From: Chloroflexales bacterium ZM16-3
GTDB lineage: Bacteria > Chloroflexota > Chloroflexia > Chloroflexales > Chloroflexaceae
Assembly: GCA_004138175.2 (NCBI GenBank)
Contig: RYFE02000040.1
Span: 1-44,679 of the forward strand
Direction of reading: 5' to 3'
DNA length: 44,679 nucleotides
Shown in pieces: positions 1 to 44,679 of this stretch. The notes beneath the pieces are model-generated. The model made no database searches. It was not told the origin of the DNA and was given only the letters and a program-made list of their open reading frames with translations. Position 1 is the first letter of the stretch, and every line of letters begins with the position of its first letter. The translations under genes and the position numbers were made by a program.

Positions 1-1
1 G

Positions 2-160
2 CAGACCGCCGGCATGGAGCAGATCGGCCAGGCCATGGGCAGCATCCAGCAGGCCACCACCCAGGCTCTCGCCAGCACCCGTCAGGCCGAGCGCGCCGCC
101 CAAGACCTGCACACCCTCGCACAGTCGCTCCAGCGCACAATCTCCACCTACCGACTGTAG
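2..160 (+). CDS. Methyl-accepting chemotaxis protein, C-terminal end (partial)
   Basis: The window opens inside a gene. The frame starting at base 2 reads 52 residues to a TAG at 158-160. The peptide is Gln/Ala-rich and amphipathic (motifs such as GMEQIGQAM, SIQQATTQ, LHTLAQSLQ). This matches the tail of the cytoplasmic coiled-coil signalling hairpin of chemoreceptors. It lies directly upstream of cheA, cheW, cheB and cheR, so it is most likely the cognate receptor or a soluble receptor-like protein. The sensor region and the hairpin tip lie outside the window, so the ligand cannot be inferred. Confidence 0.75.
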   Translation, partial: QTAGMEQIGQAMGSIQQATTQALASTRQAERAAQDLHTLAQSLQRTISTYRL

Positions 161-164
161 GCTA

Positions 165-229
165 GGATTGCAGATTGCAGATGTGACGTATCAGCATGTA
201 GCTCAATCTGCAATCTACAATCTGCAATT
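165..229. repeat. Palindromic heptamer array (ATTGCAG type)
   Basis: Direct copies of the 7-mer ATTGCAG at about 167-182 are followed after about 20 bases by the same units in reverse complement (about 205-229). Together they can fold into one stem. The array fills the gap between the receptor gene and cheA. It belongs to the same structural class as the arrays at 11917, 18156, 18748, 24434, 36777 and 44544, although the 7-mer differs at each site. Confidence 0.8.
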
Positions 230-244
230 GCATAAGGTTCTCCT

Positions 245-2557
245 ATGCTCACAGACGCAGACATCATGGCCCAGGTGCTCGCCGCCTTCCGCGCCGAGCA
301 GGCTGAGCACAGGCAAGCGGCCGGCGAGCTCCTGCTGGTGCTTGAGCGCGACCCGCATCACCCCGAGCGCAAGCAGTTGCTTGATCAGCTCTTCCGCGAG
401 GCCCACAGCCTCAAGGGAGGCGCCCGCGCCGCCGGGCTGCTGGATATCGAGCGACTCGCCCACCGCATTGAGGATGTGTTCGCCGCCGCGCGCTCGGGTA
501 AGCTGGAGCTCAGCCCGAAGGTGTGCGACCCGATCTATGCCGGGCTCGACGCCCTCGGCGCGCTGATGGCCCGCCACGATGCCGGCGAGCCGACTGACCT
601 GACGCCCTATCAGCCGCTGCTTGAAACGCTGGCCGGGGCGCTTGTCGATCTGGCCCCGCCCGCAACCGCAGAGCCCGCAGAAGCAGTAGCTTCGGCACCC
701 GATCTGGAGCAGCGACCGACGGCCGGACATGCACGGCAGGGCGAGGATGCGGCCACGGTGCGCCTGCCCACCAGCGTGCTCGACAGCCTGCTCAATGAGG
801 CCGGCGAGCTGATGACCTGCACCCTGCGTGCCCGCGAGGCCGCCCGCGAGGCCGCCGCGCTGGCCGAGTTGCCCGTCCGCTGGCGACGCACCTGGCAGCG
901 CCTCGGCCCCCGGCTGGCGCGCCTACGCACGGCTCCAGCGTCCCAGCGTCCCGTTGTCCACCACCTAGACGAGCAAATCGGTGACACTCCAGTCGCCCAG
1001 CCTGTCGGATACGCCGGGACGCCCCGCGAGATCGTCGAGGCCCTTGAGCAAGCCAACAGCCTGCTCGGCGAGCTTGGTACGGCGGTGGCGAACCTCTCGC
1101 GCCATGTGGCCGAGGATCACTCCCGCCTCGCCGCCGTCACTGATCGGCTCCACGACCAGGTGCGGCGCACGCGGATGCTGCCGCTGGCCACGCTCTTCCC
1201 ACCGCTGCGCCTACAGCTGCGCGAGATGGCCCGCGCCGCTGGCAAGCGGATCGAGCTGAGCGTCGATGATGGCGGGGCCGAGGCGGATCGCCAGGTGCTC
1301 GACCAGCTGCGCGAGGTGCTGCTGCACCTGCTGCGGAACGCCGTCGATCACGGCATCGAGGACCCGGACATCCGGGCCACCACCGGCAAGCCAGATGTCG
1401 GCACCGTCCTGATCTGCGCTGAGGTGAGCGGCGACCAGCTGAGCATCAGGTTGAGCGACGATGGCGCAGGGATCGATCTGGAGGCGGTGCGGGCGCGCGC
1501 TAGCGCGGCGGGGCTGATCGCCGACGCCGAGCACACCGGTGAGGCCGAGCTGATCGACCTGATCTTCCTGCCCGGCTTCTCCACTCGCCATACGGTCAGC
1601 GAGATCTCGGGGCGCGGCGTCGGCCTGGATGTCGTCCGCTCTAACGTCGAGCGCATGCGCGGGCGCGTGTCGGTCCGCAGCAGGGTTGGCGAGGGGACTG
1701 ATTTTCTGATCAATGTGCCGATCTCGCTCACCCGATCCCACGGGTTGCTGCTGCGCGCCGGGGGCGCAGAGTATGCGCTGCCGCTTGACGCCGTCCAGCG
1801 GATTATCGCGATCAGCCCGTCGCAGATCCAGCACCTTGAGGGGCGCGCAGTGCTGCGGCTCGCCGACCGGCCGCTGCCCATCGTGGCCCTGGCTGATCTG
1901 CTTGACGCCTCTTCATCTGCGCCATCCGTTGGCGGGCTGGCCCTCATCCTGGGCAGCGGCGAGCGCCAGGTGGCTTGCCAGATCGACGCGGTGATCGGCG
2001 AGCAGGAGCTGGTGATCCACCGCCTGCCCGCGCCGCTTGTGCGCGTCCGCTTCGTCTCCGGCGCCACCATCCTGGCCGACGGGCGGGTGATGCCCATCCT
2101 TGATGTCGTCGACCTCGTGCGCGCCGCCGTCGGCTCCCGCCGCGCCGCGCCACCGGTCGTCACAACCGAGGAGGAGCGCCGCGCGCCGATCGTGCTCGTC
2201 GCCGACGACTCGATCACGACGCGCACCCTGGAGAAGAATATCCTGGAGGCCGCTGGCTATCAGGTGCGGCTGGCCACCGATGGCCAGGAGGCATTTGACC
2301 TGCTGCGGGCCATGGCCGAAAATGGCGGGTGCGATCTGCTGCTCAGCGATATCGACATGCCGCGGATTAACGGCTTTGATCTGACCCGCCAGGTGCGCGG
2401 CGACCCCAAGCTGCGCAATCTGCCGGTGGTCCTGGTTACCTCGCTGGATAGCGCAGATGACCGTGAGCGCGGGGTCTCGGCCGGCGCCGACGCATATATT
2501 GTCAAGCGAGCATTCGATCAGCAAGTGCTCCTCGATACGATCAGCCGACTGGTCTGA
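245..2557 (+). CDS. cheA: CheA-type hybrid histidine kinase with C-terminal receiver
   Basis: This is the central kinase of the chemosensory array: it autophosphorylates on a histidine and passes phosphate to receiver domains. The 770 residues show an N-terminal Hpt domain with phosphoacceptor His54 (EAHSLKGGA). A dimerisation segment spans about 172-310. The HATPase domain spans about 330-490, with N-box Asn365 (LLRNAVDHG), G1 at 405-409 and G2 GRGVGLDVV at 457. A CheW-like domain follows at about 495-630, then a receiver at 648-770 with Asp702 (SDIDMP) and Lys754. No separate CheY/CheB-docking P2 domain is evident. The fused receiver is typical of chemosensory systems that control type IV pili or other outputs, and may act as a phosphate sink. 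It is the first complete gene of an operon with cheW, cheB and cheR. Confidence 0.95.
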   Translation: MLTDADIMAQVLAAFRAEQAEHRQAAGELLLVLERDPHHPERKQLLDQLFREAHSLKGGARAAGLLDIERLAHRIEDVFAAARSGKLELSPKVCDPIYAGLDALGALMARHDAGEPTDLTPYQPLLETLAGALVDLAPPATAEPAEAVASAPDLEQRPTAGHARQGEDAATVRLPTSVLDSLLNEAGELMTCTLRAREAAREAAALAELPVRWRRTWQRLGPRLARLRTAPASQRPVVHHLDEQIGDTPVAQPVGYAGTPREIVEALEQANSLLGELGTAVANLSRHVAEDHSRLAAVTDRLHDQVRRTRMLPLATLFPPLRLQLREMARAAGKRIELSVDDGGAEADRQVLDQLREVLLHLLRNAVDHGIEDPDIRATTGKPDVGTVLICAEVSGDQLSIRLSDDGAGIDLEAVRARASAAGLIADAEHTGEAELIDLIFLPGFSTRHTVSEISGRGVGLDVVRSNVERMRGRVSVRSRVGEGTDFLINVPISLTRSHGLLLRAGGAEYALPLDAVQRIIAISPSQIQHLEGRAVLRLADRPLPIVALADLLDASSSAPSVGGLALILGSGERQVACQIDAVIGEQELVIHRLPAPLVRVRFVSGATILADGRVMPILDVVDLVRAAVGSRRAAPPVVTTEEERRAPIVLVADDSITTRTLEKNILEAAGYQVRLATDGQEAFDLLRAMAENGGCDLLLSDIDMPRINGFDLTRQVRGDPKLRNLPVVLVTSLDSADDRERGVSAGADAYIVKRAFDQQVLLDTISRLV

Positions 2558-2573
2558 GCACAGCGAGGCATCT

Positions 2574-3014
2574 ATGAGCAACACCGAGGCCACCACTTCT
2601 GATATTATTGTCACCTTTCGGATCGGGCGACAGTACTACGCACTGCCGCTGGACGCCGTGAGCCAGGTGGTGCGATTACCCGACCTAACCGATATTGCTG
2701 GCGCGACGGCGACCTTGGCGGGCATGCTCAACCTGCGCGGCACCTTCCTGCCGGTGATCGATGGCCACGCCTTGATGGGCGTAACTTCTGGATACGCCCT
2801 CGACAGCAGCATTCTGGTGATCGCCCTCGACGGAGCGCCGGCGCTGGGCCTGCTCGCCGACGAGGTCGATGCCGTCGAGCAGATCCCCGCCACCGGTATC
2901 TCGGAGCTGATTAACAGCGCGCCATTTGTTAGCGGGATTATGCGCGACAGCGAACGTTCGGTGATCCTGCTTGACCCCCGCATCCTACACATGAGTATAG
3001 CCGATAGCCGATAG
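2574..3014 (+). CDS. cheW: CheW chemotaxis coupling protein
   Basis: This scaffold couples receptors to CheA. The 146 residues form one CheW domain, with the typical pattern of hydrophobic strands, the YYALPLDAVSQVV segment near the start and MLNLRGTFLPVID in the middle. The frame is open upstream into the end of cheA. The ATG at 2574, 16 bases after the cheA stop, gives the usual CheW length and is preceded by a short GAGG. Its position between cheA and cheB makes it the cognate coupling protein. Confidence 0.92.
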   Translation: MSNTEATTSDIIVTFRIGRQYYALPLDAVSQVVRLPDLTDIAGATATLAGMLNLRGTFLPVIDGHALMGVTSGYALDSSILVIALDGAPALGLLADEVDAVEQIPATGISELINSAPFVSGIMRDSERSVILLDPRILHMSIADSR

Positions 3015-3079
3015 ATCAGCGCTTCTCATCAGGGCGATGTGTGGCACAGTGACATGGTTATCTGACAAGAGAAGCCTCC

Positions 3080-4147
3080 ATGCAAACACCGATCAGGGTA
3101 CTGGTCGTAGATGACTCACCCTCGCAGCTGGCGCTCCTGGTTTCGCTGTTGCGGGCCGCAGGCGACTTTGAGATTGTGGGGACAGCCGCCGACGGTCGCT
3201 CGGCTGTGGCCGCCACCGATAGGCTCCGTCCGGGCGTGGTGGCGATGGATATCCACCTCCCGGTGTTTGACGGGTACGAGGCCACCCGGCAGATCATGCA
3301 GCGCTGCCCGACGCCGATCGTGATGTTCAGCGGCAGCGCGGGCGACGCGGGGGTGCGCTCGATGGAGGCGCTCGCCGCCGGGGCCCTGGCGGTTGTGCAG
3401 AAGCCGGGGGGGCTCAACCTGCCCGCCGCCGCCGCCGAGCGCGCCCAGTTCCTCCAGATGTTGCGGCTGATGTCGGGAGTGCGCGTCGTCACACGGCACG
3501 TGCGCCGCGATCCTCCGTCCGCGCCCACGCCGATCATTCACCCGGTGCGGGCCGGCAAGCCTGAGATCCTGGCGGTCGCGGCCTCTACCGGCGGCCCAGC
3601 CGCCCTGAAGACCTTCCTGGAGGGGCTTGGCTACGGCTTCCCGCTGCCCATCCTGATCGTCCAGCACATTGCCCGCGGCTTCTCGCCGGCCCTCCAGGAG
3701 TGGCTGTCGAGCGTGGTGCCGCAGCCGCTTCACTTCGCCCGCCCCGACGAGCGCCTGCTCCCCGGTCACGCCTACCTGGCCCCCGACGACCATCACCTGC
3801 TGCTGGCCGCGCCGGGCATGGCCGGGATCGAGCCGACCACCTCCGCCGACCGCTACAGCCCCAGCGCCGATAAGCTCTTCGCATCGGTGGCCCGCTGGTA
3901 TGGCTCGCACGCGATCGGGGTGATCATGACCGGCATGGGCGATGATGGCGCGCGCGGCATAGGTGCCATGCGCGCTGCGGGAGCCATGACCCTCGGCCAA
4001 GACGAGGCCACCTGCGTCGTCTTCGGCATGCCACGCGCCGCCGCCGAGGCCGGTGCCCTGGTGCGCCTGCTGCCCCTCGGCGGGCTCGCCGGGGCGGTGC
4101 TCGCCGCCATCCCGCCCACCGCAAGCCTCCAGCGGGGCGCGCCATGA
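3080..4147 (+). CDS. cheB: CheB receptor methylesterase/deamidase
   Basis: This enzyme removes methyl groups from receptor glutamates and is switched on by phosphorylation of its receiver. The receiver occupies residues 5-125, with acidic DD at 11-12, phosphoacceptor Asp57 (AMDIHLP) and Lys108. The C-terminal esterase domain (about 163-345) carries the catalytic triad Ser169 (AASTGGP), His196 (VQHIARG) and Asp289 (MTGMGDDG). The 355-residue length is normal. The stop overlaps the cheR start by 4 bases (ATGA), indicating translational coupling of the opposing methylesterase and methyltransferase. Confidence 0.95.
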   Translation: MQTPIRVLVVDDSPSQLALLVSLLRAAGDFEIVGTAADGRSAVAATDRLRPGVVAMDIHLPVFDGYEATRQIMQRCPTPIVMFSGSAGDAGVRSMEALAAGALAVVQKPGGLNLPAAAAERAQFLQMLRLMSGVRVVTRHVRRDPPSAPTPIIHPVRAGKPEILAVAASTGGPAALKTFLEGLGYGFPLPILIVQHIARGFSPALQEWLSSVVPQPLHFARPDERLLPGHAYLAPDDHHLLLAAPGMAGIEPTTSADRYSPSADKLFASVARWYGSHAIGVIMTGMGDDGARGIGAMRAAGAMTLGQDEATCVVFGMPRAAAEAGALVRLLPLGGLAGAVLAAIPPTASLQRGAP

Positions 4148-5580
4148 GCGACCTCCCGCTAAGCGATGAGCTCTACCAGTGCCTGCGCGACCTGCTCCTG
4201 GATCGGCTGGGTCTGCACTTTCCGGCGAGTCGCCGCACCGACCTGGCCCGCTCATTGAGCCTGGTGGCCCAGGATCTTGGCTACAGCGACCTGGGCCGCC
4301 TCTACACGGCGCTGCTCGTCGGCGGCCCCGTCTGGGACACGGCGATCCGCCACCTGACCATCGGCGAGACCTATTTCTTTCGCAATAGCTCACAGTTCGC
4401 CGCCCTGCGTGAGCGCATCCTGCCCGACCTGCTGGCCCGGCGGGCCGCCACCCGCAGCCTGAGGCTCTGGAGCGCCGGATGCGCTAGCGGCGAGGAGCCC
4501 TACTCGCTGGCGATGGTGCTAGCCGACATGCTGCCCGCCGATACGGGCTGGCAGGTGAGCATCCTTGGAACCGATCTGAACCTGGACTTTCTCGGCCGCG
4601 CCCGCGAGGGTCTCTACGGCCCGTGGTCGTTCCGCGAGACGCCCGACGCGGTGCGCAACCGCTTCTTCAGCGCCGAGGGGGCGCGCTGGCGACTGCGGCC
4701 CGAGATCCGGCGCAATGTGATCTTCAACCGGCTGAACCTCGCCTCGTCTGAGTATCCGACCGTGACCAATGGCACCATGGCGATGGACCTGATCTTCTGC
4801 CGAAATGTGCTGATCTACTTTAATGAGACGACGACCCGCGCGATCATCGACCGGCTCTACGAGGCGCTCGCGCCCGGCGGCTGGTTGGTGGTCGGCCACG
4901 CCGAGCCAAATGCGACGACGTTTCATCGCTTTGAGACAGTGAACGCCCCCGGCACCGTGCTCTACCGCAAGCCGCCCGACGCGCCGCTCTTCGCCACAGC
5001 GACCTATGCGTATGCGGCAGGTGTCCCTATTGCGCCGCCAAAGCCGCTTAGGCCAGCCACACCGGCACCGCTACGGAGTCACTCCATCCTGAGGGAGCCT
5101 GCGACACCCCCGCGACCCCCCGCGATCCGCAAGGAACCGCCCGGGACGGGCAGCCTCTCCCGCCAGAATCTGGCCGCGCCTGCGCCTGACATCTTGGCCG
5201 AGGCGCGAGCTGCCGCCAACGCGGGCCGCTGGGAGCGCGCCGCCGAGCTCGCCGACCGCACGCTCGCCGCCGAGCCGATGCGGGCCGGTGCCCACTTCCT
5301 GCGCGGCCAGATCTACGAGCACGAGGGCCAGTCTGATCAGGCCCTCGACGCCTATCGCCGCAGTCTGTACATCGACCCCACCTTGGCAATGGGGGCGCTG
5401 GCGATGGCCGATATCTGGCGGATGGGCGGGCAAAACGCTGATGCGCGCCGGAGCTACCGCAGCGCCCTGCGCCTCCTCGAACAGTTCGCCCCCGCAGATG
5501 CCGTCCCCGAGTCTGACGGTGCTAGCGCCGCTGAGCTGCGCGCCTATATCAAAACTCAGATCGACTTGCTTGACAAATGA
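4144..5580 (+). CDS. cheR: CheR chemoreceptor methyltransferase with TPR tail
   Basis: This S-adenosylmethionine-dependent enzyme methylates receptor glutamates. Residues 1-280 form the CheR core: an all-alpha N-terminal domain, the conserved TIGETYFFRN, the SAM-binding LWSAGCASGEEPYSLA and the late motif LIFCRNVLIYF. A Pro-rich linker (about 295-340) leads to a C-terminal TPR region (about 350-440; ARAAANAGRWERAAELADR, then DQALDAYRRSLYIDPTLA). CheR-TPR fusions occur in non-flagellar chemosensory systems, where the TPR may regulate binding to receptor tails. The gene is coupled to cheB through ATGA and appears to end the operon. Confidence 0.93.
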   Translation: MSDLPLSDELYQCLRDLLLDRLGLHFPASRRTDLARSLSLVAQDLGYSDLGRLYTALLVGGPVWDTAIRHLTIGETYFFRNSSQFAALRERILPDLLARRAATRSLRLWSAGCASGEEPYSLAMVLADMLPADTGWQVSILGTDLNLDFLGRAREGLYGPWSFRETPDAVRNRFFSAEGARWRLRPEIRRNVIFNRLNLASSEYPTVTNGTMAMDLIFCRNVLIYFNETTTRAIIDRLYEALAPGGWLVVGHAEPNATTFHRFETVNAPGTVLYRKPPDAPLFATATYAYAAGVPIAPPKPLRPATPAPLRSHSILREPATPPRPPAIRKEPPGTGSLSRQNLAAPAPDILAEARAAANAGRWERAAELADRTLAAEPMRAGAHFLRGQIYEHEGQSDQALDAYRRSLYIDPTLAMGALAMADIWRMGGQNADARRSYRSALRLLEQFAPADAVPESDGASAAELRAYIKTQIDLLDK

Positions 5581-5596
5581 TTATGTTTACCTCATG

Positions 5597-5625
5597 TTGA
5601 CACTCTCAGCCCCTCGTGGTATAAG
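5597..5625 (+). promoter_or_regulatory. Sigma70-type promoter for the metallopeptidase gene
   Basis: A perfect TTGACA at 5597-5602 is followed by 17 bases and TATAAG at 5620-5625. It lies 70 bases upstream of the GTG start at 5695 and just after the cheR stop, so the metallopeptidase gene probably has its own transcript separate from the che operon. Confidence 0.75.
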
Positions 5626-5694
5626 CTCCTTTACACTTGTGGCTAGGAATACTCTCTGCGCAGGCACCAGGCTGTGCCGCAGGAGGTTTGCTCC

Positions 5695-6660
5695 GTGTCT
5701 CGTAACAACAGCGCCGTGATCGCGCTTATCATTACCGCGACCCTTATTGTGCTGATTGGGCTCACAGGGGCGAGCACACCCCAGCGATCTTCCAACGCGT
5801 TGGCCAACTCGGCCTCGCTCGCCCTCCCGCCGACGGTGACGGACACCCCCAGCCCGACTACGCCCACCGCAACAGCGACGCCGCAGCCCACCGCGACCCT
5901 GGCCCGCCGCGAGTTCAATGAGGGCGACGGGGTCAAATTTGTGCCGACAGTCTTCCTTCCGGGGCGCGGGCCGACCCTGCCGGGCGAGATGGTCTACAGC
6001 GGGCGCAGGCTGGATGTCTATGTGGGCGGCGGCACCTTCAGCGCCGATGAGGTCGCCTCGCTCGGGGTGAAGGCCGAGTGGGCGCTGAGCTACATCCAGA
6101 AGCGCTTTGACGCCGAGCTGACGCGGCGTATCTCGGTGGGGGTGTATAGCACCAGCCAGGCGCCGGGCAAGGGCACGCGCGGCATCGCCTACACCTATGG
6201 CGATACAAACGTGCGAATCTACTACCGGCCCGGCGAGGATCAGCACGACGCGCTGGTGGTCCTGTCGCACGAGATGGCTCACGCGCTTCAGGCTGAGGCA
6301 TACGGCAAGGATGCCCAGTCACGCTCCGACACGGTGCTGCTGGAGGGGCTGGCCAGCTGGATCTCTGGCGAGTACTGGCTGAGCCTCTCGGGGGCGACGT
6401 CGTTCCAGTCGCGCGCCCGCGAGCTCTACCAGTCTGGCTACACAGGCAATCTGGCGACGCTCGGCCGCGGCAGCCTGGATGTGGCCTACGATATGTGGGC
6501 CGGCTTTGTGGACTACCTGGGCCGCACCTATGGCTGGGAGAAGTTTAACCGGCTGTACCTCAGCGGGCGCGGGCGCAGCCCCGGCTCGGCCGACTATCAG
6601 GGGGTCTACGGTAAGTCGTTCCAGGAGCTGTACACCGAGTGGTACGCCACGCTGAAGTGA
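5695..6660 (+). CDS. Membrane-anchored HExxH metallopeptidase (peptidase MA-like)
   Basis: Probable zinc metallopeptidase on the outer face of the membrane. A single hydrophobic segment near the N-terminus (AVIALIITATLIVLIG) acts as a signal anchor. It is followed by a Thr/Pro-rich linker (about 45-75). The catalytic motif VVLSHEMAHAL gives HEMAH, and the downstream LLEGLASW supplies the likely Glu zinc ligand, as in peptidase MA/gluzincin-like proteins. The frame is open 21 bases further up, but AGGAGG at 5681-5686 sits 8 bases before GTG 5695 and decides the start (321 residues). Substrate is unknown. The gene has its own promoter and is followed by strong hairpins. Confidence 0.8.
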   Translation: MSRNNSAVIALIITATLIVLIGLTGASTPQRSSNALANSASLALPPTVTDTPSPTTPTATATPQPTATLARREFNEGDGVKFVPTVFLPGRGPTLPGEMVYSGRRLDVYVGGGTFSADEVASLGVKAEWALSYIQKRFDAELTRRISVGVYSTSQAPGKGTRGIAYTYGDTNVRIYYRPGEDQHDALVVLSHEMAHALQAEAYGKDAQSRSDTVLLEGLASWISGEYWLSLSGATSFQSRARELYQSGYTGNLATLGRGSLDVAYDMWAGFVDYLGRTYGWEKFNRLYLSGRGRSPGSADYQGVYGKSFQELYTEWYATLK

Positions 6661-6672
6661 GCACGGTGAGGG

Positions 6673-6747
6673 TGTGGGAGAGCGAAGCTCTCCCACAAAA
6701 AACTGGTTCTGCTGCGGCGCGGCCACGCCGCGCCGCAGCAGAACCAG
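6673..6747. terminator. Two tandem perfect hairpins after the metallopeptidase gene
   Basis: Hairpin one (6673-6697) has an 11-bp perfect stem capped by GAA; its centre is GCGAAGC. Hairpin two (6703-6747) has a stem of about 21 bp, starting CTGGTTCTGC, with a 3-base loop. Neither has a long T tract, so they may act as transcript-end stabilisers or repeats rather than simple intrinsic terminators. Confidence 0.6.
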
Positions 6748-6772
6748 TGCGGCATGTGCCTGCCTGGCACAC

Positions 6773-6825
6773 ATCATAAAGAACAGGCCAGGGCGTCTTA
6801 GACGCCCTGGCCTGTTCTTTATGAT
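6773..6825. terminator. 25-bp perfect hairpin between convergent genes
   Basis: Arms 6773-6797 and 6801-6825 are exact reverse complements (ATCATAAAGAACAGG outward end) with a TTA loop. The AT-rich outer ends give a T-containing tail in both directions, fitting a bidirectional terminator. The TAA stop of the minus-strand oxidoreductase gene lies inside the right arm. Confidence 0.65.
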
Positions 6826-7580
6826 AGAGAATCCCGCCAGCGCAGCGCCTGCTCGACCTTCGCGTAGTCCCAGGGCTCGCCCAGGCCGAGGATGATGTGG
6901 GTGGCACCGGCCTCCAGGTAGGCGTCGAGGCTCTCGTCGCCCCGGGGCGAGACGCTGCGCTCGATCTCCTGCGGGTCGCGGCCGAGCTGGGCGCACCAGC
7001 CGTCGAGGATGGCGCTCTTGTGCTTGAAGGTCTCGGCGGGGCCGAAGCCGTGCCAGATCTGGGCGTGTTCGGCGGTGATGCGCAGCGTAACCTTCTCGCC
7101 GCCGCCGCCGATCAGGATGGGGATGGGCCGGGTGGGCGCGGGCACATCCACCTCCCAGCGGTGCTTGATGATCGGCAGCGCCTCGCGGAGGGCGCGCAGC
7201 CTATCGGGGGCGGTGCCAAACCCGTAGCCGTACTCGCTATAGTCGCGCTCGAACCAGCCTGCGCCAAGGCCGAGGATGAGCCGCCCGCCGCTGATGTGGT
7301 CGACGGTCTTGGCCATATTCGAGAGCAGGGCCGGGTTGCGGTAGGTATTACACGTCACCAGGCAGCCTACCTCGGCGCGGCTCGTGAGGGTGGCCATCGC
7401 AGTCAGTAGCGTCCAGCCCTCGAAGTGCGGCCCCTGCGGCTCGCCGTAGAGCGGGAAGAAGTGATCCCAGTTCCAGATCGTATCCACGCCCATCTCGTCA
7501 AAGCGGCGCACCGCCTCGGCGAATGAGGCATACGTGGTATGCTGAGGGTGGAGCTGCACCCCGATACGAACGTGCGACAT
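6819..7580 (-). CDS. Luciferase-like (LLM class), probably F420-dependent oxidoreductase
   Basis: The 253-residue protein has the TIM-barrel luciferase-like monooxygenase pattern: IGVQLHPQHTTY at the start, then GVDTIWNWDHFFPL, EVGCLVTCNTYRNPALLSNMAKTVDHISGGR and LGLGAGWFERDY. Proteins of this subgroup use reduced F420 or flavin to reduce or oxidise small organic substrates; the substrate here is unknown. The frame is open 57 bases further upstream, but AAGGAG lies 5-7 bases before ATG 7580 (MSHVRIG). It is transcribed divergently from the MBL-fold pair. Confidence 0.85.
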   Translation of the reverse strand: MSHVRIGVQLHPQHTTYASFAEAVRRFDEMGVDTIWNWDHFFPLYGEPQGPHFEGWTLLTAMATLTSRAEVGCLVTCNTYRNPALLSNMAKTVDHISGGRLILGLGAGWFERDYSEYGYGFGTAPDRLRALREALPIIKHRWEVDVPAPTRPIPILIGGGGEKVTLRITAEHAQIWHGFGPAETFKHKSAILDGWCAQLGRDPQEIERSVSPRGDESLDAYLEAGATHIILGLGEPWDYAKVEQALRWRDSLS

Positions 7581-7615
7581 ATGATCTCCTTCGTTGGGGA
7601 AAGCCCGTGTGCAAC

Positions 7616-7672
7616 GGTATGATTGCCATGATACCATGTGTCATAATAAAACAGCCTGCGTGAAAGCTACAA
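7616..7672 (-). promoter_or_regulatory. Candidate promoter and operator of the oxidoreductase gene
   Basis: On the minus strand TTGTAG (7667-7672), an 18-base spacer and TATTAT (7643-7648) form a plausible promoter. Directly downstream, at the expected transcription start, lies the interrupted palindrome GGTAT-N10-ATACC (7616-7635), a possible repressor site. Both elements are judged by eye only. Confidence 0.35.
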
Positions 7673-7822
7673 AAAGGCGCGTTTATCCTGTACACTAGAG
7701 CACTGAGCCGCTGATACGCTGAGGCTTGTGCCACTAGATCACCCCGGGTCAGTAGCTCCGGACCGGCCGCTTTTCTCTTGGCTTTCGTCCCTGGCAACTC
7801 ACACTTTCAATTAACAGCAACA

Positions 7823-8743
7823 ATGATCGTACGAATCTGGGGGACACGCGGCTCGTATCCTGTCGCGCGGGCTGAGATGCTGCGCTACGGCGGCAACACC
7901 ACCTGTGTGGAGGTTCGCGTCGGCGACAGCTGCATTATCCTTGATGCCGGCACCGGGCTGCGCCAGCTTGGCGAGGCGCTCGGGCGCGAGGCGCGGCCGC
8001 CGCGCACTATTAACCTGCTCATTACGCACACCCACTGGGATCATATTATCGGCTTCCCCTTCTTCGAGCCGATCTCCCAGCCGCAGAACCGGATCAACAT
8101 CTACGGGCTACAGCGCACGCAGTCGAGCCTGCGCAAGACGATCGCCAACGCGCTGAGCGACCCGCTGATGCCGATCAGCCTGGAGGATCTGCGGGCGGAG
8201 ATGACCTTCCACGAGATCCACGAGGGGCTGGCGTTTCAGCTCGACACGCAGGTGCGTGTGTGTACCGCGCGGGCGAACCACCCCTACCGGGCGCTGGCCT
8301 ATCGGATCGAGGCCGATGGGGCGGCGCTGGTGTTCATCCCCGACACTGGCCCCTTCCACACCGTGCTGTTCGACGATGAGCGGATCGAGTGGACGGGGAG
8401 CCCGACCCCCAACACCGACGAAGAGCTGCGCGCCCTGGCCGAGATGCGCGCCCAGATTGTGGATCTGGCCCGCGGGGCCGACTGGCTGATCTACGACTCG
8501 CAGTTCACCGACGCGCAGTACACCCGCTTCCCGCACTGGGGACACAGCACTGCAGCCCAGGCCCGCGAGATCGCCGAGGAGGCGGGGGTGGGCCAGCTGC
8601 TGATGTTTCACCACGACCCGCACCACACCGATGCGCAGATCGATGCTATGCTGGAGGAGCTGCAGACCACCTGCGACTCTGAGCTGATCATCACCGCCGC
8701 CTACGAGGGCATGGAGCTGCGCAAGGGAGAGCGGTCATCATGA
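7823..8743 (+). CDS. MBL-fold metallo-hydrolase, first of a tandem pair
   Basis: The protein has the metallo-beta-lactamase fold used by zinc hydrolases and phosphodiesterases. It begins IVRIWGTRGSYP, the start typical of the subgroup with PAS-linked or cyclic-nucleotide-phosphodiesterase-like members. The metal motif THTHWDH is intact (His69, His71, Asp73, His74). Further ligand candidates are the His in ANHPYRA, the Asp in FIPDTG and the His pair in MFHHDPHH. The frame is open upstream, but ATG 7823 starts the conserved domain and gives 306 residues. No strong ribosome-binding site is visible. Its stop overlaps the next gene by ATGA. Confidence 0.85.
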   Translation: MIVRIWGTRGSYPVARAEMLRYGGNTTCVEVRVGDSCIILDAGTGLRQLGEALGREARPPRTINLLITHTHWDHIIGFPFFEPISQPQNRINIYGLQRTQSSLRKTIANALSDPLMPISLEDLRAEMTFHEIHEGLAFQLDTQVRVCTARANHPYRALAYRIEADGAALVFIPDTGPFHTVLFDDERIEWTGSPTPNTDEELRALAEMRAQIVDLARGADWLIYDSQFTDAQYTRFPHWGHSTAAQAREIAEEAGVGQLLMFHHDPHHTDAQIDAMLEELQTTCDSELIITAAYEGMELRKGERSS

Positions 8744-9582
8744 AGATGCAGTTCTGGGGCGTGCGCGGCTATGTGCCAACGCCGGGCGCTGAGTACCTGC
8801 GCTATGGCGGGAACACCTGCTGCACCGCGCTCTATGGCGCGGATGGCGATCTGGTGGTGATTGACTCGGGCACCGGCTTCTGTCAGCTCGGTGATATGCT
8901 GATGGGGCGCGAGTTTGGTCGCGGCGGCGGTAAGATGACCCTGCTTATCTCTCACACCTACTGGGATCACATCCTCGGGCTGCCCTTCCCTGGCCTAGTG
9001 CATATCCCCGGCAACCGCCTGCACATCTATGGCCCCGACAGCACCCGTGGCTCGCTGGAGATGGTCTACAACGGGATGCTCTCGCCGGTCTACTCGCCGG
9101 TCTACGGCCTGGCCCATATCGGGGCCACCCACAGCTTCCAGCCGATCTCGACGGAGCCGTTTATGGTGGGCGGGATGCGGGTGCGCGCCCTGCCGCTCTC
9201 GCGGCGCAATCATTCGCCAATCTGGGCCTACCGGGTGGAGGAGGCCAACCGGGCGATGGTCTATATCACCGATGTGCGCTACACCAACGACCAGATCTGG
9301 AACCAGGCGGTGCAGTTCGCCGCCGGCGCGCAGGTTCTGGTGCATAGCGCGCCCTACACGCGCCAGGAGCAAGTGGAGGACTACGGCCACAGCCGGGTGG
9401 AGGACGCGATCGAACTGGCCCAAGAGGCCAATGTCGAGCGGCTGGAGATCTTTCACCACGCGCCCACGCGCACCGACGACCAGCTAGACACGCTTGTGTC
9501 GAGCTACCGCCGCCAGCTGATGGATGAGGAGAGCCCGCTGATCTTCGATGCCGCCCGCGAGGGGTTGATCGTCGATGTCTAG
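8740..9582 (+). CDS. MBL-fold protein, second paralogue with altered metal motif
   Basis: This 280-residue paralogue of the upstream gene shares the start (MQFWGVRGYVPTPGAEYLRYGGNT), the SHTYWDHILGLPFPG region, RNHSPIWAYRVEE, ITDVRYT and IFHHAPTRTDDQ. In the HxHxDH signature the second His is replaced by Tyr (His72-Thr-Tyr74-Trp-Asp76-His77), so one zinc ligand is missing. Other ligands look present. It could be a single-metal enzyme, a regulatory or heterodimer partner of the first protein, or inactive. The 4-base overlap with the first gene implies co-translation. A 26-bp hairpin follows the gene. Confidence 0.83.
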   Translation: MKMQFWGVRGYVPTPGAEYLRYGGNTCCTALYGADGDLVVIDSGTGFCQLGDMLMGREFGRGGGKMTLLISHTYWDHILGLPFPGLVHIPGNRLHIYGPDSTRGSLEMVYNGMLSPVYSPVYGLAHIGATHSFQPISTEPFMVGGMRVRALPLSRRNHSPIWAYRVEEANRAMVYITDVRYTNDQIWNQAVQFAAGAQVLVHSAPYTRQEQVEDYGHSRVEDAIELAQEANVERLEIFHHAPTRTDDQLDTLVSSYRRQLMDEESPLIFDAAREGLIVDV

Positions 9583-9626
9583 CGCCGCCAGACTGTGGCA
9601 GCGCTAGACATCACCTTCCATAGGTT

Positions 9627-9681
9627 GTGTTATTGTGCAGAAAGGTGCCAGCGAAGCTGGCACCTTTCTGCACAATAACAC
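9627..9681. terminator. 26-bp perfect hairpin between convergent genes
   Basis: Arms 9627-9652 and 9656-9681 are exact reverse complements around a GAA loop; the centre is GCGAAGC at 9651-9657. It lies between the MBL pair (plus) and the rsgA-linked small genes (minus), as expected of a bidirectional transcript end. Confidence 0.65.
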
Positions 9682-9711
9682 GGGTTGTGGGGCGATATCC
9701 CCAGGCCCACA

Positions 9712-9933
9712 CTATGGCTTGAGCCGGTCTTTGTTCTGGCGGTGGAAGCGGGCGATCTCTTTGCCGAACTTGCGTGAGTCCTGGCGGCGCTGGAGGGCCA
9801 CCGGGTTGATCACGCGGCGGTCATCGCGCTCGCCGCCGCGCTCCTCGCCCTCGCTCATGTGATCGACCTCGTCGATCAGATCCAGCTCGTCCAGGTCGCT
9901 CATGTCGCGCAGGTTGATGCGTAGCCTTGGCAT
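9712..9933 (-). CDS. Small charged hypothetical protein, 73 residues
   Basis: Not recognised. The protein starts MPRLRINLRDMSDLDELDLIDEVDH, a short basic strand followed by a very acidic patch. It ends in a basic half (DDRRVINPVALQRRQDSRK, FHRQNKDRLKP). There is no signal peptide or membrane segment. It is the last gene of a minus-strand run with the 85-residue gene and rsgA, separated by gaps of about 30 bases, so it is probably co-transcribed with the ribosome-assembly GTPase. The polarised charge could suit RNA or ribosome binding, but that is inference. Confidence 0.6.
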   Translation of the reverse strand: MPRLRINLRDMSDLDELDLIDEVDHMSEGEERGGERDDRRVINPVALQRRQDSRKFGKEIARFHRQNKDRLKP

Positions 9934-9961
9934 TGCTCAGTCTACTCCTCTAAAACTACTG

Positions 9962-10219
9962 TTAGTGAAGCGGTCGGGCGAAAGTGCCACCCTCGGGGGC
10001 ACCCTCATCGGCGAATGCGACGCCCTCGCTGTAGCGGGCGCGCAGGGCTGCGCCGGATGAGACCAGCAGCGCGCCAAGGCGGGCCAGCAGCGGGGCGTAG
10101 ACGGGGCGTGACCTGGGAAGCTCGCCATAAGCCGCCCGCAGGCGGGCGGACTGCAGCGCCTCGGCGAGCATCTGTCTGTGACGCTCCTGCGCCTCTAGCA
10201 GGTGATGACGTTCAAGCAC
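9962..10219 (-). CDS. Small hypothetical protein, 85 residues
   Basis: Not recognised. It begins with GTG at 10219, with GAGG 7 bases upstream (GAGGCAATACC then GTG). The sequence MLERHHLLEAQERHRQMLAEAL is a predicted amphipathic helix. A Pro-containing turn and a hydrophobic segment of about 14 residues (APLLARLGALLVSSG) follow, too short for a confident membrane span. It lies between rsgA and the 73-residue gene, 33 and 28 bases from them. Confidence 0.55.
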   Translation of the reverse strand: MLERHHLLEAQERHRQMLAEALQSARLRAAYGELPRSRPVYAPLLARLGALLVSSGAALRARYSEGVAFADEGAPEGGTFARPLH

Positions 10220-10252
10220 GGTATTGCCTCATTTCACATATAGCGGGCGGTG

Positions 10253-11224
10253 CTACTGGTCGCCAGCGCGCAGCCGGGTGTAGCTATCGTAGCGAACCGG
10301 GTCGATCAGGCCCGAGGTGACAGCAGCGCGCACCGCGCAGTCTGGCTCGTGGATGTGGGTGCAGCCGGCGTAGTAGCACTCGCCGAGGAAGGGCCGCAGC
10401 TCACGGTAGCACCAGTCGAGATCTTCGGGCGGCACGTTCCACAGGCCGATCTCGCGGATGCCGGGCGTGTCGGCCACATAGCCGCCGCCCTCTAGGTTCA
10501 GCGGGTGGAGCTCGGCGACGGTGGTGGTGTGGCGGCCTTTGCCGAGCAGGGATGAGACGGCGTTGGTGGCTATGTTGAGGCCGGGGACAATGGCGTTGAG
10601 CAGGCTGCTTTTGCCGACGCCGGACTTGCCGGTGACGACGCTGATCCGCCCGGCGAGGCAGTCGCGGGCCTCGTCGAGCCCCTGGCCGGTGTGGGTGCTG
10701 ACGTAGATCACCCGGTAGCCAATTCGCTCGTAAGGTGCCATCATGGACCGCGCCTCCTCGGCGCTCACCAGGTCGGCCTTGGCGGCCATGATCACCGGGT
10801 CGAGCTCGCTGTGCTCGCAGATCACCAGGTAGCGGTCGAGCATGCGTGGGGAGAATGCGGGCTGGTCGCAGGAGAAGACGAGCAGGGCCTGGTTGACGTT
10901 GGCGACGATCACGTCCTCGGCGCTGCGGGTGCCGGCGGCCTTGCGGGCTAGGCGCGAGCGGCGCGGCAGCACCAGCTCGATCGCGCCCTCGCCGGGGCCG
11001 ACGATGGTGATCTCGACATCGTCGCCGATCACGGCGATGTCGGTGCTCTGGCGCTCGCGCTTGAGCCGACCGCGCAGCTTGCACTCGATCAGGCCGACGG
11101 CTGTCTGCACCCAGAAGAAGCCGCTCTGGGCGCGCAGCACCATACCGCTCACGGTTTCGCGGGCGGGCTTCTTCTCCTGCTTCTCCTCCCTCGCCCGCAG
11201 GCGATCAGCGCTTCTGGTGCTCAT
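10253..11224 (-). CDS. rsgA: RsgA, ribosome small-subunit-dependent GTPase
   Basis: RsgA is a circularly permuted GTPase that helps late maturation of the 30S subunit. The 323 residues comprise an N-terminal OB-fold (about 25-95), then the GTPase with motif order G4-G1-G3. G1 is GKSGVGKS (199-206), G3 is DTPG (252-255), and the C-terminal zinc site is Cys283, Cys288, His290 and Cys296 (C-x4-C-x-H-x5-C). The G4 motif, normally NKxD, reads AKAD (148-151), so the guanine-contacting Asn is Ala. The frame is open 180 bases upstream, but ATG 11224 gives normal length. The start overlaps the preceding 97-residue gene by 20 bases. Confidence 0.92.
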   Translation of the reverse strand: MSTRSADRLRAREEKQEKKPARETVSGMVLRAQSGFFWVQTAVGLIECKLRGRLKRERQSTDIAVIGDDVEITIVGPGEGAIELVLPRRSRLARKAAGTRSAEDVIVANVNQALLVFSCDQPAFSPRMLDRYLVICEHSELDPVIMAAKADLVSAEEARSMMAPYERIGYRVIYVSTHTGQGLDEARDCLAGRISVVTGKSGVGKSSLLNAIVPGLNIATNAVSSLLGKGRHTTTVAELHPLNLEGGGYVADTPGIREIGLWNVPPEDLDWCYRELRPFLGECYYAGCTHIHEPDCAVRAAVTSGLIDPVRYDSYTRLRAGDQ

Positions 11225-11498
11225 AGACCTGAACCTCCAGATTGCTGATGCCAAGGACGTCGAAGGTGAAGCTGAGAATTCTATCGATGACCGATGACTC
11301 GGGCTGCCCGCTGTCTGATTTGGCGACGAGCGAGACCCGCGCCCTGCGGTGTTGGTCATCTGGTATATCGGGCGAACAGTGGCTGATCGTGCCATCTCGT
11401 TCAAGGATGATCAAGGTTGTATTCCCCTCGGAAGTTCGCTGCATGTCTGACGACGGCGGCAGATGCGTGGCCCCGACCGATTGTTCGATGAGTATCAT
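11205..11498 (-). CDS. Hypothetical protein, 97 residues, overlapping rsgA
   Basis: Not recognised. A polar N-terminus (VGATHLPPSSDMQRTSEGN) precedes a compact, mixed strand-like segment (TTLIILERDGTISH, ARVSLVAKSD) and a hydrophobic C-terminal part (IDRILSFTFDVLGISNLEV). There is no signal peptide. AGAGGAAT lies about 10 bases before the ATG. The last 20 bases overlap the rsgA start, which suggests translational coupling. A real gene is likely because of this coupling and the folded-protein-like composition. Confidence 0.5.
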   Translation of the reverse strand: MILIEQSVGATHLPPSSDMQRTSEGNTTLIILERDGTISHCSPDIPDDQHRRARVSLVAKSDSGQPESSVIDRILSFTFDVLGISNLEVQVYEHQKR

Positions 11499-11571
11499 CT
11501 TTGTCTATTCCTCTGCTGATGGTCACTTCCGAACGATGCGATCTTGTCCGACGTCGCGCCCGAGGGGATAC

Positions 11572-11608
11572 AAAAAGGCCGTGGGCGCCTTCTCTGCGCG
11601 CCACGGCC
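11572..11608 (-). terminator. Second intrinsic terminator of the small-peptide unit
   Basis: The stem GGCCGTGG/CCACGGCC (11577-11584 with 11601-11608), extended by an inner GCGC pair, is followed on the minus strand by TTTTT (11572-11576). It lies just downstream of the first terminator. Confidence 0.75.
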
Positions 11609-11610
11609 TC

Positions 11611-11655
11611 AAAAAAGTGAGGCTGTGGGCGCCTGTCTGGTCGCCCACAGCCTCA
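11611..11655 (-). terminator. First intrinsic terminator of the small-peptide unit
   Basis: A perfect 14-bp stem (11618-11631 with 11642-11655) has a 10-base loop. On the minus strand it is followed by a run of six T (11611-11616). It begins 22 bases after the stop of the 41-residue frame. Confidence 0.85.
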
Positions 11656-11677
11656 TACTCACTGTGCGGAGCTGATG

Positions 11678-11803
11678 TTAGCTCCTGAGTAGATGCGAGG
11701 GGAGACCAGGCCCATCACTGCGAACGCCGAAGATGAGCTCAAGCCGGGCCTTGCGGCCCGCACCGGCAGCGCCGGCGGTCATAATGTACGCTGTGAAGTT
11801 CAT
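11678..11803 (-). CDS. Candidate 41-residue peptide gene
   Basis: A short frame, too small for usual calling, starts at ATG 11803 after AGAGGAG at a spacing of about 6 bases and stops with TAA at 11678. The peptide starts MNFTAYIMTAGAAGAGRKA and ends GPGLPSHLLRS. It is basic, Gly/Ala-rich and lacks Cys. A TTGACA promoter lies upstream and two tandem intrinsic terminators downstream, so it may be transcribed alone as an RNA of about 250 bases. It could be a small protein, a peptide precursor, or an sRNA with a fortuitous frame. No homologue is recognised. Confidence 0.5.
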   Translation of the reverse strand: MNFTAYIMTAGAAGAGRKARLELIFGVRSDGPGLPSHLLRS

Positions 11804-11838
11804 GAACAGCTCCTCTGCGACTAAGCCCAGATAACCTA

Positions 11839-11892
11839 TGGTACTGTCATACCAATGGGGCTAGGATAGCATAGGGCCACAGATATTGTCAA
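11839..11892 (-). promoter_or_regulatory. Promoter with operator-like palindrome for the peptide unit
   Basis: On the minus strand a perfect TTGACA (11887-11892), an 18-base spacer and TATCCT (11863-11868) form a promoter. The palindrome TGGTA-N6-TACCA (11839-11854) begins near the expected transcript start. Its GGTA/TACC half-sites resemble those beside the oxidoreductase promoter at 7616-7635. Confidence 0.5.
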
Positions 11893-11916
11893 TGGCCTAT
11901 GATCAGACTTTCGGCT

Positions 11917-12045
11917 GAGTCGGGAGTCGGGAGTCGGGAGTCGGGAGTCGGGAGTCGGGAGTCGGGAGTCGGGAGTCGGGAGTCAGGAGTCGGGAGTCGG
12001 GAGTCGGGGCGGCCCTGACTCCTGACTCCCGACTCCTGACTCCTG
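11917..12045. repeat. Heptamer array: 13 GAGTCGG units plus inverted units
   Basis: Thirteen contiguous 7-bp units of GAGTCGG (11917-12007, one variant GAGTCAG) are followed by four to five reverse-complement units (CCTGACT/CCCGACT, 12014-12045). The two parts can pair. The array fills much of the 435-base gap between the peptide unit and htpG; the rest of the gap holds the repeat at 12136 and a possible -10 TACAAT at 12106-12111. Confidence 0.9.
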
Positions 12046-12135
12046 AGGCCCTCTAACAGAGATTTTGCGCGGCGCTAACGTTGCTCTAACATTCATCATC
12101 TATCGTACAATGGAATAAGCTGTGCCTATCTCTGG

Positions 12136-12202
12136 CCCTCACCCCGCCTCGCTGCGCTCGGCACCCCTCTTCCGCACGCGGGAGAGGGGCAGGGGGTGAG
12201 GG
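12136..12202. repeat. Imperfect palindrome CCCTCACCCC...GGGGTGAGGG upstream of htpG
   Basis: CCCTCACCCC (12136-12145) and GGGGTGAGGG (12193-12202) are exact inverted ends. The inner parts CACCCCTCTTCC and GGGAGAGGGGC also pair partly. This motif type is a common dispersed intergenic repeat in GC-rich genomes. It lies between the likely htpG promoter region and the gene. Confidence 0.7.
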
Positions 12203-12238
12203 CGGCACACACATTGATCAAAAAAGGAGCCTGGCCCT

Positions 12239-14131
12239 ATGACAATCGATCAGGAGACGACGCACCAGCCGGAGGCGATGAGCTTCCGCGCCGAGGTGCA
12301 GCAGGTGCTGAACATTCTGGCCCACTCGCTGTATACCGACCGTGAGATATTTCTACGCGAGCTGATCTCGAACGCCTCGGATGCGCTGAACCGGCTGCAG
12401 TTTGAGATGCTGACGAATCAGGATGTGCGCGATGCCGACGCCGAGCTGGCGATCTGGGTGGAGGTCGATAAGGATGCCCGCACGATCACCGTGCGCGACA
12501 CGGGCACCGGCCTGACCCGCCAGGAGATGATCGACCACCTGGGCACGATCGCCCAGTCGAGCGCGCGGGCGTTTGTCCAGCAGGCGAAGGCCCAGAACGC
12601 AAACTCTAGCGAGATTATTGGCCAGTTTGGCGTGGGCTTCTACTCGGTGTTTATGGTCGCCGATAAGATCACGGTGACATCGCGCTCCTTCCAGCCCGAC
12701 GCCGAGGCGGCGGTCTGGGAGTCGACCGGCGGCGACAGCTTCACGGTGGATGTGGCCGAGCGCGAGGGGCGCGGCACGAGCATCACGCTGCACCTGAAGG
12801 AGGACGCGGCCGAGTTCGCTAACGACTGGAAGCTTGAGCAGATCATCAAGCGCCACTCGGACTTTGTCTCGTTCCCGATCTATATGGGCGATCGCCAGGT
12901 GAACCAGCAGAAGGCGCTCTGGCGGCGCGCCCCGCGCGAGGTGGAGGCCGAGCAGTACAAGAGCCTCTACCAGCAGATGACGATGGACTATGATGAGCCG
13001 CTGCTGAAGCTGCACCTCTCCACCGACGCGCCGATCGACCTGCACAGCATCCTGTTTGTGCCGGCCAAGCGCGAGCGCGGGATCATCGAGCGGCGCGTCG
13101 AGGGCAAGATCAAGCTCTACTCGCGCAAGGTGCTCATCCAGGAGGACGCGAAGGAGCTGCTGCCGAACTACTTCCGCTTTGTGGAGGGCGTGGTCGATAG
13201 CGAGGATCTGCCGCTGAATGTCTCGCGCGAGGGCGTGCAGAGCAATGTGGGCGCGAACATCGCGTCGCCCATCCAGCAGCGGATCAAGAAGACGCTGACC
13301 GGCAGGCTGCACCGCGAGCTGAATGATTTGGCGGAGAAAGACCCGGAGAAGTTCGCGGCCTTCTGGACGGAGTTTGGCGTCTTCATCAAGGAGGGCGTGG
13401 CGACCGACTTTGAGGGCCGCGACGACCTGCTGAAGCTGCTGCGCTTCAACAGCACGACGAGCGGCGAGGCGCTGATCACGCTGGCCGACTATAAGGGCCG
13501 GATCGTCGAGGGGCAGACCGAGATCTACTATGTGATGGGCGGCAGCCTGGAGGCGGCGCGCACTAGCCCGCACCTCGACCCGTTCACGGCGCGGGGGATC
13601 GAGGTGCTGCTCTTCGGCGAGCTGATGGATGGCTTTATGCTCTCGGGGCTGCGCGAGTTCGAGGGGATGAAGCTGCGGAATGTGGATGAGGCGGACATTG
13701 AGCTGCCGGGCGAGGTTGACGCGCCCGAGGGCAGCCTGAGCGACGAGGAGTTCGCCCAGCTGGCCGGGAGCTTCGCGGCGGCGCTGGGCGAGGAGGTGAA
13801 GGAGATCCGGGCATCGAAGGTGCTGCGCGATAGCCCGGCGCGGCTGGTGAGCGATGACGACGGCCCCGGCCGCGAGATGCAGCGTATCCAGCAGATGCTC
13901 GGGCGCGAGAGCGAGCCGCTGCCCCGCGTGCTGGAGCTGAACCCCTCGCACCCGCTGATCACATCGCTGGCCCGCCGGGCTGCGGCTGACCAGGCTGACC
14001 CGATCATTGCGGCGGTGGCCGAGCAGCTCTACGATAACGCGCTGCTGCTGGAGGGCCTGCACCAGAACCCGGCCACGATGGTGCCGCGTATCCAGCGGCT
14101 GCTTGAGGCGGCGGCGAGCATGGGTAAGTAG
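12239..14131 (+). CDS. htpG: HtpG, bacterial Hsp90 chaperone
   Basis: This ATP-driven dimeric cytosolic chaperone acts on late folding intermediates. The 630 residues are full length. The N-terminal GHKL ATPase shows FLRELISNASDALNRLQ (with the catalytic Glu and metal-binding Asn), DTGTGLTRQEM and the lid segment GQFGVGFYSVFMVAD. The middle domain contains ILFVPAKRERG and the conserved DSEDLPLNVSRE with the catalytic-loop Arg. The C-terminal part supports dimerisation, and the eukaryotic MEEVD tail is absent as in other bacteria. AAAAGGAG lies 9 bases before the ATG. Confidence 0.97.
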   Translation: MTIDQETTHQPEAMSFRAEVQQVLNILAHSLYTDREIFLRELISNASDALNRLQFEMLTNQDVRDADAELAIWVEVDKDARTITVRDTGTGLTRQEMIDHLGTIAQSSARAFVQQAKAQNANSSEIIGQFGVGFYSVFMVADKITVTSRSFQPDAEAAVWESTGGDSFTVDVAEREGRGTSITLHLKEDAAEFANDWKLEQIIKRHSDFVSFPIYMGDRQVNQQKALWRRAPREVEAEQYKSLYQQMTMDYDEPLLKLHLSTDAPIDLHSILFVPAKRERGIIERRVEGKIKLYSRKVLIQEDAKELLPNYFRFVEGVVDSEDLPLNVSREGVQSNVGANIASPIQQRIKKTLTGRLHRELNDLAEKDPEKFAAFWTEFGVFIKEGVATDFEGRDDLLKLLRFNSTTSGEALITLADYKGRIVEGQTEIYYVMGGSLEAARTSPHLDPFTARGIEVLLFGELMDGFMLSGLREFEGMKLRNVDEADIELPGEVDAPEGSLSDEEFAQLAGSFAAALGEEVKEIRASKVLRDSPARLVSDDDGPGREMQRIQQMLGRESEPLPRVLELNPSHPLITSLARRAAADQADPIIAAVAEQLYDNALLLEGLHQNPATMVPRIQRLLEAAASMGK

Positions 14132-14152
14132 GCAATACCGCAGAAGTCGCCC

Positions 14153-14227
14153 TGTCACGCTGAGCGCAGCGAAGCGTCCCGGTGTCGCTATAGACCGCCG
14201 GGACGCTTCGCTGCGCTCAGCGTGACA
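14153..14227. terminator. 30-bp perfect hairpin between htpG and the LCP gene
   Basis: Arms 14153-14182 and 14198-14227 are exact reverse complements, starting TGTCACGCTGAGCGCAGCGA, with a 15-base loop. The core resembles the stems of the 115-bp elements at 23673 and 34336 (CTGAGCGAAGCGAAG). Outer, weaker inverted ends (GAAGTCGCCCTGTCA and its partner) also resemble theirs, but no flanking target duplication is seen. It probably serves as a bidirectional transcript end. Confidence 0.65.
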
Positions 14228-14264
14228 TGATGACAGGGTGACTTTCGCGCTACAAGGGCTTACC

Positions 14265-15710
14265 TCACGGGGTGGCCCAGCCCTCGCGGTAGTCTGCGCC
14301 GAGGATGAGGACGATATCGGTGCGCAGGGGCGCGGGCGCGGCGTCGGGGGGCGGGCTGCTGAAGACATAGCGCCGGTCGAGCTGGAGTAGGTCGGCCAGC
14401 CGCCCGAGCGTCTGCGGGTGATCGCCGTAGTCGATCAGCTGGCTGTGGGCGACGGCAGCCGGGGCGTCAGCCGGTTCGACTGTGATAAAGCCACGGGCGC
14501 GTAGGGCTGATGCGACCTGGCCGGCGAGCCCCTGCACCTCGGCGCCGTTCTGCACCTGAACGCGGGCGACCTCCGCGTTGGCCTCGGGGCCAGCCATCAG
14601 GCGGGCCACCAGGGCCGCGACATCGCCCTTATCCCAGTAGATATCAGAGCCGATCTCCTGAACCACCGCGACATCGTTCGGGTTAATGCTGATCTGGATG
14701 ATCTGGTCGGGCTCAAGGCGCTGGGCCAGGTCGGCCAGACCGCGCAGGGTGTCGAGGTCGCCCAGCGGCAGCGTGGTGCTGACGCTCTGCTCAAGGTCGC
14801 TGGCGAGGGCGGGCAGGAGGGTTGCCTGACGAAGCAGGCCACGGGAGCGCACCTCGGCGAGGATGGACTGGAGCACCTGCTGCTGACGCCGCGAGCGGTC
14901 GAAGTCGCTTGAGCTGTGGCGCGAGCGGGCGTAGCGCAGGGCGGTGGCCCCGTCGAGCACCTGGATTCCGGCGGGGATATAGACCCGCTCGTAGCCGTAG
15001 TCGTCTGTGGGGTAGGACGGATCGAGCAGCGGGCGGGGCACATCAACCGTGACGCCGCCGAGCGTATCGACCACGCGCTGGAAGCCACGGAAGTCGATCT
15101 GGGCGACATAGTCCACCTTCAGGCCGAGGAACCCCTCGACCGTCTCGGCGGCGAGTGCGCCGCCTGCGGCATCCTGTGCGGTGCCCTCGCCGTAGATCTC
15201 GGCGGCGTGGTTGAAGCCATAGGAGTAGGCGGCGTTGATCTTCTGCTGGCCGAGGTTAGGGATATCGGCGACCGAGTCACGCGGGATGGAGAGCATGCCG
15301 GCCCAGCCCTGGGCGGGGTCGATATGGACGAGGATGAGCGTGTCGCTGCGCACGCCCTCCTGCATATCGGGGCGGCTGTCGACTCCTACCAGCAGGATAT
15401 TGAGCGGGGTGCGCAGGGTGGGCGGAGGCGTAGCGACAGGCTGACCGGATGCGGCGGTGGGTCGACGCGGGTCGGCCTGCTGGATCGCGCTGAGGGCACC
15501 CCGAGCCCAGTTAAAGGCCAGCGCGAGCACGATGATCAGCAGGGCAGCGAGCGCGGCGGTGCCGCCGAGGAGGTGCGGCCCGCAGCCGGAGCGCGGGCCG
15601 GGAGGGCGCCGCCGGGCCGCGCGGCGTGAGGCCACGCGCTCGCGTGCGGTGCGGGGGCGACCACGGAGGGACGCAGCGCGCTGACTCTCTACTGCTCCGG
15701 TGACGGCCAC
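14265..15710 (-). CDS. LytR-CpsA-Psr (LCP) family cell-wall protein
   Basis: LCP proteins transfer undecaprenyl-linked glycopolymers to peptidoglycan or other surface acceptors. The 481 residues have an Arg-rich cytoplasmic N-terminus (residues 1-45) and one membrane helix (about 48-68, GGTAALAALLIIVLALAF). The extracellular LCP domain (about 100-260) contains NILLVGVDSRPD, RSDTLILVHID, MLSIPRDS and ALRYARSRHSSSDFDRSRRQQ, the pyrophosphate-binding Asp and Arg residues. A C-terminal LytR_C-like domain (about 375-480) follows. The start is GTG 15710 with AGGA nearby. It lies inside the end of the phosphatase gene (22-base overlap), so the two are coupled. Confidence 0.88.
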   Translation of the reverse strand: MAVTGAVESQRAASLRGRPRTARERVASRRAARRRPPGPRSGCGPHLLGGTAALAALLIIVLALAFNWARGALSAIQQADPRRPTAASGQPVATPPPTLRTPLNILLVGVDSRPDMQEGVRSDTLILVHIDPAQGWAGMLSIPRDSVADIPNLGQQKINAAYSYGFNHAAEIYGEGTAQDAAGGALAAETVEGFLGLKVDYVAQIDFRGFQRVVDTLGGVTVDVPRPLLDPSYPTDDYGYERVYIPAGIQVLDGATALRYARSRHSSSDFDRSRRQQQVLQSILAEVRSRGLLRQATLLPALASDLEQSVSTTLPLGDLDTLRGLADLAQRLEPDQIIQISINPNDVAVVQEIGSDIYWDKGDVAALVARLMAGPEANAEVARVQVQNGAEVQGLAGQVASALRARGFITVEPADAPAAVAHSQLIDYGDHPQTLGRLADLLQLDRRYVFSSPPPDAAPAPLRTDIVLILGADYREGWATP

Positions 15711-16489
15711 GTCGGTTCCTCGAAGGGCGCGCTCACGTAGAGCCGGCGGATGCTGACCGCCTCGGCACCGGGGAGCACAGCCAGCACCACGATGCTCATA
15801 TCGTCGGCGGGCTCGCCCCGGTCAAGCTCCATCGCCCGGCGCAGGATCTCCTCGCTCATCTCGGCGGGGCCGCGCCCGTCCATCACCGGCCAGGCCGAGA
15901 GGTAGTTGAGCAGCTCAATATCTTCGCCGTAGCGCTCGCCGGCCCGCAGCAGCCCATCGGTGAAGATTACCACATAGGTGTAGGGTCTGACGGGCAGCTC
16001 GGTGATCATGGGCTTGATCATCGGCTGGAGGCCGATCGGCATAGAGGGCTCGTTATGGCTGGTGACGCCCTCCGGGTCGATCACGAAGAAGGGCGCCGGG
16101 TTGTTGCGCGAGATCAGGATCTTGCCGCTCTGGAAGTCTACCGAGAGGATGTTCAGGGTGGCTGCCACCTGGCCCATGCGGTAGGTGTACAGGTAGTCGT
16201 GGACGGCGCGGGCGACGGCGCCGTCGCGGGCGCCGTCCTTCAGCAGCGAGATCGCCCGCGTGACCAGCAGGTTGCTCAACGTCTTCGCGCCGCGCCCGGT
16301 GCCCTGGCCGTCCACCAGCACAAACGAGAATCCTCCTCCGGGGCGCTCAATCGTCTCTAAGGTATCGCCGCTCTCGCCCCCGCCGTGGTGGGCCACCTTC
16401 GCGACTGCAACGTGAATGTCTAGCATGGCTCGCATCGCGCCCGGGGCGCGGTCCTCTCTCACCAGTGCGGAGTCTCTATCACTAACCAT
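15689..16489 (-). CDS. SpoIIE-type PP2C serine phosphatase
   Basis: This PP2C-like protein phosphatase belongs to the SpoIIE/RsbU class. The 266 residues are one domain: VAKVAHHGGGESGDT near the start, metal-site Asp in FVLVDGQGTGRGAKT, a central ISRNNPAPFF strand, VVIFTDGLLRAGE and the late metal Asp pair in GEPADDMSIVVLAV. There is no fused sensor domain, so input must come from a partner. Targets of such phosphatases are usually anti-sigma-factor antagonists, none of which is visible here. The 22-base overlap with the LCP gene suggests a link to cell-envelope control. Confidence 0.85.
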   Translation of the reverse strand: MVSDRDSALVREDRAPGAMRAMLDIHVAVAKVAHHGGGESGDTLETIERPGGGFSFVLVDGQGTGRGAKTLSNLLVTRAISLLKDGARDGAVARAVHDYLYTYRMGQVAATLNILSVDFQSGKILISRNNPAPFFVIDPEGVTSHNEPSMPIGLQPMIKPMITELPVRPYTYVVIFTDGLLRAGERYGEDIELLNYLSAWPVMDGRGPAEMSEEILRRAMELDRGEPADDMSIVVLAVLPGAEAVSIRRLYVSAPFEEPTWPSPEQ

Positions 16490-16522
16490 AAGGATACCAC
16501 AACCGTCGGTACCTCAAAGCTA

Positions 16523-16657
16523 TTGCAACGTCGCCGCCTGGCGGGGGTTTGGGGGTGGCTTCGCCACCCCCGAAGATTTTTTGTTGGGATTTTGGCGGCG
16601 AAGCCACCAAAATCCCAACAAAAGCAGGGTCTAGGGCGAAGCCCTAGGACGTTGCAA
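16523..16657. repeat. 135-bp multi-hairpin repeat bounded by TTGCAACGTC
   Basis: Outer inverted ends TTGCAACGTC (16523-16532) and GACGTTGCAA (16648-16657) enclose three inner hairpins. The first is GGGGGTGGC/GCCACCCCC with a TTC loop. The second is a 14-bp stem TGTTGGGATTTTGG (16582-16595 with 16607-16620). The third is CTAGGGC/GCCCTAG with a GAA loop. The right half is closely similar, in inverted orientation, to the repeat at 41252-41333. It separates the phosphatase start from the hpt stop; no other element is seen in this gap. Confidence 0.8.
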
Positions 16658-16701
16658 CAGCACAGCCCTGCGGTGCCTCAACGAAACGCTGCAATCTGCA
16701 T

Positions 16702-17244
16702 CTACAGTGTGTAGACCTCGGGCTTGAGCACGCCGATGTATGGCAGGTTACGGTAGCGCTCGGCGTAGTCGAGGCCGTAGCCCACCACAAACTCGTTGGG
16801 GATATCGAAGCCCAGGTACTCCACGGGCACATCGGCGGTGCGGCGCTCGGGCTTGTTGAGCAGGGTGCAGATGCGCAGGCTGGCTGGGCCGCGCCCGAGC
16901 AGCTGGCTGCGCAGGTAGGCCAGGGTCAGTCCGCTGTCGATAATATCCTCGACGATCAGCACGTTTCGCCCGGCCAGATCGACATCGAGGTCCTTGAGCA
17001 TGCGCACCACGCCGCTCGACTCGGTGCTCTCGCCGTAGCTGGCGACGGCGATAAAGTCGAAGGAGAGCGGGATGTCGATGTTCCGCACCAGGTCCATCAT
17101 AAACATGGCGCAGCCCTTGAGCACGCCCACCAGCAGCAGGTTGTCCGCATCCCGATAGTCGGCGGCGATCTGCTCGCCTATCTCGCGCACCCGCGCCTGG
17201 ATCTGCCCCTCGTCGATCAGCACCTTGGCGATATCAGCGTGCAT
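16702..17244 (-). CDS. hpt: Hypoxanthine(-guanine) phosphoribosyltransferase
   Basis: This purine salvage enzyme joins hypoxanthine or guanine to PRPP. Its 180 residues match the family. The PRPP-binding motif is [14 protein letters not shown] (two acidic residues then DSG-T). The early [17 protein letters not shown] holds the pyrophosphate-binding loop, and [10 protein letters not shown] is the flexible loop with its conserved Ser-Tyr. The C-terminal [18 protein letters not shown] is typical. It overlaps the tilS end by 11 bases; the tilS-hpt pairing is common in bacteria. Confidence 0.95.
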
Positions 17245-18739
17245 CGTGTGGCTGCTCCTCTTCTGTCTCTCTTACGATACCTATCCAGATCACGCCCTCG
17301 CCCGCCCCCGCGACGGCCCGCTCATCGGCGCGCAGCCCGGCCACCCAGAGGATGGTCTCGCCGACGACGAGGATGGGCCATGCGTCGCGCAGGTGCTGGG
17401 GCACCTTCCTATCTACGAAGAAGTCCTGGAGCCGCCGTCCGCCGCGCCCGCCTGCGGGGCGGAAGCGGTCGCCGGGGCGGCGGCGGCGCAGGGACAGGCC
17501 AGCGCTCACCTCGGCGGGGATGGCGACCCACCAGGGCGAGGGCTGGGTCGGCGGCTCGGGCGTGGCCAGGCACTCCCACCCGTCGCCGATCGGCGTGCGG
17601 CCGGGCGCGGCGATGGCTAGGCGCTCGACGCTGAGCTGGGGCGCGTCCGGGCCGGGCGGCGCCCCGGCGACCCTGATGAGAGCGCTATTGTAGCCGAACT
17701 CCAGCAGCAGCCCGTGGGCGACCTCCGTGCGGCGCGGCTGCCCGGCGTCGATGGCGGCGCGGGCCGCCTCGACCTGGGGGAAGCTCAGCTCGGGCGCGCC
17801 GAGGCGGGCGGCGGCCCGGCGCAGGGCGTAGCGGCGCAGGGCGGGGTGAAGATCGCGCCATGCCGCCAGATCCAGCTCGATGCTGCCGGGCCGCTCGGCG
17901 GCCAGGGAGGGCCATGCCGCGTCAAGCGACCGCTGCATAAAGTCATAGTCGTCGCCGCAGATCTGCGCGGTGCGCCCGAGGGCCGCGACAACCTGGGGGT
18001 TGTGCTCGGCGAGGGCGGGCAGCAGGCGGTGGCGCACCCGGCTGCGGGCGTAGCGCGGCGATCGGTTCGAGGGGTCGTCCGCCGGACTCAGGCCATGCCG
18101 CGCGCAGTAGTCCAGCACCTCGGCGCGGGAGGTTTCGAGCAGGGGTCTGATCAGCAATGTTGAATGTTGAATGTTGAATGTTGAATGTCGAGCATTGTCC
18201 TCCGCATTCAACATTCTCAATTCAACATTCAACATTCCGGTCGCCCACTCACCCCAGCCAACCACGGGGCGCATGCCGCGCAGGCCGGCGGGGCCGGCGC
18301 CGCGCAGGGCGTGCAGCAGCACCGTCTCGGCCTGGTCGTCGGCGGTGTGGGCCACCGCCACGGCGTGGGCGCCTGTGTCGCGGGCGGCCTGGGCCAGGAA
18401 GGTGTAGCGGGCGCGGCGGGCCGCCGCCTGTGAGCCCTCGCCGGACGAGCGGGCCAGGGCGGGAACATCGACGTGGGCAAGGGTGACGGGGACGCCCCAT
18501 GCGGCGGCGACCTCGGCCACCGTGCGGGCCTCGGCGGCCGACTGCTCGCCGCGAAAGCCGTGGTCGAGGTGGGCGACGTGTAGCTGCGGGCCTCCGTCGC
18601 GGGAGAGGGCGGCCAGGGCGTGCAGCAGGCAGAGCGAGTCTGGGCCGCCGGAGACAGCGACGAGGATCAGGGCGTCGGGGCCACGCAGCCCCCGCGCGGA
18701 TAGGAAGCCGCCCACCCGGTTGGTCAGCGCATCGTGCAT
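17234..18739 (-). CDS. tilS: TilS, tRNA(Ile)-lysidine synthase, with repeat-derived insert
   Basis: TilS attaches lysine to C34 of the CAU-anticodon isoleucine tRNA so that it reads AUA. The 501 residues have the PP-loop SGGPDS (30-35), [28 protein letters not shown], and C-terminal TilS domains with [27 protein letters not shown]. Residues about 168-195, between [11 protein letters not shown] and [10 protein letters not shown], have no place in the family alignment I know and are encoded by a palindromic heptamer repeat (18156-18240). The frame stays open through it. An upstream extension is only translated repeat, so ATG 18739 (MHDALTN) is chosen. The end overlaps hpt by 11 bases. Confidence 0.92.
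18156..18240. repeat. Palindromic heptamer array inside the tilS coding sequence
   Basis: Forward 7-mers TTGAATG (18158-18187) are followed by inverted units of ATTCAAC type (18205-18236). The whole array of about 84 bases is a multiple of three and is read through in tilS, giving short repeated peptides such as MLNVE, RMLNAE and STFNIQHST. Confidence 0.9.
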
Positions 18740-18747
18740 AGCAAAAA

Positions 18748-18814
18748 GTGTTGAGTGCTGGGTGTTGAGCGTTGAGTTGGTATAACTCAACACTCAACAC
18801 CCAGCACCCAACAC
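18748..18814. repeat. 31-bp inverted heptamer repeat between tRNA and tilS
   Basis: Arms 18748-18778 and 18784-18814 match at 29 of 31 positions as inverted repeats of 7-mers (GTTGAGT, GCTGGGT and relatives) with loop GGTAT. It lies in the 82-base gap between the tRNA 3' end and the tilS start and could form a processing or termination hairpin. Confidence 0.85.
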
Positions 18815-18821
18815 TCGCGTC

Positions 18822-18896
18822 TGGTGCCGAAGGCGGGATTCGAACCCGCGACCTAACGATTATGAGCCGTTTGCTCTACCGCTGAGCTACCTCGGC
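18822..18896 (-). tRNA. tRNA with CAT anticodon (elongator Met, or Ile2 modified by TilS)
   Basis: A complete cloverleaf can be read on the minus strand. The acceptor pairs are GCCGAGG with CTTCGGC, followed by A and an encoded CCA. The D arm is GCTC-AGCGGTA-GAGC, the anticodon arm AACGG-CTCATAA-TCGTT, and the T arm GCGGG-TTCGAAT-CCCGC. It is 72 bases plus CCA. The anticodon is CAT. The acceptor 1-72 pair is G-C and there are no three G-C pairs at the base of the anticodon stem, so it is not the initiator. Elongator Met and the AUA-reading Ile2 cannot be separated by eye. It is co-oriented with tilS, whose substrate is Ile2. Confidence 0.93.
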
Positions 18897-18907
18897 GGAC
18901 GTCGGCT

Positions 18908-18937
18908 ATAGTACCATGCGGGGACGGCGCGCGTCAA
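18908..18937 (-). promoter_or_regulatory. Promoter of the tRNA gene
   Basis: On the minus strand TTGACG (18932-18937), an 18-base spacer and TACTAT (18908-18913) stand 11 bases before the tRNA 5' end. This is good placement for a stable-RNA promoter and may also drive tilS and hpt. Confidence 0.65.
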
Positions 18938-19025
18938 ATCCGCCGGGGGGCGTCCGCCTCTCTAAGGCGAGAGCGTGCTATACTCGCCCTGAACGCCGTT
19001 CCATCATAACACCGGGGGACGACTA

Positions 19026-20276
19026 ATGCGCATTCATCTCACCCGTACGATCCATCTGTGGCTGCTGCTCGCCCTGGCCGCCTGCGGAAGCGCCACGACC
19101 GCTCCAGCTAGCCAGAGGCCGACCGACGCACCCTCGCCCGCCACGACTGTCATTCCAGACAATGCTATCACCGTCCAGCCCGCACCGACAGCAGCCCCGA
19201 CAGCAGCCGTGACTGATACCGCTGCCCCGACGGCAGCCGTGACCGCCAGCGCCGCCCTGGCCTCGCCAACGGTATCGCCCTCGCCCACGCTGCGCCCGCC
19301 CCCCGCCGACGAGGTGACGGGCACCATGACCGCCATCGCCAGAGCCTATGCGGCGATCACCACGACGCCCGGCGGATCGGGGACCACGGATGTCGATCCG
19401 CCCCACTGGGCATTCGAACAGCCACAGAACAAGTATCAGAGACCTGAGATAACTGGCCACACAGCGACGACGGTCTCGCTGGTGTGGGAGCCTGCGACAG
19501 ACAACGTGGGTGTTGTCGGCTACGAGATCTCGCTGGGCGGTGCGTACGGTCCGACAGAGGGCGCGGCACCGATCGCTGTCACCGCCTCCACCGCCTACAC
19601 CTTCACCAACCTCGTATCCTTCACCGTCTACCATTTTTACCTGCGCGCGGTCGATGCTGCCGGCAACCGCTCTATCGCCCTGGATGCGGGAGTGGTGCGC
19701 ATGCTCGACGATCAGCCCCCCAGCCCGCCGACGAATATTCGGGTGACCCACAATAGCTCCACCCAGCTTATCCTCGCCTGGGATGCGGCGCAGGACAACG
19801 GCGAGGTGGCGATCTACGAGCTCTACATTGACGGCCAGCTTTACGAGAAAGGCCCCGATCACGAGTGGGTGTATGTCGAGAATCTTGAGCCGCTGAAGAC
19901 CTACCGGGTCTCGATCATCGCGATCGACTCAGATGGCAACCGCTCGCCGCCTAGCCCGGAGATCGAGGTCAGCACGGTCGACACTGACCCGCCGGAGTTT
20001 GTGGGCGAGATCCGCGTCGTCGCGCAGACCTCGACCAGCGTCACGTTTGCATGGGACCCGGCGACGGATAATGTGGGCGTGACGGAGTACAGGATCTATG
20101 ATGACGTCGGCCCGAGACGTGTGTTGCTGGGGGCAACCCGCGACACGACCTACACGATCAGCGGGCTGAGCCCGCAGGACGTCCTGCTGACCGTCTTCAT
20201 CTTCGTCTATGATGCTGCGGGCAACGAGTCGCCCGAATATGCCTCCGGACATACCACGGTTGTGCTGAACCCGTAG
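19026..20276 (+). CDS. Lipoprotein with three fibronectin type III domains
   Basis: Exported, lipid-anchored surface protein. The N-terminus is a lipoprotein signal ([20 protein letters not shown], Cys20 acylated), followed by a Thr/Pro/Ala-rich spacer to about residue 120. Three FnIII-like repeats follow (about 135-230, 233-320, 322-415), with recurring patterns [38 protein letters not shown] and [19 protein letters not shown], each ending in YDAAGN/DSDGNRS-like turns. There is no enzymatic domain. The likely role is adhesion or spacing at the cell surface. A TATACT -10-like site is at 18979-18984. Confidence 0.85.
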
Positions 20277-20323
20277 CGCCGCCCTGGAACAGCGATTTGC
20301 ACGATACGAAAGAGTCCCCGCAC

Positions 20324-21367
20324 ATGGACGAGCTAGAGTTTCTGACCGCGCTGCTGCGCATCCCCTCGCTCTCGGGGCAGGAGGGCGCGGCGGCGGCATT
20401 CCTAGCCGAGCAGATGCGCGGCTTTGGCTGGGAGTCGTTTGTGGATCCTGCCGGTAACGCTGTGGGCCACCTGGGCGAAGCGGGGCCGCTGGTGGTGCTG
20501 CTCGGCCATATCGATACGGTGCCTGGCGAGGTGCCAGTGCGCGTTGAGGGTGGCCTGCTCTACGGGCGCGGCTCGGTGGACGCCAAAGGCCCCTTCGCCA
20601 CCTTCGTGATGGCCGCCCGGCGCGCCCAGCTTGCGGGCCGGCTGCGCTGCCGCCTGGCCCTGGTCGGCGCGACCGAGGAGGAGGCCGCCAGCTCGAAGGG
20701 CGCCCACTACGCCAAGGGCCAGTACGCCCCGCAGCTCTGCGTGATCGGTGAGCCCAGCGGATGGGACAGGATCACGCTGGGGTATAAGGGCCGCCTGCTG
20801 GCCCACTACCGCCACGTGCAGCCCTCGGCCCATAGCGCCGGTGAGCTGCGCGCCGCCCCCGAGCAGATGGCCGACTTCTGGGCCGCCGTGCAGGCCCGCT
20901 GCGCGAGCCATAATACTGGCCGCGAGAAGCTGTTTGAGCAGCTCATCCCCTCGCTGCGCCGCGTCGCCAGCGGCGGCGACGGCATGGCCGACTGGGCCGA
21001 GGCAACCGTCGGCCTGCGTCTGCCCGAGGGCGTAGACCCGGACGCCCTCGCCGAGGATCTGGTCGCCATGGCCGCCCCGGCTGAGCTGCGCACCGAGGGC
21101 GGCTGCCCGGCCTTCCGCAGCCCGCGCACCACCCCCCTGGCGAGCGCCTTCGTGCGGGCCATCCGCGCCCAGGGCGGCCAGCCCGCCTTCCTCCATAAGA
21201 CGGGCACCGCCGATATGAACGTGGTCGGCCCGGCATGGGGCTGCCCGATCGTCGCCTATGGCCCCGGCGACTCGCGCCTCGACCACACCCCCGATGAGCA
21301 TGTGGAGATCGCCGAGTACCGCCGGGGGATCGCCGTGCTGGCCGATGTGCTGGCCCAGATCGCATAG
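20324..21367 (+). CDS. lysK: M20-family hydrolase, probably [LysW]-lysine/ornithine hydrolase
   Basis: This is a zinc peptidase of the M20/ArgE group. The 347 residues show the metal-binding sequence [14 protein letters not shown], bridging Asp in [10 protein letters not shown], catalytic Glu pair in [28 protein letters not shown] and the C-terminal [15 protein letters not shown]. These fit the LysK subgroup, which releases lysine (or ornithine) from the carrier protein LysW in the alpha-aminoadipate route. No lysW or other lys gene is nearby, so other aminoacyl hydrolase roles remain possible. The frame is open from TTG 20297, but ATG 20324 begins the conserved part. Confidence 0.82.
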
Positions 21368-21436
21368 TAGCGCACTGGGCGAAACCGTTCCGACTGAGTC
21401 ACTGAAAGGCAGGGCTCGCCCTCGCCTGAGAATCCT

Positions 21437-22693
21437 ATGCACATCCTGCACATCGTCCAGCTCTACCACAGGGCCAGCGGGGCCGCACGCTACTTCATGG
21501 AGATCGGCGCACGGCTCGCCCGCGAGGGGCACGCCGTCACGGTTCTGTCGACCGACGCCTTTGACCTGGAGCACTTCTGGGCGGGGGGGAAGCGTCGCAT
21601 CGACGAGCCTGATCGCACCGAGGGCAGGGTGCGCGTGCTGCGCTTCCCAGTGCGCCGCGCCCCCGGCCCGCCGATCATCTACCCGGTTATCCGCCGGCTG
21701 ATGGTGGAGCTTGGGCGGCTTGGGCGGCCGAGCGCGCCCCTGCTGCGCCGCCTGGCCGTGATCACCCCGCGCCTGCCCGACATGGAGCGCTACCTGGAGC
21801 ACGCGCCCGAACTGGCCGACGTAAGCCTCGTCCACACCACCAATATCACCCTCGATTTCGCCATCCTGCCGGCCGCGCGCTGGGCGCGGCGGCGCGGCAT
21901 CCCGCACATCTGCACGCCATTCGTCCATCTGGGCGAGCCGGGCAGCTCCCAGATCGTGCGCTACTACAGCATGCCCCACCAGATCGGCATGCTGCGCGCC
22001 TGCGACGCGGTGGCGACGATGACGAGCCTGGAGCGCGACTTCCTGATCGGGCGGGGCGTGGCGGAGGAGCGCGTCCACACAGTGGGCGCGGGCATCACAC
22101 CGGCCGAGCTGGCAGGCGGGGACGGCGAGCGATTCCGGCGCGCGCACGGGATCGCCGGGCCGATCGTGCTGAGCGTGGGTACGGCAGCCTACGACAAGGG
22201 CACCGTGCATGTGCTGGATGCCATGCGCCAGCTCTGGGCTGCGGGGTCGGACGCCACCTGGGTGCAGTGCGGCCCGCTGATGGGCCACTTCGAGCAGATC
22301 TACGCCGGGCTGCCCGAGGCTGATCGGGCGCGCACCCGCGTGCTCGGCTATGTGAGCGACGAGGTGCGCCACGACGCCCTGGCCGCCGCCGATATCTACG
22401 CCCAGCCCTCGCGCACCGACAGCTTCGGGATCACCTACCTAGAGGCATGGTGCTACGGGGTGCCGGTCGTGGGCGCGCGGGCCGGCGGCGTGCCCGCTGT
22501 GATCAGCCACGGCGTGGACGGCCTGCTGGTGCCCTTCGGCGACGTGGCCGCCCTCGCCGAGGTGATCGGCAGGCTCCTGGGCGACCGCGAGCTGGCCAGG
22601 GCCATGGGTGCCGTTGGCGAGGCCCGCGTCCGCCGGAGCATGACCTGGGACGCCGTGTATGGCCGGGCTCGACCGCTCTACATTGGGCGCTAG
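21437..22693 (+). CDS. Glycosyltransferase family 4 protein
   Basis: GT-B fold retaining glycosyltransferase of 418 residues. The N-terminal acceptor domain begins MHILHIVQLYHRASGAARY, with the Gly-rich loop typical of this class. The C-terminal nucleotide-sugar domain shows IVLSVGTAAYDKGTVHVLDAM, VQCGPLMGHFEQIY, LGYVSDEVRHDALAAADIYAQPS and the family signature DSFGITYLEAWCYGVPVVG followed by GGVPAVISHGVDGLLVPFGD. The sugar and acceptor cannot be told. It follows the hydrolase gene by 69 bases with no obvious shared function. Confidence 0.88.
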   Translation: MHILHIVQLYHRASGAARYFMEIGARLAREGHAVTVLSTDAFDLEHFWAGGKRRIDEPDRTEGRVRVLRFPVRRAPGPPIIYPVIRRLMVELGRLGRPSAPLLRRLAVITPRLPDMERYLEHAPELADVSLVHTTNITLDFAILPAARWARRRGIPHICTPFVHLGEPGSSQIVRYYSMPHQIGMLRACDAVATMTSLERDFLIGRGVAEERVHTVGAGITPAELAGGDGERFRRAHGIAGPIVLSVGTAAYDKGTVHVLDAMRQLWAAGSDATWVQCGPLMGHFEQIYAGLPEADRARTRVLGYVSDEVRHDALAAADIYAQPSRTDSFGITYLEAWCYGVPVVGARAGGVPAVISHGVDGLLVPFGDVAALAEVIGRLLGDRELARAMGAVGEARVRRSMTWDAVYGRARPLYIGR

Positions 22694-22742
22694 TGCAGGG
22701 CTTCAGAAGTTGATTGGGGGGTCTGCGGTTGTGCTTTCTCTA

Positions 22743-22771
22743 TTGCAAGCAACCTGCCAGCATAGTACAAT
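22743..22771 (+). promoter_or_regulatory. Sigma70-type promoter for hpf
   Basis: TTGCAA (22743-22748), exactly 17 bases, then TACAAT (22766-22771). Expected transcription start is near 22779, which leaves an untranslated leader of about 225 bases before hpf. Confidence 0.75.
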
Positions 22772-22795
22772 CATTGTTAAGACAGGATTATGAAT

Positions 22796-22937
22796 CTCTC
22801 GCGCCACAACGCAGTGGCGCTGCGCGAGAGGAAGTGAGAAGCGATGGTCCATATGATCGCTACGACACTTCGGATCGCGGAGCTTTGTGACAGTCGGCAA
22901 AGCCCCCGAGCGGCGCGTGCGCCCGGGGGCTTTGCCG
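22796..22937 (+). promoter_or_regulatory. Long structured 5' leader of hpf
   Basis: The leader holds two strong hairpins. In 22796-22830, GCGCCAC/GTGGCGC (22801-22807 with 22814-22820) is flanked by CTCTC/GAGAG. In 22895-22937, a perfect 14-bp stem starting CGGCAAAGCCCCCG has a 15-base loop. The second is followed by GC-rich sequence, not a T run, so it is not a standard terminator. The 311-base gap between the glycosyltransferase and hpf is otherwise explained by the promoter. Leader-mediated control of mRNA stability or translation is a reasonable guess. Confidence 0.5.
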
Positions 22938-23004
22938 TGCTGATCGACCGCGAAGGGGCGGCGTCTATGTCCGGCTGCCCCGTTTATAGGGATGGAGGGC
23001 CGTG

Positions 23005-23589
23005 ATGGATCTCACAATCAAGAGCCGTAACGGGAAGATCACCGAGCGCCAGCGGCAGCACATCGAAGAGAAGCTCGGCAAGCTTGGACGCTACATGGAC
23101 CAGATCACCAGCGCTAATGTTGAGGTTCGCACCGAGCAGCAGCGCCAGGCGGGCGAGGTTCATCGTGTTCAGGTTACGCTCACCGGCGATCGCGGGGTCA
23201 TCCTGCGTGCCGAGGAGCAGTCGTCCGATCTCTACGGCGCTGTCGATGAGGTGCAGAGCGTGCTCCAGCGGCAGATCAAGCGCTACAAGGAGAAGTTTTG
23301 GCGACGCGAACGGCATCGCCGGCAGCCCGATAAGATCGCAGCGAGCGAGATCCCATCCGTTGCGGTTGATGATGTCGATACCGGGGATGCGCAGGAGGGA
23401 CGCGAGGTTGAGGTGATCCGCACCAAGCAGTTTACGCTGCGCCCGATGTTTACCGACGACGCTATCGAGCAGATGGAGCTGCTCGGGCATAACTTCTTTG
23501 TCTTCCAGGACGCTGAGAACCTGCGGTTCAGCGTGCTCTACCGCCGCCGCGATGGGGATTATGGCCTGATCGTCCCCGACCCGATCTAG
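23005..23589 (+). CDS. hpf: Long-form ribosome hibernation promoting factor
   Basis: HPF binds the 30S decoding region during slow growth or darkness and pairs ribosomes into 100S dimers. The 194 residues include the N-terminal YfiA/RaiA domain (MDLTIKSRNGKITERQRQHIEEKLGK... QITSANVEV, then LYGAVDEVQSVLQRQIKRYKEK) and, after a linker (about 110-135), the dimerising C-terminal domain (RTKQFTLRPMFTDDAIEQM, GHNFFVFQDAE, YRRRDGDYGLIVP). This is the long form. GGAGGG at 22994-22999 fits ATG 23005 better than GTG 23002. A long leader precedes it and a 19-bp hairpin follows. Confidence 0.93.
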   Translation: MDLTIKSRNGKITERQRQHIEEKLGKLGRYMDQITSANVEVRTEQQRQAGEVHRVQVTLTGDRGVILRAEEQSSDLYGAVDEVQSVLQRQIKRYKEKFWRRERHRRQPDKIAASEIPSVAVDDVDTGDAQEGREVEVIRTKQFTLRPMFTDDAIEQMELLGHNFFVFQDAENLRFSVLYRRRDGDYGLIVPDPI

Positions 23590-23617
23590 CCTGTCGGAGG
23601 AGTTCCCGCGCTGTATC

Positions 23618-23660
23618 TTTTGAGGGGTGTTGGCGGTGAATCCGCCAACACCCCTCAAAA
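23618..23660. terminator. 19-bp hairpin after hpf
   Basis: TTTTGAGGGGTGTTGGCGG (23618-23636) pairs perfectly with 23642-23660 around loop TGAAT. The A run at its end and T run at its start make it terminator-like in both directions. Confidence 0.65.
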
Positions 23661-23672
23661 AATAGTAAGACG

Positions 23673-23787
23673 GCAATAGAGCAAAAGGAACGCTGTCACC
23701 CTGAGCGAAGCGAAGGGTCCCGGCCGGGTTTCTTCGCTTCGCTCAGAATGACAGGGAAATGCCACAGCGCTCCTTTTGCGGTATTAC
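23673..23787. mobile_element. 115-bp MITE-like element, copy A, with 8-bp target duplication
   Basis: The terminal inverted repeats (GCAATAGAGCAAAAGGAACG... and its partner ending CCTTTTGCGGTATTAC) enclose an inner inverted pair CTGAGCGAAGCGAAG/CTTCGCTTCGCTCAG. The element is flanked exactly by the direct repeat GTAAGACG (23665-23672 and 23788-23795). It is 115 bp, as is copy B at 34336-34450, to which it is about 93-95% identical in inverted orientation. It has no coding capacity, so it would depend on a transposase elsewhere. It inserted between hpf and the CAP-domain gene. Confidence 0.85.
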
Positions 23788-23850
23788 GTAAGACGGCTAT
23801 GTTATCCTGAGGCATCATCGGCAGCACCGAACTCAAGGATAACGGTAACT

Positions 23851-24423
23851 ATGCGATACACCCCCCTCTTTATCGCCGCCCTGATCCTCTTCTCCCTTAG
23901 CACCCGCCCCGCCGCCCGCGCCGAGCCTACGCTTGGCGAAGCAAGCACCGTCTACCTGCCATTCGTCAGCGTGCCAGCCCCGAATATCCAGACGCCAGAG
24001 CAGTACGCAATGGCCCAAGCGGTGGTCGCGCTGGTGAACAGCGAGCGGGTCGCCGTTGGCTGCGCCCCGCTCACTGTGAATGACAAGCTGGTCGTCGCAG
24101 CCCAGGGACAGAGCCAGGACATGGCCCTGAACGACTTCTTTAGCCACACGAACCCTGACCCTAGCCGGGATACCGTCGGCAAGCGGGTCATCGCCGCTGG
24201 CTATAGCTCGTCGTTTGTCGGCGAGAATATCGCCGCCGGGTACGGCACGCCTGCCGCCGTTATGGCGGGCTGGATGCGCAGCCCCGACCACAAGAAGAAC
24301 ATGCTCAACTGCGCCTACACCGAGACAGGTGTCGGCTACTACTACCAGGCCGATGACCAGCCCTTGCCTGGGGATAGCTTGGCCTTCTACCGTTACTGGA
24401 CGCAGGACTTCGGCAGGCCGTAG
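23851..24423 (+). CDS. Secreted CAP-domain (SCP/PR-1-like) protein
   Basis: Exported protein with a cleavable signal (MRYTPLFIAALILFSLS, likely cut after ARA at residue 24). A short linker precedes one CAP domain (about 55-185): ALVNSERVAVGCAPLTVNDK, AAQGQSQDMALNDFFSHTNP, GENIAAGYGTPAAVMAGWM and MLNCAYTETGVGYYYQ. The CAP-site His and Glu (FFSH; GENIA) are present. Function of bacterial CAP proteins is mostly unknown. The open frame extends 75 bases up into the MITE, but ATG 23851 starts the signal peptide. The insertion lies about 60 bases upstream and may influence its promoter. Confidence 0.87.
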   Translation: MRYTPLFIAALILFSLSTRPAARAEPTLGEASTVYLPFVSVPAPNIQTPEQYAMAQAVVALVNSERVAVGCAPLTVNDKLVVAAQGQSQDMALNDFFSHTNPDPSRDTVGKRVIAAGYSSSFVGENIAAGYGTPAAVMAGWMRSPDHKKNMLNCAYTETGVGYYYQADDQPLPGDSLAFYRYWTQDFGRP

Positions 24424-24433
24424 GGGCGGCTAT

Positions 24434-24495
24434 AGATTGCAGATTGCAGATTGCAGATTGCCGAACTGGTGTCCCAGTTCGGCAATCTGCAATCT
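24434..24495. terminator. Heptamer-based 22-bp hairpin between convergent genes
   Basis: Three AGATTGC units lead into a perfect 22-bp stem (24448-24469 with 24474-24495; outer part AGATTGCAGATTGCC) with loop TGTC. It sits between the CAP-domain gene and trpC, which converge, and ends 3 bases before the trpC stop. It belongs to the same 7-mer class as 165-229. Confidence 0.8.
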
Positions 24496-24498
24496 TAT

Positions 24499-25296
24499 TT
24501 ACGCCGCAACGAGGGCGCGCACCTGGGCCAGGGTGTCCGGCGATGTCACCAGGGCCTCGCCCACCAGCACGGCGTCGGCACCGATGGCGCGGGCCTGGGC
24601 CACGTGCGCGGGCGTGAAGATCCCGCTCTCGCTCACTAGGGCGGGCCGCCCCCCGCCCTCGGGGAGCAGCCGGGCCAGCCGGGCCGTCGTGTCCAGGCTA
24701 ATGTGGAAGCTGTGCAGGTCACGGTTATTCACCCCCACCACCGGCGCGCCGACGGCCAGCGCGCGATCAAGCTCGGCCTCGTCATGCACCTCCACAAGCG
24801 CCTGCATGCCCAGATCGCCCGTTAGCGCCAGCAGATCACGCAGCTGGGCGTCGTCGAGGGCGGCCACGATGAGCAGAAGGGCGTCAGCACCGTAGGCCCG
24901 CGCCTCGTAGACCTGGTAGGGGTCGATGATAAAGTCCTTGCGCAGCAGGGGAGGCGCGCCGGGCAGCTGGCGGATGGCCTCTAGGAACTTGAGGCTGCCC
25001 TGGAAGAAGCGCACGTCGGTGAGCACGGAGATCGCGGCGGCCCCGCCTTCGATATAGGTGCGGGCCAGGGCCAGGTGGTCGAAGGACTCAAGCAGCACGC
25101 CCCGGCTCGGTGATGCCTTCTTCACCTCGGCGATCAGGGCGGTGGCGCCGGGGCGGCGCAGGGCGGCGGCGAAGTCGCGCGGCGCGGGCGCACGCCCGAT
25201 CCGCTCCTCCAGGGCCGCCATGGGCACCTTCACCACCTGGCGGGCCACTTCCTCGGCCTTATGACTCAGGATCTTGGTCAGAAATGTCTCGCTCAT
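24499..25296 (-). CDS. trpC: Indole-3-glycerol phosphate synthase
   Basis: This TIM-barrel enzyme converts carboxyphenylaminodeoxyribulose phosphate to indole-3-glycerol phosphate in tryptophan synthesis. The 265 residues are full length. It shows ALIAEVKKASPSRGV (catalytic Lys), ISVLTDVRFFQGSL, LLRKDFIIDPYQVYEARAYGAD, MQALVEVHDEAELDRAL, VVGVNNRDLHSF, LVSESGIFTPAHV and the phosphate-binding AVLVGEALV. ATG 25296 is chosen because GAGAGGTGATC precedes it. It is the last gene of a minus-strand group with trpD and the RCK-channel gene, 23 bases after the latter. Confidence 0.95.
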   Translation of the reverse strand: MSETFLTKILSHKAEEVARQVVKVPMAALEERIGRAPAPRDFAAALRRPGATALIAEVKKASPSRGVLLESFDHLALARTYIEGGAAAISVLTDVRFFQGSLKFLEAIRQLPGAPPLLRKDFIIDPYQVYEARAYGADALLLIVAALDDAQLRDLLALTGDLGMQALVEVHDEAELDRALAVGAPVVGVNNRDLHSFHISLDTTARLARLLPEGGGRPALVSESGIFTPAHVAQARAIGADAVLVGEALVTSPDTLAQVRALVAA

Positions 25297-25319
25297 GATC
25301 ACCTCTCGATAGGCTAGGT

Positions 25320-27164
25320 TTACGTGCGGGGCGCGGCCAGGGCGCGCAGGTCGCCCAGGATCACCACCTCATCTCCAGGCCGAAGCGCCATATCCAGCGG
25401 CGGGGGCATCAGCGACTCGCCGCCCCGGCGCAGCGTGATCGCCAGCAGGCCCGCCCGGTCGCGCAGGTCGCCCAGCGCCTGCCCGTCAAGCGTGTCACCT
25501 GCCCGCACAGCCAGGGCGCGGGTGCCGAGGAGCCGCTCGCCGATGTCGAAGGCGTAGCCAACATCATAGAGGACGGCGGCGGCGGCCAGTGCGGGCGCGG
25601 AGAGCGCCGAGGTGCTGTAGGCTGTGTTGATCCCGAAGAGGGCCGACAGGCGCTCGGCGAGGACATCGCTGAACACCCGCAGCACCAGGTGGATGTCGGA
25701 GCGCCGGCTGCGCGCCGCCAGGCCCACCTGCACATTCAGCAGGTCGTTGCTGAAGAGCGAGGCCACGGTATAGGCCCGCGCCAGCCCGGCCGCCTCTAGC
25801 ACAAGCACATCGCGGGCGTCGCCCCGAACGACGCGCACCCCGAGGCCCTCGATCTCATCGGTGATCGCCGTCGGCGTGTCCGGCAGGCAGACGGCGACGA
25901 TCTCTGAGTGCGGCGTGTTCGCCAGCAGCAGCTGGATCACCTGGATGCCGATCTGGCCGATCCCGCAGACGATCACCGTGTTGAGCTGCTCGCCCGGATC
26001 TTTTGGCCGCAGCGGGCGCAGGAAGCCGATCTTGCTATGCGGCGTGTTGTCAACTCGGGCGCGCTCCAGTTCGTCGAGGCGGCCGAGCAGCAGCACCACA
26101 TCGCCGGAGTCGATCTTCTGCATGAAGCCGCGCCTGCGCTCGTTGCCAGCTGAGTCGCGGTGGCGCAGCACCCGCAGCCAGTAGCGCTCCTCGACATCGG
26201 CCACGAACCCGGAGAGCAGGCTCTCCGTCTCCACCGTCAGCTCGGCGATGCCCAGCAGCCCTTCGGGCAGGCTGATGACCTGGACGATGGCCCGGCTCAT
26301 CGCGGCGGCGGCGAAGGTTGGCGCGGCCAGGGTCGAGATGCTGAACGCAGTGTTTGGGCCGAAGCTATGCTCCAGGTTCGTGTCGAGCTCGCTGTTGTAG
26401 ATGCGCAGCACGGTCTGGATGCCGAGGTTCTTCCGGCGGGCGGTGAGCACAATCTCGACATTCCGCAGGTCATCGTTGATCGCGGCGATCATGCCGCGTG
26501 CGCGGCTCAGCCCCGCCTGCTGCAGCACATCGGGGTCGCGCGCGTCGCCCAGGATAACCGGCACCTTCAGGCGCAGGGCGGTGGCCACAAACTCACTGTC
26601 CCAGGCAACCTCGATCACCACCACATCATAGCCGGCGTCGAGCAGCTGGAGCACCGTGCGGTAGCCGACCCGGCCGAGACCGCAGACGATCACGTGGCCG
26701 CTGAAGGTGCGGGCCAGCGAGATCTGCCACTGCTCGGGGCTGACGCTCTTGTCGAAGATCAGGCGGCCCAGGTCGATCGCGCTCTGGAGCAGGAAGAACA
26801 GGCCGAGCAGCGGGATGGCGAAGAAGAGCAGTCGGCCCACCGGCTCATCTGGGAAGTCCAGCCCGCTCTGAAAGATCAGCAGCTGGAGCGTCTCGTAGAA
26901 GGCGCGGGCGAGGTCAACGCCACAGAGCGGAGGCGCACAGCTCATCCGTGCCGGGAAATAATCGAGGAAGAGGTAGAGCGTGCCGCCCGTCAGCACCGTG
27001 AGCAGGGCGACGAGGGGGAACCACGCCTGGCGCAGCAGGCGTGCGTCATCGCGCAGGTTCGCCCAGAGCAACCGCCAGAGCGGGTAGCTCCCCCGCCGCT
27101 TGCGCAGGCGCTCCAGGCGAACCTCGTCCTCGGAGGCGGTCGGGCGGGGTGGGGCGGGTATCAT
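25320..27164 (-). CDS. Potassium-channel-like protein with two RCK (TrkA-N/C) modules
   Basis: The 614 residues comprise a cytoplasmic N-terminus, a membrane helix at about 48-70, a pore-loop-like segment at 86-108 and a second helix at 111-132. Two NAD-binding RCK modules follow (first Rossmann CGLGRVGYRTV at 161; second CGIGQIGIQVI in the second half, each with a TrkA-C-like partner). The layout is that of a two-helix RCK-gated potassium channel. However, the place of the TVGYG filter reads FQSGLDF (98-104), so ion selectivity is doubtful. It may be a divergent channel or a nucleotide sensor. It lies between trpD and trpC on the same strand. Confidence 0.8.
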   Translation of the reverse strand: MIPAPPRPTASEDEVRLERLRKRRGSYPLWRLLWANLRDDARLLRQAWFPLVALLTVLTGGTLYLFLDYFPARMSCAPPLCGVDLARAFYETLQLLIFQSGLDFPDEPVGRLLFFAIPLLGLFFLLQSAIDLGRLIFDKSVSPEQWQISLARTFSGHVIVCGLGRVGYRTVLQLLDAGYDVVVIEVAWDSEFVATALRLKVPVILGDARDPDVLQQAGLSRARGMIAAINDDLRNVEIVLTARRKNLGIQTVLRIYNSELDTNLEHSFGPNTAFSISTLAAPTFAAAAMSRAIVQVISLPEGLLGIAELTVETESLLSGFVADVEERYWLRVLRHRDSAGNERRRGFMQKIDSGDVVLLLGRLDELERARVDNTPHSKIGFLRPLRPKDPGEQLNTVIVCGIGQIGIQVIQLLLANTPHSEIVAVCLPDTPTAITDEIEGLGVRVVRGDARDVLVLEAAGLARAYTVASLFSNDLLNVQVGLAARSRRSDIHLVLRVFSDVLAERLSALFGINTAYSTSALSAPALAAAAVLYDVGYAFDIGERLLGTRALAVRAGDTLDGQALGDLRDRAGLLAITLRRGGESLMPPPLDMALRPGDEVVILGDLRALAAPRT

Positions 27165-27173
27165 ATGGCATTT

Positions 27174-27201
27174 GTAGGGGCGGCTCGCGAGCCGCCCCTA
27201 C
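27174..27201. repeat. 28-bp perfect palindrome at the end of trpD
   Basis: GTAGGGGCGGCTCG followed directly by its reverse complement. The trpD stop lies within it. A related palindrome (GGGTCGCGTCG core) is at 31356-31377. It could attenuate read-through from trpD into the channel gene. Confidence 0.75.
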
Positions 27202-28217
27202 CCCTCGTTGCTCACCGCGACCATACGCTCCATACGCACGCGCGCCCGGCCCTCGTCGATGCTGACGCGAGCCATGGTTATGCCGATCATCAGGTCGGCG
27301 GCGAGGTCGCCAGCCACCAGGGCGGCGGCCGCGTTCAGCAGTACCACATCGCGGCGCGGCCCCGTCTCCTCGCCGGAGAGGATTGCGCGCAGGATCGCCA
27401 CGTTGGCGGCCACATCGCCGCCGCGCAGGGCATCCTGCGGCGCGCGGGCCAGCCCGAGATCCTCGGGGGCGACCATCTGGGCGACGGGCTCATGTCCGCT
27501 GCGCACATCGTAGATCAGGTTTGGCCCGCTCAGCGTCAGCTCGTCCACCCCGCCGTCGCCGTGGACCACCAGGGCGTGGACGGTGTCGAGGCGGCTGAGG
27601 GCGCGGGCCAGCTTCTCGGCGAGGGCGGCGCTGGCCACGCCGAGCACCTGGTGGCGGGCGCGGGCCGGGTTGGTGAGCGGGCCGAGGATGTTGAAGGCGG
27701 TGCGGATGCCGATCTCGCGGCGCACCGGCCCGGCGAAGCGCATGGCCGGGTGGAACTTCGGCGCGAACATGAAGCCGATGCCGGCCGCGCCCAGGCAGCG
27801 GGCCACGCCCTCGGCGTCGAGGTCGATCTTCACGCCCAGGCCCTCAAGCACATCGGCGCTGCCGCAGATGCTCGACATAGCTCGGTTGCCGTGTTTGGCC
27901 ACGGTCAGGCCGGCCCCAGCCGCCACGAAGGCCGCCGTCGTGCTGATGTTGAAGGTGTGCGCGCCGTCGCCGCCGGTGCCGCAGGTGTCGGCCACAGGGC
28001 CGTCGAAGTAGACGGGCACGGCCTTCTGGCGCATCACATCGGCCATGCCAGCGATCTCAGCGTCCGTCTCACCCTTGAGGTGCAGCGCGGTCAGGAAGGC
28101 GCCGATCTGAGCCGGGGTGGCCGCGCCGGTCATAATCTCGTCCATCACCATCGCCGCCTCGGCCTGTCCCAGATCCCGCCCGCCGACGACGGCGATAATC
28201 GCATCGCGGATGTTCAC
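27198..28217 (-). CDS. trpD: Anthranilate phosphoribosyltransferase
   Basis: This enzyme transfers phosphoribosyl from PRPP to anthranilate, the second step of tryptophan synthesis. The 339 residues show the family motifs DTCGTGGDGAHTFNIST (PRPP loop), VAKHGNRAMSSICGSADVLE, FMFAPKFHPAMR, RTAFNILGPLTNPA and VVHGDGGVDEL. The start GTG 28217 (VNIRDAII) has GGAGGGGG 5 bases upstream and gives normal length; the open frame upstream is repeat-like. Tryptophan genes other than trpC are not nearby. Confidence 0.94.
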   Translation of the reverse strand: MNIRDAIIAVVGGRDLGQAEAAMVMDEIMTGAATPAQIGAFLTALHLKGETDAEIAGMADVMRQKAVPVYFDGPVADTCGTGGDGAHTFNISTTAAFVAAGAGLTVAKHGNRAMSSICGSADVLEGLGVKIDLDAEGVARCLGAAGIGFMFAPKFHPAMRFAGPVRREIGIRTAFNILGPLTNPARARHQVLGVASAALAEKLARALSRLDTVHALVVHGDGGVDELTLSGPNLIYDVRSGHEPVAQMVAPEDLGLARAPQDALRGGDVAANVAILRAILSGEETGPRRDVVLLNAAAALVAGDLAADLMIGITMARVSIDEGRARVRMERMVAVSNEG

Positions 28218-28360
28218 GCCATCCCCCTCCCAACTCCATAGACCAAGATTGCAGATGTGGCGCAACAGAGTGCGCTACGCTAGGTCAAACTGCACAGCCG
28301 TGGTGCGGCCCTATTGTATGCGCCCCCGCGCGCCCGGTCAATCGGCTCTCGGCCACGCAC

Positions 28361-28527
28361 AGGACTGTTGTAACGTCACGCGCCCGGCCCGTAAACGGGC
28401 GGGCTACGGTTCTGCGAAGGCCGCCTGCGCGGCCTACCGGAGAGGCCGCGCAGGCGGCCTTCGTCAACCAAGAGCCCGCGGCTTCAGCCGCCGGGCGACG
28501 CCGCACAGCGTGACTGCTGCGGTATTG
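28361..28527. repeat. Multi-hairpin repeat (CCGCCTGCGCGG type), copy 1
   Basis: This is the main content of the 420-base gap between trpD and the phosphatase gene. The ends are ACTGTTGTAACGTC on the left and GCGGTATTGC on the right. Inside are a CGCCCGGCCCGTAAACGGGC segment and a 21-bp hairpin (28415-28435 with 28443-28463). A GAGCCCGCGGCTTCAGCCGC segment follows. It is closely similar in inverted orientation to 30009-30150. The rest of the gap (28218-28360) shows no clear feature beyond AT-poor sequence and one ATTGCAG 7-mer. Confidence 0.8.
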
Positions 28528-28637
28528 CGTTTCAGGTTTCAGCTGGCAGGATTTGCGCATTGGGATGCCTTATGCTATACCAGAAGGTGACGGCTCCCAG
28601 GGCTACATGAATATACCAGTGCATCAAGGAACATGGC

Positions 28638-29114
28638 ATGCGCCAGCAAAAACCAATCGGGGTGTTATTCGTCTGCATGGGCAATATCTGCCGCTCGCCG
28701 ATGGCCGAGGCGGTGTTTCGCGGCATGGTGGGCGAGGCCGGGCTCGCCGATCAGATCAGCATCGACTCGGCCGGCACCGGTGCCTGGCACGCTGGCGAGC
28801 CGCCCCACCGGGGGACATTGGCGGTTCTGCGTAAGAATGGCGTCGATGTCGGCGAGCAGCGCGCCCGCCAGATCGCTGCCGCCGACTTCAAGCGGTTCGA
28901 CTATATTCTCGCTATGGACCGCGAGAACCTGGCGGAGATGGCGCGGTTCCACCCCACGGCCAGCGCCCGCCTGCTGCTCGACTACGCGCCCGAGGCGCCC
29001 GCCCGCGAGGTGCCCGACCCCTTCTACAGCGGCGGATTCGATGAGGTCTACGCGCTGGTGTCTGCCGGGTGCCGTGGGCTGCTAGATGCGATCCGCCGCG
29101 AGCATGGCCTATGA
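28638..29114 (+). CDS. Low molecular weight protein-tyrosine-phosphatase family protein
   Basis: Cytosolic phosphatase with a cysteine phosphate intermediate. The 158 residues open with the active-site loop VCMGNICRSPMAEAVF (Cys13-x5-Arg19, then Ser20). The general-acid Asp is in EVPDPFYSGG, followed by the usual FDEVYALVSAGCRGLLD helix. Its stop overlaps the fructosamine kinase start by ATGA. In bacteria some members paired with fructosamine kinases act on phosphorylated ketosamines rather than phosphotyrosine, which the context favours. Confidence 0.92.
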   Translation: MRQQKPIGVLFVCMGNICRSPMAEAVFRGMVGEAGLADQISIDSAGTGAWHAGEPPHRGTLAVLRKNGVDVGEQRARQIAAADFKRFDYILAMDRENLAEMARFHPTASARLLLDYAPEAPAREVPDPFYSGGFDEVYALVSAGCRGLLDAIRREHGL

Positions 29115-29992
29115 CTCTCCCCGGCACGCTGCGCGCGCAGCTTGAGGCGGCGCTGGGCGCGCCGATCACACAGGCCGAGCCGCTCGGCCAGAGCTTCGGC
29201 GCGCGCCTGCTGCGGATCAGTACGCCGCAGGGGCGGTTCGCGCTGAAGTGGGCGGATCGCCCGCTGCCGGGTGCCCTCTCCGCCGAGGGCCGTGGCCTGG
29301 AGCTGCTGGGCTCTGTTGGGCAAGTGCGCATCCCCGCCGTCATCGCCATAGCCGACCCGCCGCCCGAGGAAGGCCCGGCCTTCCTGCTCAGCGAGTGGCT
29401 GGAGGGCGGCGGGGCCAGCGTGGATATGGCCGCCCTCGGCGCACAGCTTGCCGCCCTCCACCGCAGCACGGCCCCGGCCTACGGCCTCGACCACGATAAC
29501 TACATCGGCGGGACACCGCAGCTTAACGGCTGGCTCTCCGACTGGCCGACCTTCTTCGTCGAGCGACGCCTGCTTCCCCAGGTCGAGCGCGCCGGGGCGC
29601 GCGGGCTGCTTGGCGCCGGCCGACGGCACGGCCTGGAGCGCCTGCTGGCGCGGGTGGGCGATCTGCTCGGCGGGGTGAGTCGCCTGCCGTCGCTGCTCCA
29701 CGGCGACCTCTGGGGCGGAAATGTGGTCGCCGCTGGCCCGAGCGGGGCACCGGCGCTGATCGACCCGGCGGTCTACTACGGCGACCGCGAGGCCGAGATC
29801 GCCTTCACCGAGCTGTTCGGCGGCTTCGGCCCGGCCTTCTACGAAGCCTACCGCCGCACCTGGCCGCTGGAGCCCGGCTACGCCGAGCGGCGCGACCTCT
29901 ACAACCTCTACCACCTGCTGAACCACCTGAACCTGTTCGGCGAGAGCTACGGCGCGTCGGTGGATGCGGCTGTGCGGCGCTATGGCGGGTAG
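29111..29992 (+). CDS. Fructosamine/ketosamine-3-kinase family protein
   Basis: This kinase phosphorylates O3 of sugar groups attached non-enzymatically to protein or amino-acid amines, making the adduct unstable; it is a deglycation enzyme. The 293 residues show GQSFGARLLRISTPQGRFALKWADR (ATP site and Lys), FLLSEWLEGG, LDHDNYIGGTPQLNGW, WPTFFVERRLLPQ, the catalytic LLHGDLWGGNVV and LIDPAVYYGDREAEIAFTELFGGF. The start ATG 29111 overlaps the phosphatase stop by 4 bases. An upstream in-frame extension lies inside the phosphatase gene and is rejected. Confidence 0.92.
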   Translation: MTLPGTLRAQLEAALGAPITQAEPLGQSFGARLLRISTPQGRFALKWADRPLPGALSAEGRGLELLGSVGQVRIPAVIAIADPPPEEGPAFLLSEWLEGGGASVDMAALGAQLAALHRSTAPAYGLDHDNYIGGTPQLNGWLSDWPTFFVERRLLPQVERAGARGLLGAGRRHGLERLLARVGDLLGGVSRLPSLLHGDLWGGNVVAAGPSGAPALIDPAVYYGDREAEIAFTELFGGFGPAFYEAYRRTWPLEPGYAERRDLYNLYHLLNHLNLFGESYGASVDAAVRRYGG

Positions 29993-30008
29993 TGGGAGTG
30001 TCCTCTAG

Positions 30009-30150
30009 GGCTGTTGCAACGTCGGCGGATGCCGCCGCCCGGCGACTGAAGTCGCGGGCTCTCGTTTACGAAGGCCGCCTGCGCGGCCTCACTGAGGCCG
30101 CGCAGGCGGCCTTCGTAGACCAGAGCCCGCCCGTTTACGGGCCGGGCGCG
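30009..30150. repeat. Multi-hairpin repeat (CCGCCTGCGCGG type), copy 2
   Basis: Starts GGCTGTTGCAACGTCGGCGG, contains a CGACTGAAGTCGCGGGCTC segment, a 25-bp near-perfect hairpin (30067-30091 with 30093-30117) and ends GCCCGTTTACGGGCCGGGCG. Reverse-complemented, it aligns along most of its length with 28361-28500. It ends just before the methyltransferase start. Confidence 0.8.
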
Positions 30151-30173
30151 TGAAGCCGTGGTACCATGCAGCC

Positions 30174-31343
30174 ATGACAACACCACAGCGCCCCGAGCGC
30201 ATCGGAAAGATCACCGTCGGCGAAGCAGAGATCCCCTTCGCCGTGCTGCCCGGCCTGCCCGAGCTCAGTGGCGACGACGCGATGGCCCTCTGCGCGCGGC
30301 TGGTCGCCCCATCTGCCAGCGAGCGCATCCTGCTGCTCGGCTGCGGCCACGGTGCCCTGGGCGTGGCCCTGGCCCGCGCCGCCACCGCTGGGCAGGTGAC
30401 GCTGTGTGACCCGAACCTGATCGCGCTGCGCGCCGCCCGCCGCACCCTGGAGCTAAGCCAGGTTGCCAACGTCGAGGTGAGCGAGGCGATCAGCCTGCTG
30501 CCGGAGCTGGCCGGGCAGCTGGATCGGGTGGTAATTCTGGGGCCGCAGAGCCGCGCCCTGGCCCGGCGCTGGCTTGTGGAGGCCATGGCGCTGCTGCGCC
30601 CCGGCGGCGCGCTCACCCTGGCCGGGGCCAACCGGGGCGGCGTGCAGAGCCTGATCGGCGACGCGGCGGCGCTCTTCGGGGCCGCGCAGATCTTGGGCGT
30701 GGGCAAGGGCTGCCGGGTCGCCGAGTGCCTCCGCCCCGAATCCCCGCCAGAGCCGCCGGGCTGGGCCAGCGCGCCGGGGGTCGCGCCCGGCACATGGCAC
30801 AGCTTCACCGCGCGGCTGCCTGCGGGCGATCGCGAGCTGCTGAGCCTGCCGGGCGTGTTCAGCTACGAGCACCTGGACGAGGGCACCGATCTGCTGCTGC
30901 GCAGCCTGCCGCTGCCGGCCGGCGCACGCGTGCTCGACATGGGCTGCGGCTACGGGCCGATCGGGGTGGCCGCCGCCGCCGCCGGGGCGTCCAGCGTCGA
31001 TATGATCGACGTACACCTCCTGGCCGTGGCCGCCGCCCGGGCTAACGCCATACGCCACAGCGTACCCGGCGAGGTGATCGCCAGCGACGGGCTCGCCGCC
31101 GTGGCCGGGCGACAGTATGACCTGATTGTGAGCAACCCGCCCTTCCACGCCGGCGGGAAGGTGGACACCGCCGCCACCGAGGCGTTTATCGCCGGGGGCC
31201 GCGCGCTCCTGGCCCCCGGCGGGCGGCTGGCCCTGGTGGCAAACCGGTTCCTCTCCTACCAGAAGATGATGGCCCGCCACTTCCCCCGCGTCGAGCGGAT
31301 TGCCGAGAGCAAGGCGTACCACGTCTTTGTCGGCTATGCGTGA
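30174..31343 (+). CDS. RsmC/RlmG-like methyltransferase with duplicated domain
   Basis: Probable N2-guanine methyltransferase of ribosomal RNA. The 389 residues contain two Rossmann domains. The first (about 10-190) retains LLLGCGHGALGVALA but no catalytic motif. The second (about 195-389) has VLDMGCGYGPIGVAAAAAG, the MIDVHLLAVAAARANA acidic loop and the catalytic VSNPPFHAGGKVD, typical of the MTS family. This pseudo-plus-active arrangement is that of RsmC and RlmG. ATG 30174 is used because the upstream open frame is repeat DNA. Confidence 0.85.
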   Translation: MTTPQRPERIGKITVGEAEIPFAVLPGLPELSGDDAMALCARLVAPSASERILLLGCGHGALGVALARAATAGQVTLCDPNLIALRAARRTLELSQVANVEVSEAISLLPELAGQLDRVVILGPQSRALARRWLVEAMALLRPGGALTLAGANRGGVQSLIGDAAALFGAAQILGVGKGCRVAECLRPESPPEPPGWASAPGVAPGTWHSFTARLPAGDRELLSLPGVFSYEHLDEGTDLLLRSLPLPAGARVLDMGCGYGPIGVAAAAAGASSVDMIDVHLLAVAAARANAIRHSVPGEVIASDGLAAVAGRQYDLIVSNPPFHAGGKVDTAATEAFIAGGRALLAPGGRLALVANRFLSYQKMMARHFPRVERIAESKAYHVFVGYA

Positions 31344-31355
31344 TGGTCGGCGGAG

Positions 31356-31377
31356 GGGTCGCGTCGCGACGCGACCC
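31356..31377. terminator. 22-bp perfect palindrome between convergent genes
   Basis: GGGTCGCGTCG is followed directly by its reverse complement, between the methyltransferase and GNAT genes, which converge. Its last base is the last base of the GNAT stop codon. Confidence 0.55.
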
Positions 31378-31829
31378 TACCCCATGACACCCACATCCCG
31401 CCAGAACACATAGTGCGGCCCGGTGCCGGGGGAATCGAACACATCGCCGTAAGGCACGAACCCCTGGGCGGTGTAAAATGTCATGGCGGACGTGCGCCCG
31501 TTGCACCAGAGCACCTCGCCGCCGTGGCGGCGGATGTGCGCGACGCAGGCGGCGATCAGGGCGGCCCCGTAGCCCCGGCGCTGCACCTCGGGCAGGGCGG
31601 CCATCCCGCGCAGGCGCCACCCGGCCCGCCCCGGCGCGGCCTGGCATGCCTCTGGAGATACTGTGGCGATCCCCACCAGCCGCCCCTCGGCGAAGGCTCC
31701 GGCGTGCAGGCCGAGCGGGTGATCATCCCCGGCATACACCAGCTCGTCCGGGCGCTGGTGCGGCCGCAGCACCTGGTGGCGCAGCGGGCGGGTCTCGGCG
31801 GCGCTGATTGGGCGGATGTCGTGCGGCAT
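31377..31829 (-). CDS. GNAT-family N-acetyltransferase
   Basis: Acetyl-CoA-dependent acetyltransferase of 150 residues, acceptor unknown. The GNAT core includes VGIATVSPEA (strand 3-4 region), WRLRGMAALPEVQRRGYGAALI (motif A, with Q-R-R-G-Y-G-A acetyl-CoA loop), LWCNGRTSAMTFYTAQGFVPYG (motif B) and PHYVFWRDV at the end. ATG 31829 is set by AGGAGATCT directly upstream. A longer upstream frame is only translated repeat and antisense to the next gene. It is divergent from the tRNA nucleotidyltransferase gene, with a heptamer array between them. Confidence 0.88.
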   Translation of the reverse strand: MPHDIRPISAAETRPLRHQVLRPHQRPDELVYAGDDHPLGLHAGAFAEGRLVGIATVSPEACQAAPGRAGWRLRGMAALPEVQRRGYGAALIAACVAHIRRHGGEVLWCNGRTSAMTFYTAQGFVPYGDVFDSPGTGPHYVFWRDVGVMG

Positions 31830-31836
31830 AGATCTC

Positions 31837-31864
31837 CTGAATGCTGAATGCTGAATGCTGAATA
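31837..31864. repeat. Four tandem CTGAATG heptamers
   Basis: Four direct 7-bp units lie in the short gap between two divergent genes, beginning 8 bases from the GNAT start and ending 5 bases before the start of the nucleotidyltransferase gene. Unlike most other arrays it has no inverted half. Confidence 0.85.
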
Positions 31865-31868
31865 GGAT

Positions 31869-33392
31869 ATGACAACTTCCAACCTTGATCAAACCCTGCG
31901 CGAGCTTGCGGCCTTCTGCGCGAGCAGGGGGGTAAGCGCATGGCTTATCGGCGGCGCGGCCCGCGACATCGCCCGTGGCGTCGCCCCGGTCGACCTTGAT
32001 CTGGCAGTGGACGGCGACGGCATCGAGCTGGCCCGCGCTATAGCTGATCGACTCGGCGGAACCTTTGTGCCGCTCGATGGCGAGCATAGCACTGGGCGAG
32101 CGGTGATCCCGGCCCGCGTTGATGCCCCGGCCCTGGTCATCGATGTGGCCCGCCTGCGCGCCCCCACCATCGAGGGCGACCTACGCCTGCGCGACTTCAC
32201 CGTCAACGCCCTGGCCATCCCGCTAGATGATCCTTGGCCCGACTCCCGACTCCTGATGCCCGACTCGTTCATTGACCCGACTGGCGGGCTGGCCGACCTG
32301 CGGGCGGGGGTGCTGCGGGCCGGCGGGCCGACGAGCATGGCCGATGACCCGCTGCGCACGCTGCGGGCGGCCCGGCTGGGCGCTGCCCTGGGCCTGCGGG
32401 CCGCACCTGAGCTTGCGGGGCAGATCCGCGCCGCCGCCCCCGGGCTCAGCCGGGTCGCTGGCGAGCGGCTGCGCGATGAGCTGCTCAAGCTGCTCGATAG
32501 CCCGGCCAGCGCGCTGTGGCTGCGCTACCTCGACACCTGCGGCGCACTGACCATCGTGCTGCCTGAGCTTGAGCCCGCCAGGGCCTGCGATCAGCCGAAG
32601 ATCCACTTCCTGCCCGTGCTGGCGCACATGCTGGAGACGGTGGCCAGCCTGGAGTGGGTGCTGCGCGGCCTCGGTGACGCCTGGGCTGCGGATGATGCGC
32701 CCGAGGAGTTGCCGGTGGCGGTGCGGGCCAACCCCGGCCTGCCGCGTGATCTGCCCTACGCCGAGCGCTACGCCGCGCTGATGGGCGAGCATCGTGGCGG
32801 CGGGCGGCGGCGGGCGGCCATGCTCAAGCTGGCCGTGCTCATCCACGACAACGCTAAGCCGCAGACGAAGCAGGTTCACGCCGACGGCAAGGTCAGCTTC
32901 TACGGGCACCAGGAGATCGGCGCGGATGTGGCGACAGAGATCTGTCGGCGCCTGCGTATGAGCCGCCAGGACACAAGCTATGTCACGCTGGTGGTGCGCG
33001 AGCACATGCGGCCGGGGCAGCTGAGGACTGGTGAGGTCGTCACCGCGCGGGCGGTGGCGCGCTTCTTCCGCGACCTGGGCGACGCCGGGCCAGATGTGCT
33101 GCTGCACGAGTTGGCCGACCACATGGCAACCAGGGGGCCACATCTGCGGCCGGATCATTGGCAGGCGCACATGGCCTGGGTCGGCGCGATGCTCGACGCC
33201 CACTGGGGTTTGCCGGAGGAGCGGCGCGCGCCGCTGCTGCGGGGCACCGACCTGATGGATGTGCTGGGGCTGCCGCCCGGCCCCCACATCGGCGCGCTGC
33301 TGCGCGCCATCGCCGAGGCCCAGGCCGCCGGGGAGATCGCCAGCCGCGAGGAGGCTATCGAGTTGGCTCGGGGGATGCGGGAGGGCTCGTGA
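31869..33392 (+). CDS. HD-domain tRNA nucleotidyltransferase (CCA-adding type)
   Basis: Class II nucleotidyltransferase that builds or repairs tRNA 3' CCA ends. The 507 residues show the head motif AWLIGGAARD (27-33), VDLDLAV with the metal Asp pair (42, 44), ERxR-like LRLRDFTVNALAI, GLADLRAGVLR and LRTLRAARLGA. An HD phosphohydrolase domain follows (HFLPVLAHMLETV, LAVLIHDNAKP, GHQEIGADVA). Residues about 122-134 (WPDSRLLMPDSF) between AIPLD and IDPTGG are encoded by heptamer repeats. The adjacent tRNA already encodes CCA, so repair is likely; A-adding or CC-adding specificity cannot be decided. Confidence 0.9.
   Translation: MTTSNLDQTLRELAAFCASRGVSAWLIGGAARDIARGVAPVDLDLAVDGDGIELARAIADRLGGTFVPLDGEHSTGRAVIPARVDAPALVIDVARLRAPTIEGDLRLRDFTVNALAIPLDDPWPDSRLLMPDSFIDPTGGLADLRAGVLRAGGPTSMADDPLRTLRAARLGAALGLRAAPELAGQIRAAAPGLSRVAGERLRDELLKLLDSPASALWLRYLDTCGALTIVLPELEPARACDQPKIHFLPVLAHMLETVASLEWVLRGLGDAWAADDAPEELPVAVRANPGLPRDLPYAERYAALMGEHRGGGRRRAAMLKLAVLIHDNAKPQTKQVHADGKVSFYGHQEIGADVATEICRRLRMSRQDTSYVTLVVREHMRPGQLRTGEVVTARAVARFFRDLGDAGPDVLLHELADHMATRGPHLRPDHWQAHMAWVGAMLDAHWGLPEERRAPLLRGTDLMDVLGLPPGPHIGALLRAIAEAQAAGEIASREEAIELARGMREGS
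32238..32267. repeat. Heptamer units (CCGACTC type) inside the nucleotidyltransferase gene
   Basis: The units CCCGACT, CCCGACT, CCTGATG and CCCGACT follow each other in frame within the coding sequence. They are the same 7-mer as the intergenic arrays at 11917, 36777 and 44544. Confidence 0.75.
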
Positions 33393-33399
33393 GCCGACC

Positions 33400-33549
33400 C
33401 TACTTCGGCTTCGGCGCGCGGATCTCGTCGGTGCGCTGACGATCCTCGGCATGCGCGCGATCATCGTTGAGCAGGGGGAGCAGCACCAGGGTCAGGACAA
33501 TCATCACGCCAAGCAGGACGCTCGGGAAGAGGTTAATCAGGTTCGACAT
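33400..33549 (-). CDS. Small single-span membrane protein, 49 residues
   Basis: This frame, below usual length cutoffs, starts at ATG 33549 after AGGTGAT with a 2-4 base gap and stops with TAG at 33400-33402. It begins MSNLINLFPSVLLGVMIVL and continues TLVLLPLLNDDRAHAED, one clear transmembrane helix (residues about 8-28) followed by a charged cytoplasmic tail ending RAPKPK. It converges with the nucleotidyltransferase gene. No family is recognised. The helix, the tail and the ribosome-binding site together make it a good small-protein candidate. Confidence 0.65.
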   Translation of the reverse strand: MSNLINLFPSVLLGVMIVLTLVLLPLLNDDRAHAEDRQRTDEIRAPKPK

Positions 33550-33693
33550 GGATCACCTATGTATACTTCGCAGAGGAGCAGACAAGCAAGGTGCATCCTA
33601 CGCGACGAGGCAAGGTAGGAGAATGAAATCGACCTGACATGGCAGTGATGAGACAGTGGCGGGGGGCAGAGGGGAGCAGATAAACGCCAAAAG

Positions 33694-33715
33694 CCGCCCG
33701 GCGCTGGCCGGGCGG
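33694..33715 (-). terminator. Intrinsic terminator of the response-regulator gene
   Basis: CCGCCCGGC (33694-33702) pairs with GCCGGGCGG (33707-33715), loop GCTG. On the minus strand the hairpin is followed by CTTTTGGCGTTT, an intrinsic-terminator-like tail. Confidence 0.8.
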
Positions 33716-33729
33716 TATCTCGTAGAGCG

Positions 33730-34113
33730 CTACTTCAGCACATCACGCACAATCTGCTCAAGTCGGTCGAGGGGGAACGGCTTAGGGAGATAATAGTCGA
33801 CACGCTGCTCGCGGGCGCGCTTCTCAAGCTCGGGGGTTGCGTAGGCGGTGATCATCACCACGCGGGTGTCCGGCGAGGTCTCTTTGATCGCGGCGGCCAG
33901 CTGTAGGCCATTCATCCCCGGCATATTATAGTCGGTGATGACGAGCGGCACAGGCCGCAGCGCGATCTGGGCGAGCGCCTCGGCGCCGCCATTGACCGTG
34001 ACGATATCGTAGCCGCCCGTCAGATCGCGCATAAGGCGATGCAGGATTATGAGAATATCCGGCTCATCTTCGACGAGAACAATTGCCGGGTTGCGACCAG
34101 AAACATCGGGCAT
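33730..34113 (-). CDS. Single-domain response regulator (CheY-like)
   Basis: The 127-residue protein is one receiver domain: VLVEDEPDILIILHRLM (acidic pair), phosphoacceptor Asp in VITDYNMPGMNG, the Thr in VVMITAYATPE and the conserved Lys in YYLPKPFPLDRL. There is no output domain, so it acts by protein contact or as a phosphate shuttle. GAGGAG 8 bases before ATG 34113 fixes the start over an in-frame ATG 21 bases upstream. It has its own promoter and terminator. It is 28 kb from cheA, so a link to that array is only possible. Confidence 0.92.
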   Translation of the reverse strand: MPDVSGRNPAIVLVEDEPDILIILHRLMRDLTGGYDIVTVNGGAEALAQIALRPVPLVITDYNMPGMNGLQLAAAIKETSPDTRVVMITAYATPELEKRAREQRVDYYLPKPFPLDRLEQIVRDVLK

Positions 34114-34280
34114 AGGATTGCTCCTCGATCCCATTTAGCCAGAGCGATCAGCGGTGCGGCGAGCGATATGCCACCGACGAAACACTGTAGTTACACAAAC
34201 GGCTATCCCTCTGCATCTTGCGGACAGTTGAACAGCCCGCTTCGTACAGTGACAGCAGAACAAGAACGCTCGTGGCGGCA

Positions 34281-34309
34281 ATTGTAACATACAGCGTGGT
34301 GACGGGCAA
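34281..34309 (-). promoter_or_regulatory. Promoter of the response-regulator gene
   Basis: On the minus strand TTGCCC (34304-34309), exactly 17 bases, TACAAT (34281-34286). The leader to ATG 34113 would be about 160 bases. The 400-base gap between this gene and the AEC transporter holds this promoter and the MITE copy; nothing else is clear. Confidence 0.65.
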
Positions 34310-34335
34310 GGGGCATCAGCAGTATATGATGAATC

Positions 34336-34450
34336 GCAGTACCGCAAAAGGAACGCTGTGGTATTTACTTGTCATTCTGAGCGAAGCGAAGAATCCCGGC
34401 CGGGACCCTTCGCTTCGCTCAGGGTGACAGCGTTCCTTTTGCTCTACTGC
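34336..34450. mobile_element. 115-bp MITE-like element, copy B, with 8-bp target duplication
   Basis: Inverted ends GCAGTACCGCAAAAGGAACG and (other end, reverse complement) GCAGTAGAGCAAAAGGAACG differ at 2 of 24 positions overall. The exact direct repeat GATGAATC flanks it (34328-34335 and 34451-34458). It is the inverted near-identical partner of 23673-23787 and the same length. It lies about 60 bases upstream of the AEC transporter start, whose open frame extends artificially through it. Confidence 0.88.
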
Positions 34451-34513
34451 GATGAATCCAATATCGAGTATGATAGATGCCGTCGCGCCATCTGGCGCCG
34501 TGGAGGAGCGCAT

Positions 34514-35419
34514 ATGTCACAGCTGCCAGGCATCTTTCTCGACGTCCTTGCCCCGGTCTTTCTGCTGGTGCTGCTTGGCTACCTTGCCGGCCCACGCCTT
34601 CAGCTAGAGGCGCGCACGCTCTCACGCTTCGCCTACTTTATTCTCACCCCGGCCTTCGTGTTCAACATCCTGAGCAAGACGCGGATCGAGGCGGGGCTGG
34701 CCGGGCGCATGATCGCCTTCATCACCGTGGTCTATATTGGGTCGGTGCTTGTGGCCTTCGTGGTGGCCCGGCTGACGCGGCGCTCGACGGCGATGACGGC
34801 GGCCTATGTGATGATCGCGGCCTTTGGGAATGTGGGCAACTTCGGGCTGCCGATCATCCAGTTCGCCGAAGGTCAGGCGGCGCTCGGGGCGGCCACCGTC
34901 TACTTCCTAGCGAACCTCGTGCTGGCGTTCGTGATCTGCGTGTCGGCGGCCAACGTCAGCCGTGGCTTCAACCTCCAGATGGCCGGGCAGGTCTTCCGCA
35001 CCCCGGCGCTGATCGCCCTGGTGCCGGCGATCCTGCTGAACTGGGCGAACATCCAGTTGCCACCAGTGATGAGCCGACCGATGGAGCTGCTCTCCGGTGC
35101 GCTCATCCCGACTATGCTGGTCGTCCTTGGCGCGCAGCTTGCCGCCGCCGGGCTGCCGAAGATCAGCCCGGACCTGCTGGTGTCCAGCGCGATCCGTCTG
35201 ATCAGCGGGCCGGTGCTGGCCTTCGCCGTGGTGGGCTGGTTCGCCCTGCCGAAGCTGGAGGCCAGCGTGGGTATCCTCCAGGCCAGCATGCCGACGGCGG
35301 TGCTGGTGAGCATCATCGCCCTGGAGAACGACCTGCTGCCCGAGTTTGTCACCACCACGGTGCTCTTTAGCAACCTCGTCAGCATCCTGAGCCTGGCGGT
35401 GGTGCTGCTGCTGCTTTAG
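34514..35419 (+). CDS. AEC (auxin efflux carrier) family transporter
   Basis: Inner-membrane carrier of 301 residues with about ten hydrophobic segments in two five-helix halves (starting FLDVLAPVFLLVLLGYLAG; second half from RTPALIALVPAILLNWANI). Conserved features include the AAFGNVGNFGLPIIQF discontinuous helix and MPTAVLVSIIALENDLLPEFVTTTVLFSNLVS near the end. Bacterial relatives export or import carboxylates such as malate; the substrate here is unknown. ATG 34514 with GGAGGAG 6 bases upstream is chosen. Confidence 0.88.
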   Translation: MSQLPGIFLDVLAPVFLLVLLGYLAGPRLQLEARTLSRFAYFILTPAFVFNILSKTRIEAGLAGRMIAFITVVYIGSVLVAFVVARLTRRSTAMTAAYVMIAAFGNVGNFGLPIIQFAEGQAALGAATVYFLANLVLAFVICVSAANVSRGFNLQMAGQVFRTPALIALVPAILLNWANIQLPPVMSRPMELLSGALIPTMLVVLGAQLAAAGLPKISPDLLVSSAIRLISGPVLAFAVVGWFALPKLEASVGILQASMPTAVLVSIIALENDLLPEFVTTTVLFSNLVSILSLAVVLLLL

Positions 35420-35479
35420 ACGTGATGCCTGATGCGGCATATCACGCATCACGATGCGCAATACATCACCGCCCGTTGC

Positions 35480-35508
35480 TTGCGGATAAAAGATCATTCA
35501 GCTATAAT
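35480..35508 (+). promoter_or_regulatory. Promoter of the TRAP binding-protein gene
   Basis: TTGCGG (35480-35485), exactly 17 bases, and a perfect TATAAT (35503-35508), 42 bases before ATG 35551. Confidence 0.75.
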
Positions 35509-35550
35509 ACGTATACGGATATTCAGCCCTCAGATTCCCAGGAGCAGAGC

Positions 35551-36774
<1,224 letters not shown>

Positions 36775-36776
36775 CC

Positions 36777-36921
36777 AGGAGTCGGGGGTCAGGAGTCGGG
36801 AGTCGGGCTCAAGCGCCCGGCGCTCAAGTGATAAGGGGCCGTGGCATTCGCCACGGCCCCTTTCCTTATGCTATACACCGACTCCCGACTCCCGACTCCC
36901 GACTCCTGACCCCCGACCCCC
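36777..36921. repeat. Palindromic GAGTCGG heptamer array around a terminator
   Basis: Forward units (GGAGTCG/GGGGTCA variants, 36777-36807) and inverted units (CCCGACT, 36879-36921) flank the terminator at 36833-36862. The array fills the space between the convergent dctP-type and dctM-type genes. Confidence 0.9.
36833..36862. terminator. Terminator between convergent TRAP genes
   Basis: AAGGGGCCGTGGC (36833-36845) pairs perfectly with 36850-36862 around ATTC, followed by TTTCCTT on the plus strand. Placement fits a bidirectional terminator. Confidence 0.75.
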
Positions 36922-36922
36922 A

Positions 36923-38257
36923 TCACGTCCCGAAGGCTATGTTTGGCAGGAAGCTGACCAGGGCGGGGAAGAAGATGATCAGCATCAGCAGCAAGACCTG
37001 GATGCCGATGAAGGGCAGGACGCCGCGGTAGATGTGCGCCGTGGTCACTCCGGGCGGGGCGACGCCGCGCAGGTAGAAGAGCGCGAAGCCGAAGGGCGGG
37101 GTGAGGAAGGATGTCTGTAGGTTCGCCCCGAGGATCACGCCGTACCAGAGCAGGTCGATCCCCAGGCTCTGGGCCACCGGCACAAAGAGCGGGATGACGA
37201 TGAAGCAGATCTCGAAGAAGTCGATGAAGAAGCCCAGGAAGAAGACGATCAGCATGCTGACGACCATGAAGCCCCAGTAGCCGCCCGGCAGGTTCGCCAT
37301 CAGGTCGAAGACGAACTTGTCGCCGCTGAGCGCGCGGAAGACCAGCGAGAAGGTCGTCGAGCCGATCAGGATGAAGATCACCATGGTGGTGACGCGCATC
37401 GTAGCGTCCGAGACCTCGCGGAAGGTCTTGAAGCTGAGCCGACGGTTAGCCAGAGCCAGCAGGGTGGCCCCGAGCGCGCCGACAGCACCGGCCTCGGTGG
37501 CGGTGGCGATGCCGAAGAAGATGCTGCCGAGCACGGCGAGGATGAGGAAGAGCGGCGGCACCATCACCTTCAGGACGCGCAGGGCCAGCGGCCAGCCGCT
37601 GAGCGTGCGGGCCGAGAGCGGCAGTGCCGGGGCCACATCGGGCTTGATCAGGGCGATCACAAAGACGTAGAAGGCTAGCGTGGCAGAGAGCAGCAGCCCA
37701 GGGATGAGCGAGCCGAGGAAGAGCCGGCCCACCGAGACGCCGAGCTGGTCGCCGAGCACCACGAGCACGATGCTGGGCGGGATGATCTGGCCGAGGGTAC
37801 CGGCCGCGCAGATCACGCCGCAGGCCAGCTCCTTGCTGTAGTTGTAGCGCAGCATAATCGGCAGCGAGATCATGCCCATGGCCACCACAGTGGCGGCGAC
37901 CACGCCGGTGGTGGCGGCGAGCAGGGCGCCCACGATCACCACGGCGATCGCCAGGCCGCCGCGCAGCGGCCCGAAGAGGATGCCCATGGTTTCGAGCAAG
38001 TCTTCGGCGAGGCCGGATTTCTCAAGCATCGAGCCGAGGAAGACAAAGTACGGGATGGCCAGCAGGGTGAAGTTCGCGGCGATACCGAAGACGCGCGAGG
38101 GCATTGCTCGGATGAGGATGGGGTCGAAGATGTCGAGCGACACCCCGACGATCCCGAAGATAATGCCCACGGCGGCGAGCGAGAATGCGACGGGGTAGCC
38201 AAGGCTCAGGATCACCAGGGCGCCCAGGAACATCGTCGGTCCGAGCCACTCGTACAT
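36923..38257 (-). CDS. TRAP transporter large permease (DctM family)
   Basis: Main transport subunit with twelve or more membrane helices in 444 residues. DctM-type segments are IVGALLAATTGVVAATVVAMGMISLPIMLRYNYS, CGVICAAGTLGQIIPPSIVLVVLGDQ (the conserved GTLG-x-x-IPPS), GLLLSATLAFYVF and LVFRALSGDKFVFDLM, ending VAPPGVTTAHIYRGVLPFI. GGAGGAC lies 3 bases before the ATG. It follows the small permease gene by 11 bases on the same strand. Confidence 0.93.
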   Translation of the reverse strand: MYEWLGPTMFLGALVILSLGYPVAFSLAAVGIIFGIVGVSLDIFDPILIRAMPSRVFGIAANFTLLAIPYFVFLGSMLEKSGLAEDLLETMGILFGPLRGGLAIAVVIVGALLAATTGVVAATVVAMGMISLPIMLRYNYSKELACGVICAAGTLGQIIPPSIVLVVLGDQLGVSVGRLFLGSLIPGLLLSATLAFYVFVIALIKPDVAPALPLSARTLSGWPLALRVLKVMVPPLFLILAVLGSIFFGIATATEAGAVGALGATLLALANRRLSFKTFREVSDATMRVTTMVIFILIGSTTFSLVFRALSGDKFVFDLMANLPGGYWGFMVVSMLIVFFLGFFIDFFEICFIVIPLFVPVAQSLGIDLLWYGVILGANLQTSFLTPPFGFALFYLRGVAPPGVTTAHIYRGVLPFIGIQVLLLMLIIFFPALVSFLPNIAFGT

Positions 38258-38268
38258 GAAGTCCTCCG

Positions 38269-38853
38269 TTACAGCGCGGTCTTGTGCTCTTCGATGAGAG
38301 TGGTCGGATCAATATAATCTCTGAGGATGGCGATGTTCTTGATCGCCTCGGAGATCGCCTGGATAATCAAGAGGGCGGGGCTGATCATCAGGAAGGTCTT
38401 CAGCGGGGCGCGCGGCAGGCCGCCCGGGTCGGGCGACATCTCCCAGGGGATCTGCTTGCCGTTGGGCAGGAAGCCCCACGACTGGCGCACTGTCGGGTAG
38501 GAGAAATAGATAAATAGGGCGCAGAAGGGGATCAGGAAGAGCAGCGTGCCAAGCAGGTCGATCAGCGCCTTGCGCTTGGGCGGCCAGCCGCCGTAGAGCA
38601 CATCGACCCGCACATGCTCGCCATGCTTGAGGGCGTAGGCCCCGCCCAGGAAGAAGATCACCGCGAAGATATACCACTGGGCCTCGATAAAGACGTTCGA
38701 GCCGAGCGACTTCCCGATCGCCCGCCCAATGTAGCGGTTGAAGACGTTCCAGACCCCAACGCCAAGGACGAGCGGGACGAGCCAGTAGGTGATGCGGCCG
38801 GTCAGTTCGGTGAAGGCGTCGATGCCCTTCGACAGTCGCAGCAGTCCTTGCAC
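38269..38853 (-). CDS. TRAP transporter small permease (DctQ family)
   Basis: Four-helix membrane subunit of 194 residues: YWLVPLVLGVGVWNVFNRYIG, FIEAQWYIFAVIFFLGGAYALKHGEHVRVDVLY (the conserved EAQWY and EHVRVD), LLGTLLFLIPFCALFIYFSY and LKTFLMISPALLIIQAI. GTG 38853 with AGGAAGG 7 bases upstream is chosen; an in-frame ATG 72 bases upstream would add a peptide of translated heptamer repeat. It is the first gene of the dctQ-dctM pair, and the binding protein is on the other strand. Confidence 0.9.
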   Translation of the reverse strand: MQGLLRLSKGIDAFTELTGRITYWLVPLVLGVGVWNVFNRYIGRAIGKSLGSNVFIEAQWYIFAVIFFLGGAYALKHGEHVRVDVLYGGWPPKRKALIDLLGTLLFLIPFCALFIYFSYPTVRQSWGFLPNGKQIPWEMSPDPGGLPRAPLKTFLMISPALLIIQAISEAIKNIAILRDYIDPTTLIEEHKTAL

Positions 38854-38872
38854 GCGGCTACCTTCCTTTCTC

Positions 38873-38923
38873 AGGGAACAGGGGACAGGGGACAGGGGAC
38901 AGGGAACAGGGGACATAGGGGAC
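38873..38923. repeat. Tandem GGGGACA heptamer array
   Basis: About seven direct 7-bp units (GGGGACA and GGGAACA) lie just upstream of the small permease gene. Together with the repeat at 38988 and the palindrome at 39180 it fills the 382-base gap to pckG. Confidence 0.85.
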
Positions 38924-38987
38924 ATTGTGTGCGTGGAGGTATGATACCTGTTTTAACGTAGCCTGTCAAAGCCGGTGGCCGGATTCG

Positions 38988-39166
38988 CCAGGGCTGTTGC
39001 AAAGATACTGCGGGCGGCTGAAGCCGCGTCGCGGGGGCCTGCGGCCAGCCGCCCGCCTGCGCGGGCGGTTCCGGCGTCGGCGCAGGCCGACGCCCGGCGC
39101 AACGCGCCCCATCGGCGCGACTTCAGTCGTCAGCCGTGGGGCGCTCAGGACGTTGCACATGCCCTG
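38988..39166. repeat. Large multi-hairpin repeat with TTGCAA ends
   Basis: The left end CCAGGGCTGTTGCAA is an approximate inverted match of the right end TTGCACATGCCCTGG. Inside are several GC-rich inverted pairs (GCGGGCGGCTGAAGCCGC, CAGCCGCCCGCCTGCGCGGG, CGGCGTCGGCGCAGGCCGACG, GACTTCAGTCGTCAG). It shares the end motif with 16523 and 30009 but has a different interior. Confidence 0.7.
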
Positions 39167-39179
39167 GCCGGGTTCGCCG

Positions 39180-39231
39180 CACCAAAAAAGGTGCGACAGC
39201 GGCTATAGCCGCTGTCGCACCTTTTTTGGTG
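39180..39231. terminator. 52-bp perfect palindrome after pckG
   Basis: CACCAAAAAAGGTGCGACAG and onward to the centre GGCTATAGCC, then its exact reverse complement. The TTTTTT in each arm gives terminator-like ends in both directions. It lies 4 bases beyond the pckG stop. Confidence 0.8.
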
Positions 39232-39235
39232 GTGC

Positions 39236-41080
39236 CTACTCCTTGGGGGCGCCCCAGCCCTCGGGGGTGCGCCAGAGGCTAGAGAGGATCAGGTCGCGGA
39301 CGTTGATCAGCTCCTTGGGCAGCCGGTCGTAGAGCTTGATGAACAGCTCCTCGTGGAGCAGCACCTCCTGCTGCCACGCCTTCAAGTCGATGCTCATGAT
39401 CTTGTTGAACTGCTCCTTGGCGAAGTCCGACCCGCGCCAGTCGAGGTGCTCGTAGTTGGGGATCCAGCCGATCGGGCTCTCGACGCTGAACGCCTCGCCG
39501 TGCGAGCGCTGGACGATCCACTTGAGCACGCGCATGTTCTCGCCGAAGCCGGGCCAGGCGAACTTGCCGTTCTCATCCTTGCGGAACCAGTTCACGCCGA
39601 AGATGCGCGGCGGGTTGTAGATCGTGCGGCCGAACTGCAGCCAGTGGTTGAAGTAGTCGGCCATGTGGTAGCCGATGAAGGGCAGCATCGCGAAGGGGTC
39701 GCGGCGCACCACGCCCTGCTGGCCGAATGCGGCGGCGGTCGTCTCCGAGCCCATGGTGGCAGCCAGATAGACCCCGTAGGTCCAGTTAAATGCCTGGTAG
39801 ACCAGGGGCACGGTGCCGCTGCGGCGCCCGCCGAAGATGAAGGCGTTGATCGGCACGCCCCTCGCATCGTCCCAGGCCGGGTCGATCACCGGGTTGTTGC
39901 GGGACGGGGCGGTGAAGCGGGCGTTCGGGTGCGCGGCCGGGGTGGTGCTCTCGGGCGTCCAGTCCTTGCCCTTCCAGTCGATCAGGTGCGCGGGCTTCTC
40001 CTTGGTCATGCCCTCCCACCAGACGTCGCCGTCGTCGGTGAGGGCGACATTGGTGAAGATCGTGTCCTTGGCGCAGCTCTCCATTGCGCTGGGGTTTGTG
40101 TCATAGGAGGTGCCGGGGGCCACACCAAAGTAGCCAGCCTCGGGGTTGATCGCATAGAGCTTACCATCAGGATCGGGCTTGATCCAGGCGATGTCGTCAC
40201 CAACCGTAGTGACCTCCCAGCCCTCCTCCTGGAACTCCTTGGGCGGCACGAGCATGGCAAAGTTCGTCTTGCCGCAGGCCGAGGGGAAGGCGGCGGCGAC
40301 GTAGGTCTTGCGGCCGCTCGGCTCCTTGACGCCGAGGATGAGCATATGCTCGGCGAGCCAGCCCTCCTGGCGGGCCATCACCGAGGCGATGCGCAGGGCG
40401 AAGCACTTCTTGCCGAGCAGGGCGTTGCCGCCGTAGCCCGAGCCGTAGGACCAGATCGCCCGCTCCTCGGGGAAGTGAACGATATACTTGGTGGTCGGGT
40501 TGCAGGGCCAGGACACATCCTGCTGGCCCGGCTCAAGCGGCGCGCCCACCGAGTGCAGACAGGGGATAAACTCACCGTCAGTGCCGAGCACATCGTAGAC
40601 CCCGAGGCCCATGCGGGTCATCAGCTTCATGTTGACGACCACATAGGGCGAGTCAGTCACCTGAATGCCGATATGGGCGATCGGCGAGCCGAGCGGGCCC
40701 ATGCTGAAGGGGATGACGTACAGCGTGCGGCCCTTCATGCAGCCGTTGAAGAGCGGAGTCAGCGTCTCCTTCATCTCCTTCGGGGCCATCCAGTTATTGG
40801 TAGGGCCAGCGTCGGCCTTCGCCACGCTACAGATGAAGGTGCGATCCTCTACGCGGGCGACATCGCTGGGGTCCGAGCGGACGAGAAAGCTGTTGGGGCG
40901 CTTCTCGGGGTTCAGACGGATGAAGGTGCCGCTCTCGACCGCTTGCTCGCAGAGCGTGTTGTACTCCTCCGGTGATCCGTCGCAGAAATGAACGGAGTCA
41001 GGCTGACAGAGGGCCACCATGTCTTTGATCCACTCCTCAAGGCGAGGGTGTTTCATGTAGGTCGGGAACTGAAACTGCAT
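39236..41080 (-). CDS. pckG: Phosphoenolpyruvate carboxykinase (GTP)
   Basis: Interconverts oxaloacetate and phosphoenolpyruvate with GTP/GDP, at the junction of the TCA cycle with gluconeogenesis. The 614 residues match the GTP class: [87 protein letters not shown], the P-loop [13 protein letters not shown] with the reactive Cys, [14 protein letters not shown], and the guanine-binding [31 protein letters not shown] lies before the ATG. Confidence 0.97.
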
Positions 41081-41251
41081 TGCGCTCCTCCTCTATAGCT
41101 TCATACAAAAGTGGATTCCGCGCGGTATATGGTTGTAGCGGCAGCGTTACGGGCACCATCATAACATACCTATGTCGCTCGGCTGCCTCTGACGAGGTGT
41201 AGCTATATAACGATTGTGAAGATTATCGCAACAAAAGAGCGGCGCAGAGCA

Positions 41252-41333
41252 GGGTTGTTGCAAAGCTCTGGGGCTGCGCCCCAGGCCCTGCTTTTGTTGG
41301 GGTTTTGGCGGCAAATCTGCCAAAACCCCAACA
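41252..41333. repeat. Multi-hairpin repeat related to 16523-16657
   Basis: AGGGTTGTTGCAAAG, then hairpin CTGGGGC/GCCCCAG, then a perfect 15-bp stem TGTTGGGGTTTTGGC (41295-41309 with 41319-41333). Its reverse complement aligns with the right part of the element at 16523. It occupies the centre of the 407-base gap between pckG and the FKBP gene; bases 41081-41251 show no clear feature. Confidence 0.8.
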
Positions 41334-41344
41334 GAAAAATCGCA

Positions 41345-41454
41345 AGACAAGGTTTCAGAGGGGCGATTCCAGCTTGACAATCCGTACGTTCCTGATCGCC
41401 TGGAAGGCGGTGCTACGTTCACTACGAACGGTCAAGCTGCTCCGAACCTTGTCT
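41345..41454. repeat. 110-bp interrupted inverted repeat downstream of the FKBP gene
   Basis: AGACAAGGTT (41345-41354) matches AACCTTGTCT (41445-41454), and inside them AGCTTGAC, then GTTC, match the inverted GAAC, then GTCAAGCT. The nested, equally spaced arms suggest a folded element or a decayed MITE. No flanking duplication is evident. Confidence 0.5.
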
Positions 41455-41487
41455 AACACGCTTTTTCGCAATAGTACGACGACAGCC

Positions 41488-42399
41488 CTACTTGACATCC
41501 ACCAGCTCAACCTCGAAGATCAGCGTCGCGTTGGGCGGGATGACGCCGCCGGCTCCGTTGGCTCCATAGCCGAGGGTAGACGGGATGAGCAGCTGGCGCT
41601 TGCCGCCGACCCGCATCCCGGCCACGCCCTCGTCCCAGCCCTTGATCACCTGCCCGGCGCCGACCGGGAAGGGGAAGGTCTGACCACGGTTGAGCGAGCT
41701 GTCGAACATGGTGCCGTCGGTGAGCCAGCCGGTGTAGTGGACAACCGCCGTCTTGCCGGCGGTAGCCTCCGCGCCATCGCCCACCACAAAGTCGTAGTAC
41801 TTCAGGCCGCTGGCGGTGGTGGTGTACTTCGCATCCTCAACCTTCGTCGGCGACTCGGGCGGGCCGGGAGGGCCGGGCTGGAAGTCCACCAGCTCAACCT
41901 CGAAGGTGAGGGTGGCGTTGGCCGGGATCACCGGCGGGTAGCCCTGGGCGCCGTAGGCCAGGTTCGGCGGGATGATCAGCCGCGCCTTGCCGCCCTTGCG
42001 CATCAGTGCGATCCCCTCATCCCAGCCGGGGATCACCATACCTCGCCCGAGCGCGAACTCGATGGGCTCGCCGCGCTCGTAGGAGCTATCGAAGACCGTG
42101 CCGTCCTTCAGGGTGCCTCGATAGTGAACAGATACCACATCCCCGGCCTTCGGGGTGTCGCCGGTGCCGGGCGCGGTCTCGATATACGTCAGGCCGCTGG
42201 CGGTCGTCACTGTGTTCTCCTCGCCGCCGGCCGCGCCGGCGCTGCTTGGGGCCGGGGCGACAGTCGCCCCAGCCGTCGGGATGGTCGTGGCGGATGTTGT
42301 TGCCGTAGGGTCGCTGGCGGCCGGAGCCGGGCCGCAGGCCACAAGGGCGCAGGCCATAGCCAGGCCGATTATGCCGGTTCGCATGTGTGTGTGAGCCAT
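41488..42399 (-). CDS. Lipoprotein with two FKBP-type peptidyl-prolyl isomerase domains
   Basis: Exported folding catalyst acting on prolyl bonds. A lipoprotein signal (LVAC, Cys22) and a Thr/Ala/Pro linker precede two FKBP domains of 303 residues in total. Domain one (about 65-170) contains [41 protein letters not shown] and [13 protein letters not shown]. Domain two (about 190-303) contains [38 protein letters not shown] and [13 protein letters not shown]. Both keep the aromatic and Asp residues of the active pocket. The pair looks like an internal duplication. AGGAGATCT precedes ATG 42399. It lies 51 bases downstream of the NHL-protein gene on the same strand. Confidence 0.92.
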
Positions 42400-42450
42400 A
42401 GATCTCCTGTGATACCTAACCTTGGGAATGGTTCAAAAGCCCGCGATCTC

Positions 42451-44499
42451 CTACTTCACACCCACCAGTTCAACCGCGTCGATCTCGTCCCAGTTCGCGC
42501 CGCTACGCTGATCCACCGTGATCCGCACCTTCGCGACCCGGCTGAGGGTTTGATCAAAGCTGACCGGCAGGGCCAGCGGGCAGGTGCCGCTCAGGGCGGG
42601 CTCGCCCGTGTAGACCGGGATGATCTCGCCGCGCTCGTCGATCAGCTCAACCTTACTGATGTAGCCGGGCTGGTGGCTCTGGTAGATCGTCAGGCCGGTG
42701 GCGAAGACCGGGGTCGCGTAGCTCAGCTCCAGGGTATCGAGGCCATCGGGGGCGGCCGATGCCCAGGCGTCGGGGCTATCCTGGCAGACGGTCACATCGG
42801 GCGGGCCGGTTGCCCCGGCGGGGTCATAGTTGGGCTCGTAGTAGCTGCTGGCCGTGGCCGACTCGGCCCACTGGCGCAGCAGGGCATCCTCGGGCACCGG
42901 GGTGACATCGGCCTCGGCGGTGGCCCCCAGTGCCGCAGAGGTCGCCTGGGCGGTGGGGTCATCGCTCAGGCGCAGAGCGGTGGCGGCGCTATACTCGCCG
43001 CTGTTATCGCTCACCCAGACGATACCGCCGGGGCCGGCGGCGATCCCGTTGGGCAGGCTAAATGCGCCGGCGTCGGGGGCGACCCCCGCCGCCGCAGTGG
43101 TGCCGCCCTGGGCGATCATAATGCCCTCGGGCGAGAGCTTGACCACGCCGGATGCGTAGGTCGCTAGGTAGATATTGCCCTGCTGGTCGAGGTCAATCGA
43201 TCCGGCGGCGAGGCTCTGGGTAGCGGCCGGGTCGCCGAAGCGGGCCAACTCGACACCGTCCGGGGCGAGCTTCACCACCGAGCCACCGAAGGTCTCGGCC
43301 AGGTAGATGTCGCCCGCGCTGTCCACCGCCAGGTCGGCGGGGGCAAGGTCGATGGGCAGCTTCACCCGGTCGATCAGGGTACCGTCGGGGCCAAAGACCA
43401 TCACGCTAGAGACGACTTGGCCGTCGTCGCCGGGGCGGCTATCGAGGGCGTAGACGCTGCCGTCGGGGCCGAGGGCGATACGCTGGGGCGACGAGAGGCC
43501 AAACTGATCGGGGCCGTCGCCGGCGCTGCCCCAGCGCTCGACGAAGGTGCCGCCGGGGCTGAAGCGGGCCACTGCGTTGCGCCCGTAGTCGGCGACGAGC
43601 AGGTCGCCGCTGGGCGTGCGCACGATGTCGTAGGCGTCGAGCAGATCCTCGGCCCCGAAGGTGGTGATCAGCGTCCCGTCGGGAGCGAACACCCAGACGC
43701 CACGGCTGCTCTCGGCCAGGTAGAGGGTGCCGTCGGGGGCGACGGCCATACCGCGCGCGGAGACAAAGCGGGCGTCGCGGGGGCCGCCGCTGCCGCCGAT
43801 GCGTAGGACGAAGCCGGGCGGCCCGCGCCGCAGCAGGTCGGGCTGCTGGGCCACGCCGACAGGTGTGGGCGTGGGGGTAGTCGCGGGGGCGAAGAAGCTC
43901 AGGCTGGTAAGGATGGCATCAAACAGATCGCTCTGGGCGTCCCAGCCAGCGGGCGACGCCTGGCCGAGCACGCGGATAACCCGGTCGGGGCCGACGATCA
44001 CCGCCAGGCGGCCGGCCCCCCCTTCGCCGCGCAGGTCGGCGGCGAGGCCGAGGCTCCCGCCCACGGTGATCGCGGTGGTGGGGCTGAGCGTGTAGCCAGC
44101 CTGCTGAGCGGCGCTGCTGCTCACCTCAAAGAACGACTCGGGGTTGCTGGCGGCCTCCGCGCCATACTGTGCGGCCACCATCTCAGCCGGGGTGGCATCC
44201 ACCGTCACCACCAGGTCGGGGCCAGGGCTAGAGCGGTCCAGGCTGGCCTCGCTCGGCGCCAGGGTCAGCGTGTTGGAGAGAACCTGGCTGGCCCATCCGG
44301 CGGGGTGGCGCAGGCGGAAGCCAGCCGCCTCAACCGAGAGCTCGATATCGAGCGAGATCGGCGTCGGCGAGGGCGGGGCTATGGTGGGTGTGGGCGGCGC
44401 AGTAGGCGTAGGAGCCTGGCCAGGCAGGCCGGGCAGCGCGCAGGAGGTGAATAATAAGATCGCCGCGAACAGCAGCGCGCGGCGTAACTGGCGGTGCAT
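42451..44499 (-). CDS. Lipoprotein with NHL/SMP-30-like beta-propeller and discoidin-like end
   Basis: Large exported lipid-anchored protein, 682 residues. The signal ends LLFTSC (Cys20) and leads to a Thr/Pro linker. Residues about 45-205 form a domain typical of hypothetical lipoproteins (FRLRHPAGWASQVLS... LGLAADLRGEGG). A second linker leads to six or so NHL-like blades (about 230-520), with repeating patterns GMAVAPDGTLYLAES, VWVFAPDGTLITTFG, RIALGPDGSVYALDS, DLAVDSAGDIYLAE and SIDLDQQGNIYLAT. The C-terminal part (about 545-682; SATASSYYEPNYDPAGATG, ELSYATPVFATGLTIYQS) resembles a discoidin-type sandwich. A binding rather than catalytic role is likely. Confidence 0.85.
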   Translation of the reverse strand: MHRQLRRALLFAAILLFTSCALPGLPGQAPTPTAPPTPTIAPPSPTPISLDIELSVEAAGFRLRHPAGWASQVLSNTLTLAPSEASLDRSSPGPDLVVTVDATPAEMVAAQYGAEAASNPESFFEVSSSAAQQAGYTLSPTTAITVGGSLGLAADLRGEGGAGRLAVIVGPDRVIRVLGQASPAGWDAQSDLFDAILTSLSFFAPATTPTPTPVGVAQQPDLLRRGPPGFVLRIGGSGGPRDARFVSARGMAVAPDGTLYLAESSRGVWVFAPDGTLITTFGAEDLLDAYDIVRTPSGDLLVADYGRNAVARFSPGGTFVERWGSAGDGPDQFGLSSPQRIALGPDGSVYALDSRPGDDGQVVSSVMVFGPDGTLIDRVKLPIDLAPADLAVDSAGDIYLAETFGGSVVKLAPDGVELARFGDPAATQSLAAGSIDLDQQGNIYLATYASGVVKLSPEGIMIAQGGTTAAAGVAPDAGAFSLPNGIAAGPGGIVWVSDNSGEYSAATALRLSDDPTAQATSAALGATAEADVTPVPEDALLRQWAESATASSYYEPNYDPAGATGPPDVTVCQDSPDAWASAAPDGLDTLELSYATPVFATGLTIYQSHQPGYISKVELIDERGEIIPVYTGEPALSGTCPLALPVSFDQTLSRVAKVRITVDQRSGANWDEIDAVELVGVK

Positions 44500-44543
44500 C
44501 GGGTACCTCGTGTGGTCGCTGGATACCCGGTGATTATACCATT

Positions 44544-44679
44544 CAGGAGTCGGGGGTCGGGAGTCGGGAGTCAGGGGCCGCCCCCCGCCCCCCGCCCCCC
44601 GACTCCTGACTCCCGACTCCTGACTCTCGACTCCTGACTCCCGACTCCTGACTCCTGACTCCTGACTCCCGACTCCCGA
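44544..44679. repeat. Palindromic GAGTCGG heptamer array at the window end
   Basis: Forward units (GGAGTCG, GGGGTCG; 44544-44577), a C-rich spacer, then at least eleven inverted units (CCCGACT, CCTGACT, CTCGACT; about 44597 to the end). The array runs out of the window. It lies upstream of the NHL-lipoprotein gene; the gap from 44500 holds nothing else clear. Confidence 0.9.

Follow-up and report, generated by a model that had tools for sequence, protein, structure and literature searches.

Arrays of tandem 7-nt units, most of them laid out as two facing arms that can fold upon one another, are scattered through the Oscillochloris genome from which the DNA considered here derives, a stretch of 44,679 nucleotides hereafter called the window. 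The interpretation we favour, tentatively and with a probability of roughly 45%, is that these palindromic heptamer arrays are made and kept genome-wide by DNA copying, that is by slippage and hairpin-templated synthesis, and are not built for the adjacent gene. The kind of repeat is already known from cyanobacteria and Xanthomonas, and what is new, as far as these searches go, is the mirrored form with its many unit families, together with a preference for lengths of 7n+4 nt. A literature search returned nothing on tandem repeats of Oscillochloris or on heptanucleotide tandem repeats of Chloroflexi, and no Chloroflexota title stood among the heptamer-repeat matches listed.

Period-7 arrays in the window and across genomes

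The window is contig C63 of a 6.27 Mb genome (G000), and the genome-scale sample comprised 845 kb of G000, window included, and 800 kb of a sister genome (G002, 98% complete and very probably that of Oscillochloris sp. ZM17-4), approximately 1.64 Mb altogether. Among named relatives, a protein of the window is closest to Oscillochloris sp. ZM17-4, in a search from which records of the window's own genome may be absent. Arrays were called with Tandem Repeats Finder (TRF), with a score of at least 40 for period counts, and certain unit families go by two names (AATCTGC is ATTGCAG, ACTCCCG is GAGTCGG and AACATTC is TTGAATG).

Both TRF and reading of the sequences place period-7 arrays at all ten of the window sites for which the original prediction had listed 7-bp units. 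Its description of most arrays as forward units, a spacer and reverse-complement units also holds, as seven of the ten (165, 11917, 18156, 18748, 24434, 36777 and 44544) have an inverted partner, the single arms being those at 31837, 32238 and 38873. In total the window carries 17 period-7 arms and 7 palindromes, compared with a mean of 0.57 arms (maximum 3) and no palindromes in 100 Markov-1 versions of it. The loci and the genes about them are as follows, with strand given where one is assigned.

166-232: ATTGCAG-family palindrome; purine-rich arm 166-182, loop, pyrimidine-rich arm 204-232; RNA fold z -3.4
245-2557: CheA-like gene with CheW, Hpt, HATPase and response-regulator domains, directly downstream of the palindrome at 166-232
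11917-12046: GAGTCGG-family palindrome; 13-copy arm 11917-12008, 5-nt spacer, inverted arm 12014-12046; RNA fold z -6.5
12239-14131: Hsp90-like gene (Hsp90 domain match), starting about 190 bp past the palindrome at 11917-12046
17234-18739, minus strand: tilS, whose frame reads without a stop through the palindrome at 18156-18237
18156-18237: AATGTTG-family palindrome in the tilS frame; arms 18156-18188 and 18205-18237; RNA fold z -9.9
18747-18816: AGTGTTG-family palindrome between tilS and the tRNA gene; RNA fold z -10.7
18825-18896, minus strand: tRNA gene; Rfam gives no other match in the window that reaches its gathering score
24434-24497: ATTGCAG-family palindrome between convergent CAP-domain and indole-3-glycerol-phosphate synthase genes; RNA fold z -9.9
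31837-31863, plus strand: single CTGAATG array directly upstream of the CCA-adding enzyme gene (31869-33392)
32238-32266, plus strand: degenerate CCCGACT array, a single arm within the CCA-adding enzyme frame (PolyA_pol family)
36776-36807 and 36878-36921: GGAGTCG-family arms between convergent DctP and DctM genes; RNA fold z -11.3
38872-38915, plus strand: single CAGGGGA array at the 5' end of the DctQ gene, within the gene if an earlier start codon is used
44546-44676: GGAGTCG-family locus; arm 44546-44572, short CCGCCCC array 44578-44601, long inverted arm 44598-44676

The predominance of period 7 extends well beyond these loci. At a TRF score of at least 40, periods 6, 7 and 8 are represented by 5, 183 and 17 arrays in the 845 kb of G000 and by 10, 204 and 11 in the 800 kb of G002, the array densities being 217 and 255 per Mb, and exact-run counts over the first 400 kb gave 90 period-7 arrays against none in a shuffled copy. 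The constancy of the unit length that had been predicted is thus a property of both genome samples. The accompanying idea that each locus has a 7-mer of its own was mistaken, as a few unit families instead recur across the whole genome: 126 arrays in 445 kb fall into 28 unit classes, with ACTCCCG (30) and AATCTGC (29) at the top, and the leading families are AATCTGC, ACTCCCG, AACATTC, AACCCCC and ACAGGGG. With up to two mismatches allowed, (GAGTCGG)3 has 837 overlapping matches in the whole of G000, compared with 65 for the same pattern read backwards. The palindromes of one population comprise 41 unit classes. A mutation hot spot at the fifth base of the unit was also considered and set aside, since the flip P of 0.0024 arises only where two families dominate, that for cyanobacteria is 0.13, and the pipeline inflates positions 5-7.

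Across genomes the arrays are sporadic. Within the genus they occur in stretches of G000, G002, G003, G004 and G005, with G002 having the most matches to both palindrome patterns searched; 83 kb of G001 contained no period-7 array, and a search of its genome returned neither palindrome pattern. Fifteen other Chloroflexales loci (L083-L097) were without a period-7 array at TRF score 40 (the one palindrome noted in a Chloroflexi MAG, L084, is GC-rich and does not look heptameric), and ATTGCAG palindromes were found in 11 of 158 genomes of the class, representing 6 of 78 genera. At the same TRF score many period-7 arrays are present in loci of Okeania, Symploca, Prochloron and one Spirulina, and the unit classes common to Oscillochloris and cyanobacteria number 4 against 2.4 expected, which is not significant. 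With array-rich species and one in which no array was seen, Oscillochloris is a natural place to seek the responsible gene.

Several further repeats were seen in the course of this survey. An identical 44-nt palindrome, loop included, occurs in two genera (G003:C219:2576-2619 and G008:C93:520-563), through either horizontal transfer or contamination. Period-8 arrays are also raised in Okeania (23 in 260 kb, L274-L286). Two dispersed repeats of about 118 bp (L035:868-985 and L035:16302-16419) have many copies across G002, and since they match on both strands they are probably small palindromic elements.

Mirrored architecture, polarity and length

The inverted arrangement is the rule in these genomes. 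An inverted partner lies within 130 bp of 279 of the 455 arms in the G000 and G002 samples, against a mean of 22 when flanks were swapped between arms, which bears out the predicted excess of inverted pairing; a direct partner lies within the same distance of 9. Independently called arms no more than 100 bp apart were inverted with the purine-rich arm first in 116 cases, inverted with the pyrimidine-rich arm first in 3, direct in 1 and unrelated in 14, while 86% of random arm pairs are unrelated. The purine-rich arm comes first, exclusively, in 38 of the 41 unit classes (157 palindromes). Whole-genome pattern searches agree: of 41 genomes searched in the taxonomic family, the 4 with head-to-head AATGTTG pairs all belong to Oscillochloris (G000 has 82 overlapping matches, G002 172), and tail-to-tail AATGTTG pairs numbered zero in the six genomes of the genus. 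This polarity is not specific to heptamers, since ordinary perfect hairpins without heptamers in G000 and G002 are for the most part purine-first as well (181 versus 47); it is better regarded as a trait of hairpins here that reaches its extreme in the heptamer arrays. Random coding segments show no such polarity in their best short stems (34/31 and 61/61, ties apart).

Loops range from 2 to over 90 nt and, on reading, are mostly unique to their locus. In the four largest families an arm resembles its own partner scarcely more than it resembles arms of other loci (the probability of a better match to its own being 0.51 to 0.68), which counts against recent copying from arm to arm in those families; variants matched by position between the two arms are visible by eye in small families and weak or absent in large ones. 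Perfect hairpins without heptamers (stem of at least 14 bp) are themselves abundant, at 14-17 per 100 kb in samples of G000 and G002 (L031-L050, L168-L187 and L208-L247) and 0.2 in Okeania and Symploca, and some of them begin GTAAGGGCGC.

Lengths of 7n+3 to 7n+5 nt are preferred, the commonest being about 32 nt, or roughly four and a half units. In G002 there are 25, 41 and 27 arrays of 31, 32 and 33 nt, compared with 4, 2 and 2 of 28, 29 and 35 nt, and simulated arrays of uniform length distribution come out roughly flat. The modulo-7 chi-square is significant for G002 (p 1.6e-11), G000 (0.008) and Okeania (1.4e-4), and not for Symploca (0.08) or the mixed cyanobacterial loci (0.71). When each family has one vote (arrays of 20-48 nt), the excess is found in four of five sets, with P of 0.005 for G002, 0.025 for G000, below 0.0003 for Okeania and 0.02 for the mixed cyanobacterial loci, and 0.18 for Symploca; G000 has a second excess at 7n+6. 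The suggestion that some mechanism measures length is largely borne out by the fixed period of 7 and by 7n+4 lengths with a mode of about 32; Symploca does not show the length rule.

Starting phases are likewise shared. Although one palindrome can count in two similar families in this tally, the commonest phase accounts for 14 of 17 left arms in AGGGGAC and 17 of 36 in AATGTTG, while 33 of 40 ATTGCAG arms start at two adjacent phases, and the rule is weak in GGAGTCG (5/19) and GGGGTTG (5/14). As several families keep the same outer phase between loci, arrays tend to start and end on the same tetranucleotide, as in AATG-TTG-AATG.

Inheritance and change between sister species

G000 and G002 are collinear across 224 kb of one contig, and inheritance in place accounts for part of the arrays. 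Both species carry arrays at 17 of 121 orthologous intergenic regions, G000 alone at 17, G002 alone at 14 and neither at 73 (odds ratio 5.2, p 3e-4), and in 12 of the 17 shared regions the best arm-pair similarity is at a level met by 7% of random arm pairs. Some orthologous regions bear different unit families in the two species. Switching of the unit at a fixed site was nonetheless rejected as an explanation, as dissimilar arms in 5 of the 121 regions compare with about 3.8 expected from independent gain (22 x 19 / 109); the boundaries that appear exact at such sites are those of gene ends and reflect coding constraint.

Of 197 arms tried, 113 could not be mapped, and the 84 that could comprised 25 of the same length, 5 differing by a multiple of 7 and 54 differing otherwise. 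After removal of 59 arms of other length and 5 that were too dissimilar, 20 orthologous arms of equal length remained. These have 61 substitutions, of which 29 repeat an identical change at one phase in at least two units. This is a modest excess over 500 shuffles (mean 17.9, maximum 29). Individual cases are instructive: in the tilS palindrome, TTGAATG has become TGGAATG in all four units of one arm in G002 at unchanged length, and at the array within the CCA-adding enzyme gene (32238-32266) ZM17-4 has GCCTCCT units without an indel. A gain or loss of 7 nt would shift the frame of either gene, both of which we take to be of an essential type, so that conversion-like copying, as opposed to stepwise slippage, probably operated there. 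The counterpart of the array at 31837-31863 in the named ZM17-4 record reads CTGAATG(TTGAATG)n and is of equal length.

No insertion of a whole array was caught. Nine of 161 anchored clusters (77 in G000 and 84 in G002) have a clearly shorter counterpart, and reading revealed no clean empty site among these nine; recent insertions within the repeated DNA of each genome were also not found. Palindromes without heptamers occupy places where the sister species has a heptamer palindrome. By eye, the GGAGTCG arms at 36776-36921 enclose an ordinary terminator-like hairpin (36833-36863), and at the equivalent place in ZM17-4 (L081) GGGGACA-type arms surround another hairpin, arms and hairpin both being different.

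Possible origins of the arrays

STRR heptamers, which occur in Calothrix and other cyanobacteria, share with the present arrays the period of 7, mixed unit families and many arrays of 32-33 nt. They differ in that few cyanobacterial arms have an inverted partner (10 of 125 arms from Okeania, 2 of 63 from Symploca and 11 of 161 from 78 other, mostly cyanobacterial, loci), as opposed to 279 of 455 in Oscillochloris. A heptamer excess in prokaryotes and its explanation through polymerase contacts are relayed in PMC4692102 and PMC4679880, both of which cite a 2007 survey bearing on why seven-base repeats dominate in some bacteria. Rehm et al. 2015 (PMC4692102) give 70 and 75 convergent GGGAATC pairs in two Xanthomonas genomes and few in Nostoc, so that the inverted architecture, which had been taken to suggest a distinct repeat-generating process, is not without precedent. 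Those GGGAATC and GGGGA(C/T)T repeats resemble the present ones in period, intergenic bias and preference for four units, and mostly occupy the same sites in two species with changes of length, comparable to the partial same-site sharing here; but that study deals with one G-rich unit type per genome, whereas Oscillochloris has 41 palindrome unit classes, many without G-runs, with a shared polarity and the 7n+4 preference. TAACTGA repeats of Beggiatoaceae, cyanobacteria and Bacteroidetes (MacGregor 2015, PMC4679880) also have a period of 7, are mostly intergenic and are sporadic between phyla, but in the main genome of that study 169 sets are direct and one inverted, mostly right before start codons, whereas inversion is the rule in Oscillochloris.

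The favoured reading, copying by slippage and on hairpin templates, can be set out in three steps. The 3' end of the purine-rich strand would slip back during repair or lagging-strand synthesis, re-anneal on about four bases and add seven; having the same tetranucleotide at both ends, the product A(BA)n, with A of about 4 nt and B of about 3, comes to 7n+4 nt. Within a hairpin the growing strand might then switch to its own complement, by which a mirrored copy would be made and refreshed, and such switching would yield both head-to-head pairs and concerted change of units without change of length; PMC8794818 describes template switching between hairpin arms as giving rise both to perfect stems and to biased base pairs. 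Finally, sequence is copied in trans between loci, as dozens of unrelated sites have identical units, which in several families also share their starting phase; slippage alone cannot place one 7-mer at dozens of loci, and our searches found no route for such copying. The enzymology and the route in trans are the parts of this model that we infer. Of the two mechanisms named in the original prediction, hairpin-templated slippage is still a good candidate, and for the other, an unknown enzyme, none was identified, the search for a dedicated repeat-adding activity having produced no candidate. The majority of copies are likely to be neutral, surviving wherever coding does not stand in their way. 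The 7n+4 lengths, the purine-first pairs and the concerted change make testable predictions regarding the length of the re-annealing segment and the strand that is made.

Selection might instead maintain the hairpins for their structure in RNA or DNA, for example as terminators or 3'-end protectors, with heptamers as a cheap source of long stems. The folds are indeed stable (RNA fold z -3.4 to -11.3 in six window cases), the arms are mostly intergenic (89 of 110 and 86 of 112, where home-made gene calls put intergenic DNA at 11%), and the orthologous site is often occupied by other hairpins, yet we consider this explanation unlikely. By gene calls from a simple home-made hexamer model, which make the counts approximate, arrays occur at 9/35 divergent, 35/119 co-directional and 8/30 convergent regions of G000 C1 and at 16/41, 29/141 and 5/34 of G002 C1, whereas other inverted repeats concentrate between convergent genes (8/35, 32/119 and 18/30 in G000 C1; 6/41, 50/141 and 18/34 in G002 C1). 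For want of such a concentration the arrays are not terminators as a class, despite their strong folds, and on these approximate counts we reject termination as their main function. Where unpaired arms lie between co-directional genes, neither strand is preferred (the purine-rich one is sense in 13 cases and antisense in 15; the 42/42 of palindrome arms is forced by symmetry and is uninformative), half of the G000 array regions are without an array in the sister, and selection on structure leaves the shared unit sequences unexplained. Position is not fully indifferent, since single arms are common between divergent genes (24 divergent, 28 co-directional and 4 convergent, in counts not scaled to region length). 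A related proposal, made for Xanthomonas and Nostoc, is that the arrays are G-quadruplex elements whose four units supply four G-tracts. Some families are suitably G-rich (GGGGACA, GGAGTCG and GGGGTTG), but ATTGCAG and AATGTTG, two of the largest, have no run of at least three G, and the families without such runs contradict G-quadruplexes as a general cause. The length preference moreover persists in units without GGG/CCC in three of five sets (p 1.7e-10 in G002, 0.003 in G000 and 0.001 in Okeania; not significant in Symploca, 0.26, or the mixed loci, 0.4). A preference that units show whether or not they contain G-runs is hard to ascribe to a need for four G-tracts, and we regard the proposal as hardly credible as a general explanation.

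A mobile origin has rather more in its favour, although on balance it appears doubtful: the palindromes would be miniature elements of the REPIN or MITE type, fixed-end hairpins copied in trans by a transposase. Preferred outer ends in several families, the palindromic form with dispersal to unrelated intergenic sites, and the spread of ATTGCAG palindromes over those 6 genera of the class would all accord with it, and REPINs, as described by Bertels and Rainey 2011 (PMC3116915), are similarly intergenic, dispersed inverted doublets with a spacer. Unlike them, the present stems consist of 7-nt repeats, with no fixed tag or conserved loop and no Y1 transposase in G002. Among 84 elements of four families, direct repeats in the flanks were as in shuffles bar one 8 bp case, arguing against target-site duplication, and 12 flanking positions on each side yielded neither a GTAG/CGTC tag nor a consensus. 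Loops mostly differ between loci of one family, without conserved internal sequence, the anchored clusters include no clean empty site, and 41 unit classes within one population are difficult to accommodate. The REP-type transposase that had been put forward as a shared protein is not supported, as PF01797 (Y1_Tnp, RAYT), the one transposase family searched, has no match in the array-rich G002 or in G003, and 5 in G000, so that arrays do not require a Y1 transposase; neither a REP transposase nor a reverse transcriptase (RT) tracks the arrays across genomes. An RT with a short A-B-A' RNA template, comparable to telomerase or DRT10, could also add 7-nt repeats to 3' ends at breaks, two such ends joined face to face giving a head-to-head palindrome. 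Addition as A(BA)n would give both 7n+4 lengths and shared terminal tetranucleotides, and heptamer pairs have the head-to-head polarity of fused telomeres. The available text of the DRT10 preprint (PMC12632851) describes the same A(BA)n logic, with a 4-nt A as re-annealing segment and a 5-nt B yielding 9-nt repeats, but the product is free cDNA serving phage defence, entry of that cDNA into the chromosome is without report in that text, and no DRT10 was recognised here. Against such an enzyme, G000 has one PF00078 match, whose UG17 score of 95.7 bits is below the 108.9 of an RT in G001, where arrays were not seen; with the UG17/DRT10 profile G000 gave a retroelement-like RT only and G003 nothing; G003 (94% complete, fragmented) has arrays but no RT match; and loops of 50-90 nt with local terminators are unlike end joining. 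We therefore think an RT of this kind very unlikely. A wider conjecture, and a long shot, is that an A-B-A' repeat-adding activity (about 4 nt of re-annealing, a 7-nt step, about four cycles, with the purine-rich strand made) left the heptamer arrays in the chromosomes of bacteria from at least two phyla, two 3' extensions meeting head-to-head in Oscillochloris; if so, both the period of 7 nt and the length of 32 nt would reflect a single enzyme or polymerase state and not the sequences.

Loss of the palindrome nuclease SbcCD was also considered and rejected, as SbcD is over its cut-off and a near-full-length SbcC is present in 21 of 21 genomes each, the curated SbcC cut-off being exceeded in 6 of the 21, all cyanobacteria. 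Two RT neighbourhoods were noted by eye. The RT of G000 (L294:5674-6852, contig C46), which from its neighbours we presume to be probably of the diversity-generating retroelement type, lies between two large genes with similar-looking C-terminal ends, and at L296 (G002 C26) an RT at 360-1811 is directly followed by a cas1-like gene at 1815-2810.
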